A stretch of DNA of 64,000 nt from positions 868,001-932,000 of the forward strand of contig NZ_JACZZA010000001.1 in the NCBI RefSeq assembly GCF_014863405.1. The letters run 5' to 3'. Shown here one piece after another: positions 1 to 64,000 of this stretch; positions within the stretch are counted from its first letter, which is position 1, and each line of letters starts with the position of its first letter. The notes beneath the pieces are model-generated. The model was not told where the DNA came from. It worked only from the letters and a program-made list of their open reading frames with translations, and searched no databases. Source of the DNA: Dyella acidiphila. GTDB taxonomy: Bacteria > Pseudomonadota > Gammaproteobacteria > Xanthomonadales > Rhodanobacteraceae. The position numbers and the translations under genes are program-made.

Positions 1-1212
1 GCACGCCTGATGCACGTGGGCAGTGTCAGCCAGACCAAGGTCGACAAGACCGCGCAGGACGCCAAGACCAAGCGCTTCCAGGGCGAACAGAGCGCGATGT
101 ATCGCAAGTGGCTAGGCCAGCTCGCGCGCGATCCGGCCTACAGCATCAATCTGAGCATCGACGGCATTGGCTTCGAACTGGATGCGCAGCGCGGCAAGGG
201 CTGGCAGCCGTTCAGTCAGCCGCTGCTGCCGCGCATGTTCTGCGTGGCCGCCGATGCGCATGGCTGCGGCCATTACCGCATCCTGCAGCCGTTCAATTCC
301 ATGCAGCGCAGCGGCATGGTGGAAGGCATGATCGCCGGCCTGCATCTTTCGCCGGTGGCGATGGAGCGTTTCCAGCCGACCTCGCTGGTCTTGCAGCGCC
401 AGATCACCGACACGCAGATCCGCCTGCTGGAGAGCTATCGCGACTTCTCGCGCGCGTTCAAGGTGTTCGAACTGGACGACTTGATCCACCAGATTCCGAT
501 CAAGAGCCATTTCCACGGGCTGATGCCCAAGGACGTGGTGAAGTCGCTGCGCCGTTCGCTCGCTACGGTGGACCGTTTCGTGGTCTCCACCGAAACGCTG
601 GCCGAGCAGTTCAAGGGCTTCCATGCCGATATCCGCGTGGTGCACAACCGCCTGCCGACCGACTGGTGGGGCGACCTGCCGGTCAGCCAGCGCCGCGTGG
701 GCCGCAAGCCGCGCGTGGGCTGGGGTGGCGGCTCCAGCCATCGCGGCGATCTGGAATTGATCGCCGACGTGGTGCGCGACCTGGCCGATGAAGTGGAATG
801 GGTGTTCTTCGGCATGTGCCCGGACAAACTGCGGCCGTACATTCACGAATTTCACAACGGCGTGCCGATCGAAGAGTATCCGCGCAAGCTGGCTTCGCTG
901 AACCTGGACCTGGCCCTGGCGCCGCTGGAAAACAACACCTTCAACGAGTGCAAGAGCAATCTGCGCCTGCTCGAATACGGTGCCTGCGGTTTTCCGGTGG
1001 TGTGCACCGACATCGTCTGCTACGACAACGCGCTGCCGGTGACACGGGTGAAGAACCGCTACAAAGAGTGGATCGCGGCGATCCGCATGCATCTGGACGA
1101 CCTGGACGCCACTGCAAAAACAGGCGATGCCCTGCGCGATGCCGTGCAGCGCGACTGGATGCTCACCGACGACAAACTGCTGCAGTGGCGCGACGCGTGG
1201 CTGCCCAACTGA
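1..1212 (+). CDS. GT-B fold glycosyltransferase, 3' part (gene starts before the window)
   Basis: The frame is open to the first base, so the true start lies upstream; the ATG at position 10 is only the first internal Met. The visible 403 residues contain a DELDDLIHQ-like acidic segment typical of group-1-like transferases, a Gly-rich GWGGGSSHRGD turn, and a C-terminal donor-site segment with NECKSNLRLLEYGACGFPVV. That segment resembles the EX7E nucleotide-sugar region of GT4-type GT-B enzymes. No signal peptide or membrane segment is visible. Because it sits about 10 kb from a flagellar cluster it could belong to a flagellin or surface-glycan glycosylation block, but that is inference; donor and acceptor are unknown. 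A hairpin follows the stop codon. Confidence 0.75.
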   Translation, partial: ARLMHVGSVSQTKVDKTAQDAKTKRFQGEQSAMYRKWLGQLARDPAYSINLSIDGIGFELDAQRGKGWQPFSQPLLPRMFCVAADAHGCGHYRILQPFNSMQRSGMVEGMIAGLHLSPVAMERFQPTSLVLQRQITDTQIRLLESYRDFSRAFKVFELDDLIHQIPIKSHFHGLMPKDVVKSLRRSLATVDRFVVSTETLAEQFKGFHADIRVVHNRLPTDWWGDLPVSQRRVGRKPRVGWGGGSSHRGDLELIADVVRDLADEVEWVFFGMCPDKLRPYIHEFHNGVPIEEYPRKLASLNLDLALAPLENNTFNECKSNLRLLEYGACGFPVVCTDIVCYDNALPVTRVKNRYKEWIAAIRMHLDDLDATAKTGDALRDAVQRDWMLTDDKLLQWRDAWLPN

Positions 1213-1277
1213 GCCGTTGAGCGGGCGTTGCGGCAGCCCGAAATCCAAGCACGAAACCACGTCAATGAAATGTGAAG

Positions 1278-1300
1278 GCGAGCCGCTATTGGCGGCTCGC
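1278..1300 (+). terminator. Hairpin after the glycosyltransferase gene
   Basis: Perfect 9-bp inverted repeat (GCGAGCCGC / GCGGCTCGC) with a 5-nt loop, followed by TGAACATTTT. It lies 65 bases after the stop codon. The U-tract is imperfect, so this is a probable rather than certain intrinsic terminator. Confidence 0.5.
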
Positions 1301-1306
1301 TGAACA

Positions 1307-1324
1307 TTTTCACATCCGTGAAAA
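1307..1324. promoter_or_regulatory. Palindrome upstream of the small secreted protein gene
   Basis: TTTTCAC-ATCC-GTGAAAA is a perfect 7-bp inverted repeat with a 4-nt centre, about 80 bases before the next gene start. It could be an operator; no regulator is identified. Confidence 0.3.
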
Positions 1325-1401
1325 ATGCTGCTCTTTTAACCACATTTCCCCTGTTACATTTCTGCTTCCGGTAGGCCGCTACCATTCATTAGGGGAAACC
1401 C

Positions 1402-1866
1402 ATGCGCACGCACGCACGCTTCATCCGCAAAACTGCTCTGGCCAGCCTGGTCGCTCTGTGCGCGGCTTCCACCGCCTTCGCCCAGACCGCCGCGCCCGCC
1501 ACCGGCCTGGGCCAGGCCTGGCCGGACGCCGCCGATCTCAGCGCCAGCCCGAACTGGCACGTGTACGTATTCGTGCTCAACGGCGTGAAGTACATCCAGG
1601 TCAATGACTTGAATGGCACCGTGCACGCGGCAGTGGGCACCGTCAATGGCACTGCATTTGCGCTGCCGGTCGGCGTCGATTCGAGCAACGTCGCCACCAA
1701 TTCGTCCTCGTCTTCCACCAGCACGACCACGCAGACGGTCTACAACGACGGCACCACCGCCGTGACCGCCACGCCGCAAAGCGATGGAACCACTCAGTTC
1801 AGCGCCAGCAATGTGCAGGCGGATCTGTGCGAGGGCAAGAACTGCAGCGGCACCGGTGGCTCGTGA
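1402..1866 (+). CDS. Small secreted protein of unknown function
   Basis: 154 residues. The first ~27 residues form a Sec signal peptide (basic MRTHARFIRK, then a hydrophobic stretch ending AFAQ). The mature part has a short conserved-looking domain (NWHVYVFVLNGVKYIQVND...) followed by a Ser/Thr-rich low-complexity stretch (NSSSSSTSTTTQTV) and a short C-terminal Cys-containing tail (DLCEGKNCSG) with two cysteines that could form a disulfide. The start is supported by AGGGGAAACCC just upstream. I do not recognise the family; it is probably periplasmic or secreted. It stands alone, convergent with the next gene. Confidence 0.7.
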   Translation: MRTHARFIRKTALASLVALCAASTAFAQTAAPATGLGQAWPDAADLSASPNWHVYVFVLNGVKYIQVNDLNGTVHAAVGTVNGTAFALPVGVDSSNVATNSSSSSTSTTTQTVYNDGTTAVTATPQSDGTTQFSASNVQADLCEGKNCSGTGGS

Positions 1867-1892
1867 TAGCCGTCGCGTCACGCGACGGCTAT
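1866..1892. terminator. Bidirectional hairpin between convergent genes
   Basis: Perfect 12-bp stem (ATAGCCGTCGCG / CGCGACGGCTAT) with a 3-nt loop. It fills the gap between the stop codons of two converging genes (1866 and 1906). There is no clear U-tract on either side. Confidence 0.55.
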
Positions 1893-1905
1893 AGGCAAGA
1901 AATAC

Positions 1906-3570
1906 TTACTTCACCCACAGGCGCAGAGGTGCTGCAGAGTGCGACGCAGCCCTTTGCGCCTCTTGCTCTTGCGAGGCGTCGTGCAACAGGGCCGTGATGC
2001 GCAGGCGGTCCTTGAACGAGCGCAGATGCAGGGCACCGTCGAAAATCCCGACGTTGTCGCGCATTTCGGAGATATCCAGTCCGCTGGCGCCGAGCTTCGT
2101 GCCAAGGCGCTTGCGCTCTTCGGCAAAGTAGACGGCGTTGGCCACGCCGGTATCTTCCAGCACGCCTTCCACGCGAATCACCACCCAGCGCCGGCCCTGG
2201 GTTTCGCCGCCGCGCAGAACCAGCCGCACCCGGCTGCAGGCCAGGCGGGAGGTTACGTAGGTGATGGCCTCGCACGCCGCGCGGTAAGTAACCGTCAGCA
2301 CCGGTGAAGCCAGGCGGGTGAAACCGCGGCCGGTGATTTCGCAGCGGTAGGCGATGCCCGCCTCATCCAGCGCACGCGCCACTGTGTCATTGAGCGCCGC
2401 CGGCAAGCCGCGTTCGCGCCAGGTCAGCGGATGCATGCTTTCGGCCAGCTGGTAGATCTGCGTCTGCGCTGCCATCGCCTGCTTGTAGAAGGCGTGGCTT
2501 TCGATGTTCGGCACGATGCGGCGCATCTGTTCGAGCAGGCGGCTGTTGGTCACATGCAGCGTGCCGGCCAGGTATTCCAGCGCCTGCGAAGTCTGCCGCA
2601 TGCGCTGCTCGCCCATCTGCATGGTCTGCCGCGCCAGGCGCTGCACATTCATGGCGCTGCGGCGCTCCTTCTCTTCCTGCAGCAGCTGGGCGCTGATGCG
2701 CGCGCCGAGCACGAACAGGCAGGTGACGCCGATCACCACGAACACCATGCTCTCGTAAGCCCTGGTCTGCAGCTTGTCGGACACATCCAGCGGCAGGCAG
2801 ATGCACAGGATCGCGATGGTTCCGCTTACCGCGGCGGCACGCCAGCCGTGCTTGAGCGTCAGCCATGCCATGGGCAGGAACATGGCCAGCGAAGCGATTT
2901 GATCGAAGGGATCCTTCACCACCGTGCGCAGGCACGCCAGGATCGCAATGGAGGGCAGCAGCAAGGCAATGGTGTCCATGAACAGCTTGCTGGACAGCGT
3001 CTGCCGCAGCTGTTCCCGGAAATGCCCCGGGCGATAGTCGAGCTTGGCCATCACCAGCCACGGCACTACCGACAGGATCACTACATACGGCCCGAGCAGG
3101 AACTGGATCGATGCCAGCGGCACGCTATCGGCATCGGCGGCCAGGAACGGGCGGCACATCGCATAGGCCAGCGTGCTGTACAGCATGCCGCCCACCGAGC
3201 ACAGCACGATGCACACGATCAGCGCCTTGATGTCCACCAGCCGCTTGGCCGGGAAGGGCGGCATTTTTTCGCGGCACCACCAGACGATCGGCATGATCGG
3301 AACCAGCGCCGGGATGGAGCGCACCATCACCCAGTTGCGGCCGAGCGAATCCAGGCAGGGGAGCACTTCGTACAGATTCGGCAACGCTTCGCCGACCAGC
3401 AGCGCGGGCCAGAAGCGGTACGGAAACAACAGCAGGCAGGCGAAACGGATGCCGGCGTGAATCGGCCAGTTCAAGGTAGTGATCGGATGCACCGCAAGGT
3501 AAAGCAGCGCATAGCCGACGGCGACACCAACGTGTGCCGGCCAGCCGCTTCGTAACGATACCTTTGCCAT
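1906..3570 (-). CDS. MASE1-type membrane sensor with degenerate histidine-kinase module (copy 1)
   Basis: 554 residues from the ATG at 3570, chosen because AAGGGG lies 7 bases upstream and the start aligns with the paralogue at 3895-5553; a longer frame to 3621 is less likely. Residues ~12-295 hold about eight hydrophobic segments in a MASE1-like arrangement. Residues ~300-350 look like a coiled coil, and the rest resembles a NarX/UhpB-type dimerisation plus ATPase module (AESMHPLTWRERGL at 376-389). His339 in LAGTLHV might correspond to the phospho-acceptor. The N-box Asn expected after EA is missing (CEAITYV, 433-439) and no clear G-boxes are seen, so ATP binding is doubtful. It may be a pseudokinase or scaffold. 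No response regulator lies next to it. The signal is unknown. Confidence 0.6.
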   Translation of the reverse strand: MAKVSLRSGWPAHVGVAVGYALLYLAVHPITTLNWPIHAGIRFACLLLFPYRFWPALLVGEALPNLYEVLPCLDSLGRNWVMVRSIPALVPIMPIVWWCREKMPPFPAKRLVDIKALIVCIVLCSVGGMLYSTLAYAMCRPFLAADADSVPLASIQFLLGPYVVILSVVPWLVMAKLDYRPGHFREQLRQTLSSKLFMDTIALLLPSIAILACLRTVVKDPFDQIASLAMFLPMAWLTLKHGWRAAAVSGTIAILCICLPLDVSDKLQTRAYESMVFVVIGVTCLFVLGARISAQLLQEEKERRSAMNVQRLARQTMQMGEQRMRQTSQALEYLAGTLHVTNSRLLEQMRRIVPNIESHAFYKQAMAAQTQIYQLAESMHPLTWRERGLPAALNDTVARALDEAGIAYRCEITGRGFTRLASPVLTVTYRAACEAITYVTSRLACSRVRLVLRGGETQGRRWVVIRVEGVLEDTGVANAVYFAEERKRLGTKLGASGLDISEMRDNVGIFDGALHLRSFKDRLRITALLHDASQEQEAQRAASHSAAPLRLWVK

Positions 3571-3894
3571 GCTTCGCCCCTTAGTCGAACAACCTGTATG
3601 TGCCTGCCGCCTAGGCACCAAATCTCTGCCTAATTAACCAATTATCAAACAATTTCGGGCGTGAAATCGGCGTGAGCCCAGGTGTCTTCCCCCGAATCCT
3701 GGCCAGCGCTGTCATCCTATGCCCATCAACGATTTAGCCGCGTCAAAATTCCGCTGCCGGCCGCCGGTTTGCGCCAAACCGTGAAGTAGGTGGCGTTTGT
3801 GAAGACGGCCGCCGCCCCGACACCCCGCCGGCGGCGGTAAAACCGTCCATTTCACGACCCTCCGTCTGCACATCTCGGCGACCGCGCGGCATGG
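3571..3894. other. 324-base gap between the two MASE1 paralogues
   Basis: No convincing gene. The part next to copy 1 is relatively AT-rich (around 3625-3655) and is the likely place for its promoter. I see no clear sigma54 or sigma28 motif, and the centre holds only GC-rich inverted sequence (CCGCCGGCGGCGG). Confidence 0.4.
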
Positions 3895-5553
3895 CTATTT
3901 CACCCACAGGCGCATGGGCGCGGCGGCGGCCGCCTCCTTCAGCACCTCGGGCACGGCATCGTGCAGCAGCGCGGTCATCCTGAGCCGGTCCCTGGACACC
4001 TGGGTATGCAGGACACCGTCGAAAATACCTACGTGATCGCGCAGTTCCTGCACATTGAGCGCGCTGGCACCCAGCTTGGCCGGCAGCCGCTGCCGGTCCT
4101 CCGCAAAATGCGCAGGATTGGCCGACGACGACGGATCCAACACGCCCTCGACGCGCAGCACCAGCCAGCGGCGGCCATGGGTCTCGCCGCCGCGAAGCGT
4201 CAGCCTGATCCTGCTGCAGGCCAGCCGCGAGCTGATGTACACCACCGCTTCGCAGGCAATGCGGTACGTCGCAGACAACACACTCGGCGCCATCCGGGTG
4301 AAACCGCGTCCGGTGATGTCGCAGCGATAGGCAATGCCGGCCTCGTCCAACGCGCGCGCAATGGTTTCGTTCAATGCTGCCGGCAGGCCGCGCTCGCGCC
4401 AGGCGATCGGATGCATGCTTTCGGCCAAGCGATAAACTTGGCTGTGCGTCGCCATGGCCTGCTTGTAAAACGCATGGCTTTCGATGTTCGGCACGATCCG
4501 CCGCATCTGCTCGAGCAGGTGCGCATTGTTGACGTGCAGATTGCCGGCCAGGTATTCCAGCGCCATCGAGGTCTGGCGCATGCGCTGCTCGCCCAGCTGC
4601 AGACTCTGCTTGGCAAACCGCTGCGCATTGGCCGCGCTTTCCTGTTCGGCCGCCTCGCGCATCAGTTGCGTGCTGATGCGCGCGCCCAGGGCGAACAGTC
4701 CGGCGACGGCCAGCACCAGAAACACCATGGCGGGAGTGGGCAACATCCGCTCATCGATAAAGTCTTCCAGCGATACCGGCAAGGTCATGGCGGCAATCGC
4801 CACCGGACTGCCTACCGCTGCAGCGCGCCAGCCATGCCTGAGTGTCAGCCACACCAGCGGGATGAACATGGCCATCGGGGCCAGCAGCCGGGTCTGCCCT
4901 TCGTTGTGCACCACGATCCATTCGATAACGGCCGCGCACGGCAGGAAAAAAACGGCCAGATCGAACGTGAGCCGGTTCGACAGCATCGCCGCAAGCTGCT
5001 CGCGCCAACGACCCCGCCGGTAATACAGGCTGGCCAGCAACACCCAGGGCGCCACCGAAAAAATGGCCAGGCAAGGCCCCAGGAAAAACACTGTCACCCA
5101 GTCCACGCCAAAAGCGGGATGGCCGCTCTGTGGCGTTGACACAAAGCCGGCCAGCGAGCTGTAGACCATGCCGCCGATGGAAGCCAACAGGATGCAGACC
5201 AGCAAGGCCTTGATGTCGATGTACTGGCTGGACGGCAGCGGCGGCATTCTCTCGCGACACCACCAGACGATCGGCATGATCGGCAGGATGGGCGGCACGG
5301 AGCGCGCGATCACCCAGTTGCGCCCCAGCGAATCCAGGCACGGGTAAACCTCATAGAAATTCGCCACGCCTTCGCCCAGCAACAGCGCGGGCCAGAAGCG
5401 ATACGGAAACAGCAGCAGGCACGCGAAGCGGACGCCTGCATGAATCGGCCAGTGCGACGTAGAGAACGGATGAATCAGAACATAGAACAGTGCATATCCG
5501 ACCGCGATGCCGATATGAACCGGCCATTCGCGCTGCAACGATACGTTTGCCAT
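3895..5553 (-). CDS. MASE1-type membrane sensor with degenerate histidine-kinase module (copy 2)
   Basis: 552 residues; start ATG at 5553 preceded by AAGGTG. It is a clear paralogue of the 1906-3570 product along its whole length: same N-terminus (MANVSLQREWP versus MAKVSLRSGWP), same multi-spanning sensor region, same coiled coil (GEQRMRQTS, EQMRRIVPNIESHAFYKQAM), same AESMHP-WRERGLPAALN segment and same C-terminal APMRLWVK. It also lacks the N-box Asn (CEAVVYI). The two genes are in tandem, so they probably arose by duplication, and they have diverged most in the transmembrane part. That would fit different inputs to a shared output, but this is inference. The function is unknown. Confidence 0.6.
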   Translation of the reverse strand: MANVSLQREWPVHIGIAVGYALFYVLIHPFSTSHWPIHAGVRFACLLLFPYRFWPALLLGEGVANFYEVYPCLDSLGRNWVIARSVPPILPIMPIVWWCRERMPPLPSSQYIDIKALLVCILLASIGGMVYSSLAGFVSTPQSGHPAFGVDWVTVFFLGPCLAIFSVAPWVLLASLYYRRGRWREQLAAMLSNRLTFDLAVFFLPCAAVIEWIVVHNEGQTRLLAPMAMFIPLVWLTLRHGWRAAAVGSPVAIAAMTLPVSLEDFIDERMLPTPAMVFLVLAVAGLFALGARISTQLMREAAEQESAANAQRFAKQSLQLGEQRMRQTSMALEYLAGNLHVNNAHLLEQMRRIVPNIESHAFYKQAMATHSQVYRLAESMHPIAWRERGLPAALNETIARALDEAGIAYRCDITGRGFTRMAPSVLSATYRIACEAVVYISSRLACSRIRLTLRGGETHGRRWLVLRVEGVLDPSSSANPAHFAEDRQRLPAKLGASALNVQELRDHVGIFDGVLHTQVSRDRLRMTALLHDAVPEVLKEAAAAAPMRLWVK

Positions 5554-5641
5554 GCCCCCACCTTATTGAATTGCTTTTTTAGCACTGCCCGGCCGCTGCC
5601 AAGTACATCGGCAGCTGCGGCCAGGAGTGAAATCGCCCTGC

Positions 5642-5666
5642 AGCCCGAGGCTGCTCGGGCTTTTTT
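5642..5666 (+). terminator. Intrinsic terminator with no plus-strand gene before it
   Basis: AGCCCGAG / CTCGGGCT 8-bp stem, 4-nt loop, then a run of T on the plus strand. Both neighbouring genes run on the minus strand. A second strong hairpin lies just upstream (GGCCGC...GCGGCC, 5591-5622). Together they look like the 3' end of a small RNA transcribed on the plus strand. Confidence 0.55.
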
Positions 5667-5695
5667 CCTGAGCCATCTCGCGCAATCGGCCTCGC

Positions 5696-5772
5696 CGTCA
5701 TCCCAGCGAAAGCCGGGATCCAGTGCCTTCGGTGCAGAAAGACGCTGGATCCCGGCTTTCGCTGGGATGACG
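5696..5772. repeat. REP-like palindromic element
   Basis: About 77 bases. The arms start CGTCATCCCAGCGAAAGC and end in the reverse complement, with a short variable centre. The same family recurs at 25131, 30382, 39.7-40.3 kb, 58409 and 62461, with partial copies at 14716 and 26796. Confidence 0.85.
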
Positions 5773-5894
5773 AGCAAAAAGCATCGCGAACCCTCAACGC
5801 ATTTCAGTGTAAGCCCGGTGCCTTGAAAAAGCCCTGCCGCCCGTGCGGACACGACCAGGATCGCAAATTCTTGACGACCGCCCGGCGTCACCCA

Positions 5895-6227
5895 TCAACT
5901 GAACTTCAACAGCACCACGCCGCCCAGGATCAGCGCCAGGCCCAGCCAGCCCGACGGCCGCAGGCGCTCGCCGAACAAGGTGATGCCCAGGATGGCGGTG
6001 GCAATCAAGCCCACCCCGCCCCAGATCCCGTACGCCACCGACAGCTGGATACCCTCGATCGCATAGCTCAGCGCGGTGAAGGCGGCCAGCGCGCAGACAA
6101 TGGCGGTCATTGCCGGCAGCTTGCGGGTAAAGCCGGCGGAAAACTTCATCAACACGTTCGCGGCGATTTCCAGCACGATCGCCAGCGCCAGATACAGCAG
6201 GTGGATGGGCGCGAACTCAGGCAGCAT
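5895..6227 (-). CDS. mdtI: SMR-family transporter subunit, MdtI-like
   Basis: 110 residues with four hydrophobic helices, the standard size for small multidrug resistance proteins. The conserved membrane Glu lies in ALAIVLEIAANVLMKFS, which closely matches the E. coli MdtI signature (LALAIVLEI.ANV..KFS), as does LSVAYGIWGGVG in helix 3. In E. coli MdtI pairs with MdtJ to export spermidine. The start overlaps the end of mdtJ by 11 bases, indicating translational coupling. Assignment as a spermidine exporter rests on family resemblance; other cationic substrates are possible. Confidence 0.85.
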   Translation of the reverse strand: MLPEFAPIHLLYLALAIVLEIAANVLMKFSAGFTRKLPAMTAIVCALAAFTALSYAIEGIQLSVAYGIWGGVGLIATAILGITLFGERLRPSGWLGLALILGGVVLLKFS

Positions 6228-6567
6228 CAGCGTGCTCCGGCTTTTCCTCAGTGCCGTGTTCCAGCAGCACGATGCCGACGATGATCACCGCGATCGCCGC
6301 CATCTTCAGCACGCCCAGCGTCTCGGCAAACAGCCACGCGCTGCACAGGCTGATCAGCACCAGGCCCAGGCTTTCCCAGGCACCGTAGGCCACCGCCAGC
6401 GGAATGCGCGCTACCGCCAATGCCAAAGTGGTGTAGGAGAGCACCAGCATCACGTACATCACGCCCAGGCCGAGCACGTGCGCATCGTGGCTGGTGCCGT
6501 ATTTCATCGCCAGCGTGCCGATCACTTCGGTGAGAATCGCACAAGCCATAAACAGCCAGTGACGCAT
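6217..6567 (-). CDS. mdtJ: SMR-family transporter subunit, MdtJ-like
   Basis: 116 residues with four transmembrane helices. The membrane Glu is in ILTEVIGTLAMKYG, and the helix-3 segment LAVAYGAWESLG parallels MdtJ (LGVAYALWEGIG). It has the usual polar, charged C-terminal tail (EHGTEEKPEHADAA). It is the first gene of a two-gene operon with mdtI, the same order as in E. coli, and the two probably form a heterodimer. A good Shine-Dalgarno (AAGGAG) lies 8 bases before the ATG at 6567. Confidence 0.85.
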   Translation of the reverse strand: MRHWLFMACAILTEVIGTLAMKYGTSHDAHVLGLGVMYVMLVLSYTTLALAVARIPLAVAYGAWESLGLVLISLCSAWLFAETLGVLKMAAIAVIIVGIVLLEHGTEEKPEHADAA

Positions 6568-6708
6568 GGATCGACTCCTTCGGTACGGCGCTGCCGCTGC
6601 CTTCGATCATATCGATTTGCGATCACAGAAATACGCCCGGTACCGGTGTTGCGCCATTCGCCGACGACCTAGGCTGCATGCGCGTCTCCCCGCCCCAAGG
6701 AGTTACCC

Positions 6709-7248
6709 ATGCGTCTTCTTTGCAGTGTTTTCGCGGCTGCCGTACTCGCCCTTGCCGCCAGTGCAGGCAACGCCCAGCCGCAACAAGGCACCGGTACGGC
6801 GGCAGCAGACATGCTGCGCGTGCCGGACTGGCTGGTCGGCACCTGGACCCTGGTCCGCTGCGACAACGTCTATCCCGATGGCCATCGCGTCGAATTGTAT
6901 GGCCCGCATCCGCAGGGCCTGTGGATGATCGATGCGCATGGCCATTACATGATGCAGATGGTGCGCGCCGGCCGTGCGCCGTTCGCGGCCGGCGACAAAT
7001 CCAAGGGTACGCCCGAGGAATATCGCGCCGCCTCGCTCGACAGCAATGCGCACTTCGGCAGCGTGGCCGTGATGGACAAGCAGATGCGCACGCATATCGA
7101 GCAGGCGTCGTTCCCCAACTGGAACGGTCATGGCGGCAGCACCGGCTATACGCTGGACGGCAACCAGCTCACCTATATCGTGGCCAAGCCCAGCAGCGGT
7201 GCGGCGGAAGGCGCACACGGCGAAGTGGTGTGGCAGAAGCTCGATTGA
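6709..7248 (+). CDS. Exported lipocalin-like domain protein
   Basis: 179 residues with a signal peptide (MRLLCSVFAAAVLALAASAG, cleavage near NAQ). The mature protein starts with the typical opening of lipocalin-like proteins (LVGTWTLVRCDNVYPDG, then WMIDAHGHYMMQM) and ends in a short beta-rich segment (GYTLDGNQLTYIV). This matches the Lipocalin_5-type family of single-barrel periplasmic proteins. Ligand and role are not known. The start is supported by AAGGAG 6 bases upstream. It is monocistronic and convergent with the next gene (18-base gap). Confidence 0.7.
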   Translation: MRLLCSVFAAAVLALAASAGNAQPQQGTGTAAADMLRVPDWLVGTWTLVRCDNVYPDGHRVELYGPHPQGLWMIDAHGHYMMQMVRAGRAPFAAGDKSKGTPEEYRAASLDSNAHFGSVAVMDKQMRTHIEQASFPNWNGHGGSTGYTLDGNQLTYIVAKPSSGAAEGAHGEVVWQKLD

Positions 7249-7266
7249 ACGCGCCGGCGGCGCCGG

Positions 7267-8100
7267 TCAGCGCGGCGCCGCTTGCGAACGGATCAGCGCG
7301 ACAATCCGCTCGGCATCTTCCGCGGCCGGGTTGTACACCACCATGCTGAGATCGGGCCGGCCATCGACCGCAAACGACGAAAACTCCAGCGCGATACGCC
7401 CGAGCACGGCATGGTGCAGGTATTTCCGGCCCTGCCCGTAGTTACGCACATCGTTGTCGCGCCACATCGCCGCAAACTCCGGACTGCTGCGCGACAACTC
7501 TTCCACCAGCGACTGCGCCCGCTCTGACGTGCCCAGGCGCGCGGTGTTGCCGCGGAATGCCGCCACCACGAAGCGGGCGACGCTTTCCCAGTCGACCTGC
7601 GCCTCGCGGACTGGCCGATGGGTGAACATCATGCGCAGCACATTGCGCTGCTCCGGGCGCAGCGCGGCATAGTCGGTAAGCACCACCGTAGCGGCGTGAT
7701 TCCAGGCCAGAATGTCCCAGGTGGCATTGGTCACGATGGCGGCGCTGAACACCATGGCATCCAGCACGCGCTGCAGCTGCGGCGGCACGCTCTCCGTCAC
7801 CTCGTAGCGCAGTGCCGGCAAACGGTGCTGCGCCAGCAGGAACAGGTGCTCGCGTTCCACTGCGGTAAGCGCCAGCGCCTGCGCAATGCGTTCCAGCGCT
7901 TCGGTGGAAGGCGCACCGCCGCGGCCCTGCTCCAGCCAGGTGTACCAGGTGGCGCTGACATTGGCGCGTTGCGCCACTTCTTCGCGGCGCAGGCCCGGCG
8001 TGCGGCGGCGCGCGGAAGAAAAGCCGAACGTGGCCGGATCCAGGCGCGCGCGGCGATCCTTCAGGAACGCGCCGAGCAGATTTTCTTCAGTGATGGCCAT
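7267..8100 (-). CDS. XRE-family regulator with MmyB-like ligand domain
   Basis: 277 residues. The N-terminal ~75 residues are a helix-turn-helix (LRREEVAQRANVSATWYTWLEQGRGG, preceded by the family hallmark RRRTPGLRREEVA). The C-terminal ~170 residues match the MmyB-type ligand-binding domain (LDAMVFSAAIVTNATWDILAWNHAA, then a C-terminal MVVYNPAAEDA). Regulators of this family usually control a divergently transcribed oxidoreductase gene, and here an SDR gene starts 157 bases away on the other strand. A local, probably repressing, role on that neighbour is a reasonable inference. Confidence 0.8.
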   Translation of the reverse strand: MAITEENLLGAFLKDRRARLDPATFGFSSARRRTPGLRREEVAQRANVSATWYTWLEQGRGGAPSTEALERIAQALALTAVEREHLFLLAQHRLPALRYEVTESVPPQLQRVLDAMVFSAAIVTNATWDILAWNHAATVVLTDYAALRPEQRNVLRMMFTHRPVREAQVDWESVARFVVAAFRGNTARLGTSERAQSLVEELSRSSPEFAAMWRDNDVRNYGQGRKYLHHAVLGRIALEFSSFAVDGRPDLSMVVYNPAAEDAERIVALIRSQAAPR

Positions 8101-8256
8101 GATGAATTGCCTAAACCGTTACTGCCGAGCCCGTTACTGCAAAGCCCCCGTAACTGCCAAGCCTGTTAGTGGCGATACCGGTATAACGTCCCGGCTAGTT
8201 GGCCGGCGGCCCTCGCCCGATCATCGCCCGCAGTTGATCCACCGAGGGACTTTAAC

Positions 8257-9144
8257 ATGCGTGTTTTCGTTACCGGCGCTACCGGTTTTATCGGCTCCGC
8301 CATCGTCAAAGAATTGATCGCCCACGGCCACAAGGTACTGGGCCTGGCCCGCTCGGATGCAAGCGCCGCCGCATTGAGCGCCGCGGGCGCAGACGTACAC
8401 CACGGCACACTGGAAGACCTGGACAGCCTGCGCAGCGGCGCCGCTGCCGCGGATGGCGTAATTCACGCCGCCTTTATCCACGACTTCAGCAAATTCCTGG
8501 AGAACTGCGAAAAAGAGCGCAAGGCGATCGCCGCACTCGGCGATGCACTGGCCGGCAGCGACCGCCCGCTGGTGATCACGTCCGGCACCGGCCTGCTCTC
8601 CGCACCGCGCCTGGCCGAGGAACATATGCCGGCCAGCACGGCGATTCCGCGCGTCGCTTCCGAGCAAGCCGCCGCCGCGCTGGTCGAACGCGGCCTGCGC
8701 GTGGGCGTGGTCCGCCTGCCGCCATCGGTGCACGGCGAAGGCGATCATGGCTTCATACCGCAGCTGATCCAGCGGGCGCGCGAAAAAGGCGCCGCCGCGT
8801 ATATCGGCGACGGCCTCAACCGCTGGCCCGGCGTGCATCGCCATGATGCCGCGAGCCTGTACCGGCTTGCGCTGGAAAAAGGCACGGCAGGTGCGCACTA
8901 CCACGGCACTACCGATTCAGGCGTACCGTTCCGCGATATCGCCATCACCATCGGCCGCCATCTGGGTGTACCGGTGCTCAGCAAAACGCCGGAAGAAGCT
9001 GCCGACTACTTCGACTGGTTTGCGCACTTCGCCGCGTTCGAGAACCCCACCTCAAGCCAGTGGACGCGCGAACAGCTGGGCTGGCAGCCCACGCATATGG
9101 GGCTGCTGCAGGATATCGATCAGCCCTACTACTACCAGCACTGA
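8257..9144 (+). CDS. Extended/atypical SDR NAD(P)-dependent oxidoreductase
   Basis: 295 residues. The N-terminal Rossmann motif TGATGFIGSAIV is clear. The acceptor loop following strand beta-2 (LARSDASAAAL) suggests NADP preference, and HAAFIHD and the ITSGTGLL strand are as in NAD-dependent epimerase/dehydratase-like SDRs. A classical YxxxK is not obvious, as in several atypical SDRs. It is cytosolic and its substrate is unknown. It is transcribed divergently from the MmyB-type regulator, the common arrangement for this enzyme class. The ATG at 8257 gives a start right at the Rossmann strand. Confidence 0.8.
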   Translation: MRVFVTGATGFIGSAIVKELIAHGHKVLGLARSDASAAALSAAGADVHHGTLEDLDSLRSGAAAADGVIHAAFIHDFSKFLENCEKERKAIAALGDALAGSDRPLVITSGTGLLSAPRLAEEHMPASTAIPRVASEQAAAALVERGLRVGVVRLPPSVHGEGDHGFIPQLIQRAREKGAAAYIGDGLNRWPGVHRHDAASLYRLALEKGTAGAHYHGTTDSGVPFRDIAITIGRHLGVPVLSKTPEEAADYFDWFAHFAAFENPTSSQWTREQLGWQPTHMGLLQDIDQPYYYQH

Positions 9145-9199
9145 GCCACGCCGATGTTGCGCGCCGGGTTGGATCAGCCGTGCTGATCCAGCCCGCTTG

Positions 9200-9598
9200 C
9201 TACGCCTCGCCGGCTACAGCCGGCGTTACCGGCTGACGGCGGAACCGGGTGATCCAGATCAGCATCGCCAGGGCCACCACATTGACGCCGATCTGGCCAA
9301 AATCGATCCAGCCGACCGAGAACACCATCTGCAGCCCCAGCGTGAAACTCCAGGCAACGAAGCCGATGGCCAGCTGCGGTATCTGCACGAAATAGAACAG
9401 TTGCGCGAGCGAGCGCGCCCAATCGGCCTGCTTGAGATAGCCGATGCCGGCACTCAGTCCGAGTACGGCGAGCAACACGTTCAGTGCGACAAACAAGGCC
9501 GGCGAAGCAGCGCGCTCAAACGATTCGCAAATCCAACCCACGCCGTACACGGCGTGCACGATCAATGCGCTGCCGATGAGCTTTTGCTGTCGAAGCAT
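9200..9598 (-). CDS. Small four-helix membrane protein, unknown function
   Basis: 132 residues from the ATG at 9598, preceded by AGGGGA; the frame extends further upstream but that part is Arg/Pro-rich and not protein-like. Four hydrophobic helices are visible (GSALIVHAVYGVGWI; LFVALNVLLAVLGLSAGIG; QLFYFVQIPQLAIGFVAW; VNVVALAMLIWI). No recognised motif. It is probably an inner-membrane protein. Confidence 0.6.
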   Translation of the reverse strand: MLRQQKLIGSALIVHAVYGVGWICESFERAASPALFVALNVLLAVLGLSAGIGYLKQADWARSLAQLFYFVQIPQLAIGFVAWSFTLGLQMVFSVGWIDFGQIGVNVVALAMLIWITRFRRQPVTPAVAGEA

Positions 9599-9710
9599 GT
9601 TGTTCCCCTGTGATGGCGTCCTGCGGCAGCGCACGGCTGGCGTGCTGCTCGGTCCTGTCGTGCACGCATTATAGGGAACTTGGCTACGCGATCGCGGCCC
9701 GCATGCAGGA

Positions 9711-10115
9711 TCAGGGTGGATCCTGCGGATAACGCATTGCAGCCTCGGGTACTTGCACCCACGCATGCCGGCGGCATTCGTAGACCGAATCCTGTGGCGC
9801 GGGAAACGCCGGATCGGCAAATGCACCCACCGCCACTATCACATACTGGTCATTGCCCTCTTCCGTGTGGAATACATTGCTGCCGCAGACCGGGCAGAAG
9901 CGAAAGCGGTAGTGCGCGCCGTGATCGCCGATGCGCACGAATTCGGTCGCATTGCCGCGCACGGTGAACGGCACGGCATACGCCGCCAGCGCGGCAAATA
10001 CGCTGCCGGTGCGCTGCTGGCAGGCCAGGCAGTGACAGATACCCACGCCCAGGGTATCGCCCTGCACCTCGATGCTGAGCTGGCCGCAATAGCAGCTGGC
10101 AGTTCGGTTGGACAT
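9711..10115 (-). CDS. GFA / CENP-V-fold zinc protein
   Basis: 134 residues from the ATG at 10115, with AGGTGA just upstream; an upstream extension of the frame is not convincing. The Cys pattern is that of the glutathione-dependent formaldehyde-activating (Gfa) family: SCYCGQL, then GICHCLACQQRTGS, then FCPVCGSNVF, enough for two zinc sites. Most bacterial members are of unknown substrate and only a few have formaldehyde-glutathione activity, so no specific reaction is claimed. It is cytosolic and stands alone. Confidence 0.8.
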   Translation of the reverse strand: MSNRTASCYCGQLSIEVQGDTLGVGICHCLACQQRTGSVFAALAAYAVPFTVRGNATEFVRIGDHGAHYRFRFCPVCGSNVFHTEEGNDQYVIVAVGAFADPAFPAPQDSVYECRRHAWVQVPEAAMRYPQDPP

Positions 10116-10341
10116 GCTCACCTCGATCGCGGCCCGGCCGCTGCTGGCGGTGGTCAGAAAGTGCCCCTTAGCGATGCCTAGCCTAGCCGCCGGGCGCAAA
10201 AGCCGGCCATAGGCCAATCGGCAGAGAGCGGCGCCGCGCTGCGGTTGCGCGGCCCACGCCCCGGCCTTGCGCCCTGCTGGCACGGCTTATGTATGGAACA
10301 TCATGCGGCCTGCAGTCGGCCGTGCAGATCAGGGGGTTGTC

Positions 10342-10623
10342 ATGCGCAAAAAAGACTCATCACACGCGTGCCTGCGCCAGGCTTTCAAAGGGCGCGATAT
10401 CGAGCAGAAACACGGCGATGTACCGATCCGTATTTTCCGGATGATCTACGGCTCCGGCTTTGCGCCAGCTTTTTCGGCCTCGCACGGCCTGCGGCATACG
10501 CTGGCGATTCTGGACCGTCCATCGCTGGACAAGCTGCTGGCCGACGAGAAGTGCGGCGTGCTGGATGCGAAAGTGGCGCTGGCGGTCGCGCAGGAAACAC
10601 AGCGCGAACTACTTACACACTAG
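10342..10623 (+). CDS. Hypothetical 93-residue protein
   Basis: Starts at the ATG preceded by AGGGGG. It is soluble and mixed alpha/beta by eye (KHGDVPIRIFRMIYGSGFAPAF, then HTLAILDRPSLDKLLADEK and a helical C-terminus). No known motif was recognised. A palindromic repeat begins 15 bases after its stop. Coding is supported by the ribosome binding site and consistent GC-rich third positions. Confidence 0.55.
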   Translation: MRKKDSSHACLRQAFKGRDIEQKHGDVPIRIFRMIYGSGFAPAFSASHGLRHTLAILDRPSLDKLLADEKCGVLDAKVALAVAQETQRELLTH

Positions 10624-10637
10624 CCAGATAGATCGGG

Positions 10638-10730
10638 TAGGTTGGGTTAGCGCAGCGTAACCCAACGATGTCGCTACGAAGATAGATCGTTGGGTTACCC
10701 CCGGATCAAGTCCGGGGGTAACCCAACCTA
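10638..10730. repeat. TAGGTTGGGTTA-family inverted repeat
   Basis: Outer arms TAGGTTGGGTTA / TAACCCAACCTA enclose further inverted sequence (ACCCCCGGA...TCCGGGGGT). Other copies are at 28181, 44715 and 58270. It lies between convergent genes. Confidence 0.8.
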
Positions 10731-10741
10731 CGCCAAGCGCA

Positions 10742-11464
10742 TCAGCCCAGCTTGAACAACTTGCCAGGCACACACTGGAAGTTGATCGCATTGGCCACAA
10801 ACAAGCCACGCTCATACGAAAAACCCTTGTCGCTGGTCGGCTGGAAGAATTCGATGAATTCCAGACTGCGCTTACCCAGCACGAAGCCGCCGATCAGCGG
10901 ATGGTTCATCGCATACATGATCGGGATCAGCGCCATCATCGAGCTGGCCGGCACGCCGATCAGGTGTTCTTCCAGGTCGCCGCTCTGCTGGCTGTGCTGC
11001 GGGTAGAACCACAGCGGCGTGCTGACGAACAGGAACGCGTTGTCGCCCATGCTGGTAAGCAAGGTGCGCAGCAGCCACCTGGCGGTATCGGCCGTCATGT
11101 GCTCGATCACATCGAGCAGGCAGATGATGTCGTACTTGGCGAACTTGTCGGACGGTACGGCCTGCGCCAGCCCGTGCCACACGTTGCGGTAGATCTTGCG
11201 CTCGAACAGCGCAGGGTGATTGCAGCTGCCTTCGAAGCCGTCCACGCCATCCACCGACCAGTGCGCCGTCTGCGCATTGGCCTTGATCATTTCGCCCAGG
11301 TTGCCCTTGCCGAAGCCGATATCCAGCACTTCGACCTTGGCGGCGTTGTCCTGCATGATGTGAAAGATCAGCTCTTTGGGCGAAGCCGATTCGCCGCCGG
11401 GCTGCAGGGTGGAATTGACGATGGGATCAACCACCGCATAGTCCTTGACGATTTGTCGAAGCAT
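10742..11464 (-). CDS. Class I SAM-dependent methyltransferase next to the flagellar cluster
   Basis: 240 residues. Motif I is VEVLDIGFGKGNLG; an acidic loop follows (VDGVDGFEG), and motif IV-like is DIICLLDVIEHM, all typical of Rossmann-fold methyltransferases. The acceptor is unknown. It starts 31 bases after the flgL stop on the same strand, so it may be co-transcribed as the last gene of the flagellar operon. With the glycosyltransferase at the window edge it could modify flagellin or its glycan; this is inference. Confidence 0.7.
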   Translation of the reverse strand: MLRQIVKDYAVVDPIVNSTLQPGGESASPKELIFHIMQDNAAKVEVLDIGFGKGNLGEMIKANAQTAHWSVDGVDGFEGSCNHPALFERKIYRNVWHGLAQAVPSDKFAKYDIICLLDVIEHMTADTARWLLRTLLTSMGDNAFLFVSTPLWFYPQHSQQSGDLEEHLIGVPASSMMALIPIMYAMNHPLIGGFVLGKRSLEFIEFFQPTSDKGFSYERGLFVANAINFQCVPGKLFKLG

Positions 11465-11495
11465 GACTGTGCCTTCGGAATCAGTGTGCAGAGCT

Positions 11496-12740
11496 TCAGC
11501 TCTGCAGGTAATTGAACAGACTGGTGCCCTGGATCTTGGCGAACACCTGCTGCGATGCCTGCAAGGCGGTCGACTGCAGGGAGAGATTGCTGATCGCCGT
11601 GGCCATATCCACGTTCTGCACGTCGTTCAACGCGCTTTGATAGGTGACACTCAAGTCCGAGTAGTCGCTTTGCTGCTGGGTCAGCGTATCCATGCGGCTG
11701 CCCACCGATACCTGCGTGTTGGACACGCTGTTCATCGCCTGGCCGAGTGCTTCGAGCTGGCGGTTGAGGGTATTGGTGATCTGCGCGGTGCTGCCGCCGC
11801 TTTGCAGCGCGTTGATCATGTTGTTGAGCGTGGTGAAGACATCTTGCGTATTGGACGCGCTGTCTGACTGCACGCTCACCGTATCGCCTGCCGCAGGCGT
11901 GCCGCTCATGCTGATCGACATGCCGTCGAAGCTGATGCTGCCGCCATCGGTGTAGGTGCCGGTGACGGGATTGCCGCTGCTGTCGAGCACCGGATTGCCG
12001 CTGGCGTCGGTCACGCTGTAGGTACCGTTGGCGCCGAAGGTAATGGTGTCGTTGATCGGCCCCGAGGCCGTAGCGGTGGCAAACGCGCTGGCGTCGGAAA
12101 CGCTGTTGGCGCCCACCACCAGGGTGCCGGTATTGCTGCTGGCGGCACTGGATACGAACGAACCGTTGCCCGCCGGCAGGTTCATGAACAACGAACTGCC
12201 CGGATCGTTGCTGGCGATCTGCAGGCCGGCGCCGATGGCGGAGAACGACTGCTGATCGTTGCCGGCGTACGTGACCGCGCCGGTGCTGCTGTTCATCACG
12301 AACGGCGTGGTGGTGTTGCTGGTGCCGGAGAACAGCGCCTGCCCATTGGCATCGGTGGTATTGGCCAACTGCACCAGCTCGTTGCGGTATTGCGTGAGCT
12401 GGGTGGCCATGTTGCTGAGGTCGGACGAGGACATCGCGCCGTTGATTGCGCCCAGGCCGATATCGTTCACGCTGTTGAGCAGGTTGCTGACGCTGCTGAG
12501 CGTGCTGGTTTCGGTCGACAGGCGCGTGTTGGCGCTGTTGATGTTGCTGGTGTACTGGGTGTTCTCGGCCATGATGTGGTTGAGGCCCACGATCTGTGCC
12601 GCACCGACCGGATTGTCCGAGGCCACGTTGATGGCGTAGCCCGTACTGATCTCGTTCTGCGTTTCGTCCAGCGAATTCTGCTGGCCCATCATGGTGTTGA
12701 CCTGTTGCTGGTACATCCAGCTAGTGGAGATGCGCATCAT
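11496..12740 (-). CDS. flgL: Flagellar hook-filament junction protein FlgL (HAP3)
   Basis: 414 residues. The N-terminus MRISTSWMYQQQVNTMM and the flagellin-like C-terminal coiled coil (VDMATAISNLSLQSTALQASQQVFAKIQGTSL) match FlgL. The central region is Ser/Thr/Asn/Gly-rich and carries an insert with DASGNP/DSSGNP-type turns. The gene begins with two adjacent ATGs (12740 or 12737), 2 bases after flgK. It is exported by the flagellar type III system and joins hook to filament. Confidence 0.95.
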   Translation of the reverse strand: MMRISTSWMYQQQVNTMMGQQNSLDETQNEISTGYAINVASDNPVGAAQIVGLNHIMAENTQYTSNINSANTRLSTETSTLSSVSNLLNSVNDIGLGAINGAMSSSDLSNMATQLTQYRNELVQLANTTDANGQALFSGTSNTTTPFVMNSSTGAVTYAGNDQQSFSAIGAGLQIASNDPGSSLFMNLPAGNGSFVSSAASSNTGTLVVGANSVSDASAFATATASGPINDTITFGANGTYSVTDASGNPVLDSSGNPVTGTYTDGGSISFDGMSISMSGTPAAGDTVSVQSDSASNTQDVFTTLNNMINALQSGGSTAQITNTLNRQLEALGQAMNSVSNTQVSVGSRMDTLTQQQSDYSDLSVTYQSALNDVQNVDMATAISNLSLQSTALQASQQVFAKIQGTSLFNYLQS

Positions 12741-12742
12741 GA

Positions 12743-14635
12743 TCAGCCTTGCTCCATCGCGGTAATCAAACTGGTAAACAGCTGCTGTGCGGTCGCAATG
12801 ACCTGTGCCGAAGCCTGGTAGGCCTGTTGGTACTGCACCAGGTTGGCGGCCTCCTGGTTGAGGTTCACGCCGGCCAGGCTTTGCTGGTTGCCTTCCGCTT
12901 CGCTGTACAGATTGGTCTGCGTGGTCAGCTCGGCACTGGCCTGGCTGCCGGCGGTGCCGATCTGCGCGGTGAGGTTGGAATAGCTGTCCACCACCGAAGT
13001 CTTGCCGCCGTCGAGCACGCCGGTGTCGGCCAGCCCGGCCAGCGCAAGCGCGTTGGCATTGCTGTTGAGGCCGTTGGTATTGGCCGCCACGCTGAAGCTG
13101 TCGCCACTGGCCGGCGTGCCGGTAAGGCTGAGGCTCCAGCCGTCGGCGGTAATCGGCTGGCCCGAGGTGTAGGTACCGGTGGTGGTGTTGCCGGCGCCGT
13201 CGGTGACCGTGTACGCGCCGCCCGCACCGAAGGTGATGGTGGCGCCGGACAGCAGGTTGGTATTGCTGCTATTGGTAACGCTGACCGAGCTGACCGCGCC
13301 GGTGCCGGTGTTGCTCTTGCCGGCCGTTGCGCTGAGCGCAGCGGCGGCGGCAATGCCGTCCGAGTCGGTCATGCTTACCGACAGCGACGTGGAAGCATTG
13401 CGCGTGGGTTCGATCTCATAGCTGTCGCCCTGCTGCGCGGTGCCCGACACATTGAAGGTAAGGCCGTTGGCGGACAGCGAGCCGTCGCTATTGGCAGTCA
13501 GCGCCACGCTCTGGCCGCTGGTGGTTTTCAGGCTCCAGCCATTGGTGCCGGTACCGCTGCCGGTATAGGTAAGAATGTAGTCGGAGCTGGTGAGCTGCGA
13601 CACATCGCTGATGCTCGCGCCGACCGTGGCGGTGCCGGTGTTCTTGCTCGAGCCCATCACGTCCGGCGTGCCCACGCTGAACATCGCCGCGCCTTGCTTG
13701 CCGTTGAGATCCAGGCCCTGCGCCTGCTGGCCGTTGACGCTGGAAGCCAGCGCGATCGCCGACTGGCCCAGTGCGTTCTGCGCCGGCTGCAGCACGGTAT
13801 TGCGGTAGTTGATCAAGCCGCCGAGCGAGCCGCCGCTCAGCTGCGAGGTGATGTCGTTGCCGCTGCTGTCGAACACGTCGGTGCTGGTGGCATCGTATTG
13901 ATTGCCGCCCGACGACAGCGCGTAGGACTGCGTGCCCGACACCAGCGTGCCGCCGGCGGAGGTATACACGCTGATCGAGCCGTTGCTGTTGGTGGAGGCG
14001 GAAATGCCGGTGAGACCGGCCAGCTGCTGCACCAGGTTATCGCGCTGGTCGAGCAGTTGGTTCGGATTGGTATTGCCGGCCGCCATGATCTGCCCGTTGA
14101 GCTGGGCGATCTGCGAAGTAAGGGTGTTGATGCTGGTAACGGTGGTGCCGATCTGCTGGTTCACCTGCGTCGACTGCGTGCTGAGCTGCTGGCCCAGGGT
14201 ATTGAACACGCTGGTCAGCGAGGAAGCGCTGCCGAGCGCCGCCTGACGCACCGATGAAGAGCTGGGCGAATTGGCCACATTGCTGAAGGCGCTGTAGAAA
14301 CTGTCCAGCGAGGTCTGCAGATTGCCGCTGTTGCTGAGCAGGCTGTTGAGCGCACCGGTGAGGTTGCTCATGGTGGTGGCGTTCTGCAGGCTGCTGTTGG
14401 TGCTCCACAGCGCGCTGGTGAGGTACTGGCTGTAGGCGCGCTGCACGCCGGTAACGTCCACGCCGCTGCCGATGGTGTACTGGCTGTTGCTCTGCCCGAT
14501 GGTCTCCACCTGGATGACGCTTTCTTCGCTGTAGCCGCTGGTGCTGGCGTTGGCGATGTTGTTGCTGACCGTGCTCAGCGCAACCTGGGCTGCGTTGAGC
14601 CCTGATATGCCGATGTTGAGCATGCTGCTGGACAT
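12743..14635 (-). CDS. flgK: Flagellar hook-associated protein FlgK (HAP1)
   Basis: 630 residues. The N-terminal rod/hook motif is LNIGISGLNAAQVALSTVSNNIANASTSGYS, and the C-terminus (LNQEAANLVQYQQAYQASAQVIATAQQLF) is the conserved HAP1/hook helix. A long, low-complexity central domain contains repeated TDGAGNTTTGTYT-type segments, also seen in FlgL next door. It sits between flgJ (157-base gap holding a partial REP-like element) and flgL. It forms the first hook-filament junction layer after export. Confidence 0.95.
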   Translation of the reverse strand: MSSSMLNIGISGLNAAQVALSTVSNNIANASTSGYSEESVIQVETIGQSNSQYTIGSGVDVTGVQRAYSQYLTSALWSTNSSLQNATTMSNLTGALNSLLSNSGNLQTSLDSFYSAFSNVANSPSSSSVRQAALGSASSLTSVFNTLGQQLSTQSTQVNQQIGTTVTSINTLTSQIAQLNGQIMAAGNTNPNQLLDQRDNLVQQLAGLTGISASTNSNGSISVYTSAGGTLVSGTQSYALSSGGNQYDATSTDVFDSSGNDITSQLSGGSLGGLINYRNTVLQPAQNALGQSAIALASSVNGQQAQGLDLNGKQGAAMFSVGTPDVMGSSKNTGTATVGASISDVSQLTSSDYILTYTGSGTGTNGWSLKTTSGQSVALTANSDGSLSANGLTFNVSGTAQQGDSYEIEPTRNASTSLSVSMTDSDGIAAAAALSATAGKSNTGTGAVSSVSVTNSSNTNLLSGATITFGAGGAYTVTDGAGNTTTGTYTSGQPITADGWSLSLTGTPASGDSFSVAANTNGLNSNANALALAGLADTGVLDGGKTSVVDSYSNLTAQIGTAGSQASAELTTQTNLYSEAEGNQQSLAGVNLNQEAANLVQYQQAYQASAQVIATAQQLFTSLITAMEQG

Positions 14636-14715
14636 GAGCGTGTTTCCTTAGATCAGTAACAAGCGCAGGCGGACATGCCGCCGCCATGGTGGTGCGAAGT
14701 GCTGGCGTAGCTGGC

Positions 14716-14753
14716 CGTCACTCCCGCGCGAGCGGGCTCACAGGGGAATGACG
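14716..14753. repeat. Partial REP-like element between flgJ and flgK
   Basis: Starts CGTCACTCCCGCGCGAGCGGG and ends GGGGAATGACG; shorter than the full copies. It lies in the 157-base gap before flgK. Confidence 0.55.
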
Positions 14754-14792
14754 ACATTCTGGCGGGCGTACCGTACCCACGGCCTTTTTCAG

Positions 14793-15749
14793 TCATAAAT
14801 TCGGCACTCCGCCGGTTTTCTTGAGTGCGTCAAGTGCTTGCCGCATCACAGAACTGTTGGCAATGGCCGCCACTTTGCCGGCGTATTCAGGATCGGTGGC
14901 ATAGCCGCCCTGGATCAGCGCGTGGGCATAGCCGAGCACGTCGTCGCCGTGGCCGCGGGCCTGGGCGTAGCGGGGATCCTTGCCGATCAGGTCGGCGTAG
15001 TCGGCCAGCGAGTCGGTGGTGGAGCGGTACGCACGAAATTGCGCCTGCCTGCGCACCGCGATGCCGTCTTCGTATTCCACCGTGGGCACGTTCACGCGCG
15101 CGCCGTCCCAGCTGCCGCCGGCCTTGATGCCGAACAGGTTGAAGCTGCTGCTGCCGTCGGCGTGGGTGGGCATGTGCTTGCCCCACTGCGTTTCCAGCGC
15201 GGCCTGCGCTAGCACGGCGCGCAGCGAAAGACCCAGTTCCTTGGCCACGATGCTCGCCTGCGGCGCCAGTTCGCGCACAAAGGTTTCCGCATCGGCCGGC
15301 ACCCACGACATCGCCGCGCGGCCCGCCGAGCGGGTCGCATCGGCCACTTCGAACAGACGCTGCTTCCAGCTGTCGGCCAGTCCGGTGGTGCTCGGATCGA
15401 CTGCGCCGGTCTTGTGCTCGGCGCCCTGGCCGTTATGGCCGCCAAGCTGGCGCACCAGCATGTCGGCAATGCCCAGGCCCTTGCCGTGCTGGGACAGGTT
15501 CAGCGACAACTGCTGGTCATACATGTCCTGCCATTCGTCGGTGGCCTGGCTTTCGAACAGCGGATCGCCGAAGTTCGCATCGCGCATCGACTTCAGCAGC
15601 ATCTGCGTAAACATCGATTCGAACTGCTTGGCCACCGCCGGCAGCGTGCCGCTCTGATCGGACTCCGCCTGATGGCGCAAGGCGCTGAACCCGGACAAAT
15701 CGGTCCAGGTGCTCAGGCTTTGCGCGGCGGCGTTGCCGATATCGGCCAT
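14793..15749 (-). CDS. flgJ: Rod-assembly peptidoglycan hydrolase FlgJ
   Basis: 318 residues in two domains. The N-terminal ~100 residues are the rod-capping domain (VAKQFESMFTQMLLKSMRDANF). The C-terminal ~160 residues are a beta-N-acetylglucosaminidase domain (LAQAALETQWGKHM with the catalytic Glu, SSFNLFGIKAGGSW, FRAYRSTTDSLADYADL). It is the standard dual-domain form of gammaproteobacteria; it clears peptidoglycan in the periplasm while the rod grows. It directly follows flgI. Confidence 0.95.
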   Translation of the reverse strand: MADIGNAAAQSLSTWTDLSGFSALRHQAESDQSGTLPAVAKQFESMFTQMLLKSMRDANFGDPLFESQATDEWQDMYDQQLSLNLSQHGKGLGIADMLVRQLGGHNGQGAEHKTGAVDPSTTGLADSWKQRLFEVADATRSAGRAAMSWVPADAETFVRELAPQASIVAKELGLSLRAVLAQAALETQWGKHMPTHADGSSSFNLFGIKAGGSWDGARVNVPTVEYEDGIAVRRQAQFRAYRSTTDSLADYADLIGKDPRYAQARGHGDDVLGYAHALIQGGYATDPEYAGKVAAIANSSVMRQALDALKKTGGVPNL

Positions 15750-15750
15750 G

Positions 15751-17034
15751 TCAGATCACCACCAGATCCGCGTGCAGCGCACCGGCTTGCTTGAGCGCTT
15801 CGAGAATCGAGATCAGGTCGGTCGGCGTCGCACCGACCTGGTTCACCGCACGCACGATCGAATCCAGGCTCACACCAGGACCGAACTTGAACATATGGCC
15901 GCCCTGCTGGCTGATCGATACCTGGCTGCTCGGCACAACCGTGGTCTGGCCGTTGCTGAAAGGTGCGGGCTGGCTTACTTGCGGTTGTTCGCTGATGGTC
16001 ACCTGGATCGAACCGTGCGCCACCGCGGCAGCACTGACGCGCACATCCGCACCGATCACCACCGTGCCGGTGCGCGAATTGACGATCACGCGTGCCGGCG
16101 CATCGCCCGGCGCCACGTCCAGCGATTCGATCGCGCCCAGCCACGCCACTTTCTGGCCCGGGTCGACGGGACCGCGCACCGATACCGAGCCACCATCCAG
16201 CGCACGCGCCGTGCCGGCGCCATACAGATGATTGATGGCATCGACGATGCGATTGACGGTGACGTAGTCGGCGGTGTTCAAGTTCAGCACCAGGTCGCCG
16301 GCACTGCCGAAGGAATTGGCTACTGCCCGCTCCACCGACGCGCCGTTGGGAATGCGTCCGCTGGCGGAAATATTGATCTGCACGCTGGAACCGCTGCGAC
16401 CCGAGGCGCTGACGCCGCCGACCACTACGCTGCCCTGCGCCACCGCGTAGACATTGCCGTCCGCACCGCGCAGCGGCGTCATCAGCAGTTCGCCGCCGCG
16501 AATGCTCTTGGCATTGCCGATCGAGGCCACCGTGACGTCGATGGCCTGGCCCGGCTTGGCGAACGGCGGCAGATCCGCCGTGATGGTCACCGCCGCCACG
16601 TCTTTCAGCTGCGGCTGGATGCCGGTGCTGGGAATCGACACGCCGAACTGCTTGAGCATGTTCTCCAGGCTTTGCGTGGTGAACGGTGCCTGGGTGGTCT
16701 GGTCGCCGGTGCCGTCGAGGCCGACCACTAGGCCGTAGCCGACCAGCTGGTTGCTGCGTACGCCGGCTACTTGCACGAGGTCGCGGATTTTGTCGGCGTG
16801 CGAGATGCTGGGAATCAGCATCAACACTATCGCTGCGGCGATCAGCGCGAAGTGCGCACGACTCGCCGCAAGCAGCCCCCTCCCCTGTTTGACAGGGGAG
16901 AGTTGAGGCGGGATTGTCCGAGCTTGCCGCGAGGGTGAGGGCTTCACCCCACCCCAACCCTCCCCTACTGCACGTAGAAGAGGGAGCGGTTCACGGCAAG
17001 CATCAACAGCATTGAAAAAAGTGTTCGCGCTCAT
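15751..17034 (-). CDS. flgI: Flagellar P-ring protein FlgI with repeat-derived N-terminal extension
   Basis: 427 residues from the ATG at 17034, which overlaps the flgH stop (TGATG), a coupled start. The mature P-ring protein is typical ([31 protein letters not shown], then [19 protein letters not shown], and C-terminal [21 protein letters not shown]). The signal peptide hydrophobic core lies at residues ~62-80 ([19 protein letters not shown]) instead of near residue 5-25. Residues ~15-54 are encoded by a CTCCCC/GGGGAG repeat that stays in frame. FlgI proteins are normally about 360-370 residues. An internal non-ATG start just before the hydrophobic core (for example CTG after a GGGGAGGGG stretch) is an alternative. 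Confidence 0.93.
16877..16986. repeat. CTCCCC/GGGGAG-family repeat inside the 5' end of flgI
   Basis: Contains CCCCTCCCCTGTTTGACAGG with its GGGGAG partner and a CACCCCAACCCTCCCCTAC arm. The family is otherwise intergenic here (18557, 22502, 32580, 41431, 56005). This copy lies between codon ~15 and codon ~54 of flgI and keeps the frame. Confidence 0.8.
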
Positions 17035-17732
17035 CAGAACGGCATCCACTTGGAATTGAAGAACTTCGCCAGCCAGCCCTGCGTATTGGCCTGGTCCAGC
17101 GTGCCGCGGCCGGTGTAGGTGATGCGCGCATCGGCCACGCGGGTGGAGTCGACCGAGTTGTCCTGCGCGATATCTTCCGGGCGCACGATGCCGGACAAGC
17201 GGATCAGTTCCTTGCCCTGGTTGATGGTCAGCCACTTCTCGCCACGCACGATCAGGTTGCCGTTGGACAGGCGCTGCGACACGGTGACGGTGAACTGGCC
17301 GGTCAGCTGGTTGCTCTGCGTGCTGCTGCCGGCGCCATCGAAACTGTTGGCGCTGTTGAGCGCCGAATTCGCCGCCGCGCCGCCGGCCACGCTGAGCGAG
17401 TGGCCGAGGATTTCCGGCGCACCCACATTCACCTTGTCGGTCTTGCTGGTGGTGGTTTCCGATTTCTTGCTGGCCTGCATCGCTTCCACCAGGTTGATGG
17501 TGAGGATGTCGCCGATGCGGTGCGCGCGCGGATCGTTGAACAGCTCCAGGTTCTGCATGTCGTGATAGATCGAGCCATCCGGCGGCGGCGGTGCCGGCTG
17601 GGTCACCGGTGCGGTGGCGGCCCATTCGGCATCGTCTTCTTTCTGGTGCTGCTGGATCGCCGCGCAGCCGGCCAGCGAAGCCGCCAGCAGCGAAGCCATC
17701 GCCACACGTGCATACAGGGAGGAATACGACAT
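17034..17732 (-). CDS. flgH: Flagellar L-ring lipoprotein FlgH
   Basis: 232 residues. The signal ends in a lipobox LAGC with the lipidated Cys at residue 23. Conserved FlgH segments are visible ([27 protein letters not shown], then [33 protein letters not shown]). It is anchored in the outer membrane as the L-ring around the rod. Its stop overlaps the flgI start. Confidence 0.96.
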
Positions 17733-17743
17733 AACGGCGGTAC

Positions 17744-18529
17744 TCAGGTCTTGTTGATGACGAACTGCAACATGTCGTCCACGGCGCTGATCGACTTGGA
17801 GTTCATCTCGTAGGTGCGTTGGGCCTGGATCATGTTGACCATCTCCTCCACCACGTTGGTGTTGGACGATTCCAGCGAGCCTTGCGCAAGCGTGCCCATG
17901 CCGTTGAGGCCGGGCTGCCCGGTTTGTGCCGTGCCGCTGGATTCGGTTTCCAGATACAGGTTCTGTCCCATCGGCTCCAGGCCGGCGGGATTGACGAAAT
18001 TGGCCAGCTGCACCACGCCGATCTGCGTGGGCGTGGTGGACCCGTTGCTGGTGGCGCTGACCGTGCCATCGGTGCCGATGGTGATCGAGTTGACGTTGGC
18101 CGGCAGCGTGATCGAGGGCACCAGCGGATAACCGTCGGCCGTCACGACCTGGCCGGTGGAATCTTCGTGCAGCGAACCGTCGCGCGTGTAGGCCACGGTG
18201 CCGTCCGGCAGGCTCACCTGGATGAAACCGTTACCCTGCACCGCCACGTCGAGCGGATTGCCGGTCTGCGTGATCGCGCCCTGGGTAAACAGTTTCTCGC
18301 TGCCTACCACTTTCACGCCGGTGCCCAGCAGCAGGCCGGAAGGTGCTTCGGTCTGCTGCGTGGTCTGGCTGCCGGGCTGGCCTTCGTTCTGGTACATCAT
18401 GTCCTGGAACGAGGCGCGCGAGGTCTTGAAGCCAGTGGTGCTGGCGTTGGCAAGATTGTTGGAGATCACGTCCATCTGCGTCTGCTGCGCATCCAGACCG
18501 GTCTTGGCAATCCACAATGAAGAGAACAT
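17744..18529 (-). CDS. flgG: Distal rod protein FlgG
   Basis: 261 residues, the normal size. It starts [35 protein letters not shown] and ends with the conserved helix ([31 protein letters not shown]). It is exported by the flagellar type III apparatus and forms the distal rod. It lies 11 bases before flgH; a repeat-filled 200-base gap separates it from flgF. Confidence 0.96.
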
Positions 18530-18556
18530 CTCGGCGCTCCAGGTTTAGTTTTTCTT

Positions 18557-18690
18557 CCTATCCCCAACGGGGAGAGGACCGAGGTGAGGGGGACAAGCTT
18601 GCGGAAAACATGCATCGGCGCCGGCTTCGAAGCTGGCTGCTCGCGAGCGTGTTCCCTCACCCCAACCCTGTCCCCGGAGGGGAGAGGGAG
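18557..18690. repeat. CTCCCC/GGGGAG-family repeat pair between flgF and flgG
   Basis: The left arm (CCCCAACGGGGAGAGG...GGTGAGGGGG) and right arm (CCCTCACCCCAACCC...CCGGAGGGGAGAGGG) are in opposite orientation. They occupy most of the 200-base flgF-flgG gap; no promoter motif was recognised there. Confidence 0.75.
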
Positions 18691-18729
18691 TCATGCATAA
18701 GGCGAAGCTGGAAATCATGCGTCGATCTC

Positions 18730-19470
18730 CTAGCTCGTCTGCAGCAACTTGCTGCTGTCGTCCGCGTCGTCTTCGGCGGTCTTGATCGAACGCACCTGCA
18801 TTTCGTATTGGCGCGACAGCGAGATCATCTTCACCAGCTCCGACGATGAATTGACGTTGCTGGCTTCCAGCGCGCCGGACGTCACCGTGACGGTGTCGTC
18901 GGCATCGGCGCTGCTGCCGTCGTTCATATGCATCAGGCCATCCGGGCCTTCGGTCATCTGCGTCGGATCGGGATTGACCAGCTTGAGCTGGCCCACCGCG
19001 GCGATGGTGTCGGGCCCCTGCCCCATCGGCACGGTGGAAATGGTGCCGTCCTTGCCGATGCTGATATTGGAACTTTGCGGAATGGTGATCGGACCGCCGG
19101 TGCCCATCACCGGATTGCCACGTGCATCGGTCAGATTGCCATCGGCATCCAGTTGCAGATCGCCGGCGCGCGTATAGCCTTCACTGCCGTCGGCGGACTG
19201 CACCGCGATCCAGCCCGGTCCGTTCACCGCAACATCCAGCGAACGGCCGGTGTGCTGCACCGTGCCCTGGGTTTCGTCCTGCCCCACACCCTGCGCCACC
19301 GCGTTGATGCGCGTGCTGGCGCCGGGACCGAGCACCGGCACGCTTTGAAACGCGCTCAGCTCGCTCTTGAAGCCGACCGTGGAGGCGTTGGCCAGGTTGT
19401 GGCTGACCGCATCCTGCGCCCGCATGGTCTGCGTGGCGCCGGTCATTGCGATGTAGACGGAACGGTCCAT
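18730..19470 (-). CDS. flgF: Proximal rod protein FlgF
   Basis: 246 residues. The N-terminus MDRSVYIAMTGATQTMRAQ, followed by VSHNLANASTVGFK, and the C-terminal helix (ELVKMISLSRQYEMQVRSIKTAEDDADDSSKLLQTS) identify FlgF. It follows flgE by 13 bases and is part of the flgB-L run. Confidence 0.96.
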   Translation of the reverse strand: MDRSVYIAMTGATQTMRAQDAVSHNLANASTVGFKSELSAFQSVPVLGPGASTRINAVAQGVGQDETQGTVQHTGRSLDVAVNGPGWIAVQSADGSEGYTRAGDLQLDADGNLTDARGNPVMGTGGPITIPQSSNISIGKDGTISTVPMGQGPDTIAAVGQLKLVNPDPTQMTEGPDGLMHMNDGSSADADDTVTVTSGALEASNVNSSSELVKMISLSRQYEMQVRSIKTAEDDADDSSKLLQTS

Positions 19471-19483
19471 GGCTCAGTGTCGA

Positions 19484-20710
19484 TTAGCCGCGGTCAACAG
19501 CCTGGAACAGCGCCTGGTCGAGCGAACTGACCGTGCCGAGCATCTGCGAATTGGCCTGATAGTTCTGCTGCGCCTGGATCATGCTGACCAGCTGCGAAGT
19601 GGTATCGGAGGTGTTGGAGGTTTCCAGCTGGCCCTGTTCGATATCGCCGAACTGACCCACGCTGGCGGTGCCCAGCACTGCGGTGCCGGACGACTGCGTC
19701 GCCACCCACTGGTTGTTGCCCACCTGCTGCAGGCCCTGCAGATTGGCGAAGTTCGCTACCGCGATCTGGCCCAGCTGGGTGGTCTGGTTGTTGGAGTAGA
19801 TGGCGGTGACGATGCCGTCGGTGCCGATTTCCACGTTCTCCAGCGTGCCGGCCTCGAAGCCGTTCTGGTTGATCGTGCCCGGCGCGTAGGCCGTGCCGAA
19901 CTGCGTGGTGTTGGTCACGTTCATGCTTATCGGCGACGGGAACGTGGCGCCGTTGGTCGGCTGCGTGGGCGTGAAGCTGAGATTGCCGTTGGCCGGCGAA
20001 GTCAGCGCACCGGCGCTGTTGAAGGTCATCGCCGCAGTACCGGCGCTGTTGCCGTCGATATAGAGGTTCGCGTCCCAGGTGTTGTTGCCGGTCTTGACGT
20101 AGTAGATCGTGGCCGAATGCGAACCGCCCTGCGAGTCGTACACGTCGAACGAAGAAGCGTTGGTGTAGCTCTGGCTGTCGGTCGGGCTGAACGGCGTGTC
20201 GGTCGGCAGCGCCGCACCGGCCGGCAGATTCGCATTGACCGTGATCGTGCTGGTGGCAGTGGCCGCGCTCTGCGCGGTATTCAACTGCAGGTTGGTCAGC
20301 GTGCTGGTGTTGAAGCCGCCGGCCGCATTGGGCGGATACACCTGCAGATTGGCGCCGGCCGACGTCACCACGTTGCCGTTGGCGTCTTCATGGAACGCAC
20401 CGTCGCGCGTGTACTGGTTGCCGCTGCCGTTGTTGACCACGAAGAAACCATTGCCGCTGAGCGCCATGTCCAGGCTGCCGTTGGTGGTTTCCAGGTCGCC
20501 CTGCTGAAACTGCTGCGCCACATCGGTGAGTTCGGCGCCGCTGCCAACCGTGTTCGAGCTCAGGTTGAGACCGGTCACCGCATACACTTCGGCGAACTGC
20601 GCGGTCGAACCCTTGAAGCCGACCGTGCCCGCGTTGGCGATGTTGTTGGAAATGACATTGAGATCGGCCTGGGCCGCATTGATGCCGCTGAGCGCCTGAT
20701 TGAGAGCCAT
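19484..20710 (-). CDS. flgE: Flagellar hook protein FlgE
   Basis: 408 residues. It starts MALNQALSGINAAQADLNVISNNIANAGTVGFKGS and contains the central FlgE domains (YDSQGGSHSATIYYVKTGNNTWDANLY) and the C-terminal hook helix (LVSMIQAQQNYQANSQMLGTVSSLDQALFQ). A GAGGAA ribosome site precedes the ATG. It polymerises into the hook with FlgD as scaffold. Confidence 0.96.
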   Translation of the reverse strand: MALNQALSGINAAQADLNVISNNIANAGTVGFKGSTAQFAEVYAVTGLNLSSNTVGSGAELTDVAQQFQQGDLETTNGSLDMALSGNGFFVVNNGSGNQYTRDGAFHEDANGNVVTSAGANLQVYPPNAAGGFNTSTLTNLQLNTAQSAATATSTITVNANLPAGAALPTDTPFSPTDSQSYTNASSFDVYDSQGGSHSATIYYVKTGNNTWDANLYIDGNSAGTAAMTFNSAGALTSPANGNLSFTPTQPTNGATFPSPISMNVTNTTQFGTAYAPGTINQNGFEAGTLENVEIGTDGIVTAIYSNNQTTQLGQIAVANFANLQGLQQVGNNQWVATQSSGTAVLGTASVGQFGDIEQGQLETSNTSDTTSQLVSMIQAQQNYQANSQMLGTVSSLDQALFQAVDRG

Positions 20711-20751
20711 GCTGTGTTCCTCTGAGGATGATGACGACCGATCGGTCGACG

Positions 20752-21438
20752 TCAGTTGATCTGCGCAACCTGGGCCAGCGGTACGCCGCCGATGCCTGCC
20801 ACTTGCACATAGGTTCCGGTGCTGCTGCCGCCGTAGCCCACGCCGGTGACCGCGCCGGAGGCGTAGGTATCGAGCGCGGTGCTGGTGCCGCCGTTATTGG
20901 CCGAGATGCTGTAGGTGCCGTTGGCCACGGTGTTGCCGCTGCTGTCGGTGCCGTTCCAGCTGAACTGCGCCAGCCCCGCCTGCTGGTTGCCCAGGTCGAT
21001 GGTGTTGACGGTGTTGCCGTTGCTGTCCTTGATGGTCACCACCACATCGCCAGCCGTGCTGACATTCACTGCACCGCCGACCGCGCTGCCGCTGTAGGCG
21101 AGCGTGCTGGAAGGCACCAGCACCTGCTTGCCGACCAGGTTGGAGGCGCTGAGCACCTGCGAGGTCTGCATGCCGCTGCTGAGGTTGCTGCTCAGCGACT
21201 GGATATTGGTGTCGATGTCCTGCGTGGTGCTGAGCGTGGCGAACTGCGCCAGCTCTGCCGCCATCTGCGAGTTGTCCATCGGCTGGGTGGGATCCTGGTT
21301 CTGCAACTGCGTGGAAAGCAGCTGCAGAAAATCCGACTGGGTCATGATCGAACCGGTCGGCGTACTGGTGACCGTGCTGCCGGTAAGGCTCAGGCCACTG
21401 GTCGAATAACTGCTGGTGTTGTTGGTTACGGCGGACAT
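20752..21438 (-). CDS. flgD: Hook-capping scaffold protein FlgD
   Basis: 228 residues. The N-terminal export/capping segment contains MTQSDFLQLLSTQLQNQDPTQPMDNSQMAAELAQFATL, the hallmark of FlgD. The C-terminal part is a tudor/FnIII-like beta region (VVTIKDSNGNTVNTIDLG, FSWNGTDSSGNTVANGTYSI). Order flgC-flgD-flgE is canonical. Confidence 0.96.
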   Translation of the reverse strand: MSAVTNNTSSYSTSGLSLTGSTVTSTPTGSIMTQSDFLQLLSTQLQNQDPTQPMDNSQMAAELAQFATLSTTQDIDTNIQSLSSNLSSGMQTSQVLSASNLVGKQVLVPSSTLAYSGSAVGGAVNVSTAGDVVVTIKDSNGNTVNTIDLGNQQAGLAQFSWNGTDSSGNTVANGTYSISANNGGTSTALDTYASGAVTGVGYGGSSTGTYVQVAGIGGVPLAQVAQIN

Positions 21439-21451
21439 GGATGGCTCCGGA

Positions 21452-21880
21452 TCAGCTGCCCAGATCGATGGTCTTGATCATCAGCTGCTTGGTGGTGTTC
21501 ATAACTTCCACGTTGTTCTGGTACGAACGCGAAGCGGAAATCATGTTCACCAGTTCATCGATGGGATTGACGTTGCTGCCGTACACGTAGCCGTTCTGGT
21601 CGGCCATCGGGTTGCCCGGGTCGTAATGCGTTTCAACCGGTTGCTGGCTTTCCGATACGCCGACCATGCGCACGCCGTTGCTGGCCTGGCCGTCCTGCGC
21701 GCCGAGCAGGCCGTCGCTTTGCTGGGTGGGCGCAAACAGCAGCTCTTTCGCCTTGTAGGCGGAGTCGGCGCTGTTGCTGACGCTGTCGGCATTGGCCAAG
21801 TTGCTGGCCACGGTATTGAGACGCAGCGATTCGGCGGCCATGCCGGAACCGGCGGTATCGAAGATCTTCATCAGCGACAT
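21452..21880 (-). CDS. flgC: Proximal rod protein FlgC
   Basis: 142 residues from the ATG at 21880, which overlaps the flgB stop (TGATG). It starts MSLMKIFDTAGSGMAAESLRLNTVASNLANADS and ends NPIDELVNMISASRSYQNNVEVMNTTKQLMIKTIDLGS, as in FlgC. The frame continues upstream through flgB but that part is out of register with any protein, so the coupled start was chosen. Confidence 0.96.
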   Translation of the reverse strand: MSLMKIFDTAGSGMAAESLRLNTVASNLANADSVSNSADSAYKAKELLFAPTQQSDGLLGAQDGQASNGVRMVGVSESQQPVETHYDPGNPMADQNGYVYGSNVNPIDELVNMISASRSYQNNVEVMNTTKQLMIKTIDLGS

Positions 21881-22284
21881 CAGCTTTGTCCTCCACCGTT
21901 GATGGCCAGGCGCAAGGTCTGGATCGTGCTGTTGATAAAGCTGAGGCTGGCCTGGTAATGCACCATGTTGCTGGCGAACGAGGCCTGCTCCACCTGCGTG
22001 TCGACGGTGTTGCCGTCCATGCTCGGCTGCAGCGGCACGCGATACTTCAGCTGCTCGGCCGATTGCGATGTGGTGTTGATCTGGCCCGGCGAGGGCGTAT
22101 CCAGCGGCAGATTCGACGACTGGCCGCCGGCCTGCTGCAGCACCTGGCGGAAGTCGACGTCGCGCGCCTGGAAGTTCGGCGTATCGGCGTTGGCGATATT
22201 GGAGGCGATCACTTCGGAACGGCGCTGCCAGACATCCAGGGCCTGGCTGCTTAAACCGAACACGTTGTCGAGAAGATTGCTCAT
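21880..22284 (-). CDS. flgB: Proximal rod protein FlgB
   Basis: 134 residues from the ATG at 22284, with GGGGAA a few bases upstream; a longer frame to 22392 would run through the sigma54 promoter and is rejected. Conserved segments are FGLSSQALDVWQRRSEVIASNIANADTPNFQARDVDF and the C-terminal YQASLSFINSTIQTLRLAI. It is the first gene of the flgBCDEFGHIJKL run and lies about 30 bases after the expected start point of the sigma54 promoter at 22326-22341. Confidence 0.95.
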   Translation of the reverse strand: MSNLLDNVFGLSSQALDVWQRRSEVIASNIANADTPNFQARDVDFRQVLQQAGGQSSNLPLDTPSPGQINTTSQSAEQLKYRVPLQPSMDGNTVDTQVEQASFASNMVHYQASLSFINSTIQTLRLAINGGGQS

Positions 22285-22325
22285 TGACGGATTCCCCGCA
22301 GCGATCACTGCTTGCAAGGGTCGTG

Positions 22326-22341
22326 AGCAAGTTGTATGCCA
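22326..22341 (-). promoter_or_regulatory. Sigma54 (RpoN) promoter of the flgB operon
   Basis: Read on the minus strand: TGGCATACAACTTGCT, matching TGGCAC-N5-TTGCT at all but one base and with the correct GG/GC spacing. Transcription would start near 22315, giving a short leader to flgB. In related bacteria FleQ activates such promoters. Confidence 0.85.
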
Positions 22342-22501
22342 CGCCTTCCGCGCATGGCACAAACCGCATGGCGCGGCCGTTTGCGGCCGCATGCGGGGAC
22401 GTGGCGGCGATGGCCGCGACGTTATACCGGCGCGGCGGGACGGATTCCCGACATCACGCCAATGGCGATAAAGCCGTCAATTTGTTGACGGCCGATGCTC
22501 T

Positions 22502-22656
22502 ACTCCCTCTCCCCTGCGGGGAGAGGGTCGGGGTGAGGGGCCGCGCTTGCCACGTGCTCCACACCGCTTTGTTTTGGTTTTTTGCTTCTTTCAGCGAACC
22601 AGCATCGCTGCGAGGTTGCCCCCTCACCCCAGCCCCCTCCCCGCAGGGGAGAGGGA
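22502..22656. repeat. CTCCCC/GGGGAG-family repeat pair between cheV and flgB
   Basis: Two inverted arms (CTCTCCCCTGCGGGGAGAGG plus GGTGAGGGG; CCCCTCACCCC plus CCTCCCCGCAGGGGAGAGG) enclose about 75 bases. It lies downstream of cheV and upstream of the flgB promoter. Confidence 0.8.
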
Positions 22657-22668
22657 GCAGAGCGCGTG

Positions 22669-23589
22669 TTAGTCCACCACCATCAGCTCCAACACCGTCT
22701 TCGCCAGCAAATCCGGCTGGAACTTCGCAATAAACCGGTCCGCCCCCACCTCACGCACCAGCGTCTCGTTGAACACGCCGCTGAGCGAGCTGTGCAGCAC
22801 CACTTTCAATCCGCGCAGGGCCGGCGTCTCGCGGATCGCCCGCGTCAGCGCATAGCCGTCCAGGCGCGGCATTTCGATATCCGACAGCACCAGGGTGATC
22901 GGCTCTTCGTCGCCGGCCATCATCGCCTGCAGCTGTTCCAGCGCCTCGTGGCCGTCCTGCGCCACCATGCATTCGATTTCCATCTGCTTGAACAGATTGA
23001 TGATGCGCAGGCGCGCCACGGTGGAATCGTCCACCACCATGATCCGGCGCGGCGAGATGTGCTGCTGCTCGGCCTGCTGCTGAATGCGGTGGGAGACCTC
23101 GGCGGCGGTGCCGTCGATGCTGGCCAGCACGTGCTCCACATCCACCACTGCCATCAGCTGGCCATCGATGCGGGTGACCGCGCTGACGCGCGAGCCGAAG
23201 CCAAGGGTCGGCGAGGGCGCCTCCAGCGATTCGCCGGTGCAATGCACGATGCGCTGGAAATCCGCCACCAGGAAACCCTGCACGGTACGGCTGAATTCGG
23301 TCACCACCAGGTGCGCCGATGCGGTGGTTTCCAGCGGCGAGTAGCCCAGCGCCGCGGCCAGGTCGATCACCGGAATGGTCTTGCCGCGGTAGTCGAAGCT
23401 GCCGGCGAGCAGCTGATGCATACCGGGCAGCTTTTCCAGCGGCGGCTTGCGCAGCACCTCGCGCACCTTGAACACATTGATGCCGAACAGCTGCGCGTCG
23501 CCCAGGCGGAACAGCAGCATGGCCACGCGGTTATGACCGGCCAGCCGGGTATGACTCTCCACGCTGTCCAGCAGTGCCGCGCCTGTCAT
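22669..23589 (-). CDS. cheV: Chemotaxis coupling protein CheV (CheW-receiver fusion)
   Basis: 306 residues. The N-terminal ~160 residues are a CheW-like domain ([42 protein letters not shown]). The C-terminal ~125 residues are a receiver domain ([16 protein letters not shown] with the Asp pair, [16 protein letters not shown] with the phospho-accepting Asp, and a C-terminal FIAKF Lys). It couples receptors to CheA in a phosphorylation-tuned way. It is divergent from the soluble chemoreceptor gene and upstream of flgB on the same strand, as in other gammaproteobacterial fle/flg regions. A sigma28-like promoter precedes it. Confidence 0.93.
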
Positions 23590-23638
23590 GCCTGTTCCTC
23601 GATAGCTTCATCGGGCGCCGGATGGCGGCCGCATGGAA

Positions 23639-23665
23639 CTATCGGCATGGGCGAGGGGATCTTGA
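23639..23665 (-). promoter_or_regulatory. Sigma28 (FliA)-like promoter of cheV
   Basis: Minus strand: TCAAGATC, 11-base spacer, GCCGATAG. The -10 part matches the GCCGATAA consensus at 7 of 8 bases; the -35 part (TAAAGTTT consensus) at 5 of 8. It lies about 50 bases before the cheV start. Confidence 0.5.
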
Positions 23666-23713
23666 ATCTCCCGCGGCGGAATGACCTTGCGGAAAAGTGT
23701 GATGCGTGCCGCG

Positions 23714-23729
23714 TGGCACATCACTTGCT
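23714..23729 (+). promoter_or_regulatory. Sigma54 promoter of the chemoreceptor-flgA unit
   Basis: TGGCACATCACTTGCT is a perfect match to TGGCAC-N5-TTGCT. Transcription would start near 23740, about 50 bases before the chemoreceptor start. Confidence 0.85.
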
Positions 23730-23732
23730 TCC

Positions 23733-23759
23733 TCAACTTTCGAATGTTCCCGCCGATGT
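23733..23759 (+). promoter_or_regulatory. Possible overlapping sigma28-like promoter
   Basis: TCAACTTT, 11-base spacer, GCCGATGT: 6 of 8 matches in each half to TAAAGTTT-N11-GCCGATAA. It follows directly on the sigma54 element, so the gene might be read by both factors. Confidence 0.4.
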
Positions 23760-23790
23760 CAGGGAACCCTTGTATGGAATTGCCTCGCTT

Positions 23791-25101
23791 ATGAGTCTGC
23801 TCCGCAGCCAGCACCTGGCCGCCCTTATCCAAGCCGCCCTCGCCGGTAACGACGCCGAGCTGGCGCGCCTGAGCCGCAAGCATCCCGTGGCCGCCGGGCT
23901 GTTGGCGCCGCTGTTCGCGCGGCTGGCCCCGCGCGCGCCTGCCGCGGTGGCGCTGCAGTCGCTGGAACAGCAGAGCCTGGTGCTTACCCATGCCCAGACC
24001 CTGCATAAAGAGCAGACCGAGCTGGAACAGTCGATCGGCCAGAGCCGCGATGGTGTCGGTCAGTTGACGGAGCACAGCGCCGGGATGTCGACGATGCTGC
24101 AGCAAGCCCAGGGCGGTATCGCCCAGGCCGGCAAGGCCGGCGAGCAGAGCAGCGCCAGCGTGGCCGAGCTGAACGGCCAGCTGCGTCTGCTGCGCAGCGC
24201 GCTCTCGGCGATGAACCAGAATCAGAGCCTGCTGACCGAGCAGGTGGCGCAGATCCGTGCGCTCACCACCACGGTGCAGGACATTGCCCACCAGACCAAC
24301 CTGGTCGCCCTCAACGCCGCTATCGAAGCCGCGCGTGCCGGCGATGCCGGTCGCGGTTTCGCGGTGGTGGCCGACGAAGTGAAGCAGCTGGCGGAAAAAA
24401 CCACCCAGGCCACGGCGGAAATCGAAACCGTGACCAGCTCCATCGGTGAGTTCTCGCTGCAGATGAACGGCAATGTGCAGCTCGGCCTGCAACGGCTGGA
24501 GCGCGCACAGAGCGGCGTGACCGAAACCGAACGCTCGCTGCAGCAGGGCAGCGAAGTGCTGCAGGCCGCCGGTGGCCAGCTGCGCTCGCTGCGCGAAACC
24601 CAGGACGCCACCCAGGTGCGCGCCACCACCATGAAGGCGACGCTGGGTGCATTGCAGCGCCGTGCCTACGAAGCGCGTCGCCACGGCGAAGCGCTCAGCC
24701 GCGCCGCGGCACTGGCCCATCGCCTGTGCCTGGGCTGGCTGGAAGGCGAAAGCGGCAACGACACCGCCAGCCTCAGCCTGACCGTGCGCGAATCGGTCGT
24801 GGGCCTGCGCCAGAGCATGGAACTGGCGCTGCAGGAACCCACCTCGCTGGATCGCCGCTGGTTCGATACCGACGTACTGCAGCGCAGCCTCGACCGCCTT
24901 ACCGCTCGACACGCCCAGCATCCCACCAGCGAAACGCTGCGCCAGTCGGCAGCGCGTCTGCAGGAACATGGCAACGCCTTCCTGGAACTGCTGATCAACG
25001 GCCAGTTCGACCAGGCCGCGCAGATGTCCGGCAAGCTGGAAAGCGAGCGCGACGCGATCAACAACCAGCTGTCCAGCATGCTGGCCGACGGCGTGGCATG
25101 A
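23791..25101 (+). CDS. Soluble methyl-accepting chemotaxis protein
   Basis: 436 residues from the ATG at 23791, chosen because it lies just after the promoter elements; the frame is open far upstream but that part is antisense to cheV. There is no transmembrane segment or signal peptide, so it is cytosolic. Residues ~1-75 are a short unrecognised helical region and ~80-290 the coiled-coil signalling domain. The CheA/CheW-binding hairpin tip is intact ([20 protein letters not shown], then [20 protein letters not shown]). A ~130-residue C-terminal helical region ([14 protein letters not shown]...) may be the sensory part; it is only vaguely reminiscent of zinc-binding CZB domains and is left unassigned. 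flgA follows with a 4-base ATGA overlap. Confidence 0.85.
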
Positions 25102-25910
25102 GTTTGCAGACGCCGCCGCCCTCTGCACGACGTCATTCCCGCGCAAGCGGGAATCCATTCTTGCTTTTTGACATCAGAGCAAAATGGATTCCCGCTTGCG
25201 CGGGAATGACGTCCGTGGGGGCTGCGGCACGGCTCATCGCTACGGCGATCCTTTTTACGAGCGCCACCGTCGCCCACGCCGACACCACCGCCGACCAACT
25301 GCGCAGCGCCGCCGAACAAGCCGTGCACACGCAGTACGGCAGCGCCGGCAGCCGCGTGGTGATCATGCCGACCCGACTCAATCCGCGCCTGCATCTGGCA
25401 GCCTGCCCGCACGCCTTGCAGACCAGTCTGCCCGGCCGCCAGGGCACGCCCTCGCGCGTGGCGGTGGCGGTGAGCTGCAGCGGCAGTCCGGGCTGGACCA
25501 TCCAGGTGCCGGTGCAAATGCAGGTATTCCGCCAGGTGCTGGTCACCAGCCGCCCGCTGGCGCGTGGCGATATCGCCGGGCCGGCCGACGTGCACGCCGA
25601 GGAGCGCGACGTCACCCGCCTGGGCTATGGCTATATCGAAAGCCTCGACCAGATCACCGGCCATTCGCTGGCGCGGCCGCTGATCGCCGGGGCAGTGTTG
25701 GAACCGGGCGATCTCAACGGCCGCCAGACCGTGCGCTCGGGCGAGGAAGTGGCGTTGATCGCCGACCTGGACGGGATCGAGGTACGCGCCTCGGCCATCG
25801 CCCTGGACGGCGGCGACACCGGGGCTCATCTGCGGGTGCGCAACGGCAATTCGGGCAAGATCATCGATGCGGTGGTACTCAGCGCCGGGCAGGTGCAGGC
25901 GCTGCCATGA
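25098..25910 (+). CDS. flgA: P-ring assembly chaperone FlgA with repeat-derived N-terminus
   Basis: The mature part is clear FlgA: a SAF-type domain with [21 protein letters not shown] and the C-terminal [18 protein letters not shown]. The annotated start is the ATG at 25098, whose ATGA overlap with the chemoreceptor stop implies coupling (270 residues). However, a complete REP-like element (25131-25211) is read in frame here and gives an Arg-rich peptide ([11 protein letters not shown]...WIPACAGMT) before the signal peptide. An internal ATG at 25206, created by the end of the repeat itself, would give a 234-residue protein with a normal signal peptide ([17 protein letters not shown]), close to the usual FlgA length. 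FlgA acts in the periplasm on FlgI. Confidence 0.88.
25131..25211. repeat. REP-like element inside the 5' end of flgA
   Basis: A full 81-base copy: arms CGTCATTCCCGCGCAAGCGG / CCGCTTGCGCGGGAATGACG with a central part around TTGCTTTTTGACATCAGAGC. It keeps the flgA frame open and supplies an ATG at its right edge. Confidence 0.85.
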
Positions 25911-25962
25911 GCGGCCGCGCCGGGGCCGGCACAACCGGCCATACTTGCCGGGCCGACAGGCC

Positions 25963-25989
25963 TAAAGTTTTCCCAGGAAGGGCCGATAC
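25963..25989 (+). promoter_or_regulatory. Sigma28 (FliA) promoter of flgM
   Basis: TAAAGTTT, 11-base spacer, GCCGATAC. This matches the enterobacterial consensus at 15 of 16 positions. It lies 40 bases before flgM, a class III flagellar promoter that lets sigma28 drive its own antagonist. Confidence 0.9.
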
Positions 25990-26028
25990 CCCTCCCAGGG
26001 CTCACCGAACCAGAGAAGTCCAAGGGCT

Positions 26029-26340
26029 ATGAACACAACCATTTCGTCAAACGGATTACCGCAGCTTCCGCTCGCGACCACCAGCACGGACAGCAGCGCC
26101 AGCCAGGCGTCGACGACCTCGTCCGCCAGCAACACCGCGTCGGCGCAAACCGACGACAGCGTGAAGCTGACCGACTCGGCGCACGCCCTGCACCAGGCCA
26201 GCAGTACCGGCAGCCCGGTGGATACCGCCAAGGTGGAGCAGATCAAGAAGTCGCTGGCCGCGGGCACCTACAAGGTGGATCCGAACGCCATTGCCGACCG
26301 CCTGACCTCCATGGAAAACCAGATCGGCGGCACGAAGTAA
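26029..26340 (+). CDS. flgM: Anti-sigma28 factor FlgM
   Basis: 103 residues. The N-terminal half is Ser/Thr/Ala-rich and disordered. The C-terminal half has the FlgM core (DDSVKLTDSAHALHQ, VDTAKVEQIKKSLAAGTYKVDPNAIADRLTSME). It binds and holds FliA until secreted through the finished hook. A sigma28 promoter precedes it; flgN begins 4 bases after its stop. Confidence 0.93.
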   Translation: MNTTISSNGLPQLPLATTSTDSSASQASTTSSASNTASAQTDDSVKLTDSAHALHQASSTGSPVDTAKVEQIKKSLAAGTYKVDPNAIADRLTSMENQIGGTK

Positions 26341-26344
26341 TGTC

Positions 26345-26791
26345 ATGAGTCCGAATCTGCAGGCCGAACTCGGTGCCACGCTGCGCACCGTCCTGGACGA
26401 GATGAGCGCGACCACCGCGCAACTCATCACCGTGCTGGACGAAGAACGCGAAGCGCTCACCAGCGCAGACGCCAGGGCGCTCAACCGCGCCGGCGAGGCC
26501 AAGCAGATGCTGATGCGTCGGCTCGAGCAGCTCGATGTGGAACGCCTGCACCTGTGCAGCACCTCCGCCGACGCTACCGCCCAGGCCGAACCCGCGTGGC
26601 GCGACGTACTCAAATCGCTGGCCACCTGCCGCGACAAAAACCAGCGCAACGGCGCGCTCGTCGGCCAGCGCCTGACGCAAGTACGCCGCGCGCTGTCCGT
26701 GCTTACCGGTGCGGACCAGCAAGTCGGTACCTACAGCCCCAGCGGAGCATTTCAGGGAACGCCCCGCTCGGTGCCGCTGGCGCAAGTTTGA
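26345..26791 (+). CDS. flgN: Flagellar export chaperone FlgN
   Basis: 148 residues, mostly helical with no membrane segment. It has the FlgN pattern (LRTVLDEMSATTAQLITVLDEEREALTSADARALNRAGEAKQ) and a C-terminal disordered tail. The family chaperones FlgK and FlgL to the export gate. Its position directly after flgM supports the call. Confidence 0.88.
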   Translation: MSPNLQAELGATLRTVLDEMSATTAQLITVLDEEREALTSADARALNRAGEAKQMLMRRLEQLDVERLHLCSTSADATAQAEPAWRDVLKSLATCRDKNQRNGALVGQRLTQVRRALSVLTGADQQVGTYSPSGAFQGTPRSVPLAQV

Positions 26792-26795
26792 TCAA

Positions 26796-26818
26796 CGTCA
26801 TCCCCGCGTGAGTCGGGC
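26796..26818. repeat. Half REP-like element after flgN
   Basis: CGTCATCCCCGCGTGAGTCGG resembles the left arm of the REP-like family; no right arm is present. Confidence 0.4.
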
Positions 26819-26866
26819 AGGGAGCCTGGTCACGGTAGTCGCTCCACCCCGCCCGGTATCGATATC

Positions 26867-28159
26867 ATGACGACCAGTACTGCCTCAGCGACCGCCCCCG
26901 CCACCCCGGGCAACGACGCTCCCAATTCGCTGAGTGACTTGCTGCTCCCGGTAGTGCGCAGTCCGATCCTCGATCAGGAAGAAGAACTGTTCGCCTACGA
27001 GCTGGTGTTCTACCGCCAGGGCGCGGGCACCGACGCCGACACCACCATGATCGGCGGCATCCTTTCCGGCATCACCGATGGCGCGATCACTCGCCTGGTC
27101 CGCGGCAACCGCGCCTTCATGCGCATGCCGCGCTCGCTGCTGCTGGAACAGACCGACGTGCTGGCGCATACGCCGCGCCTGGGCGTGATCGTCGATCCGT
27201 TCCAGGTGCGCGACGCCGCCGTAGTGCAGCGCCTGCAGCAGCTGGCGCTGCGCAACTGCCCGCTGATGCTCGACCTCGGCAGCCTCGATCCGGCGGCCAG
27301 CCAGCCGCATGGCGCGCTGGAACCGCTGCTGCGCCTGGCGCGCTACGTGCGCATCAATGCCAAGGCGCTCGACCCGGACACGCTCGCCATCCGCTGCAAG
27401 CAATTGTTCCAGCGCGGCCTGGGCGTTATCGCCGGCAACGTCGACGACCATGTCACCTACGGCCATTGCAAGGATCTGCCGTTCCAGGCGATCCAGGGCC
27501 GCTACCTGCTGGTGCCGCAACAGATCGAAGTGCCGGTGCTCACGCCCAACCGCCTGAGCCTGCTGCGCCTGATGAGCGCGCTGCAGGAAAACAATGCAGG
27601 CCCGGTGGAACTGGGCGAAATCATCCGCGACGACGCCGTGCTCAGCTACAAGCTGCTCGGCTGCGTGAACTCTGCGTACTTCGCCTTGCCGCGCCAGCTG
27701 AAATCGATCCAGCAGGCGGCGATCTTCTTCGGCGTGGCGCGCATGCGCAACTGGATCAACACCATGTCGCTGAGCAGCATGGACGATCGCCCGCCGGAAC
27801 TGCTGCGCGCCGCACTGATCCGCGCGCACATGTGCGAAAAACTCGCCCAGGGCATGTCCACCGAACAACAGGACATGGCCTTCATGGCCGGCCTGCTCTC
27901 GCTGCTCGACACGCTGCTGTGCGCGCCGATGGAATTCGTGCTCAGCCATCTGCCGCTGGCACCGGAAATCCGCGAAGCGCTGGTGGAAGAACGCGGTCCG
28001 TTCGCACCACTGCTGGGACAGATCTACGCCTGGGAAACCGGCGACCTGCAAACCGCGCAGATCCAGCCGCAGAACATCCGCAAGATGGCCGGCGCGTATT
28101 ACGCGGCCACGCAGTGGGCGGACCAGGTGTATTCGTTCGCAGAACAGCGGCCCAATTAA
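26867..28159 (+). CDS. Degenerate EAL plus HDOD signalling protein
   Basis: 430 residues, soluble. The N-terminal ~200 residues resemble an EAL phosphodiesterase fold of the YuxH class (RSPILDQEEELFAYELVFY), but the catalytic EAL/ELL residues and downstream metal ligands are not preserved, so cyclic-di-GMP hydrolysis is unlikely. The C-terminal ~200 residues are an HDOD domain (LSLLRLMSALQENNAGPVELGEIIRDDAVLSYKLLGCVNSAYF). Proteins of this architecture act in motility and stress signalling. It follows flgMN on the same strand after a 75-base gap and converges with a stand-alone HDOD gene. Confidence 0.82.
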   Translation: MTTSTASATAPATPGNDAPNSLSDLLLPVVRSPILDQEEELFAYELVFYRQGAGTDADTTMIGGILSGITDGAITRLVRGNRAFMRMPRSLLLEQTDVLAHTPRLGVIVDPFQVRDAAVVQRLQQLALRNCPLMLDLGSLDPAASQPHGALEPLLRLARYVRINAKALDPDTLAIRCKQLFQRGLGVIAGNVDDHVTYGHCKDLPFQAIQGRYLLVPQQIEVPVLTPNRLSLLRLMSALQENNAGPVELGEIIRDDAVLSYKLLGCVNSAYFALPRQLKSIQQAAIFFGVARMRNWINTMSLSSMDDRPPELLRAALIRAHMCEKLAQGMSTEQQDMAFMAGLLSLLDTLLCAPMEFVLSHLPLAPEIREALVEERGPFAPLLGQIYAWETGDLQTAQIQPQNIRKMAGAYYAATQWADQVYSFAEQRPN

Positions 28160-28180
28160 ACCCGCCACACACCGATGACA

Positions 28181-28288
28181 TAGGTTGGGTTAGCGAAGCG
28201 TAACCCAACAATGCCGCCATCTTTCGGCACAACGGCACGCTATCTCGATGCGGATATTTGTTGGGTTACGCTGCGCCAACCCAACCTA
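28181..28288. repeat. TAGGTTGGGTTA-family inverted repeat
   Basis: Arms TAGGTTGGGTTAGCGAAGCG and the reverse complement (GGGTTACGCTGCGCCAACCC then AACCTA) enclose about 45 bases. It lies between convergent signalling genes; the rest of the 237-base gap (to 28396) shows nothing further. Confidence 0.8.
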
Positions 28289-28396
28289 CAGTCGCGTCAG
28301 CCGCAGATATCAGCACGTATGCGTTGGCGCGGCAGCAACCGAATCAAGACCGCCGCACCCAGGCGACGCACCGTTGCGCGGCGAAACGCCGTATTG

Positions 28397-29440
28397 TCAG
28401 CCGACATACCCTTCATTCTGCCGAAACACCCGCCGCAACTCCTGCTGCGCGCGCTCCACCAGCACATCCGGCAGGCGATCCGGGCGATTCTGCGCCGGCA
28501 GCGTCGACCGGTCGATTACATGGTTCTCCGCCAGCATCTGGATCATCGACAGATGATCGGCCGCCAACAGCGCATTGCCCAGCTCCGTCACCGGCGCCCT
28601 GGAACGCGCTTCCAATCGCTCGCGCAAGGCTTCGATCACGTTCGGCGGCAATTCCCAATGCCGCGCCGCGCGCAGCGTGAGATGGTTGGCCATGCTCATA
28701 AAGCTGATCAGAAAGCTGCGACTGAATACGCCCAGCGTCGGCGGCGCTTCCTGGTCGAACACGCGCACCATCGCGCCTACACCGGCATTGCAGACCACCC
28801 CGGCCAGATAGGCTTCGAACGGATCGCCGTGGCCTTTGGCCAGGTACATGCTGGCATGCGCACAGCGTTCGGCGTGGTCCCACAAGCGCTGCCCGGCAGC
28901 ATGGCCAAGCATGCCCGCGCTGGCCTGCAGAATCGGTTTCATCACGTGCTGGGTCACCATCTGGCGCAGGCCATCGTGACCCAGCAGCACCACTGCGTGC
29001 TGCAGGCTGCTGATGGCGCGTGCGGTGCGGTAGTGCGCGCTGCGGCTCACCCGCATCACCTCGCCCACCAGCACCGGATCGCGGCTGATCAGCTTGGCCA
29101 CCTTGGTGCCGTCGGCGCTTTCGCTTTTCAGCAGGCGCAGCAATTGCGGCAGCACTTCGGGCAGGCGCGGCAGACTGCTGATATCGAAACGGTCGCCACC
29201 GCACAGTTCATCCAGCCGCTTGAGCATCACCTGCTCGGGCGGACGCAGCTCCTGGGTTTCGGAACCGGGCATGCCCAGCACCAGGCGGTAGAACCAATCC
29301 TGCACGTCGGCACTGCTGAGCGCGGGCACCGGCTGCGCCGGCTCCTCCGCGGTTTCATTCGGCCACGGCAACACGACGCCGAAGCGCGGCCGTTCTTTCG
29401 GCTCTTCGCGCGTAAACCAGCGTTTCCAGAATTGGCCCAT
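28397..29440 (-). CDS. HDOD domain protein
   Basis: 347 residues, soluble. The first ~110 residues are an unrecognised Pro/charged region (FWKRWFTREEPKERPRFGVV). Residues ~115-330 form an HDOD domain (LPEVLPQLLRLLKSESADGTKVAKLISRDPVLVGEVMRVSRSAHY). HDOD proteins relay signals without a known enzymatic activity. The ATG at 29440 is preceded by GAGGGG. It converges with the EAL-HDOD gene. Confidence 0.8.
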   Translation of the reverse strand: MGQFWKRWFTREEPKERPRFGVVLPWPNETAEEPAQPVPALSSADVQDWFYRLVLGMPGSETQELRPPEQVMLKRLDELCGGDRFDISSLPRLPEVLPQLLRLLKSESADGTKVAKLISRDPVLVGEVMRVSRSAHYRTARAISSLQHAVVLLGHDGLRQMVTQHVMKPILQASAGMLGHAAGQRLWDHAERCAHASMYLAKGHGDPFEAYLAGVVCNAGVGAMVRVFDQEAPPTLGVFSRSFLISFMSMANHLTLRAARHWELPPNVIEALRERLEARSRAPVTELGNALLAADHLSMIQMLAENHVIDRSTLPAQNRPDRLPDVLVERAQQELRRVFRQNEGYVG

Positions 29441-29694
29441 ATCCCCTCACGTACAAGACATTGCGGAACGGCTCTGCATTGCCGGTTGTATCGGCCGCAA
29501 CCGCCCGGACTTGATCCTGAAACGGCAAAAAAGCGCATTTTCTTGCCCTGAACTCCACGCAAACCGCCGTCGCTCGACATCCCGCACGGCACTTTCGCCG
29601 GATCGCCGATGCCCTAAGCTTCGCGCCCTGCGTCGCTCTCCGTGACGCAGCACCCCGATAAGAAATTACGAAAACAAGATGCATGGAGCGTTTC

Positions 29695-30303
29695 ATGAAA
29701 AAGCTACTGTTTGTGACTGCCGCAGCCTTCACCGCGTTTGCCGCTGCCGGCATCGCCGCCGCCGATCCGGTGGTCGGCAGCAATGTGGATACCAACCAGC
29801 TGGATAACTTCTTCGCGGCCGGCAACCTCGGCCAGACCCAATACCGCACCGACATCACCCATCCGCACAGCGTGTTCCAGAACGTGCGTTTCGGCTGGCG
29901 CTGGAACGGCATCGTCGGCGCGGAAGTCGGCTACGCCTATCTGGGGCGCCGCAAGAGCACCGGCCCGTTCTCCGAAACCTCGGTCAATGCGCGCGCAGCC
30001 ACCTTGGGCCTTAACGCCAAATACAACGTCTACGACGGCTTCTTCGTCACCGCGCACGGCGGCTACCTGCGCTCGCAGCGCACCGATACCGTCACCAATT
30101 ACCTCACCGACGGCAGCAGCGATCACCGTAGCTGGAATAACGGTTTGTACGGCGGCCTGGGCCTGGGCTACGACGTCACGCACAACGTGAGCCTGGCGCT
30201 GAACTACGACAACTATCGCCTGCAGTACAACCACCCCGACGATCGCTTTCGCGACAAGGTGAATGTGGCTGCGTATTCGGCGTCGATTGAATATCGCTTC
30301 TGA
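29695..30303 (+). CDS. Outer-membrane beta-barrel protein, OmpA-like/OmpW-like porin family
   Basis: 202 residues from the ATG at 29695 (GGAG upstream). The signal peptide is KKLLFVTAAAFTAFAAAGIA followed by ADP. The mature part has alternating amphipathic strands (VRFGWRWNGIVGAEVGYAYLG, KYNVYDGFFVTAHGGYL, YGGLGLGYDVTHNVSLALNYDNYRL) and ends with Phe (IEYRF), the C-terminal signature of outer-membrane barrels. It is an eight-strand barrel by length. A strong terminator follows. Confidence 0.78.
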   Translation: MKKLLFVTAAAFTAFAAAGIAAADPVVGSNVDTNQLDNFFAAGNLGQTQYRTDITHPHSVFQNVRFGWRWNGIVGAEVGYAYLGRRKSTGPFSETSVNARAATLGLNAKYNVYDGFFVTAHGGYLRSQRTDTVTNYLTDGSSDHRSWNNGLYGGLGLGYDVTHNVSLALNYDNYRLQYNHPDDRFRDKVNVAAYSASIEYRF

Positions 30304-30320
30304 ATTGGCGCGCTGTTGAG

Positions 30321-30353
30321 AAAAAAAGGCCGCCCCAAGGGCGGCCTTTTTTT
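30321..30353. terminator. Strong bidirectional intrinsic terminator
   Basis: A-run, GGCCGCCC / GGGCGGCC stem with a 3-nt loop, then a run of 7 T. It works in both directions between the convergent barrel-protein and peptidase genes. Confidence 0.9.
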
Positions 30354-30381
30354 CGGGAAGAAATGTTGCCACTCCCCTCAC

Positions 30382-30458
30382 CGTCATCCCGGCGCAAGCC
30401 GGGACCCAGTGTCTTTCCGCATCGAAGTCACCAGGTCCCGGCTTGCGCCGGGATGACG
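30382..30458. repeat. REP-like palindromic element
   Basis: A full copy: CGTCATCCCGGCGCAAGCCG arm and its reverse complement GCTTGCGCCGGGATGACG. It sits between a terminator and the end of the M61 peptidase gene. Confidence 0.85.
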
Positions 30459-30471
30459 GACTTGCATGCAC

Positions 30472-32403
30472 TTACTTACGCGGCGCCACGATCGCACCAA
30501 TCAGATCCTTGCCATCCGCACGCACCAGATGCGGATAACGCAAGCCACCGTGGTAATCGACCTTCACCGTGTTGTACAGATCCACATTCTTCACCAGCAA
30601 CTCGATCGGCGCCGAAGAATTCTTGGCGCTGACGATCGCATCCTTCAGCGCATCGACCGAGAAATCACGGCCATTCACCGCCACGATGGTCAAGCCCGGC
30701 ACCAGCCCGGCCTGGAAGGAAGGACCGTTCCACTGCACATCGCCGATGCGGCCGCTCTGGTTCACCACCAGGCCCATCGAGTAGGCGAAGTTGCCGCCGT
30801 GGCGCAGGCTTTCGCCGGCCTTTTCCTCGCCATTGGGCTTGTCGTCGTAGACCAGCTTCCAGCCGCCCTGCTCGATGCCGTGCTCGGGCAATTCGTTGCC
30901 GGTGTAATCCAGGCGATCGCGCAGGAACTTGGCCCAGTCGAACGGCTGCACCTGGTTGAGCGTGCTCACTACATCATCGAAGTTGTAGGTCTTGGTGACG
31001 TAGCTGCCGTTCTCCATGCCGTAGAAGGCATGCGCAAAATCGTCCAGCGAATGCTTGCCACCGCTGAGCTCGCGGATCTTGGTATCCACGTCCAGCCACA
31101 GCAGCTGGCCTTCCGGATAGAAATCGGTATCGCGGATAAAGTTGATCCAGCTTTCCGAACCGTAATAGGTCAGCGGCGCCGCATCGGCGGTGTCCTGCAG
31201 CGAGCGCCAGCTACGGCCGGTGCGATAGCTCATCTGCGCGGCGATATTGGCGATCGAATCGCGGTATTGATCCGGCGTCCACAGACCCGCGCGGGCGGTG
31301 AGCACGCCGCACCAGTAATCGGTAAGGCCTTCGTACACCCACAGCAGGTCGTCCTGCATCGGGATGTTGAAGTTCGGCGTCCACAGGTCGGCCGGACGAC
31401 GGAATTTGCCGTTCCACGAGTGCACGAATTCGTGCGGCATCAGGCTGGCCGCCACCAGATGCATATCGTCATCGGTGAAGAAATCGGCCGGCAGGCGATC
31501 GTCGCTGGACTGGTGATGCTCCAGGCCGAAATGGCCGGTATGGTCGGACAGGGTCAGCAGAAAGTCGTAATGGCTGTAATGATGCGCACCAAACAGCAGG
31601 TTGGTCTGCGCCACCACGTTGCGCTGCTGCTCCAGCTGCTTGTCGGTCAGCTTCACCGCCTTGGCCGTGTCGCCCACCACGTTCAGATGCACCGGCACCG
31701 CGGCGCCCGGCGCCAGGTCCACGCGGTTGAAGTTGGCGCCGGCAATCAGCGGCGAATCGACGAAATTATTGAAGCTCAGCGGCTTGAAATGGATGGTGTT
31801 GCCGGACTGGTTGTCCACTTCCAGCGCACTGCCGAACTTCCAGCCCTGCGGCAGCTGCACAGTCGGCTGGATCTGGATCTGGCGGGTGTAATAGCCAGCC
31901 GGATAGAAGGCCACCTGGTTGAACTCCATGTCCACCAGGTCCGGCGTGGCCGAGGCGCTGGCGCCGAAGTTGCTGCCCTCGCCATCACCCGGCGAGAGGA
32001 AGTCGAAATCGAGATCGAGCTGGGTGGTGCCCTCCGGCACGTCCAGATGCAGCGCGAACATATCGCGCAGGTCGCGCCGCCACGGCAGCTGCTTGCCGTT
32101 GGCGCGGATGACCAGGCCCGACACATTCTCCACCGGACCGGACGGCGCATGTTCGCCCGGAATCCACTTCGGATAGAACAGCGTCATCGCGCCCGGCTTC
32201 ACCGGAATGGTTTCGTGCGAGCGGAAAATACGCTTGCCCGCATCGGTGAGATCCACATTGACCGTGAGCATTCCTGCATACGGCTGATCGACGGGCGCCG
32301 CGGCATCGGCGGCTTCGGACTGTGCGGCCACACTGGCCGACAGGGAACAGGCCGCGAACACGGCGGCGGCGATCAGGCTAAAACGCAGGGTGTGGAATTT
32401 CAC
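30472..32403 (-). CDS. M61-family metallopeptidase (glycyl-aminopeptidase type) with PDZ domain
   Basis: 643 residues from a GTG start at 32403, chosen because GGAG lies 7 bases upstream and the signal peptide follows at once (KFHTLRFSLIAAAVFAACSL...SVAAQ). It has an N-terminal beta domain, then the zinc site HEFVH at residues 324-328 (HEFVHSWNGK), then WVYEGLTDYW with the third ligand Glu. A C-terminal PDZ domain (GLVVNQSGRIGDVQWNGPSFQAGLVPGLTIVAVNG) completes the usual M61 layout. It is periplasmic. Known M61 members release N-terminal Gly or Ala; the substrate here is not known. Confidence 0.85.
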   Translation of the reverse strand: MKFHTLRFSLIAAAVFAACSLSASVAAQSEAADAAAPVDQPYAGMLTVNVDLTDAGKRIFRSHETIPVKPGAMTLFYPKWIPGEHAPSGPVENVSGLVIRANGKQLPWRRDLRDMFALHLDVPEGTTQLDLDFDFLSPGDGEGSNFGASASATPDLVDMEFNQVAFYPAGYYTRQIQIQPTVQLPQGWKFGSALEVDNQSGNTIHFKPLSFNNFVDSPLIAGANFNRVDLAPGAAVPVHLNVVGDTAKAVKLTDKQLEQQRNVVAQTNLLFGAHHYSHYDFLLTLSDHTGHFGLEHHQSSDDRLPADFFTDDDMHLVAASLMPHEFVHSWNGKFRRPADLWTPNFNIPMQDDLLWVYEGLTDYWCGVLTARAGLWTPDQYRDSIANIAAQMSYRTGRSWRSLQDTADAAPLTYYGSESWINFIRDTDFYPEGQLLWLDVDTKIRELSGGKHSLDDFAHAFYGMENGSYVTKTYNFDDVVSTLNQVQPFDWAKFLRDRLDYTGNELPEHGIEQGGWKLVYDDKPNGEEKAGESLRHGGNFAYSMGLVVNQSGRIGDVQWNGPSFQAGLVPGLTIVAVNGRDFSVDALKDAIVSAKNSSAPIELLVKNVDLYNTVKVDYHGGLRYPHLVRADGKDLIGAIVAPRK

Positions 32404-32737
32404 GGACGACTCCAGGCAGGCGCAGCCCGCGCGGACATCCGCGAGGACGGCAAGGTGATGACGCACGCCAGTAAAGGCGTTGGCCCATGCATGTTGAGCC
32501 AAGGCCCACATGCCCTACCCCTGCCAGAGGTCATATCGATACTTGGGTGTGCAGCGCGGTTTGGAATGAAACCACGCTGCGCCCCCTCTGCCCTGCGGGG
32601 AGAGGTTTGGGGTGAGGGGCCACGGCTTGCCCGAAACCCCGTAAGTACGCGGAGCGCTCTTGCTCCGCATCAACCACCGTCCCCGCAAGGTTGCCCCCTC
32701 ACCCCAGCCCTCTCCCCGCAGGGCAGAGGGAGCAGAG
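32404..32737. repeat. CTCCCC/GGGGAG-family repeat pair in a 334-base gap
   Basis: Arms at about 32580-32620 (CCTCTGCCCTGCGGGGAGAGG, GGTGAGGGGC) and 32695-32733 (CCCCTCACCCCAGCCCTCTC, CCCGCAGGGCAGAGGG). Between them is a short hairpin (GCGGAGCG...TGCTCCGC). The remaining part (32404-32575) is the probable promoter region of the peptidase gene; no clear motif was seen. Confidence 0.7.
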
Positions 32738-34276
32738 CTACTGCTCCAGCTTGCTATGCCGCATGCCGTAGCCGAAATACACCAGGCAGCCCAGCGCCAT
32801 CCAGATGATGAAGCGCTCGAAGGTGATCCACGGCAGGCCGCCGATCAGGTGCCAGCCGCCCGCATCCGTCATCGGCACGCCGAAGATCAGCAGCAGCGAG
32901 AACAGCACGCCCAGCGGCGCCACCACCGCCAGCGCCGGTGCGCGGAAACTGCGCGCCACCTGCGGCTTGCGCACGCGCAGCACCAGTACCGCCGTGCAGA
33001 TGATGATGAAGGCGCTGAGCGTGCCGATATTCACCAGCTCGGCCACTTCGCCGATCGGCAGCAGACCGGCCACCAGCGCGGTAAACACGCCCAGGATCAC
33101 CGTCGGCCGTGCCGGCGTGCCGAAGCGCGGATGGATATGCGCAAACCACGCCGGCAGCAGGCCATCGCGCGCCAGCGCAAACCAGATGCGCGCCGCGCCC
33201 AGCATGAAGGCGAACAGCACGCTGGTCACGCCGATCACTGCGGCCGCGGCAATCGTCACGCTCAGCCAATGCAGGCCGATCGATTCGAACGCGTCGGACA
33301 CCGAAGCGTCGCCGCCCAGGTGGCTGTAGTGGGTAATGCCGGTCAGCACCAGCGACACCGCGATATACAGCACCATCGCCACTGCCAGCGACAACAGCAC
33401 CGCGCGCGGCAGGTCGCGCTGCGGATGCTTGGCTTCCTCGGCCGCGGTGGTCAGCGTGTCGTAGCCGAACACCGCAAAGAACACCACGCTGGCGCCGGTG
33501 AGCACGCCGGCCCAGCCAAAATGCCCCACGCCCTGCGCGTCGAGCGCGCGTGGCGGAATAAACGGCGTCCAGTTCGCCGTATTTACGTAGAACGCGCCCA
33601 CGCCCACCACCAGCAGCACGCCGATCACCTTGATCGTCACTACCACCGTATTGAAGCGTGCGCCCCATTCGGTGCGGATCGTCAGCAGCGCCGCCACCAG
33701 CAGCGATACCGCCGCGGCGATCACATTGAAGCGATGCCCGTCGCTGGGGCCGGCAATCGCCTGCGTGCCATGCACGCCGAACAGCTGCTGCAGGTAATAC
33801 TCCATGGTCTGCGCGCTCATGCTCTGCTGCGCCCACTCCGGCAGATGCACGCCGGCCGAACCGAGCAGCACCTGCACGTAGCCGGACCAGCCGATCGCCA
33901 CCACCGCCACCACCAGTGCGTATTCCAGCAGCAAATCCCAGCCGATGATCCAGGCCACGAACTCGCCCAGCACGGCATAGCCATAGGTATAGGCGCTGCC
34001 GGTGACCGGAATCAGCCCGGCGAATTCCGCGTAGCACAGCGCCGCGCAGGCGCTGCCGAAGCCGGCGATGATGAAGCTGAGCGCCACCGCCGGGCCGGCA
34101 TTCATCGCCGCCTGCTGCCCGGCCAGCACGAAAATGCCCACGCCGATGATGCCGCCGATACCGATCGCGGTGAGCTGCCACAAACCGAGCACGCGCCGGA
34201 AATCGCCGCGCCGGCCCGCTTCCGCCTGCAACAGCTCGACGGATTTGTGGCGCAGCATCCTGCTCAGAAAACTCAT
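32738..34276 (-). CDS. APC-family amino acid permease
   Basis: 512 residues with about 12-14 hydrophobic helices. The N-terminal RVLGLWQLTAIGIGGIIGVGIFVLAG is the APC helix-1 signature. LIPVTGSAYTYGYAVLGEFVAWIIGWDLLLEYAL and the C-terminal extra helices resemble the cationic amino acid transporter (CAT/YfnA-like) subgroup. The start is the ATG at 34276, giving the usual basic cytoplasmic N-terminus (SFLSRMLRHKSVELLQAE). Substrate not assigned. It is divergent from the TonB receptor gene, with 197 bases between the starts. Confidence 0.88.
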   Translation of the reverse strand: MSFLSRMLRHKSVELLQAEAGRRGDFRRVLGLWQLTAIGIGGIIGVGIFVLAGQQAAMNAGPAVALSFIIAGFGSACAALCYAEFAGLIPVTGSAYTYGYAVLGEFVAWIIGWDLLLEYALVVAVVAIGWSGYVQVLLGSAGVHLPEWAQQSMSAQTMEYYLQQLFGVHGTQAIAGPSDGHRFNVIAAAVSLLVAALLTIRTEWGARFNTVVVTIKVIGVLLVVGVGAFYVNTANWTPFIPPRALDAQGVGHFGWAGVLTGASVVFFAVFGYDTLTTAAEEAKHPQRDLPRAVLLSLAVAMVLYIAVSLVLTGITHYSHLGGDASVSDAFESIGLHWLSVTIAAAAVIGVTSVLFAFMLGAARIWFALARDGLLPAWFAHIHPRFGTPARPTVILGVFTALVAGLLPIGEVAELVNIGTLSAFIIICTAVLVLRVRKPQVARSFRAPALAVVAPLGVLFSLLLIFGVPMTDAGGWHLIGGLPWITFERFIIWMALGCLVYFGYGMRHSKLEQ

Positions 34277-34473
34277 GGGCTCACTCCGCAAAGGCAAAGC
34301 GCGGATGATAGCGAAAGCGCGGCGCCAGTTCGGTAGGACGAACGCGCGAGCGATGTTGCATCGCAGCTATACAGCGCCGTGCCATCAACGTAAACATACC
34401 GGCGCGTATCCATGGCGCCGTCACGATGGGGATCGCGGCGGACGCAAGCTGGCCAAGTAACGGGGAACCCAAC

Positions 34474-36978
34474 ATGCCGATCAGCCCGAGGACACTCGCC
34501 TCAAGGATTGCCTGTGCGCTTTTTGCCGGCGCACTCGGCAGCACCGCCGCGCAAGCGCAGGACGCACCGGCCGCCGCCGGCACCACGCCCAGGCCGGCCC
34601 AGGCCACCAAGCTCGAACAGGTCACCGTCACCGCGCAAAGCCGCACGCAGGAAATGCAGGACGTGCCGATCGCGATGAACATCGTCACCGCGCGCCAGGT
34701 CGACGCCGTCGCCGCCACCGACCTCAGCCACATGAATACCTTCGTGCCGGGGCTGGTGGTGGACAACACCGATGAAACCCAGCCCACCTATCGTCTGCGC
34801 GGCATCGAAACCGACGACTTCGGCATCGGCACCGATTCGGCCGTGGGCGTGTACATCAACGGCATCTACCAGACCCGCGACGGCGGCTCGCTGATGGCCT
34901 TCAACGACATCGCGCGGGTGGAAGTGCTCAAGGGCCCGCAAGGCACGCTGTTCGGCCGCAATACCGCCGCCGGCGCCATCAACATCATCACCAACGAGCC
35001 CACCGATAAATTCGAAGGCGATGCGCGCGTACGTATCGGCAACTACGGCAAGCGCTACGGCGATGCGCTGGTGAATATTCCGATCAACCAGGACATGGCG
35101 CTGCGCGTGAGCGTGGTCGACAACCAGGACGACGGCTGGCTGAAAGATGCCGCCACCGGCCAGCACTACGGCAAGAACGACGAGTGGGGCGCACGCATCG
35201 TCTACCGCTGGAACATCACGCCCAATACCCAGCTGCACCTGAGCTACGACCACGATCGCGTGAAAGATCCCTCGCGCATCGACATGGGTCTGGTGCCGAT
35301 GCCGGCCAACAACCTCTACGCACGCGCGCCCTTCCCCGCCAATCCGTCTACCTTCTACAACCCGCTCAATGCGCCGTTCTACAACAGCGCCACCGACGGC
35401 CGCGAAGAGCGCAACTACAACGACTACACGCTGGCGATCGATCACAGCTTCAGCTGGGGCAGCTTTACGTCCACCACCAATTGGACTAGCTACAGCATGT
35501 CGCATATCGAGAACGGCACCGGCCTGCAACAGGCAACCGAATACCTCAATACCGGCGTGATCGGTGCGGGCCACACCTTCTACCAGGAGTTCAAATTCAG
35601 CGGCAATAACGACCTGCTCGACTGGGTGGCCGGCGCCAGCTATTACCAGGAGCATGCCGATGAAACCAGCCTGGCGCGCGTGAACACCGACACCTACGAC
35701 ACGCTCGCGCTCAACACCGGCATCGGCAAGCAATACACGCCCACCGGCACCATCTTCGGTTATTTCAATTCGATCCTGCAGTCGCTGAATCTGCCGTACA
35801 ACCTGCTCGGCGATCCGTGGACCGAAACGGTGTACAACACCGGCAAGTTCTCCGCCATCGCCGGCTACGGCGACACCATCTGGCACATCACCGACAAGCT
35901 CAACTTCACCGTGGGCCTGCGCTTTACCCACGATCAGAAAGACTTCACCTGGTTTACGCCGCCGCGTTCGGCGCCGCAGCTGGATGCCACGCTGGCGCAG
36001 ATGCAGGCTGCGGGTCTGTTGAATCTGGTACCGGTGCTGACCGGCGGCAAGGTCACCGCGCAGCAGCTGTTGAACATTCTTACCCAGAACCAGATCTTCA
36101 CCACCGCGGTGAACCAGTTGGTGTCCAAGCGCGCCAGCTGGGACAACAAGAGCCCGCGCTTCGTGCTCGATTACAAATTCACGCCCGACATGATGGGGTA
36201 TGTGTCGTTCGCCAAGGGCTACAAGGCCGGCGGCTTCGACGGCACCGAGCCGGGTTCCGAGTTTGCGCCGGAGAAAGTGTGGAATGCCGAAACCGGCATC
36301 AAGACCACCTTTCCTGAGCAGAACCTGCTGGTCAACGCATCGGCCTATTACTACCGCTACAACAACCGCCAGACGCTCACGCTGATTCCGTCCAGCGAAG
36401 GCCTCAACGTACCGCAGTACGAAGTCAGCAATACCGACCAGGCCGCCAAGGGTCTGGACCTGCAAGTGGAATGGGTGCCGCTGGACAACCTGCGGCTGGC
36501 CTTCAACGGCGGCTATATCGATTCACGCTACACCAAGGCGAAAGTGCCGATCGGCGTGCTCGACAACGGCCAGATCGACTATGCGGACGTCTCCGGCCAG
36601 CCAGTGGACGAACCGAAGGTGTCGTATTCGGTCAACGGCGCCTACGCCTGGCACGACGTCGTCAACGGCAGCGTAACCCTCAGCGCCAACTACGGCTTCC
36701 GCGGGCCGCTGCGCTGCAATGCCGCGTCGGTGTACCAGGGCAAATGCTCGCTGCCTACCTCCAGCTTCGACCTCAATGCGCCGCAGAAATGCACCGATCT
36801 GCGCCTGGACTGGACCGCCAACGGCGGCCGCTGGGGCGTGGCGTTATACGTCAACAACGTCTTCAACCAGCGCAATGTGATCGGCCTGGGCACCGTATCC
36901 CAATCGGTGCTGGGCACGCCGTATGCGTACATCACGGCGCCGCGCATGTATGGGGCGGAGTTTCATGTGAAGTTCTAG
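34474..36978 (+). CDS. TonB-dependent outer-membrane receptor
   Basis: 834 residues from the ATG at 34474 (GGGGAA upstream). The signal peptide ends near STAAQAQ. The TonB box is LEQVTVTAQ. The plug has DVPIAMNIVTARQVDA and VEVLKGPQGTLFGRNTAAGAINIIT. The barrel follows, with a C-terminal aromatic (PRMYGAEFHVKF). This opening resembles the FecA/pesticin-like receptor class, which often carries vitamin B12-like, siderophore or plant-derived ligands in Xanthomonadales. The ligand is not deducible. No regulator or inner-membrane transporter is directly adjacent except the divergent permease. Confidence 0.88.
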   Translation: MPISPRTLASRIACALFAGALGSTAAQAQDAPAAAGTTPRPAQATKLEQVTVTAQSRTQEMQDVPIAMNIVTARQVDAVAATDLSHMNTFVPGLVVDNTDETQPTYRLRGIETDDFGIGTDSAVGVYINGIYQTRDGGSLMAFNDIARVEVLKGPQGTLFGRNTAAGAINIITNEPTDKFEGDARVRIGNYGKRYGDALVNIPINQDMALRVSVVDNQDDGWLKDAATGQHYGKNDEWGARIVYRWNITPNTQLHLSYDHDRVKDPSRIDMGLVPMPANNLYARAPFPANPSTFYNPLNAPFYNSATDGREERNYNDYTLAIDHSFSWGSFTSTTNWTSYSMSHIENGTGLQQATEYLNTGVIGAGHTFYQEFKFSGNNDLLDWVAGASYYQEHADETSLARVNTDTYDTLALNTGIGKQYTPTGTIFGYFNSILQSLNLPYNLLGDPWTETVYNTGKFSAIAGYGDTIWHITDKLNFTVGLRFTHDQKDFTWFTPPRSAPQLDATLAQMQAAGLLNLVPVLTGGKVTAQQLLNILTQNQIFTTAVNQLVSKRASWDNKSPRFVLDYKFTPDMMGYVSFAKGYKAGGFDGTEPGSEFAPEKVWNAETGIKTTFPEQNLLVNASAYYYRYNNRQTLTLIPSSEGLNVPQYEVSNTDQAAKGLDLQVEWVPLDNLRLAFNGGYIDSRYTKAKVPIGVLDNGQIDYADVSGQPVDEPKVSYSVNGAYAWHDVVNGSVTLSANYGFRGPLRCNAASVYQGKCSLPTSSFDLNAPQKCTDLRLDWTANGGRWGVALYVNNVFNQRNVIGLGTVSQSVLGTPYAYITAPRMYGAEFHVKF

Positions 36979-37055
36979 GCGCCGAGCGCCCTGTCGCGGA
37001 GTGTCGACGGGGCCGCTTTGGCGTGAACCAGCCAGGCCCGGCCCGATTTCCTAGG

Positions 37056-37083
37056 CGCAGTGTCTCCCTGCGCTGACACTGCG
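37056..37083 (+). terminator. Hairpin downstream of the TonB receptor gene
   Basis: 9-bp perfect stem (CGCAGTGTC / GACACTGCG) with a 10-nt loop and a weakly T-rich tail (TGTCTGTT), 78 bases after the stop. Confidence 0.4.
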
Positions 37084-37212
37084 TGTCTGTTCGTACTGAT
37101 TACGTCGCCGCCAAAACGTCCGCCACACTGGCGGCACGTCTCGCCGTGCACGCGCCGGCCTTGCAGCTGATCGCCTGTCCCACGCTTAAAATCATTTCAG
37201 AGCTGCATAGCC

Positions 37213-38208
37213 ATGCACCAACAGGGAAGTTCGTCCCTATCGCGCGGTTTCATCCACTTGTTCGCCATCGGCGGCATGATTTTTCTGCTCGCGGCATGGA
37301 GCAGCCATGCGTTGGCCGGAAGCTGCGCCTATGAGTTCGGCTCGGCGCAAACGTTGAATTTTTCCCTGCCGGCCAACCTAGGCGTGCCACGTGACCTACC
37401 CACCGGAACGGTCATCGCCACCGCCACGGCATTCAATCCCTCGATGGTCGTTGCCGTTTGCCTCGCGGCCAAATTGGGAATGATAAATAGCGTGGGCGCC
37501 ATATCCGCGCCGAATGCCGGCAATCTCTTCCCCATCGGCAACACCGGACTCGCTTACCGGATCAAGTTCAGCTGGAGCGACTATCTCGTTTCCTACGCAT
37601 CCGCCATGCCGCTGGCCGTGGGCGGCGCCGGTATTAAAGAAGAAAACCGATTCATTCTGGAAATCGTACCCATTGGCCCGGTCTTCGCCGGCAGCATTCC
37701 AGCTGGACGACTCGGCGCCTATGTCAACGGCGACAATCAGCTCACCATACTCGACATCCGGCTGGTTGCGGGCAGCAACGTCACCGCGCAAACCTGCACG
37801 GTGGGCGACATGCCGGTAAACCTGGGAGCCATTTCTCCCACGGCATTCAAAGGCATTGGCACCACCGCGAGCGAGCGACGCTTCAACTTCACGATCAGCA
37901 ACTGCCCCGCTGGGCTGACCAAGGTCAGCTATCTCTTGCATCCCACCAGCGGCACCGTCGATGCGGCCCAGGGCATCGCCAAGCTCAGCAGCACCGGCAA
38001 GGGCGCCGCCACCGGCATCGGCGTGCAACTGAAGCTGGCCGATGCCGGCGCCGTTACGCTGGATCAGCCCATGCAGATGACCCAGTACAACGCTGCCACC
38101 GGTGGCAGCTACCAAATTCCCATGACCGCCGCCTATTACCAAACCGCCGCTGTAGTCACACCGGGCGAAGCCAATGCGGCCGTCGTGTTCACCATGTTCT
38201 ACGAATAG
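37213..38208 (+). CDS. Orphan fimbrial-type (FimH-like two-domain) adhesin
   Basis: 331 residues. A signal peptide ends near HALAGS. Residues ~37-190 form a beta-rich domain with two cysteines (GSCAYEF, AVCLAAK) that could be a receptor-binding domain. Residues ~195-331 are a pilin domain: TCTVGDMPVNLGAISPTAF, FTISNCPAG with the paired Cys, ATGIGVQLKL, and the C-terminal strand NAAVVFTMFYE with its penultimate Tyr. This is the chaperone-usher pilin pattern. No chaperone or usher gene is in the window, so it must be assembled by a distant locus or be a stray adhesin. Confidence 0.75.
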   Translation: MHQQGSSSLSRGFIHLFAIGGMIFLLAAWSSHALAGSCAYEFGSAQTLNFSLPANLGVPRDLPTGTVIATATAFNPSMVVAVCLAAKLGMINSVGAISAPNAGNLFPIGNTGLAYRIKFSWSDYLVSYASAMPLAVGGAGIKEENRFILEIVPIGPVFAGSIPAGRLGAYVNGDNQLTILDIRLVAGSNVTAQTCTVGDMPVNLGAISPTAFKGIGTTASERRFNFTISNCPAGLTKVSYLLHPTSGTVDAAQGIAKLSSTGKGAATGIGVQLKLADAGAVTLDQPMQMTQYNAATGGSYQIPMTAAYYQTAAVVTPGEANAAVVFTMFYE

Positions 38209-38230
38209 CGGCCACCGGGGTGGCCGCTAT
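38205..38230. terminator. Bidirectional hairpin between convergent genes
   Basis: Perfect 10-bp stem ATAGCGGCCA / TGGCCGCTAT with a 6-nt loop, overlapping the adhesin stop codon. No strong T-run. Confidence 0.55.
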
Positions 38231-38250
38231 CGTTCGGACGTCGGTGGCGC

Positions 38251-39390
38251 TTACTGATCGCCTTCCAGCTTGATCGTATGCAAGGGTCGGCACTGCCCTG
38301 CATCGCAGCCGATAAAAACGCCATACGAACCGCACGGCGCGACGTAGTCGCCCTCTCCATGCGCCTGCACCGCACCGCATCCCATCTGGCTGGCGACGTT
38401 CTGGGCAAGTGACAGAGTGGCTGCATCCGTGGCCGTGGCAGCGACCACCGGTGCCGCGGATGGCGTCGCCACAGCGGCTTGAACATCCGCATCAGCAGGC
38501 GCCTGCGTCGCTACCGCCGTAGCGGGTGCCGCCGCCACCGCTACCGCCGCAGGAGCAACCGCCACGGAGGGCGCAGCCGCCACCGCCGCGGGCGTAACCG
38601 GTACCGCGGCCGCCGTGCTGGCAACACCATTCGCAGCGCCTGGGTGATTCGCATCCACCATGGCAACCTTGTTGGCAACCAGCGCCTTTATTTTTTCGAC
38701 GGTAGGCGTGTCCAGATCCGGGCCTGCCTGGATCCTGCCGACTTTGGCGTTCTCGATCGCCGCCACAATCAGTCCGCCGATCAGACCGCCCGCCAGCCCA
38801 ACGCCGGCGGCCCGCCCCACGTTGGCATGGAAATGCGATTGGAGGGCGTGGTGCACAGCCAAGCCGGTGGCAGTGCCAGTGGCAGCGCCCAGGCCCGTCG
38901 CCAAACCAACCGCCAACACATTGAGCTTGTGCGTATTGGGATCGACCCTGTAGGCAAGATCGCTACAACTCGTATTGCCCGCGGCGGCAGTGTCTGCCGC
39001 GCTGACCACGTTGAACGATCCGTAGTATTCGTAGAGAGTCGGCGCCACCGCAGGATCATTGGGCACATAAATGCCACCATCGAACGTAGCGGCACGCCCG
39101 GCGACCGAGGTGGGTTTTTCGTCGGTGCGCCGCTCGGTGATCGCGCCCTCGGGTGCTCGGTAATACACACCGTTGGCGTCTTCGCGCTCCGATACATAAG
39201 CCCCCTGCCCGAGCGCGATCTCCACCGGTATGCGCAGCAAGCCGCGCGTTATCGTTTCGACAATCGGCGGATTCACCTGCAGGCAGGTCATGGTTTTCGG
39301 CAACGGCAACTTCTCCGCCCGCACGCTACTGGCGTGCGCAAGCGGCATGGCGGCGGCCAGCAGGCACGCCGTCAGCAATGTACGTTTCAT
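38251..39390 (-). CDS. Exported glycine-zipper and alanine-rich protein, unknown function
   Basis: 379 residues from the ATG at 39390, preceded by GGGGGAAC; the longer frame upstream is not protein-like. The signal peptide is MKRTLLTACLLAAAMPLAHA. The N-terminal ~150 residues form a domain with repeated references to variable loops (REDANGVYYRAPEGAITER, TFDGGIYVPND). A Gly-rich helical hairpin follows (LNVLAVGLATGLGAATGTAT; AAGVGLAGGLIGGLIVAAIE) of the glycine-zipper kind. Then comes a ~100-residue Ala/Val/Pro-rich linker and a C-terminal Cys-containing end (FIGCDAGQCRPLH). It may be membrane-associated. The family was not recognised. Confidence 0.6.
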   Translation of the reverse strand: MKRTLLTACLLAAAMPLAHASSVRAEKLPLPKTMTCLQVNPPIVETITRGLLRIPVEIALGQGAYVSEREDANGVYYRAPEGAITERRTDEKPTSVAGRAATFDGGIYVPNDPAVAPTLYEYYGSFNVVSAADTAAAGNTSCSDLAYRVDPNTHKLNVLAVGLATGLGAATGTATGLAVHHALQSHFHANVGRAAGVGLAGGLIGGLIVAAIENAKVGRIQAGPDLDTPTVEKIKALVANKVAMVDANHPGAANGVASTAAAVPVTPAAVAAAPSVAVAPAAVAVAAAPATAVATQAPADADVQAAVATPSAAPVVAATATDAATLSLAQNVASQMGCGAVQAHGEGDYVAPCGSYGVFIGCDAGQCRPLHTIKLEGDQ

Positions 39391-39718
39391 TTCAGTTCCC
39401 CCTGAAGTCTTCCTTGCGCAGTTCTGGCCGCCCGCATTGCGCCCGTGCACGTGATTCACCCTTACGCAGCCGACTGCTCCGCTTGCATAAAGATGTGTGC
39501 ATGGACGCCGGATTCCGGCTGCCATCTGCACACCCATCGTGCGGGGGGGCGGAGGCTTCGGTCAAGTCAGGGAGATGGTGCGGGCGTTGATGGGCGGAGG
39601 GTGGTTCTAATGGCCTGATTCAGGGGCGGATACCCTGAATGACTTGCTTGCTTAAAACTTACGTTTGCAGACAAGCGAATAAGAGCTTGGCGCCAGAGAT
39701 TTCCTCAAATCCTTTTTT
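39391..39718. other. Gene-free stretch before the REP array
   Basis: No convincing coding frame. The segment next to 39390 is the likely promoter region of the exported protein. One 8-bp hairpin (ATTCAGGG / CCCTGAAT, 39618-39640) is visible. The part from 39640 onward is more AT-rich than its surroundings. Confidence 0.4.
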
Positions 39719-40345
39719 CGGGCACTTCCGCCAAATCAACGCGACGCCCCAATCAACCGAAACTCCCCAAAACAACCTCACCGTCATCACAGTGAAAGCT
39801 GAGATCCCGCGTCTCTACGCACCGAAGGCACTGGATCCCAGCTTTCGCTGGGATGACGAGCAAAAAACATGCGCATCGACTCCGCCCCCTATCTCGCACT
39901 TCCACCAAACCAGCGCGACACCCAATCAACCGAAACCTTCCAAACAACCTCACCGTCATCCCAGCGAACGCTGGGATGACGAGCAAAAAACACGCACCGC
40001 GACTCCGCGCATCTATCTCGCACTTCCACCAAACCGGCGCGACGCCCAATCAACCGAAACCTCCCAAACAGCCTCACCGTCATTCCAGCGAACGCTGGGA
40101 TCCAGCGTCTTTCCACACCGAAGGCACTGGATCCCAGCCTTCGCTGGGATGACGAGCAAAAAACACGCACCGCGACTCCGCCCCTCTATCTCGCACTTCC
40201 ACCAAACCGGCGCGACGCCCAATCAACCGAAACCTCCCAAACAGCCTCACCGTCATCCCAGCGAACGCTGGGATCCAGCGTCTTTCCACACCGGAGGCAC
40301 TGAATCCCAACCTTCACCGGGATGACGAGAAAAAACAGGCGCATC
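39719..40345. repeat. Tandem array of four REP-containing units
   Basis: Direct repeats begin at about 39719, 39893, 40017 and 40190, each opening with a CGCACTTCCACCAAACC-like sequence, then GCGACGCCCAATCAACCGAA, then a REP-like element of the CGTCATCCCAGCGAA family. Unit spacings are about 174, 124 and 173 bases; the second unit lacks about 50 bases from the centre of its REP element. An open frame running through the array is repeat translation, not a gene. Confidence 0.88.
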
Positions 40346-40670
40346 TCAGGCGCCGGCTCTCTATCGCAGAGTGCCGACCCTACTCACCAGATGCACTGGA
40401 AGAAACTATGGAATACAGGGCTTCGTCGTAGGCGCTATGCACAAGGCGCTGGATATACGCCCAGCTCTTATAACGTACATATCCGAGTACAGATTTCCGT
40501 TTCGCCTACATCGCCCTGTGCGAGGACCTGCTAACTTGGTTTCGTCATCGACGCCTTCTTCAATCGCGGACGTCGATAACCCTTGCAGCAATGTGAGGTA
40601 GAAGCGCGGATCGTGAGAGCGACAACTCCCACGACCCGCTAACCAAAACAACTCAGAACAGGAGTTGATC
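40346..40670. other. Gene-free, relatively AT-richer stretch
   Basis: 325 bases between the REP array and the small unknown gene at 40671. Short frames exist on both strands but none has a good ribosome site or protein-like composition. It probably carries the promoter of the 40671 gene. Confidence 0.35.
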
Positions 40671-41012
40671 ATGGCTACCGCCGATCATACGTCACCCGCT
40701 TGCCCTTCGGATCGCAACGATCCCCTTTCCCAAAGTCCCCCGCCGCTCGACGGCATGCTCCCAACGCGGAGTTTGGATCAGGACCAGCGCACGTTCGCCA
40801 TGGAGCAAGGTGATCCCTACATGATTGCCGTGCTGGCGATCGAGCGCGTCTTGCGTGCCCACTACGATTTCGTACCGCCGAGCCTTCCTCCCGGCGTACG
40901 TATGTGTGGCCAGCTGCTGCCGCTCGATGCTGCCCAGCTGTATGGCTTGAACACGGCCCTGCACGTCCTGCGTCAATACGTCGTTTCCATTCCACCCACC
41001 CGCGGCGGCTAA
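40671..41012 (+). CDS. Small unknown protein, paralogue A of a two-gene pair
   Basis: 113 residues from the ATG at 40671, with GGAG 6 bases upstream. The first ~45 residues are polar and Pro-rich. The rest is a compact helical domain: PYMIAVLAIERVLRAHYDFV, then LLPLDAAQLYGLNTALHVLRQYV. The same pattern occurs in the 79-residue product at 41151, so the two are paralogues. No membrane segment or known motif was found. A terminator follows at 41074. Confidence 0.6.
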   Translation: MATADHTSPACPSDRNDPLSQSPPPLDGMLPTRSLDQDQRTFAMEQGDPYMIAVLAIERVLRAHYDFVPPSLPPGVRMCGQLLPLDAAQLYGLNTALHVLRQYVVSIPPTRGG

Positions 41013-41073
41013 GTCACGCGGGTGGGTATGAGGGCGGCCATGCGGAGTACTGGCTGAAAAGGTGCGCCGTTTT

Positions 41074-41107
41074 CGGCACGCCGCGTGACGTCGGCGTGCC
41101 GTCTTTT
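41074..41107 (+). terminator. Intrinsic terminator between the two small paralogues
   Basis: 10-bp stem CGGCACGCCG / CGGCGTGCCG, 8-nt loop, then TCTTTT. It ends transcription of the first gene, so the second likely has its own promoter or is fed by read-through. Confidence 0.75.
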
Positions 41108-41150
41108 CGCAATTATACGAATCACAAACTATCCATAAGGATGACGGATC

Positions 41151-41390
41151 ATGACGAAGCAGATGCATGAGGGGCAGGTGTGCCCGACGAAGTTTTCGCT
41201 CGAACCCGGTGAAGGGATCGCGCTTGGGATAGCGATTGTGGAAGACATGCTGCAGGCGTATCGGAACTTTGAGCAGAAGCATCCGCATATGGAGCGGGTG
41301 GGATTGTTGCCGTTCGATGCGCGGCAGTTGCAGTTGATGCAGGTGTCGTTGGAGACGCTGGGGAATTATGTGGAGGCACGGGATGGATAA
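41151..41390 (+). CDS. Small unknown protein, paralogue B
   Basis: 79 residues. The domain GIALGIAIVEDMLQAYRNFE plus LLPFDARQLQLMQVSLETLGNYVEA matches the C-terminal domain of the 40671 product (shared L-PFDA-QL-L...L--L--YV pattern). It lacks the longer N-terminus. AAGGAT precedes the ATG. Third-position base use is less GC-rich than in neighbouring genes (many TTG, GCG and GGG), which may mean recent origin or transfer. Function unknown. Confidence 0.6.
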   Translation: MTKQMHEGQVCPTKFSLEPGEGIALGIAIVEDMLQAYRNFEQKHPHMERVGLLPFDARQLQLMQVSLETLGNYVEARDG

Positions 41391-41430
41391 TGCGTGCGGT
41401 GTGGCTTGAGGCAAGCGCAAGCAACCCCAC

Positions 41431-41608
41431 CCCGGCCCTCCCCTGCCAAGCAGGGGAGGGAGTTGTATCGGCGAGTGCGCCATATCTGCGCCCGCGCAAT
41501 CCGCCCCCTCCCCTACGTGCAGTAGGGGAGGGAGTTGTATCGGCGAGTGCGCCATATCTACGCCCGCGCAATCCGCCCCTCCCCTGCGTGCAGTAGGGGA
41601 GGGAGTTG
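41431..41608. repeat. Three tandem CTCCCC/GGGGAG repeat units
   Basis: Units of about 72 bases begin near 41437, 41508 and 41578. Each has an inverted core (CCCTCCCCT...AGGGGAGGG) and the tail AGTTGTATCGGCGAGTGCG. They fill most of the 357-base gap before the next gene. A short open frame through them is repeat translation. Confidence 0.85.
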
Positions 41609-41747
41609 TATCGGCAAGTGCGATGCAGCGCCATAAATGATTCACAGGGCGCACTGCGCCTCGTCCATGGATAGCGCCCTCTCTATCCACCCGGCTATAC
41701 GCGCCGGCTCGTCACCACGACGACCGCCGGGTGGAAGGTCTTCGAGC

Positions 41748-42650
41748 ATGATCGAGCCGTTTACCTTCCGCCGCTTCAGGCACCTGCTCATCGCCGCCCT
41801 GCTGCTGTGCCCGCCTCTGCTGCCGGCGCAGGACATCGCCTCGGCCGCCGCACACACCATGATCACACCCGAGGGACTCGCCGCCACCGGCAACAAGCCG
41901 GTGATCGATATCAACCTGGTCTCGTTCGATCCGATCATCGGCGATGTGCAGGGACGCCTCACCGTGGTGTGGCCCAAAAGCATGTTGACCAAGGATTTCG
42001 GGCTGTACCGCGACGTGCGCCTGCTGGAAGGCGACAGCATCAACGATTCGATCTGGGACATGCGCGGCAACGAGCCCTTCGTCACCTTCAACTCCACCAT
42101 CAAGACGTTGAGCGAAGTGGATGGCGTGGGCTCGCCCCATCACTATCCCTTCGACGTGCATCGCATCCATATGAAGATCGGACTGGTCACGCCCAGCGCC
42201 GATGGACAGGGCTGGCAGCCGCTGCCGTTCGAGGTGGATTGCACCAAGTGCTCGTTCGAAGGCTTCTCGGTTACTACACACGGGCATTTCGATAAGCAGG
42301 GTTATTACAGCGTGCAGTTCACCATGCACCGCACGCGCCCGGCGATGGCCTTTGCGATCGGCTTGAACGTGGTGATGGTGCTGATTGCCTTTATCGTGCT
42401 GATCATGGCGCTGCGTATTTCGCGCAGCGACGAAGCGCCGGAGATCGCCTCGCTCGGCTTTATCGGCGGCTTGTTGTTCGCCATGCCGGCGGTGCGCGAT
42501 CTGCAGCCGCGCATTCCCTCGATGGGACTGATGATCGATTACCTCGGCTTTTTCTGGGCCGAAGGTTTTCTGGCAGTGGCGCTGTTGATTGTGATGGTCT
42601 GCTGGCTAAAACGCGGCAAGACCATCATCAGCCTGAAAGAACTGGATTGA
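41748..42650 (+). CDS. DUF4436-like membrane protein
   Basis: 300 residues from the ATG at 41748; upstream in-frame sequence is not protein-like. A signal peptide or anchor (HLLIAALLLCPPLLPAQ) is followed by an extracytoplasmic beta-rich domain of ~190 residues with the YPFDVHRIHM motif and a Cys pair (VDCTKCSF). Three C-terminal membrane helices follow (AFAIGLNVVMVLIAFIVLIMA; GFIGGLLFAMPAV; GFLAVALLIVMVCWL). This layout matches DUF4436-type proteins, whose function is unknown. It ends one base before the convergent desaturase-family gene. Confidence 0.65.
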   Translation: MIEPFTFRRFRHLLIAALLLCPPLLPAQDIASAAAHTMITPEGLAATGNKPVIDINLVSFDPIIGDVQGRLTVVWPKSMLTKDFGLYRDVRLLEGDSINDSIWDMRGNEPFVTFNSTIKTLSEVDGVGSPHHYPFDVHRIHMKIGLVTPSADGQGWQPLPFEVDCTKCSFEGFSVTTHGHFDKQGYYSVQFTMHRTRPAMAFAIGLNVVMVLIAFIVLIMALRISRSDEAPEIASLGFIGGLLFAMPAVRDLQPRIPSMGLMIDYLGFFWAEGFLAVALLIVMVCWLKRGKTIISLKELD

Positions 42651-43919
42651 TCAACTCAAGGCCGCATGTGCGCTGCCGGGGTGGCGGCGCGCGTAGCCGG
42701 CCAGCACCAGCACCGCTATCGCGCCGATGCCGAACAGCGCCACCAGCGCGAGCTTTACGCGCGGATCGAGCGGCATGCCGCCAAACCAGCTGCCACTGAG
42801 CCATACGCCGGCCGCAGTGCCGCCAGTGCGCAACAGTTCCAGCCAGATACCGATGCGCCGGCCTTCCATCAGCAAGCCGATCGCCCACAGGCTGTAGACC
42901 AAGTACAGCGCATACGGCACGGCTTGCTGCAACGGCAGCTTGGGCGCCGCGCCGAGAAAATGCACGCCGATCAGCAGCAGCACGCCGAACGACGCCAGCG
43001 TGTACAGCTTCAAAGGGAATGACAGCGTCGGGTTGTAGCGTGCATGGGTAATGTCGAACTCCGCTTTTGGAAAGCGCGCGGCGACGTCGGCCGGACGCCA
43101 ACCCGGCGGTTTGATCCACACGCGCAACTTGTCCAGCCAGCTGCGCGCATGCCAGCTGTCCTTGAGCATGGCCCAATACACTTCCACGTTGGCCCACAGC
43201 GGATTCCAGCTTTGCAGCGGTGCACGCGTGCCGAACACCGGCGGATCTTCGTCGTTCTCTTCGACGAAGCTGCCGAACATGCGGTCCCAGATAATCAGGA
43301 TGCCGCCGTAGTTGCGATCGAGATAGCGATCGTTCACCGCGTGATGGGCGCGATGATTGGAAGGCGAGCAAAACACGCGATCGAACCAGCCCAGCCGCCC
43401 GATCACTTCGGTATGCACCCAGAACTGGTACAGCAGGTCGATCAACGCCACCACCGCAAACACTTCGGTGGGATAGCCAAGCAAGGCCATCGGCAGGTAG
43501 AACAGCCAGCCGAGCAGAAAGCCGCTGCCGGTCTGGCGCAGGGCGGTAGTGAGGTTGTAGCTCTCGCTCTGGTGATGCACCACATGCGCAGCCCACAGCA
43601 CATTCACTTCGTGGCCCATGCGGTGCAGCCAGTAATACAGGAAGTCGTACAGCAGCAGGCCGCTGATCCATACCCACACGCTGTCGGCCGGCAGTTGCCA
43701 GCGCGCCAGATGTGTGGCGCACCAGCCGTAGATGCCGATGGCGAACAGCTTGGTGAACACGCCCACGATCTGCGAGATGGTGCCCAGCCCCAGGCTGTTG
43801 ATCGCGTCGTTGCTGTAGTACACATCGCGCCGGCGCAGCTTCGCCACCAGCAGCTCGATGCCGATCAGGATAAAGAAGCCCGGTATGGCCCAGGCCATGA
43901 TGCGTTCGGGAGTGATCAT
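42651..43919 (-). CDS. Fatty-acid hydroxylase/sterol desaturase family enzyme, AGMO-like
   Basis: 422 residues from the ATG at 43919, which overlaps the stop of the upstream lysoplasmalogenase gene (ATGA). The di-iron histidine boxes are complete: HRMGH (99-103), HVVHH (112-116), a lone His in FWVHTE (169) and NHRAHH (188-193). Four helices surround them and three further helices form the C-terminal third. Long bacterial members with this layout resemble alkylglycerol monooxygenase (TMEM195), which cleaves ether lipids. The pairing with lysoplasmalogenase makes an ether-lipid role attractive, but substrate assignment is inference. Confidence 0.82.
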   Translation of the reverse strand: MITPERIMAWAIPGFFILIGIELLVAKLRRRDVYYSNDAINSLGLGTISQIVGVFTKLFAIGIYGWCATHLARWQLPADSVWVWISGLLLYDFLYYWLHRMGHEVNVLWAAHVVHHQSESYNLTTALRQTGSGFLLGWLFYLPMALLGYPTEVFAVVALIDLLYQFWVHTEVIGRLGWFDRVFCSPSNHRAHHAVNDRYLDRNYGGILIIWDRMFGSFVEENDEDPPVFGTRAPLQSWNPLWANVEVYWAMLKDSWHARSWLDKLRVWIKPPGWRPADVAARFPKAEFDITHARYNPTLSFPLKLYTLASFGVLLLIGVHFLGAAPKLPLQQAVPYALYLVYSLWAIGLLMEGRRIGIWLELLRTGGTAAGVWLSGSWFGGMPLDPRVKLALVALFGIGAIAVLVLAGYARRHPGSAHAALS

Positions 43920-44614
43920 CGCCAGTCTCTCGATTCGACCGTGCGGCCCTGCACGGAAACAGCGATCAGCCACAGTGCGGCGTAATACGTGGCGAGTATA
44001 TATAGCGCGGACAGCGGCAAGGCGGCGCGAAAGCGATCCCAGGCGAGCAGGCTGTCGCTGGCCATGAACAGCAGCGCACCCAGCGCGGCGAAACGGGCGG
44101 CGCTGTCACGCAGCCGGATGGCGCGGCCCAGCGCCTGCCCCGCCATGCTGGCCAGCACGCACACGTAGACCAGCACCGGCGCACGCAACGCTGGAGCGAT
44201 GCCGCGCCATAACAAAAAAGTCATGCCGGCACCGATCGCCAGGCACAGCAGCCATGGCCACAGCAGCGCGGGAAAGCGCACGTCGCTGCTGAATGCTGCG
44301 ATGAACAAAGCATGCGCGATCAGGAAACTGACCAGGCCGGGCACGAACAGATCCTGCGGCAGCATCAGCAGCACGTCGCCGAGCAAGCAGAACAGCATGC
44401 CGGCGACGATGCGGCGACGGTAGCTGGCGGATACCGGCGATGGCGTGCGCAAGGCGACGAACAGGATCAGCACCGTGGCCAGCGGCTTGCATAGCCAGTG
44501 CAGCCAATGCCAGGCATCGGTGCCGCCCTGCGTGGCCAGCGAACCGGCGATGGCGCCAGCGGCGCCCAGCACTATCAGCGGCCATAAACGAGGCGCGGAT
44601 GAAACGACGGACAT
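43916..44614 (-). CDS. Lysoplasmalogenase (YhhN/TMEM86 family)
   Basis: 232 residues with about eight hydrophobic helices. Conserved family features are the KPLATVLILFVAL start, the GLLFCLLGDVLLMLP-type helix (here GMLFCLLGDVLLMLPQDLFVPGLVSFLIAHALF) and a late SDSLLAWDRF segment carrying the conserved Asp. The family hydrolyses the vinyl-ether bond of lysoplasmalogens. GGGGAG precedes the ATG. It is the first gene of a two-gene unit, with a 4-base overlap to the AGMO-like gene. Confidence 0.85.
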   Translation of the reverse strand: MSVVSSAPRLWPLIVLGAAGAIAGSLATQGGTDAWHWLHWLCKPLATVLILFVALRTPSPVSASYRRRIVAGMLFCLLGDVLLMLPQDLFVPGLVSFLIAHALFIAAFSSDVRFPALLWPWLLCLAIGAGMTFLLWRGIAPALRAPVLVYVCVLASMAGQALGRAIRLRDSAARFAALGALLFMASDSLLAWDRFRAALPLSALYILATYYAALWLIAVSVQGRTVESRDWR

Positions 44615-44714
44615 GGATGCTCCCCTGCATCGATGCGTCGATCATAACCGCGGCGTTGCCCCGATGCGGCCGCCTAACGTTTGAAACGTGACTCAGCCGA
44701 CCCGCGTAGCCGCG

Positions 44715-44796
44715 TAGGTTGGGTTAGCGCAGCGTAACCCAACTAATCTCCATCAAAGCCAACCATCGTTGGGTTACGCTGCGCTAACCCAACCTA
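44715..44796. repeat. TAGGTTGGGTTA-family inverted repeat
   Basis: Two nearly perfect arms (TAGGTTGGGTTAGCGCAGCG and the reverse complement) around a ~25-base centre. It lies between divergently/convergently placed operons (44614 and 44816). Confidence 0.85.
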
Positions 44797-44815
44797 CGCG
44801 TTACTTGCTGACTGC

Positions 44816-47116
44816 TCAGTGCTTGATATCGCCCTTGTCCGAAGACAACAACGACACGCGGCCCAGGGCATACAACGCACCATCCGTCGGCGCGGTGTAA
44901 ACGAAGCACAGCAGATGCTGCCCATGCTGCGCAGGCAGCGTGGCATTCAACGCAACCCGGCGATCGCTGCTCTTCGGATCGGGCAGCGGCATGCTGGCCA
45001 GCACCGCGCCGTCGCAGCGATCCTTATGCACTAACAGCTCGCCATACGGCGTGCTGTGCGGGCGTGACACCACCAGCTTGATATCGTGCGCAAGCGCAAA
45101 GTTGCGTTCCAGCCGCATCGCTTCCACGCGGATGGCCGACACGCCATCGAGCGGCACAGCCGCCCACTGCTGGCAGGTGTCGAACACGTTCACCGCATAC
45201 ACCGGCTGCATGCTGGCGGCATCGGGCGTGGGTTGCAGGCGCAGGCGGAAATCGCTGCCGGGACAATTGGGCAGTTCCACGCCATCGCGGCTGAGCAGGC
45301 TGGCGCGATCGAGCACGCGCGTGTGATAGGCGGCCAGCAGCGTGCCGTTGTCGGCAAAGGTCGCGGCCTTGATCGTCACCGGCAGCTTGACCGCGAACGG
45401 CTTGCTGTACAGCTGGGCGTGCAGGTCCGGCACGCTGCCGTCGATGGTGTAGCGGATGGCACCGTATCCGGCCTGGTTCTGCAGCGTGACACTGGCCTGC
45501 CCGCTCTTCAGCGCCGCATTGGCGTCGACCTTGATGCTGGCCTCGAAGGCGGTGTCGGCGTAGGGGATCTTCTGTGCGTCGTAGCGTGCCAGCTGCGCCG
45601 GCAGGCGTGCCAGAAAGCCGTGCCAGTTGTGCGCGGCAGCCGGCGACCAGGTGACTTCGCTCAACGCGTCCAGGCGCGGGAATACCGCATGCTGCACGTG
45701 CTGCATGGTCGGCATGTGCTCGGTCCACACATTGGCCTGCGCGCCCAGCACATGCGCCGCCTGCGTGGCATTCAACACCGCGGGAATCGGCTTGAAGTTG
45801 TAGACGCTGGCCAGATTGCGCACGGGTACGCGTCCGGCCGCCTCGTCGGCCAGATCGCTCTGCACGCTGTCCATATACAGATCCGGCGCCGGCGACATCA
45901 CCACGTCGTGTCCAAGCTTGGCGGCCTTGATCGCGCCATCGGTACCGCGCCAGGACATCACGGTGGCATCGGCGGGCACGCCGCCATCGAGGATTTCGTC
46001 CCAGCCAATCAAGCGACGGCCATGCGCCGACAGATAGCTGCCGATGCGCCCGATAAACCAGCCCTGCAGCGCATCTTCGTCTTTCAGGTGCAGCGCGCGG
46101 ATCTTCGCCTGCACGGCGGCCGAAGCCTTCCACTGATCCTTGATCGCTTCGTCGCCGCCGACGTGGATGTAGTGCGAGGGGAACAAGGCCAGCACTTCGT
46201 CGAGCACGTTGTCGATGAACTGGAAGGTGTTGTCGTCGACGTTATACAGATACGGATTCACACCCCAGTCGACCGACAGCGGCGGCCGCTGGCCAGTCAC
46301 ACCAAATTGCGGATACGACGCCACCGCGGCCTGCGCATGACCGGGCATATCGATTTCCGGCACCACGGTGATATGGCGCGCAGTGGCATAGGCCACCACG
46401 TCGCGAATCTGCTGCTGGGTGTAGAAGCCGCCGTAGCGCTGCGGTTCGCCATCGTGACCCGCATCCGGCGGCGTGCGCCATGCACCGGTGTTGGTCAGCT
46501 CCGGATAGCGCTTGATCTCGATGCGCCAGCCCTGGTCGTCGGTGAGATGCCAGTGCAGCACGTTGAGCTTGTGCTGGGCCATCTGGTCGAGCAGGCCCTC
46601 GACCTCGTCCACCGACTGGAAATGCCGCGCGGAATCGAGCATCAGGCCGCGCCAGGCGAAGCGCGGCCAGTCGCTGATATGCAGCGCGGGCACTTGCACC
46701 GCACCCTGCTGGGCATCCGGCGTGAGCAATTGCCATAGCGTGACGGCGCCATGGAACAGGCCGGCATCGTCGCGCGCGTCGATGCGGATGCCCTGGGCAG
46801 TGACATCCAGCGTATAGCCTTCGGCCTGTTTTACCGCATTGTGCGGATCGTGCTGGAACACGATGGCGTTCGGCGCCGGCGCGCCCTCGGTGATCTGCAG
46901 ATGCAGGCCGCGCGTCCGGGCCAGCAGGTCGGCCAAGTATTGCGCGGACTGCCGCGCGGCCGTGTCATTCGGCGCCACCACGATCGGTGTGCCGGCATCG
47001 ACCTTGAAGGTGCCGGCAGCCGGCTTGAGCTGCGCCGGCATCGGTATCAGCGATGACGGGGAAGCCTGGGCGATACCGCATACAAGCAGGCAAAGAAGGA
47101 GGCTTGCGAATTTCAT
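44816..47116 (-). CDS. Beta-N-acetylhexosaminidase, GH20
   Basis: 766 residues with a signal peptide (KFASLLLCLLVCGIAQAS). A GH20 N-terminal domain (~25-150) is followed by the TIM barrel, starting PRFAWRGLMLDSARHFQ. The catalytic Asp-Glu pair is D322-E323 in HVGGDE, and substrate-binding segments are HLTDDQGWR and EIDMPGH. A ~200-residue C-terminal beta region follows. It splits GlcNAc from chitooligosaccharides outside the cytoplasm. It lies 81 bases after the GH9 gene on the same strand, so the two probably form one operon within the GlcNAc locus. Confidence 0.93.
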   Translation of the reverse strand: MKFASLLLCLLVCGIAQASPSSLIPMPAQLKPAAGTFKVDAGTPIVVAPNDTAARQSAQYLADLLARTRGLHLQITEGAPAPNAIVFQHDPHNAVKQAEGYTLDVTAQGIRIDARDDAGLFHGAVTLWQLLTPDAQQGAVQVPALHISDWPRFAWRGLMLDSARHFQSVDEVEGLLDQMAQHKLNVLHWHLTDDQGWRIEIKRYPELTNTGAWRTPPDAGHDGEPQRYGGFYTQQQIRDVVAYATARHITVVPEIDMPGHAQAAVASYPQFGVTGQRPPLSVDWGVNPYLYNVDDNTFQFIDNVLDEVLALFPSHYIHVGGDEAIKDQWKASAAVQAKIRALHLKDEDALQGWFIGRIGSYLSAHGRRLIGWDEILDGGVPADATVMSWRGTDGAIKAAKLGHDVVMSPAPDLYMDSVQSDLADEAAGRVPVRNLASVYNFKPIPAVLNATQAAHVLGAQANVWTEHMPTMQHVQHAVFPRLDALSEVTWSPAAAHNWHGFLARLPAQLARYDAQKIPYADTAFEASIKVDANAALKSGQASVTLQNQAGYGAIRYTIDGSVPDLHAQLYSKPFAVKLPVTIKAATFADNGTLLAAYHTRVLDRASLLSRDGVELPNCPGSDFRLRLQPTPDAASMQPVYAVNVFDTCQQWAAVPLDGVSAIRVEAMRLERNFALAHDIKLVVSRPHSTPYGELLVHKDRCDGAVLASMPLPDPKSSDRRVALNATLPAQHGQHLLCFVYTAPTDGALYALGRVSLLSSDKGDIKH

Positions 47117-47197
47117 TCGGACATCCTGTTACGCGTCATGGGGCACACCTGCCGCCGAGGGACTATCGAATACATCGCAAGGATGTTCAATGCCAGC

Positions 47198-49030
47198 TCA
47201 ATCGTGCGGCAGGCTCACCGCGTACAAATACCACGCATCGTGCGGCAGCCATTGCTCGGTCCAGCGCCAGTCGTCGTCGCGGCCGGTCTGGGCGTAGCCG
47301 AGATTGAACGCAATGCCGTCCTCGTCGTCCAGGCCGGCGGTGATGCCGTTGATGATCGCGCCGGGCGCGCTGGTGTATTCGTAGGAGCGGAAAAACATGT
47401 ACTGCGCATTGCGCTGGCCGCTGCCCATCAACATGCTGGTGTCGAACGGATTGCGGCCGAGGATCCAGTGCAGCTGATTCCAGGCGTACTGTTCCAGTTG
47501 CGCATGGAAGGCGGCGTCCGCGGCGAACAGCGGAGCGGCCATGCGCGCGGCGGCGGCGAGCGAGGCGATGCGCGCGTTCTCGCCCTGCCACCACGGCGCC
47601 GCTTCGCTGTCGTGCGGGAAGAAGAATGCGGTGCGGACGTTGCCATTGCCCATGCGCACCAGCTGGCGCGCGTAACCGAAGGGATTGTTTACGTCACCGG
47701 TGACATGCAGCTCGTAGGCAAGCGAGCGCCGCACGGTATCGCGCACGGCCGCTTGCTGGTCCGGCGTGGCGATGGCGGCGTATTCGAGCAGCGCGATGAC
47801 CGGCAGGCCGGCATCGGTGGGATGGAAGAACGGACGCACGCCGCTGTCGGCGCGCCAGTAATCGCGCTGGCCGTCATGCGTCACCAGGCGCGCCATCAGG
47901 CTGTCGGCACGCTGCTGCGCGGCTTTGCGCCAGGTTTCGTCATGCGTGGCGCGATACAGCTCAGTAGCGGCCAGCAGTGCGCAGTAATCGTCGACGATAT
48001 TCTCCACGCCGTCGTTGATCAGCTGCCGGTTGTTTGCATCGAGAAAACGATACGCAGCTTCGGCGCTGCGCAGATAATCCTGGCGACTGAAATCCCCGTC
48101 GGCGTCCATCGTGCTGGCTAGCGCCAGCGCGGCGATCGCCATGCCGCCGCCGGCGCGGAAGCTGGCCTCGTAGGCATGCGGCCCATGCGTGGGCGTGTAC
48201 TGTTCGGTGCTGTCGTTGGCGTTGCGCTTGATCTGCGTACGCCAATTGGGATCACCGATGCGCCGGTCCTGCGCCAGCTTGGTCGCGCCAGGGGCATCGA
48301 TCGATTGATAGAACGAACCATCGGGCCGCTTGTCGCGCACCAGAAAATCCGCGCCGAACAGGCCTTCGTCGAGCAGGCGCCGCAGGTACTGGCTGAAGTT
48401 CTGGTCGTGGCGCGCATCCAGTTGCTGGTAGCTCCGCAGCAGGCTCCATACCACCAGCGGCAATTGCTGGGTGTTGAAGTAAGAAGTGAGGTTCTGGTGC
48501 GACAGGTGGATGCCGTAGTCGCCGGTGGCGTCGTACCAGCCGCCGTGCAGATCCAGCGTGCCGGGCGTGCCATCCGGATGCGCTAGCCGGCGATCGGCCT
48601 TGTCCATCAGACCGCTGGCGCGCTGGCCTTTGAAGTAATAGATCACATTGGACAGCGTGTTGCGTTCCAGCACGTTGTCCTGCACCAGGAATTCGTCGGA
48701 ACGGATGCAGCTGCCCTGCTCGTTCAATTGCAGGTAATAGCGGCCGGACGTTTTCAGCTCGGAGAAATCGGCGCGCCAGTAATGCTGGCTGCTCCATTTG
48801 GACACCGGACCGGTGTCCTGCAATGTGCCGGCATAGACCGCGGCGCCGGTAGCTGCATCGATTACCTGAAAGGCATGCAGCGACTGCCCCACATCGGCGG
48901 ATACCACCGCCTGTTTGTTCGCCTGCAATTCGTAGCCGACCTGATCGACCAGCACGGCCGGCTGCGTGGCCCACGCCTGCATGGCACTCAAACCCAGGCA
49001 TGCCACCCAGCACTGCACGGCAAACTTCAT
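47198..49030 (-). CDS. GH9-family glycoside hydrolase, possible exo-glucosaminidase
   Basis: 610 residues from the ATG at 49030 (AGGAG upstream); the frame continues upstream into the TonB receptor gene, but that part is its shadow. The signal peptide ends near AWATQ. An N-terminal Ig-like domain (~24-110, VDQVGYELQANKQAVV) precedes the (alpha/alpha)6 barrel with HGGWYDATGDYG (162-173), the LGRNPFDTSM segment, and the C-terminal catalytic region ...WTEQWLPHDAW. GH9 is best known for cellulases, but a marine GH9 subgroup found in chitin loci acts as exo-beta-D-glucosaminidase. Given the GlcNAc genes around it, a glucosamine-releasing role is favoured here over endoglucanase. Confidence 0.82.
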   Translation of the reverse strand: MKFAVQCWVACLGLSAMQAWATQPAVLVDQVGYELQANKQAVVSADVGQSLHAFQVIDAATGAAVYAGTLQDTGPVSKWSSQHYWRADFSELKTSGRYYLQLNEQGSCIRSDEFLVQDNVLERNTLSNVIYYFKGQRASGLMDKADRRLAHPDGTPGTLDLHGGWYDATGDYGIHLSHQNLTSYFNTQQLPLVVWSLLRSYQQLDARHDQNFSQYLRRLLDEGLFGADFLVRDKRPDGSFYQSIDAPGATKLAQDRRIGDPNWRTQIKRNANDSTEQYTPTHGPHAYEASFRAGGGMAIAALALASTMDADGDFSRQDYLRSAEAAYRFLDANNRQLINDGVENIVDDYCALLAATELYRATHDETWRKAAQQRADSLMARLVTHDGQRDYWRADSGVRPFFHPTDAGLPVIALLEYAAIATPDQQAAVRDTVRRSLAYELHVTGDVNNPFGYARQLVRMGNGNVRTAFFFPHDSEAAPWWQGENARIASLAAAARMAAPLFAADAAFHAQLEQYAWNQLHWILGRNPFDTSMLMGSGQRNAQYMFFRSYEYTSAPGAIINGITAGLDDEDGIAFNLGYAQTGRDDDWRWTEQWLPHDAWYLYAVSLPHD

Positions 49031-49109
49031 GCGAACACTCCTGCGGCCAGAGCGACAACGCCGGCAGCGCCGGCGTTGGGAGATTCGTGCTTTCGCCGCC
49101 CCGCCCGGG

Positions 49110-49141
49110 AAAAAAAGGGACCTGGCAAGATCGCCAGGTCC
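49110..49141 (-). terminator. Strong intrinsic terminator after the TonB receptor gene
   Basis: On the minus strand: GGACCTGGC / GCCAGGTCC stem with a 6-nt loop, followed by a run of 7 T. It separates the receptor gene from the GH9-GH20 pair, so the hydrolases need their own promoter or read-through. Confidence 0.9.
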
Positions 49142-49173
49142 TTGGCGGGGAAGAAAAAGTGTTTTGCGTTGGA

Positions 49174-51984
49174 TCAGAACTTGAAGTGCGCCTCCAGCAT
49201 GAACTGGCGGCCGGTCACATACTCTTCGGACAACTGCGTCTTGCTGCCCAGGTAGGCGTAGTACTTGGAGTTGAGCAGGTTGAGCATGTCCAGCGAGACC
49301 GAGAAGTTCTTGCTGACCTGGTACGCCGCCGACGCATCGAGTTCCTTGAAGCCATCCACATAGGTGGAAGCCGCACCGGCCACATAGCCGCCGGCGAGGT
49401 AGGCACTGCGATAGTTGTACGACACGCTGGCGCTGTACGGGCCCTTCTCGAAGTACGGCGCGATGGTGTACGCGTCCTTCGAGTTGTACGGCAGCCAGCC
49501 ACCGGTGTGGGTCGAACCGTCGGAGTAGGTGTAGTTGGCACGCAGACCGAAGCCGCTGTCGCCGAAGGCCTGCTGGTAGCTCAGGGTGGCGCCCTTCACC
49601 TTGGCACGGCCGCCGTTGACCGGCGCGGTTACGTCGTACTGGCACACGCCCGCACTGGTACACAGGCCGGCGGCGATCTGCGCATTACCTTCGCTCTGCA
49701 GATAGCCGGGCAGCGTCCAGGAACCGTTGATGCGGGTCTGGGTGGTGGCCGCGTTGACGATGTAGTTCAGCACGTCCTTGTAGAACACCGAGGCCGCGAA
49801 CATCGACTCGTCGTTGAAATACCACTCGGCCGAGGCGTCGAAGTTGGCCGAACGATACGGCTTCAGGTTCGGGTTGCCGCCAGCGCCGGTCAGCACGGTG
49901 TCGTTGGCTTCGAAGTACGGAGCCATCTGGTTGAACGGTGCGTAGGAGATCGTTTCCGAAGCCGCGCCGCGCACGATGAAGTCCGGTGCGACGTTCCAGG
50001 CGACGTTAACCGACGGCAGCCAGTTGTTGTACGAGGTCTTCGAGGTCACCCAGCCGAAGCCGTTCGGGAAGTAGCAGTCGAAGGTATCGGCGGCCGAGCA
50101 GGCGCTGGGCACGTTGTAGCCCGACGAGTCGAACTCGGTGTGCACGAAGCGGATGCCGAGGTTGCCATGCACGTTGTCGGTGCCGAAGTTCGCCTGCAGG
50201 TACGCCGCGCTGTTCTGCTGCTGCACCGCCCAGGTGTTGTCGAAGTACACGTTCGCATCGCGCGCCGTACCGAAGCCCGGCGTGCTAAGCACGGCGTTCT
50301 TGATGGCGTTCAGACCGCTGGTCTGCACGTGGGTGACGAAGCTGTCGGTCAGGCCCAGGGCGCTGGCGCCGGCCAGGTCGGTGAGACCGCCGTAGCCGAT
50401 CTGGTTCAGGGTCAGCTGCTGCGGACCGGTGAAGGCGTTTTCGGTCTGGCTTTCCCAGTGGCTGGCATAACGCGCGCCGACCAGGATCTCGTTGACGAAG
50501 CCGTCCAGATCCTTGCTGAAATCGAGCTGGCCGTACGTGTCGCGCGCCTTGTAGAGGATGGTTTCCTCGTTGCCGCCCCAGCCATTGTCAGCCCAGTAGT
50601 TGGGGTTGTTGGCGGAGGACGGATCGGTGAACTGCACACCGTTGTTGATGTTCCAGTCGAAGCCGCCGCCGTAATAGATTTCCTTGATGAACGAGGTCAT
50701 CGGGTTGCTGGAGCTGCTTACGCCGGCCTGGCCGGCCAGACGCCAGCCGTCACCGAAATAGGTGGCCTTCCAGTCCACGCCCTTGGTGGTGACCATCGAC
50801 TGGCGGGCGTAGTTGTCGGCGAAGGTGGCGGCGGTGCTCTTGCAGGTGGTGGTGTTGTAGCAGGGCGTACCGACCTGCGTACCGGCCACGATGATGCCGT
50901 TGGCACCTTCGGTCAGCGAAGTGATGCCGCCCGGGGCATTGGTCGCCCACGGATACAACGACTGGTTGACGTTGTTCAGGCTGTCCTTCATGTACATCAG
51001 ACTTACGGTGCTTTCGAAGTTCTGATTCGGACGGTACTGCAGGTTGACCAGGATGCTGTTGCGCTTCTCGGTCTGCTGGAAGTTGGCCGCGCTGAGCTGG
51101 TTCGGGATCTGGTCGGTGCCCTTGATCGTGCCCGCATTGAGCTCGTTCTGGATCGCGGTATTGCCTGCGGCCAGGGCTGCCGTGTTCACCGTGGAGACGC
51201 TGGTATAGCCGTAGTTCTCCATGCCTTCGCGGCTGGTGAACTGTTCCTGGTGACCGGCCGACACGTCGACACCGAAGGTCTTGTCAGCGTTGTGCCAGGA
51301 ATAGAACACCGAACCGTTCGGACGCTGGTTGCCGACCATGTCGTTGTAGTTCACGCCGAACGAACCGCTGACCGTGTTGGGTGCCACATCAAGCGGCTGC
51401 ACGGTATGCATCAGCACCGTACCGCCCAGGCTGCCTTCGACGATGCGCGCTTCCGGGCTCTTGAGCACTTCGATCTGGCCCAGGATTTCGGTCGGCAGCT
51501 GCGAGTAGTTGAAGCCGCGGTTCGGGTTGTCGCCGAACAGCCAGATCGCCTGCGCAATCGGATGCCCGTCGAGCAGGCTCACGTTGAGGCTGGGGTCCAT
51601 GCCGTCGATGCTGACGCGCTGGGTGCCCGGGATGCTGCGATCGAGCGTCACGCCCGGGATCTGCGCCAGCGCTTCGGCAGCGTTGGTGGTGGGGAACTTG
51701 CCGATGTCTTCGGCAGTGATCGCGTCGACGATCGCATCGGCGTTGCGCTTGGTGTCCATCGACGCCTGCAAGCTGGCGCGGATACCGGTTACCGTGATGG
51801 TCGCCAACTGCTTGGCGCTATCGGCGCTGCTGCCTTTGCTTTGCGCGGTGTCCTGGCTGCGGGTCAATGCACCGACGCCGTTGCTGGTCGTCGTGGTTTG
51901 TGTCGTGTCCTGTGCATACAGTGCACCGGACAAACATAGGCCGGCGAAGATGCTCGCGGCGAGCATGGTCTTGCGATGTGACAT
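49174..51984 (-). CDS. TonB-dependent receptor for (chito)oligosaccharides
   Basis: 936 residues. The signal peptide ends near SGALYAQ. The TonB-box region is LATITVTGIRASLQASMDTK, followed by the plug (IVDAITAEDIGKFPTTNAAEALAQIPGVTLDR). The barrel ends with Phe (MLEAHFKF). The GIRASL...K-N-...ITAEDIGKFP opening is typical of the large carbohydrate-uptake TonB receptors of Xanthomonadales and Caulobacter. Its place between GlcNAc hydrolases and kinase points to chitooligosaccharide or GlcNAc uptake. A strong terminator follows it; the kinase gene lies 124 bases upstream on the same strand. Confidence 0.9.
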   Translation of the reverse strand: MSHRKTMLAASIFAGLCLSGALYAQDTTQTTTTSNGVGALTRSQDTAQSKGSSADSAKQLATITVTGIRASLQASMDTKRNADAIVDAITAEDIGKFPTTNAAEALAQIPGVTLDRSIPGTQRVSIDGMDPSLNVSLLDGHPIAQAIWLFGDNPNRGFNYSQLPTEILGQIEVLKSPEARIVEGSLGGTVLMHTVQPLDVAPNTVSGSFGVNYNDMVGNQRPNGSVFYSWHNADKTFGVDVSAGHQEQFTSREGMENYGYTSVSTVNTAALAAGNTAIQNELNAGTIKGTDQIPNQLSAANFQQTEKRNSILVNLQYRPNQNFESTVSLMYMKDSLNNVNQSLYPWATNAPGGITSLTEGANGIIVAGTQVGTPCYNTTTCKSTAATFADNYARQSMVTTKGVDWKATYFGDGWRLAGQAGVSSSSNPMTSFIKEIYYGGGFDWNINNGVQFTDPSSANNPNYWADNGWGGNEETILYKARDTYGQLDFSKDLDGFVNEILVGARYASHWESQTENAFTGPQQLTLNQIGYGGLTDLAGASALGLTDSFVTHVQTSGLNAIKNAVLSTPGFGTARDANVYFDNTWAVQQQNSAAYLQANFGTDNVHGNLGIRFVHTEFDSSGYNVPSACSAADTFDCYFPNGFGWVTSKTSYNNWLPSVNVAWNVAPDFIVRGAASETISYAPFNQMAPYFEANDTVLTGAGGNPNLKPYRSANFDASAEWYFNDESMFAASVFYKDVLNYIVNAATTQTRINGSWTLPGYLQSEGNAQIAAGLCTSAGVCQYDVTAPVNGGRAKVKGATLSYQQAFGDSGFGLRANYTYSDGSTHTGGWLPYNSKDAYTIAPYFEKGPYSASVSYNYRSAYLAGGYVAGAASTYVDGFKELDASAAYQVSKNFSVSLDMLNLLNSKYYAYLGSKTQLSEEYVTGRQFMLEAHFKF

Positions 51985-52108
51985 GGCTTCCTCCCCTCAG
52001 AGGCTTTCAGCTACGGAAAATGTTCGCGGCATGCCCGTGCTGTGTGGCGATGGGCTTGCGCCCGGTTTGGGTTTAAAAAACCTCGTTCTCAATTGCTCCG
52101 CACGCGCC

Positions 52109-53140
52109 TCAATGCGCGTGCTGACCATCCAAATACAGGCCAGCAGCACCGATGACCCCGAGCTGGCCGTGCTCCATCAGTCGTACAGGTACCTGTTGCA
52201 GAAACGGACGCATTACGCCCTTGTTGAAATAACGCTCGGCAAACGTGCTCGTGAGCAGCAGCTCGCGGATCTGCGGCAGGATGCCGCCGGCCAGATACAC
52301 CCCGCCGCGCGCGCCATACAGCAACACGAGATCGCCGACAAAGCTGCCGAGCAATCCGCAAAACACATTCAGCGCTTCCACCGCCGCCGCATCGCTGCGC
52401 TCCACTGCGCTGCGCGTCACGTCGGCCGGCAGCTGCAGGTTGGGCGTGGCGCCGCGCAGCGTGCAGATGGCGCGGTAGAGATTGATCAGGCCCGGACCCG
52501 ACAGCGCGTGCTCGAACGAGACATGCGCACGGTCGCGCGCCAGCAGGCGCAGAATTTCAATTTCCAGCTCGTTGCCGGGCGCCAGCGCCACCTGCCCCGC
52601 CTCGGTGGCCAGCACCGTGGCGTGCGGCTTGTTCGGCAGCAGCACCGCCGAACCCAGGCCGGTGCCCGGGCCCATCACCAGCACCGGACCGTCGACCTGC
52701 GGTGCGCTGGTCTCGATCACCGGCGCGGCGTCGCTCTGGGTCATGAACTGGGTGGCATAGGCCACCGCTTCGAAGTCGTTGATCACGGCCAGGCTGTGGA
52801 TGCCCAGCGATTCGCGGATATCGCGGATCGACACCGGCCAGGGCAGGTTGTCGTTGACGATGGCATCGCCCAGCACATAGCCGGCGCTGGCCACCGCACA
52901 GTGGTCCACGTGCGTGCCGGCGCTGAGCTGGGTGACGAAATCCTTCAGCACCGCGGTGAGGCTGGGCCATTCGGCGCAGGCATAGCGGCGATATTCGAGC
53001 ACGGTGACCGGACGGCGGCCGTCCGGACGGGGGCTTACCAGGCCGATGCGCGCATGGGTGCCACCGACATCGGCGGCCAGAAAGGCCCGCTCAGGTGACG
53101 GCACCGTTTGCGCATTGCCACGTATCACAGCCTGAGCCAC
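52109..53140 (-). CDS. glk: Glucokinase-family sugar kinase (likely GlcNAc/GlcN kinase role here)
   Basis: 343 residues. The N-terminal phosphate-binding loop FLAADVGGTHARIGLV, the NDFEAVAYA segment with the catalytic Asp, VMGPGTGLGSAVL and the C-terminal GGVYLAGGILPQI match the bacterial Glk (PF02685) family, not ROK. In Xanthomonadales and Shewanella-type nag loci such kinases phosphorylate GlcNAc or glucose entering without a PTS. It is divergent from nagP; the 416-base gap between them holds a palindromic operator. Confidence 0.85.
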   Translation of the reverse strand: MAQAVIRGNAQTVPSPERAFLAADVGGTHARIGLVSPRPDGRRPVTVLEYRRYACAEWPSLTAVLKDFVTQLSAGTHVDHCAVASAGYVLGDAIVNDNLPWPVSIRDIRESLGIHSLAVINDFEAVAYATQFMTQSDAAPVIETSAPQVDGPVLVMGPGTGLGSAVLLPNKPHATVLATEAGQVALAPGNELEIEILRLLARDRAHVSFEHALSGPGLINLYRAICTLRGATPNLQLPADVTRSAVERSDAAAVEALNVFCGLLGSFVGDLVLLYGARGGVYLAGGILPQIRELLLTSTFAERYFNKGVMRPFLQQVPVRLMEHGQLGVIGAAGLYLDGQHAH

Positions 53141-53556
53141 GCCCCCTCCTTCGCGTTTTCTGTCGCGCTCGCCTCAAGGAAATCTGTGGTGCTTGTCCTG
53201 GGCGCGACTTTGTTGGTGGAGTCTGGTCACGAATGACAACGCTGTCAACAGGTCGTAAAGATCTGCTTCAGAGGATGTTTGCGGCGTTGCGAAACGGGGG
53301 TTGGCACGATGGCGGCCGAAATTATTCAAATAATTGAATTTGAAGTAATTAATGGTCGATGGAATAGGCCAAATGACCCCCTTTTGGGAGTGCTGCAATG
53401 CATCACTTCCCGGCACCTGCTGCGGCCTGATGACGCACGTTGTCTACCGGGTTTCTTCACCGTCGATTGACAACGTTATGCCTTGAGGACAATAAAGGTC
53501 GGCACAGCGGTGTCGCACGACGGTCGTGGACATCGGGTTTCTCTCGGGGAGAATGC
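53141..53556. promoter_or_regulatory. Divergent glk/nagP regulatory region
   Basis: A 416-base gap. It holds the palindrome at 53232-53249, a locally AT-rich block (53318-53365, with ATTCAA-ATAA-TTGAAT) in an otherwise GC-rich setting, and a promoter-like TTGACA-N17-CAATAA at 53467-53495 overlapping a second half-site (TGACAACG). No gene is seen. Confidence 0.6.
53232..53249. promoter_or_regulatory. Palindromic operator, likely target of the LacI-type regulator
   Basis: AATGACAACGCTGTCAAC contains the perfect inverted repeat TGACA-N4-TGTCA with a central CG, the form expected for LacI-family operators. Its TTGACA on the minus strand could be the -35 of glk. It is the only full copy seen near the nag genes. 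Confidence 0.65.
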
Positions 53557-54843
53557 ATGTCGTCCACCACGTACACCGCCGACGCGCCACGCACGTCGAC
53601 CTTGCTGCCGATGATGATCATCGGCGTGCTGTTTTTCGTCATGGGCTTTTTCACCTGGCTCAACGGACCACTGATTTCGTTCGTGAAAGTGGCTTTTACG
53701 CTGGACGACATCAATGCATTCCTGGTGCCCTTCGCGTTCTACGTCTCTTATTTCGTGCTGGCCCTGCCGGCCGGCGCGGTGCTCAAGCGCACGGGCATGA
53801 AGAAAGGCATGGTGCTGGGTCTTTTCATCATGGCGATCGGCGCGGCGCTGTTCGGCGAGTTCGTGCGTATCCGCATTTATCCGGGCGCGCTGGCCGGCCT
53901 GTTCGTGATCGGCGCAGGCTTGTCGCTGCTGCAGACGGCGGCCAATCCCTACATCAGCATTCTGGGCCCGATCGAAAGCGCGGCGCAGCGCATCGGCCTG
54001 ATGGGCATCTGCAACAAGGTGGCCGGCGCGCTGGCGCCGCTGGCCTTCGGCGCGCTGGTGATGGCGGGCATCGACGCATTCCTGGAGCAGGTCACCAAGA
54101 TGCCGGACGGCCCCGCGCGCGATACCTTGCTCCATGAATTTTCGGCGCGCGTGTTCTGGCCTTATATGAGTCTGGCCGGATTGCTGGTGGTGATTGCGGT
54201 GTGGATCGTGTTTTCTTCGCTGCCGGAAATCAAACCCTCGGGCGCCAACAGCGAGCGCTCGATCGGCCACGGCAAAGGCAGCATTTTCAGCTTTCCGCAT
54301 CTGTGGCTGGGCGTGCTGTGCCTGTTCCTGTATGTCGGCGTGGAAGTGATGGCGGGCGATGCGATCAACACCTACGGGCAGGGCTTCGGCCTGCCGCTGC
54401 AGGTGACCTCGCACTTCACCACCTACACCATGCTGGCCATGCTGGCCGGCTATCTGATCGGTTCGACATTGATTCCGCGGGTGATCTCGCAGCAGAGCTA
54501 TCTGGCGCTATCGGCGGTGCTGGGCGTGGTGTTCGCACTCGGCGCCTATGTCACGCACGGCTATGTCTCGGTGGCCTTCGTGGCCGCGCTGGGCTTTGCC
54601 AACGCGATGATGTGGCCGGCGATCTTCCCGCTGGCGATCAAGGGCCTGGGCAGCCATACGGAGCTTGGCTCGGCACTGCTGATCATGGGCATCGTGGGCG
54701 GTGCGCTGCTGCCCCAGGCATTCGTGCATCTGAAGCAGTACATCGACTTCCAGCTCGCGTTCGTGATTGTCATAGTGCCGTGCTATCTCTACATCCTGTA
54801 CTACGGCGCACGCGGCCATAAAGTGGGCACCCACGCAGGCTGA
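53557..54843 (+). CDS. nagP: MFS sugar permease, NagP-like (FucP family)
   Basis: 428 residues from the ATG at 53557 (GGGGAG upstream); in-frame sequence further upstream is not protein-like. There are twelve hydrophobic helices. The start is typical of the FucP/NagP group (IIGVLFFVMGFFTWLNGPLISFVK, then GAGLSLLQTAANPYISILGP). It imports GlcNAc, or a related sugar, across the inner membrane, probably by proton symport. It opens the plus-strand nag unit nagP-LacI-nagB-nagA. Confidence 0.87.
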   Translation: MSSTTYTADAPRTSTLLPMMIIGVLFFVMGFFTWLNGPLISFVKVAFTLDDINAFLVPFAFYVSYFVLALPAGAVLKRTGMKKGMVLGLFIMAIGAALFGEFVRIRIYPGALAGLFVIGAGLSLLQTAANPYISILGPIESAAQRIGLMGICNKVAGALAPLAFGALVMAGIDAFLEQVTKMPDGPARDTLLHEFSARVFWPYMSLAGLLVVIAVWIVFSSLPEIKPSGANSERSIGHGKGSIFSFPHLWLGVLCLFLYVGVEVMAGDAINTYGQGFGLPLQVTSHFTTYTMLAMLAGYLIGSTLIPRVISQQSYLALSAVLGVVFALGAYVTHGYVSVAFVAALGFANAMMWPAIFPLAIKGLGSHTELGSALLIMGIVGGALLPQAFVHLKQYIDFQLAFVIVIVPCYLYILYYGARGHKVGTHAG

Positions 54844-54952
54844 GGCATAATCCGGATGTCAGTCGCCGGCCATCCATCGGCTCATACTCGACCCGTTGAC
54901 GGGGCCAGGCGCATCCGCCGGATGCGCACCCCACACCCGGGAGGAATCCCCG

Positions 54953-55981
54953 TTGCACAGTCCCACCATCAAGGATGTAGCCAAGCACGCCGGCGTCTCG
55001 CTGAAAACGGTTTCCCGCGTCATCAACCACGAAGCGGCAGTACGGTCGGAAACGCGCGAGAAAGTGGAACGGGCGATCGAGCAGCTGGGCTATCACCCGG
55101 ATCCTTCGGCGCGCAGCCTGCGCAGCAGCTCGCACGCCTACGCCATCGGCCTGGTCTACGACAATCCGAACGCGCATTACGTAATCGACATGCAGAACGG
55201 CGTGCTGTCGGCCTGTCGCGAGCGCGGCTTCGGCTTGCAGATCTATCCCTGCGATTCGACCGCGCCCGGCCTGGCCGAGGAACTGGTATCGCTGGTGCAG
55301 CGTGCGCGTCTGGCCGGCCTGATCCTGGCGCCGCCGATGTCCGAACAGGCCACATTGCTGTCCACACTGACCGCGCACGAGGTGGATTTCGTGCGCATCA
55401 TCGCCTCGCGCGAGGATCCGAAAGACGGCATGCCCTGCGTCTATGTGGACGACCACGACGCGGCGTATGCGATCACCGAGCATCTGATCCAGCTTGGTCA
55501 TACGCGCATCGGCTTTCTGTGGGGCGAGCCGCATCACCGCTCCAGCCCCGAGCGCTACCAGGGCTATGCGGACGCACTGAAGGACTACGGTATTGCGCTC
55601 AATCGCAAGCTGATCCTGCCCGGCCGCTATGCCTTCGACGACGGCTTCCGCGGCGCGCGCAAATTGCTCGCGCTGAAGGAACCGCCCACCGCAATCTTCG
55701 GCTGCAACGACGAAATCGCGGCGGGCGTGCTGGCGGCGGCACGTTCGGCGGGGCTGGATGTGCCGTGGGATCTGTCGATCGCCGGCTTCGAGGACAGCCC
55801 GTTTTCCAAGCAGGCGTGGCCGGCGCTGACCACCGCGCGGCAATCGACCAGCGAAATCGGCCGGCATGCGGCCCTGCGCCTGATCAGCGGCCTGCAGAAC
55901 CAGAGCGCGGAGCCGACCAACGAAGGCTTCATGCCGGAACTGGTGGTGCGCGGTTCCACCGCGCCGCCGCGGCAAACCTGA
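54953..55981 (+). CDS. nagQ: LacI-family regulator of the GlcNAc locus (NagQ/NagR-like)
   Basis: 342 residues from a TTG start at 54953, chosen because GGGAGGAAT lies just upstream and the DNA-binding domain starts immediately (HSPTIKDVAKHAGVSLKTVSRVIN). An ATG at 54896 in the same frame would add 19 atypical residues. The effector domain follows (YAIGLVYDNPNAHYV..., then LIQLGHTRIGFLWGEP, and IFGCNDEIAAGVLAAAR). Position within the nag genes and the operator at 53232 suggest it represses the locus until an amino-sugar effector appears; the effector is not known from sequence. Confidence 0.87.
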   Translation: MHSPTIKDVAKHAGVSLKTVSRVINHEAAVRSETREKVERAIEQLGYHPDPSARSLRSSSHAYAIGLVYDNPNAHYVIDMQNGVLSACRERGFGLQIYPCDSTAPGLAEELVSLVQRARLAGLILAPPMSEQATLLSTLTAHEVDFVRIIASREDPKDGMPCVYVDDHDAAYAITEHLIQLGHTRIGFLWGEPHHRSSPERYQGYADALKDYGIALNRKLILPGRYAFDDGFRGARKLLALKEPPTAIFGCNDEIAAGVLAAARSAGLDVPWDLSIAGFEDSPFSKQAWPALTTARQSTSEIGRHAALRLISGLQNQSAEPTNEGFMPELVVRGSTAPPRQT

Positions 55982-56004
55982 GCGCCCGCGCTCGCCAGGC
56001 ACAA

Positions 56005-56050
56005 CTCTCTCACCCCCGACCCTTTCCCCGGAGGGGGAGAGGGTGACCTT
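56005..56050. repeat. Half CTCCCC/GGGGAG-family repeat between LacI gene and nagB
   Basis: CTCTCACCCCCGACCC followed by CCCCGGAGGGGGAGAGGG. It sits within a co-directional operon, 18 bases before the nagB-II start. Confidence 0.65.
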
Positions 56051-56067
56051 CTGTTTTCGGAGCCTCC

Positions 56068-57102
56068 ATGAAATCCGCTCGTGACACCCTGATGTACAAC
56101 GAAGCGCACGAAAGCGCCGCCGCCGTCGAACGGCAGCTGGCGCAGAACGCTTCCCTGCTGCAAGCACTCGGCGAACGACTGCGCGCGCAACCGCCGCGCT
56201 TTATCGTCACCTGCGCACGCGGCAGCTCCGATCATGCGGCCGCCTATGCCAAGTATGTGTTCGAGACGCGCCTGGGCCTGGTGACCGCGTCGGCCTCGCC
56301 GTCGATTTCCTCCATCTACGATGCCGACCTCAAGCTGGAAGGCGCGCTGTTCGTGGCGATTTCGCAGTCGGGCAAAAGCCCCGACCTGCTGCGCAGCGCG
56401 CAGGCGGCGAAAGAGGCCGGTGCCTACGTGGTGGCGATGGTCAATGTGGAAGATTCGCCGCTGGCCGGCCTGGCCGATACGGTGATTCCGCTGCGCGCCG
56501 GTCCGGAGCAGAGCGTGGCCGCCACCAAGAGCTACCTCGCCACCCTCGCCGCCGTGCTGCAGCTGACCGCGCACTGGAGCAACGATCAGTCCCTGCACGC
56601 CGCCATCGCGCGTCTGCCGGACGATCTGCGCCGCGGCTGGGAAGGCGACTGGAGTGCGCTCGAGCAGGGCCTGGTCGACGTGCACAACTTGTACGTAGTC
56701 GGCCGCGGCTACGGTTTCGGCGCCGCGCTCGAGGCCGCCTTGAAGTTGAAGGAAACCTGCGGCCTGCATGCCGAAGCTTTCAGCGCAGCGGAAGTGAAGC
56801 ACGGCCCGATGGCCCTGGTCGGCGCCGGCTTCCCGGTGCTGTTCCTGGCGCAGGATGACGGCACGCTGGAAAACACGCTGGCGGTTGCCAATGAATTCCG
56901 CTCGCGCGGCGCGCGCGTGTGGGTGGCGGCGCCCGGCGCGCAGACTGCCGACGTGCTGCCGCTGCCCGGCGGGATCGAACCGATCGTGACGCCGCTGCTG
57001 GCGGTGCAGAGTTTCTATCGCGCCGCCAGCGCGCTGTCGCTGGCACGCGGCTACGACCCGGACGTACCGCCGCATCTGCGCAAGGTTACGGAGACGGTGT
57101 AA
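56068..57102 (+). CDS. nagB: Glucosamine-6-phosphate deaminase, SIS type (NagB-II)
   Basis: 344 residues with two SIS domains and no glutaminase domain. SIS-1 has TCARGSSDHAAAYAKYVFE and ISQSGKSPDLL; SIS-2 has VVGRGYGFGAALEAALKLKE and EVKHGPMALV. This matches the GlmS-isomerase-like deaminases that replace classical NagB in Shewanella and Xanthomonadales nag operons. It converts GlcN-6-P to fructose-6-P plus ammonia. Its stop overlaps the nagA start (TAATG). Confidence 0.92.
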   Translation: MKSARDTLMYNEAHESAAAVERQLAQNASLLQALGERLRAQPPRFIVTCARGSSDHAAAYAKYVFETRLGLVTASASPSISSIYDADLKLEGALFVAISQSGKSPDLLRSAQAAKEAGAYVVAMVNVEDSPLAGLADTVIPLRAGPEQSVAATKSYLATLAAVLQLTAHWSNDQSLHAAIARLPDDLRRGWEGDWSALEQGLVDVHNLYVVGRGYGFGAALEAALKLKETCGLHAEAFSAAEVKHGPMALVGAGFPVLFLAQDDGTLENTLAVANEFRSRGARVWVAAPGAQTADVLPLPGGIEPIVTPLLAVQSFYRAASALSLARGYDPDVPPHLRKVTETV

Positions 57103-58262
57103 TGCCTGCGAATCCGCTGATTGCTCTCGTCAACGGCCGTGTACTCGGCGATCACGGCCCGCGTGACGGCATGGCCGTACTGGTGCGCGGCAAACACATC
57201 GTGGCGGTGCTGCCGGACAGCGATCCGCGCCTGGCCGACGCGCAGCGCCACGATCTGCACGGCCACTTGTTGCTGCCCGGCTTTATCGACGTGCAGGTCA
57301 ACGGCGGCGGCGGCCTGCTGTTCAACGATGCGCCCACGGTGGACACCTTGCGCGGCATCGCCGCAGCGCATCGCAAGTTCGGCACTACCGGCATGCTGCC
57401 CACGCTGATCACCGATACCGCCGAGATCATGCACACCGCATTGAACGCGGTGGACGAAGCGATCGAGCAATACGTGCCAGGCGTGCTGGGCATCCATGTG
57501 GAAGGCCCCTTCCTCGCCACTGCGCGCAAGGGTATCCACAACGCCGATCTGTTCCGCTATCCCGACGAAGGTGATATCGAAGCTTTGACCGCCAAGCGCC
57601 GCGGCGCCGTGATGCTGACGCTGGCGCCGGACCAGGTCTCGCCGGTGACGATTGCGCGGCTCAGCCAGGCCGGCGTGATCGTGGTCGCCGGCCATACCGC
57701 GGCCGACTATGCCACCACGCGCGCCGCGCTCGATGCCGGCGTCTGCGGCTTTACTCATCTGTATAACGCGATGACGCCGCTCAGCAGCCGCGATCCTGGC
57801 GTGGTGGGTGCAGCGCTGGACGATCCGCACAGCTGGTGCGGCCTGATCGTGGATGGCCACCATGTGCATCCGGCCACACTGCGCGTGGCGATCGCCGCCA
57901 AGGCACCCGGCAAGTGCGTACTGGTCACCGACGCGATGCCGCCGGTAGGCAGCGACAATCCCACCTATGTGCTCAACGGCCAGACCATCGTGATGCGCGA
58001 TGGCATCTGCCAGAACGAAGCAGGCGTGCTAGCGGGCTCGGGCCTGGATATGGCCGGCGCGGTGCGCAACACGGTGCAGATGCTGGGCTTGTCGCTGGCG
58101 GAAGCCTCGCGCATGGCCAGCGCCTATCCGGCAGCGTGGATCGGCCTGGAGCGCACGCATGGGCGCATCGCGGCCGGTTATCACGCGGACTTTGCGGTAT
58201 TGAATGACGACCTGGTCGTGCAGGAAACCTGGGTAAGCGGCGTCGCCTACCCCATCACCTGA
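57102..58262 (+). CDS. nagA: N-acetylglucosamine-6-phosphate deacetylase NagA
   Basis: 386 residues from the ATG at 57102, coupled to the nagB stop; a longer upstream frame lies inside nagB and is rejected. Hallmarks are GHLLLPGFIDVQVNGGGG, the GIHVEGPFL metal Glu, HTAADY, HLYNAMTPLSSRDPG, DGHHVHP and VTDAMPPVG with the catalytic Asp. It deacetylates GlcNAc-6-P in the cytosol ahead of NagB-II. Last gene of the plus-strand nag unit. Confidence 0.94.
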   Translation: MPANPLIALVNGRVLGDHGPRDGMAVLVRGKHIVAVLPDSDPRLADAQRHDLHGHLLLPGFIDVQVNGGGGLLFNDAPTVDTLRGIAAAHRKFGTTGMLPTLITDTAEIMHTALNAVDEAIEQYVPGVLGIHVEGPFLATARKGIHNADLFRYPDEGDIEALTAKRRGAVMLTLAPDQVSPVTIARLSQAGVIVVAGHTAADYATTRAALDAGVCGFTHLYNAMTPLSSRDPGVVGAALDDPHSWCGLIVDGHHVHPATLRVAIAAKAPGKCVLVTDAMPPVGSDNPTYVLNGQTIVMRDGICQNEAGVLAGSGLDMAGAVRNTVQMLGLSLAEASRMASAYPAAWIGLERTHGRIAAGYHADFAVLNDDLVVQETWVSGVAYPIT

Positions 58263-58269
58263 ACCATCG

Positions 58270-58397
58270 TAGGTTGGGTTAGCGCAGCGTAACCCAACAA
58301 ATACACACACCACGAAAGACATTCCATGCAGCGCGCTGCTTTTAAAAAAAGCAGCGCGCCTTACACGCAAGGCTCGGCATTTGTTGGGTTACGCTGC
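58270..58397. repeat. TAGGTTGGGTTA-family repeat, right arm truncated
   Basis: The left arm is complete (TAGGTTGGGTTAGCGCAGCG). The right arm (TTGGGTTACGCTGC) is cut off and runs directly into a REP-like element at 58409. A 13-bp hairpin (GCGCGCTGCTTTT / AAAAGCAGCGCGC, about 58331-58359) is nested inside and may act as the nagA terminator. Confidence 0.8.
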
Positions 58398-58408
58398 CGC
58401 CTGAAGGC

Positions 58409-58488
58409 CGTCATTCCCGCGAAAGCGGGAACCCATTTTGACTTTGGACTTCAGAGCAACAAGGATTCCCGCTTTCGCGGGAATGACG
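58409..58488. repeat. REP-like palindromic element
   Basis: A full copy: CGTCATTCCCGCGAAAGCGG and its reverse complement CCGCTTTCGCGGGAATGACG, next to the truncated TAGGTTGGG repeat and before the convergent sulfatase gene. Confidence 0.85.
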
Positions 58489-58516
58489 GCATCGAGGCAA
58501 GAGACGCCCTCACGCT

Positions 58517-60229
58517 TTATTGGTACACGTGCAGCCGATTGAAGATCCAGCCGTAATACGACTGCACCAGCGGTTTGTCCGCGCAATCGGCGTACAGCCC
58601 ATTGCAGCGTTCGCGCAATGAGGTCAGCGCCGAGAAATACGCATCCATCGGCAGGCCTGCCGCTTTCAGCACCATGCCCGGCAGGTGCGCGATATCCAGC
58701 ATCGGATACGTCGGCAATGCTGCACCGGGCACATTGCTCTTGATCATGTAGTAGGTGAGGTAATCCTGGTACGGCACCAATGCCGGCGGCCAGCTGCGCG
58801 GCAGCGTGCGCATCAGGTCGTCGAAGGATGGCTGGTGGTCGCCGAAATGCACCAGTACGGTCGGCTGCGCGCGATCCAGGAAATCGTGCTCCAGCCCGGT
58901 CATCGCCGTATCCGAATCGTGCACGCGCTGCAAATAAGTGTCGAAGTTCAGCGCGGTTGCATCGGGCAGGCCTTGCAGCAGGTTCTGGAACGGCTTGGGC
59001 AGGGTCGACATCGGATCGTCGTGCGGTCCGTGCTGATTGATGGTGAGGATCATCATGAAGACCGGCTGCCCGGGCTTCTTCAGCTGGTCGTACACCTTCT
59101 TGGCCGCGGCGAACATCTGCGCGTCGGTTTCATCCCAGTCGTCCAGGCCCAGTTCGCCCGCGCCGTAGAAGTGATCCACTCCATATGCCTTGTAGGCATC
59201 GCGACCGTTGAGGAATTCGCCGTGGGTGGGGTAGATCGCCACGGTGAGATAACCGAGCCGGCGCAGCTGCTGCGGCAGCGAATCGCGCACATGCGGCGCC
59301 AGCACGTAGGGCGCGTACATGCCGCCCGGGCCGAAGATGTCCTGCGGCATGCCGGTAAGCGCCGCGAATTCGCTGACCCAGGTGCCACCGCCGAAGGTAT
59401 GCACACGCATCACACCGGTGCCACGCGTATGCGCATCCACCTTGAACATCGCCAGGTCGCAGGCCGGCACGGTGCAGTGGGTGAAGTTAGCCGGATTGAA
59501 GGTGCTTTCTTCCAGCACCTGCACGATATCGGGGTATTGGCTGGGATCGGTGGTGCCGGGAATGCCGGCCGCCGTGGCTTGCCAGTCGCGTTGGGCCGCC
59601 GCCGCATCGGCTGTCGCCGGCAGGTGCACGCTGGAATCGCGCAGGTTGACGAAAAAATTGGTGAGATCCGCGTCGTCGGACATTTTTTCCCAGGTGCCGC
59701 GTGCATGCACCTGCGCGAACGGACCGGCCGGCAGCAGGCACCACCAGAAGGCCAGCGCGCAGACGGCGATGCCGCCAAGACGCAGCAAAGTCTGCGGCAA
59801 CGCGCGCAGCGACGCGAAACGGCGGCGATCGCAATGCCAGGCCAGCCACAGCACGATCGGCACGGCAACGACCACGCACAGACCCACGCTGTAGATGTTC
59901 GGATAACGCCGCAGGGTTTCGAACAGGCTGGAGCGTACGTAGTAGACGAAATCGGCCGGCATCAGCGGCGATTCCAGGTATTCCTCCTTCAGCACGGTGA
60001 TCGCGCGCAGCAGCAGGAACAGGCCGCCGCTGAACACCAGCGCGAAGGCCAGCCGCGCAAACACGAACAACGATGCGCCGGCAACACAGAGCATCAGCGC
60101 AAAGACAAAGCCGCGCTGCTCCAGCAGCGGCTCCTGCCACGCCGTAGACCAGGCGCAGATGGCAAAAAAGGCCAGTGCGCAGACCGTAGTCGTGCGGTTT
60201 CGCGTGGCGCGAAACGAAATCAGCGGCAT
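58517..60229 (-). CDS. LTA-synthase-like membrane sulfatase/phosphoglycerol transferase
   Basis: 570 residues from the ATG at 60229 (AGGGGAG upstream). The first ~190 residues hold about five membrane helices. A periplasmic alkaline-phosphatase-superfamily domain follows: the nucleophile region VLEESTFNP (Thr), then THTRGTGV-like and GGGTWVSEFAALTGMP segments, PTHGEFLNGR and the metal site HFGDHQPSF. This architecture is shared by lipoteichoic acid synthases and by Gram-negative OpgB-type phosphoglycerol or phosphoethanolamine transferases. In this organism transfer onto periplasmic glucans or surface glycans is more likely than LTA synthesis; the substrate is not established. Confidence 0.8.
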   Translation of the reverse strand: MPLISFRATRNRTTTVCALAFFAICAWSTAWQEPLLEQRGFVFALMLCVAGASLFVFARLAFALVFSGGLFLLLRAITVLKEEYLESPLMPADFVYYVRSSLFETLRRYPNIYSVGLCVVVAVPIVLWLAWHCDRRRFASLRALPQTLLRLGGIAVCALAFWWCLLPAGPFAQVHARGTWEKMSDDADLTNFFVNLRDSSVHLPATADAAAAQRDWQATAAGIPGTTDPSQYPDIVQVLEESTFNPANFTHCTVPACDLAMFKVDAHTRGTGVMRVHTFGGGTWVSEFAALTGMPQDIFGPGGMYAPYVLAPHVRDSLPQQLRRLGYLTVAIYPTHGEFLNGRDAYKAYGVDHFYGAGELGLDDWDETDAQMFAAAKKVYDQLKKPGQPVFMMILTINQHGPHDDPMSTLPKPFQNLLQGLPDATALNFDTYLQRVHDSDTAMTGLEHDFLDRAQPTVLVHFGDHQPSFDDLMRTLPRSWPPALVPYQDYLTYYMIKSNVPGAALPTYPMLDIAHLPGMVLKAAGLPMDAYFSALTSLRERCNGLYADCADKPLVQSYYGWIFNRLHVYQ

Positions 60230-60398
60230 GTGGGGCTCCCCTGGTACGGCGTCGCTTCGTGGGGCGGCGCTTCGTCTTGTGGCTGTCAAAGAGGCGTCAT
60301 TTTAGTGCCTTTCGGCCACCGGAATGGCCTATGCCGGGGACGAATCGTCATCCATATCTGATAGGTTCATGCTTTGCAGGCCTTTCGCCGGAACCACC

Positions 60399-62429
60399 AT
60401 GTCCTTACGTTTTTGCCGCCCCGCCGCCCTGTTTTCCGCTGTTCTGCTGGCCGCCTGCGCCAGCCACCCGTCGCAGCCCGCCGCCCAGCCCAAGGCCTTG
60501 CCGGAGGGGTTGCGTGCCGATGTGGCGGTACTGGAAACCACGGATATCCATTCCAATATCCTCAGTTACGACTACTACAAGCAGAAAGCCGACCCGACGC
60601 TGGGCTTCGAGCGCACCGTCACCCTGATCCGCAAGGCGCGCAGCCAGTTCACCAACAGCCTGCTGTTCGATGCCGGCGACACCATCCAGGGCAGCGTGCT
60701 GGCCGACTATCAGGCACAGGTGCAGAAGATCGGCTGCGGCCAGGAACTTGCGATCTACAAGGCGATGGACGCGATCGGCTACGACGGCGGCACCATCGGC
60801 AACCATGAATTCAACTACGGCCTGCCCTATCTGTCGCAGGTCACCAATACGCCGATGAACGTGGACGGCGGCAGCCAGCAGCACTGCGCCGGGCCGCACT
60901 ATCCGCTGGTGCTGGCGAACGTGGACAGCGTGCGCGACGGCAAGCCGATCTTCCAGCCCTGGACCATCATCGAACGCAAGTTCGCCGCGTTCACTCCCGA
61001 TGGCAGCCAGCTCAGCGTGCCGTTGAAGATCGCCATCATCGGCTTCGCGCCGCCGCCGATCATGCAGTGGGACAAGCAGAATCTGGCCGGCAAGGTGACG
61101 GTTACCGGCGTGGTCGAGGCGGCGCAGAAATACATGCCGGAAATCCAGGCCCAGCATCCGGACCTGGTGATTGCGATCCTGCATGGCGGCATGAACAACG
61201 CGCCGTATACGCCGGACATGGAAAACGGCGGTTGGTATCTGGCCGGCGTGCCCGGCATCGATGTACTGCTGATGGGCCACGAACACACCGATTTCCCGGG
61301 CCCGCGCTTTGCGCATATGCAGGATGTCGACGACGAACGCGGCTATGTGCGCGGCGTACCGGCCGTGATGGGCGGTTTCTTCGGCAAGGACCTGGGTGTG
61401 ATTCGCCTGGCCCTGGTGCGCCAGCAAGGCCACTGGACAGTCGACAAGAGCAAGACCCTCAGCCAGGTGTGGCCGATCTGCCCGCCGGTCGTCAGCAGGG
61501 GCAAGCCGTCGGTGTCGCCGGCCAATTGCGTGCCGGCCGATCCGCAGATTCCGCTGGTGGTCGGCAAGGTGCAGCAGGCGGCGATCGACTACGTGAATAC
61601 GCCGATCGGCCAAAGCCAGCTGCGCATGAGCAGCTACTTCGCCGATGAAGGCGATATGAGTGCGCTGGCCCCGGTGAATGCCGCGCAGATCGACTACACG
61701 CAGCGCGAACTGCCGGCCACGCATCCGGAACTGGCCAAGGTTCCTGTGCTCGGTTCGGCCGCTGCGTTCCGCACCGGCTTCGGCGGCCCGGATGACTACA
61801 CCGACGTACTGCCCGGCCCGCTGACCCTGCGCAGCGCGGCGGATCTGTATTTCTATCCGAACACGCTCAGTGCGGTGAAGCTGGATGGCAAAGGTCTGAA
61901 GGCGTGGCTGGAACAATCGGCGCAGCGCTTCAACCGCATCGATCCGAATGCCACCGGCGAGCAGCAGCTGATCAACGAGAAATACGTCGGCTACAACTTC
62001 GACCAGATCCAGGGCGGCATCGCCTACGTGATCGACGTATCCAAGCCGGCCGGCCAGCGCATCGTGAAGCTCAGCTATCACGGCAAGCCGGTGCAGCCCG
62101 CGCAAAGCTTCGTGGTGGTGACCAACAACTACCGCGCCAGCGGCGGCGGCCATTTCCCCGGCCTGGACGGCAACAACATCGTGCTGGCCGCACCGGATGG
62201 CACGCGTGAAATCGTGGCGCAATGGCTGCAAAAACATCCTTCGCTGGACAGCAAGGATGTACCCGCCGCTTCGTGGCATTTCGCGCGCCTGAAAACCCAC
62301 GGCCCGGTGGTGTTCACGTCGGCCGGCGACAAGCAGGCGGTAGCGCAGGGCGATGGCCTGCACAACATCACGCAGCTACGCGACAACGGTGACGGTACGG
62401 CGGTGTATTCGATCGACCTGTCGCACTGA
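60399..62429 (+). CDS. cpdB: 2',3'-cyclic-nucleotide 2'-phosphodiesterase/3'-nucleotidase (CpdB-like lipoprotein)
   Basis: 676 residues from the ATG at 60399, giving a lipoprotein signal with lipobox LAAC (Cys20). The metallophosphoesterase domain has ETTDIHSN, FDAGDTIQG, TIGNHEFNYG, AILHGG and MGHEHTDF. The C-terminal 5'-nucleotidase domain ends with TNNYRASGGGHFPGL, the nucleoside-binding loop typical of CpdB. The E. coli enzyme is soluble in the periplasm; this one is predicted to be lipid-anchored. It salvages external nucleotides. Transcribed divergently from the sulfatase gene. Confidence 0.87.
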   Translation: MSLRFCRPAALFSAVLLAACASHPSQPAAQPKALPEGLRADVAVLETTDIHSNILSYDYYKQKADPTLGFERTVTLIRKARSQFTNSLLFDAGDTIQGSVLADYQAQVQKIGCGQELAIYKAMDAIGYDGGTIGNHEFNYGLPYLSQVTNTPMNVDGGSQQHCAGPHYPLVLANVDSVRDGKPIFQPWTIIERKFAAFTPDGSQLSVPLKIAIIGFAPPPIMQWDKQNLAGKVTVTGVVEAAQKYMPEIQAQHPDLVIAILHGGMNNAPYTPDMENGGWYLAGVPGIDVLLMGHEHTDFPGPRFAHMQDVDDERGYVRGVPAVMGGFFGKDLGVIRLALVRQQGHWTVDKSKTLSQVWPICPPVVSRGKPSVSPANCVPADPQIPLVVGKVQQAAIDYVNTPIGQSQLRMSSYFADEGDMSALAPVNAAQIDYTQRELPATHPELAKVPVLGSAAAFRTGFGGPDDYTDVLPGPLTLRSAADLYFYPNTLSAVKLDGKGLKAWLEQSAQRFNRIDPNATGEQQLINEKYVGYNFDQIQGGIAYVIDVSKPAGQRIVKLSYHGKPVQPAQSFVVVTNNYRASGGGHFPGLDGNNIVLAAPDGTREIVAQWLQKHPSLDSKDVPAASWHFARLKTHGPVVFTSAGDKQAVAQGDGLHNITQLRDNGDGTAVYSIDLSH

Positions 62430-62460
62430 GCCCGGAAAATCGCGGTCTTCATTGCGCCAC

Positions 62461-62538
62461 CGTCATCCCGGCGAAAGCCGGGACCCCGCGCCTGCAGTGC
62501 AGCAAAGGCACTGGATCCCGGCCTTCGCCGGGATGACG
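62461..62538. repeat. REP-like palindromic element
   Basis: A full copy: CGTCATCCCGGCGAAAGCCG and its reverse complement. It lies between cpdB and the thr leader. Confidence 0.85.
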
Positions 62539-62590
62539 AGCAAAGAAAAAGTGCGCCGCAAGCTCATGCAATAGTTTCATTAGGCAACTG

Positions 62591-62620
62591 TTGACAGCCG
62601 CTGCAGCGCACAACTACTGT
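62591..62620 (+). promoter_or_regulatory. Candidate thr operon promoter
   Basis: TTGACA, 18-base spacer, TACTGT. If correct, transcription would start within a few bases of the leader peptide ATG at 62628, leaving almost no leader upstream of it. This makes the -10 uncertain. Confidence 0.4.
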
Positions 62621-62627
62621 CGGTTCC

Positions 62628-62780
62628 ATGTCGCCCGCATCCGCGCCAGCACGCATCGTTTTCACCCCGGCCATCGCCGGGCGTGCGCGCATTGCGACGA
62701 CCACGATCATCGCCACGATTATTACCACCACTACCGGAACCGGTACGACCGGCTACGGGGTGGTGTCAGTGCGCGAGTAA
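62628..62780 (+). CDS. thrL: Thr operon leader peptide (attenuator)
   Basis: 50 residues, too short for routine gene calling. Residues 24-41 read TTTIIATIITTTTGTGTT: 11 Thr and 4 Ile codons in 18. That is the classic control signal for threonine/isoleucine-regulated attenuation. The stop codon lies just before a GC-rich hairpin (62796-62820), and a homoserine dehydrogenase gene follows 90 bases later. The opening ARIVFTPAIAGRARIATTT resembles known Xanthomonadaceae thr leaders. The ribosome should stall in the Thr/Ile run when charged tRNAs are scarce. Confidence 0.88.
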   Translation: MSPASAPARIVFTPAIAGRARIATTTIIATIITTTTGTGTTGYGVVSVRE

Positions 62781-62795
62781 GTTCTCAAACGCCAC

Positions 62796-62820
62796 GGCCC
62801 CGCCCTCGAAGAGGCGGGCC
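62796..62820 (+). terminator. Attenuator hairpin of the thr leader
   Basis: GGCCC(C)GCC pairs with GGCGGGCC across an 8-nt loop with one bulged C. No U-tract follows, unlike a textbook attenuator. The segment CGGGGTGG (62756-62763) could instead pair with CCA...CCCCG (62792-62802), giving an antiterminator-like alternative. Confidence 0.55.
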
Positions 62821-62849
62821 GGGCCACTCCCGAACCGCCAGCGAGCAGG

Positions 62850-62866
62850 GGCCTCTACCGGAGGCC
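62850..62866 (+). promoter_or_regulatory. Hairpin covering the ribosome binding site of the homoserine dehydrogenase gene
   Basis: GGCCTC / GAGGCC 6-bp stem with a 5-nt loop. The right arm contains the GGAGG Shine-Dalgarno (62860-62864) for the ATG at 62870. The segment GAGGC at 62811-62815 in the upstream hairpin could compete for the left arm. Confidence 0.55.
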
Positions 62867-62869
62867 ATC

Positions 62870-64000
62870 ATGGATAGCTGCGCATCACTCATCGCCGAAC
62901 ACCCGTACCGACTGCCCCCTTTGCAGGCCGCCAGTTCGCGGCGTCGAACCCTGGCGGTGGGCCTGATCGGTCCCGGACGTGTCGGCAGCGTGCTGCTGGC
63001 GCAGTTGCGCGCCGCACAGGAACGGCTGGCACGCGAGGCCGGACTGGAACTGAAACTCTGCGGCGTGGCCGCCAGCCGCCGCATGTGGCTCGATTGCGAC
63101 GATCCCGAGCTCAATGCGCAGCACGATGCGCAGACCTGGCGGCCGGCCGACCTGGATCAGTTCGCCGCCCATGTGCGCGGCGAAGGCCAGCGCCACGCGA
63201 TGCTGATCGACTGCAGCGCCAGCGACATGGTCGCCTCGCAATATCCGTACTGGCTGGCGTCCGGCCTGCATGTGGTGACGCCGAGCAAGCTGGCCAGCAG
63301 CGGTCCGCTGTCGCGCTGGCAATCGATTCGCGCAGCCAGCCAGTACGGCGGGCGCTTCCGCTACGAAGCCACGGTATGCGCCGGCCTGCCGGTGGTGCAG
63401 ACGCTGCGCGACCTGCTCGATACCGGCGATCAGCTGCTGTCGGTGGAAGGCATGTTCTCCGGCACCCTGGCCTGGCTGTGCTGCCAGTACGACGGCCAGC
63501 GCCCGTTCTCCGCCCTGCTGCGCGAAGCGCATGCGCTGGGTTATACCGAGCCCGACCCGCGCGACGATCTTTCCGGCATGGATGTCGCGCGCAAGCTGGT
63601 GATCCTGGCGCGCGAAGCGGGCTGGCCGCTGTCCCTGCACGACGTGGCGGTGGAGAGCCTGGTGCCGGCGGAACTGGCCGAGGTACCGGTGGAGGAATTC
63701 ATGGCGCGGCTGGAGCAGCTCGATGCGCCGATGGCCCAGCGGCTGGCGGCGGCCCAGGCCGCGCAAGGCGTGCTGCGCCACGTGGCCAGCCTGGACTGCG
63801 ACGGCCGCGCCCGGGTCGGCCTGCATGCGCTGCCGGCCGCGCATGCATTCGCGCATACGCGGCTTACGGATAACATCGTGCAATTCCGCACTCAGCGTTA
63901 CCGCGATAATCCGCTGCTGGTGCAAGGCCCTGGCGCAGGTCCCGAAGTGACCGCCGCCGGGGTATTTGCCGATCTGCTGCGCATCGCCGAATCGCTGGAG
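62870..64000 (+). CDS. Homoserine dehydrogenase, 5' part (runs past the window end)
   Basis: 377 codons are visible with no stop. GGAGG lies 5 bases before the ATG. After ~26 residues the NAD(P) motif GLIGPGRVGSVLL appears, then VVTPSKLASSGPLSRW, the FRYEATVCAGLPVVQTLRDLL catalytic segment and MFSGTLAWLCCQYD...LGYTEPDPRDDLSGMDVARKLVILAREAG. These are the core of homoserine dehydrogenase and closely resemble the C-terminal half of ThrA/MetL. No aspartokinase domain precedes it, so this is a monofunctional form directly behind the thr leader. It reduces aspartate semialdehyde to homoserine. Confidence 0.9.
   Translation, partial: MDSCASLIAEHPYRLPPLQAASSRRRTLAVGLIGPGRVGSVLLAQLRAAQERLAREAGLELKLCGVAASRRMWLDCDDPELNAQHDAQTWRPADLDQFAAHVRGEGQRHAMLIDCSASDMVASQYPYWLASGLHVVTPSKLASSGPLSRWQSIRAASQYGGRFRYEATVCAGLPVVQTLRDLLDTGDQLLSVEGMFSGTLAWLCCQYDGQRPFSALLREAHALGYTEPDPRDDLSGMDVARKLVILAREAGWPLSLHDVAVESLVPAELAEVPVEEFMARLEQLDAPMAQRLAAAQAAQGVLRHVASLDCDGRARVGLHALPAAHAFAHTRLTDNIVQFRTQRYRDNPLLVQGPGAGPEVTAAGVFADLLRIAESLE

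Follow-up and report, generated by a model that had tools for sequence, protein, structure and literature searches.

The flgA locus

In the window (the whole 64,000-nucleotide stretch of DNA that was analysed), the gene for the P-ring assembly chaperone, flgA, occupies positions 25098..25910 on the plus strand, and its frame runs without interruption from an ATG at 25098 to a stop codon at 25908-25910 (270 codons, 270 aa, by open reading frame reading), with Pfam matches of the product to ChapFlgA (1.6e-25), ChapFlgA_N and SAF. The start codon shares the tetranucleotide ATGA (25098..25101, plus strand) with the stop codon (TGA) of a methyl-accepting chemotaxis gene (23746..25101, plus strand, 5' end provisional; Pfam MCPsignal), and the same ATGA overlap was found at the flgA start in all 15 Dyella genomes compared. 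Behind this coupled start lies an inverted repeat (25129..25213) whose arms, 25129-25159 and 25183-25213, are 31 nt long, 100% complementary and separated by 23 nt. The repeat contains a left REP unit (25131..25157, plus strand) with a CGTC tag, an 8-bp stem, a GCAA loop and a CCA tail, laid out as CGTC-ATTCCCGC-GCAA-GCGGGAAT-CCA, and a right unit (25185..25211, minus strand) that is a reverse copy of it, the two tails facing inward. An earlier note on this DNA had placed a REP-like palindrome at 25131-25211, behind the coupled start and ahead of the signal peptide, and the dimer has exactly these coordinates.

Signal peptides were read by eye throughout. Taken from the coupled start, the predicted signal peptide of FlgA extends over 61 codons (25098..25280, plus strand) and carries the REP-encoded stretch in its n-region, and the mature protein would begin at about position 25281; the by-eye reading places 16 residues before DTT, with the AD-T junction conserved in the alignment. 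The right edge of the REP holds an in-frame ATG (25206..25208, plus strand), an alternative start from which a FlgA of 234 aa with an ordinary 25-residue signal peptide would be made, and before which no SD-like sequence at a usual spacing is seen by eye.

A chance palindrome was ruled out by the perfect 31-nt arms, by a shuffle comparison (four matches to the REP unit core with at most two mismatches in the window, where shuffled sequences gave 0.04 on average) and by the 33 copies in the genome. These 33 exact units (13 forward and 20 reverse, with none for a reversed control pattern) are located on several contigs, many of them as opposite pairs about 50 bp apart. RNA folding at the flgA REP was predicted at -120.6 kcal/mol, compared with a shuffled mean of -74.4 (z of -11). 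A scan of positions 24800-25400 gave no promoter in the element, and the minus-strand terminator-like match in the same scan was the REP itself.

Assignment of the element to a REP family

As described in the available text of Di Nocera et al. (2013; PMC3733652), CGTC-1 REPs have a CGTC tag, an 8-bp stem with A and T at positions 1 and 2, a 4-nt loop and a CCA-like tail. The flgA element has the tetranucleotide (CGTC, for which TGTC or CCTC at one end would also qualify) at 25131-25134 and, on the opposite strand, at 25208-25211, together with a stem, loop and tail of the corresponding form (ATTCCCGC, GCAA, GCGGGAAT and CCA). It resembles the family as portrayed in that text also in its AT-starting stem, inverted pairing, short spacer and dispersed copies, the 33 exact units of the window's own genome (G000) including oppositely oriented pairs, and its presence in one species and absence from others (one genome per species) fits insertion. 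No RAYT gene adjoining a CGTC REP was found at either of two loci, L081 and L082. The second of these (G000:C21:483528-483827) has a match to a Y1 transposase, flanked by GTAG-type units, and is a candidate RAYT for the GTAG family. Elsewhere in the window, a compound CGTC/GTAG repeat cluster lies at 58269-58488, and an inverted repeat of the TAGGTTGGGTTA type (31 nt, 94%) at 28181-28288, right after a gene ending at 28159.

flgA across the genus Dyella

The comparison of flgA covered 15 Dyella genomes, namely that of the window and 14 relatives, one per species, two of the genomes being metagenome bins; a genome assigned to the "same genus" with a divergent flgA (G003, 27% identical) was omitted from the 15-species counts. 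Insert-free flgA was present in six species (G001, G008, G009, G010, G011 and G013), where a signal peptide of 21-22 residues follows directly after the ATGA, while the other nine carry 48-207 nt beyond the insert-free 59 nt. Clear palindromes of several families were found in six of the nine long alleles: G000 has the CGTC REP, G006 a related element whose stem differs, G004 an element of the GGGGAGAGG type, and G002, G012 and G014 carry elements of the GTAGG type. The last three start like GTAG-tagged REPs, whereas the element of the window is of the CGTC type. These six inserts have palindrome scores of 21-32, compared with 4-8 for the insert-free alleles. Short hairpins were found in the three others and score 11 (G005), 9 (G007) and 7 (G015), the weakest not exceeding the score of 8 reached by insert-free G010. 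In G005 the hairpin is like one half of the GGGGAGAGG element (a half-unit-like match only), that of G015, first read by eye, has one relative with two mismatches within its genome, and that of G007 is unique within its own genome; the G007 and G015 hairpins are not clear dispersed repeats. Several of the element-bearing alleles have a similar start (MRF or MSFF, for example) ahead of the element.

In a tree built from 16 concatenated proteins, the species without an insert branch among the carriers (G009, for example, is insert-free while its sister G007 carries an insert), and neighbours often have elements of different families, so that several insertion events, or replacement in place, would be needed. 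Fixation of the repeat throughout the genus had been named beforehand as an outcome speaking against its capture; with insert-free alleles in 6 of 15 Dyella, the element is not fixed. Outside Dyella, no repeat was seen by eye in flgA at any of 15 loci from the family (L016-L030). The GTAGG-type elements of G014 (locus L010) and of G002 and G012 (L014 and L009) occupy nearly the same position. Where they differ, the changes in the two arms are paired, which gives the impression of a switch of family type at the site.

Reading frame and control junctions

All nine long flgA alleles exceed the insert-free length by a multiple of three and can be read without a stop from the coupled ATG onwards, and in five of the nine the insert is free of stop codons in only one of its three phases. 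Five alleles (G002, G004, G005, G012 and G014) lack an ATG in the stretch from the element to the hydrophobic core, although some have GTG or TTG, and the G012 allele is exceptional in having one ATG inside the core itself. As a control, long alleles (at least 45 nt over the shortest) were collected in the same 15 genomes before flgG, flgJ, flgK, flgL and flgM, which encode no signal peptide. Among the 17 obtained (5 flgG, 8 flgK, 2 flgJ, 1 flgL and 1 flgM), only one was open and four had lengths that were multiples of three. The difference between flgA and fliP taken together and these control junctions corresponds to a Fisher P of 1.5e-8, in which kinship among the species is ignored. If G002 and G012 are taken as one and only clear repeats are kept, the flgA events number about five, giving (1/3)^5 = 0.004 on length alone. 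One comparison element in the window, of the GGGGAGGG/CCCTCACCC type, lies in the flgF-flgG spacer (18569..18688, minus strand), where no signal-peptide gene follows and a stop codon interrupts the frame of flgG.

The elements of the own genome were counted on one contig (C11, 996 of 5,068 kb), using motifs taken from the flagellar inserts. Eight of the 29 elements that lie between genes of the same direction were open into the next gene, and five of these eight preceded genes judged by eye to have no signal peptide; an open frame in a single genome is thus weak evidence, and the weight lies on the cross-species comparison. On the same contig, the flagellar-chemotaxis cluster (C11:827734-893211, the final part of it being window positions 1-25211) spans about 66 of the 996 kb and holds 15 of the 57 elements defined by motif, where 3.8 would be expected; the choice of motifs biases this count.

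fliP and a LolA-like gene

The start of fliP overlaps the stop of fliO by ATGA (GTGA in G000). Between this overlapping start and the signal peptide, a palindrome was present in 8 of 15 species (scores 12-30), compared with scores of 3-6 in the other seven. All eight elements are in frame with the overlapping ATG or GTG and give signal regions of 61-75 aa, compared with 23 aa otherwise. In three of them (G004, G007 and G009), an SD-like sequence and an ATG stand directly behind the element, and these alleles do not need the element to be translated.

Among 30 REP loci, a LolA-like gene that follows a glycosyltransferase gene was a chance find. In 13 of 13 alleles, the distance from the upstream stop to the protein match (38-290 nt) was 2 mod 3 and the frame was open. 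Fifteen Dyella and G003 were tried, the upstream stop not being located in G003, G006 and G008; in G006 and G008 an overlapping start was found by a search inside the open frame, and these two were excluded from the frame evidence. Palindrome scores of at least 8 were obtained in 7 of 15 species, six of them scoring at least 13. At the 5' end of the gene in G004 (L191), two repeats of different families lie in tandem in one n-region, all in frame by eye. At another of the 30 REP loci that has a signal-peptide gene (L106), the element lies in an intergenic spacer and the gene has its own ATG behind it.

flgI, flgH and the P-ring coincidence

In the window, flgI (15751..17034, minus strand; Pfam FlgI) starts at 17034 in a TGATG overlap with flgH and has a signal region of 80 codons with an in-frame repeat. 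This n-region palindrome (16878..16966, minus strand, ends approximate from motif hits) is of the GGGGAGGG/CCCTCACCC type, that is, of a different family from the flgA REP and less perfect. Read from the TGATG overlap, the repeat is in frame in the window and in G002 (D. choica). Six of 15 species have flgI without an insert; of the nine long alleles, four are open through the junction and five have lengths that are multiples of three, and flgI therefore appears to follow the frame rule only in part. A common element whose loop ATG is used as start occurs in G004, G005, G010, G011 and G015, and in G007 and G009 extra sequence is present with a new start behind it. The pattern built from those five loop-start alleles has one exact match per genome, at flgI, and with two mismatches it matches once elsewhere in G004 and once in G007. 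The five species (loci L050, L059, L055, L058 and L047) are scattered on the tree and their elements are apparently orthologous; interspecies recombination or repeated loss would be needed to account for this scattered sharing. In G005, the left arm has decayed and the translated right arm is retained. The own genome also contains an flgI-like gene (G000:C7:61620-62714, 40% identical) and a fliP-like gene (C7:72212-72850, 47%), second divergent copies that perhaps belong to a second flagellar or related system.

For flgH, which has a lipoprotein signal peptide, an insertion was found in none of 15 genomes, and this ruled out that an element would be found in any signal-peptide gene. The earlier note had remarked on an odd coincidence, that both partners of P-ring assembly carry independent repeats at the same place. 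A repeat of a different family does lie at the equivalent place in flgI, but a coincidence limited to the P-ring partners was ruled out by fliP and the LolA-like gene, in which the same is seen. Judged by these loci, the insertion phenomenon is not tied to the P-ring or to flagella, and the flgA/flgI coincidence looks like a rule of position, by which the n-region behind an overlapping start would tolerate frame-keeping repeats.

Interpretation and alternative explanations

Translation of a gene can be coupled to that of the gene before it, and Sec signal peptides direct export and are cleaved off. Against this background, the observations are very probably best explained by a REP captured behind the overlapping start, read through as part of a signal peptide that is removed, and surviving after filtering by frame. 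A CGTC-type REP dimer, thought to be non-autonomous and mobile, would have entered flgA behind the overlapping start and ahead of the hydrophobic core of the signal peptide. Ribosomes ending the chemoreceptor gene would reinitiate at the overlapping ATG and continue across the REP, producing a 61-residue signal peptide with a REP-encoded n-region stretch, and signal peptidase would cut off the whole tag, leaving FlgA unchanged and retention of the element nearly neutral. Mainly stop-free, frame-keeping insertions would survive, because the n-region is tolerant of length and is discarded, and because the start could hardly be moved without losing the coupling. The same filter would act on fliP, the LolA-like gene and, in part, flgI, which have signal peptides behind overlapping starts and would for this reason collect repeats of different families.

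The REP could instead be 5' untranslated, with flgA starting at the edge ATG (25206) and the hairpin acting on the RNA only. This ATG is in frame with a typical signal peptide next to it, three fliP alleles have an SD-like sequence and an ATG after the element, and the available text of PMC3733652 argues that many amino-end REPs may be extragenic for this very reason. If translation began after the element, however, its length would not matter, yet the frame is kept in 9 of 9 long flgA alleles and 8 of 8 in fliP; five of the nine flgA alleles have no ATG between element and core, no SD-like sequence is visible by eye before 25206, and we consider an untranslated REP distinctly improbable. The earlier note had proposed that the edge ATG supplies a normal-length FlgA. 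Its frame and the signal peptide behind it agree with that proposal, but with the frame kept throughout and no SD-like sequence seen, it does not appear to be what gives a working FlgA, and it is probably not the main flgA start and possible as a secondary one. An upstream start with the peptide made, which the same note had listed as counting against its proposal, is what the data favour, as we infer from the conserved frames.

Recruitment of mobile palindromes as RNA regulators of exported proteins, with the hairpin selected as a translation brake or for mRNA stability, would account for different families each placing a hairpin at the same site and for the very stable predicted structure (-120.6 against -74.4 kcal/mol), although such stability is expected of any perfect inverted repeat. 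The flagellar cluster also seems enriched in the elements (15 of 57, on 66 of the 996 kb, with a biased motif set). Frame is nevertheless irrelevant to a hairpin alone, and 6 of 15 flgA, 7 of 15 fliP and 6 of 15 flgI alleles have no insert, the best inverted repeats there scoring 3-8, which makes such selection quite unlikely. Slightly less improbable, and still unlikely, is a single ancestral insertion per site with later conversion or replacement by other families. It is in line with the similar MRF or MSFF start before the element in several flgA alleles and with the loop-start flgI element, which occurs once per genome in five scattered species (by a pattern made from them); against it stand the insert-free alleles nested among carriers, such as G009 beside its sister G007, and an exact return to a signal peptide of 20-23 aa by loss seems, in our judgement, unlikely.

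Relation to known systems and significance

Capture and read-through of repeats behind overlapping starts would have a close parallel in the Rickettsia palindromic elements (RPEs), small palindromes found in frame within protein genes and apparently tolerated (PMC10969869; PMC3733652), of which RPE-6 and RPE-4 are described as CGTC REPs in the available text of PMC3733652. Like these, the flgA palindrome is in frame in a gene that is intact by its open frame, its ChapFlgA match and the 9 of 9 frame test. RPEs, as far as these sources describe them, sit in unrelated proteins, whereas the Dyella inserts recur in a single region that is dispensable to the mature protein and belong to several repeat families. 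PMC3733652 also describes REPs inside open reading frames, including two Xanthomonas recB genes with different REPs at approximately the same site. For P. putida, C. koseri and S. maltophilia, it voices the suspicion that most REPs at the 5' ends of open reading frames are non-coding. In contrast to this view, frame conservation in Dyella favours translated REPs, with a position tied to signal-peptide n-regions. The arguments given there left open whether amino-end REPs are translated or lie upstream of the true start, and the cross-species frames bear on this question for flgA and fliP. Within what these sources cover, in-frame palindromes (in Rickettsia genes; PMC10969869) and REPs inside open reading frames (PMC3733652) are already known. 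Recurrence in n-regions behind overlapping starts, together with comparative coding evidence, appears to be new: a literature search, with subscription papers mostly outside its scope, found no earlier report of REP recurrence in signal-peptide n-regions. The extended signal peptide regions of autotransporters place a long charged n-region extension before a Sec signal peptide and form conserved domains. The Dyella tags likewise have a long charged n-region before a Sec signal peptide; unlike those conserved domains, their extensions consist of repeat sequence that differs between species.

The comparison suggests that mobile repeats can land in, and be tolerated by, the n-region of a signal peptide, and yields a simple, testable rule for where small palindromes survive inside tight operons. 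Ranging from 21 to 90 residues, the FlgA signal peptides form a natural length series that could serve to gauge how long an n-region the Sec pathway accepts. A bolder and rather doubtful extension is that n-regions of genes with overlapping starts may be a general safe harbour for REPs in Dyella, and perhaps in other REP-rich bacteria, and that some arginine-containing REP-encoded n-regions may tune membrane targeting or translation of low-copy envelope proteins. If true, this would define a class of signal peptides that are derived from mobile elements and convergently acquired.
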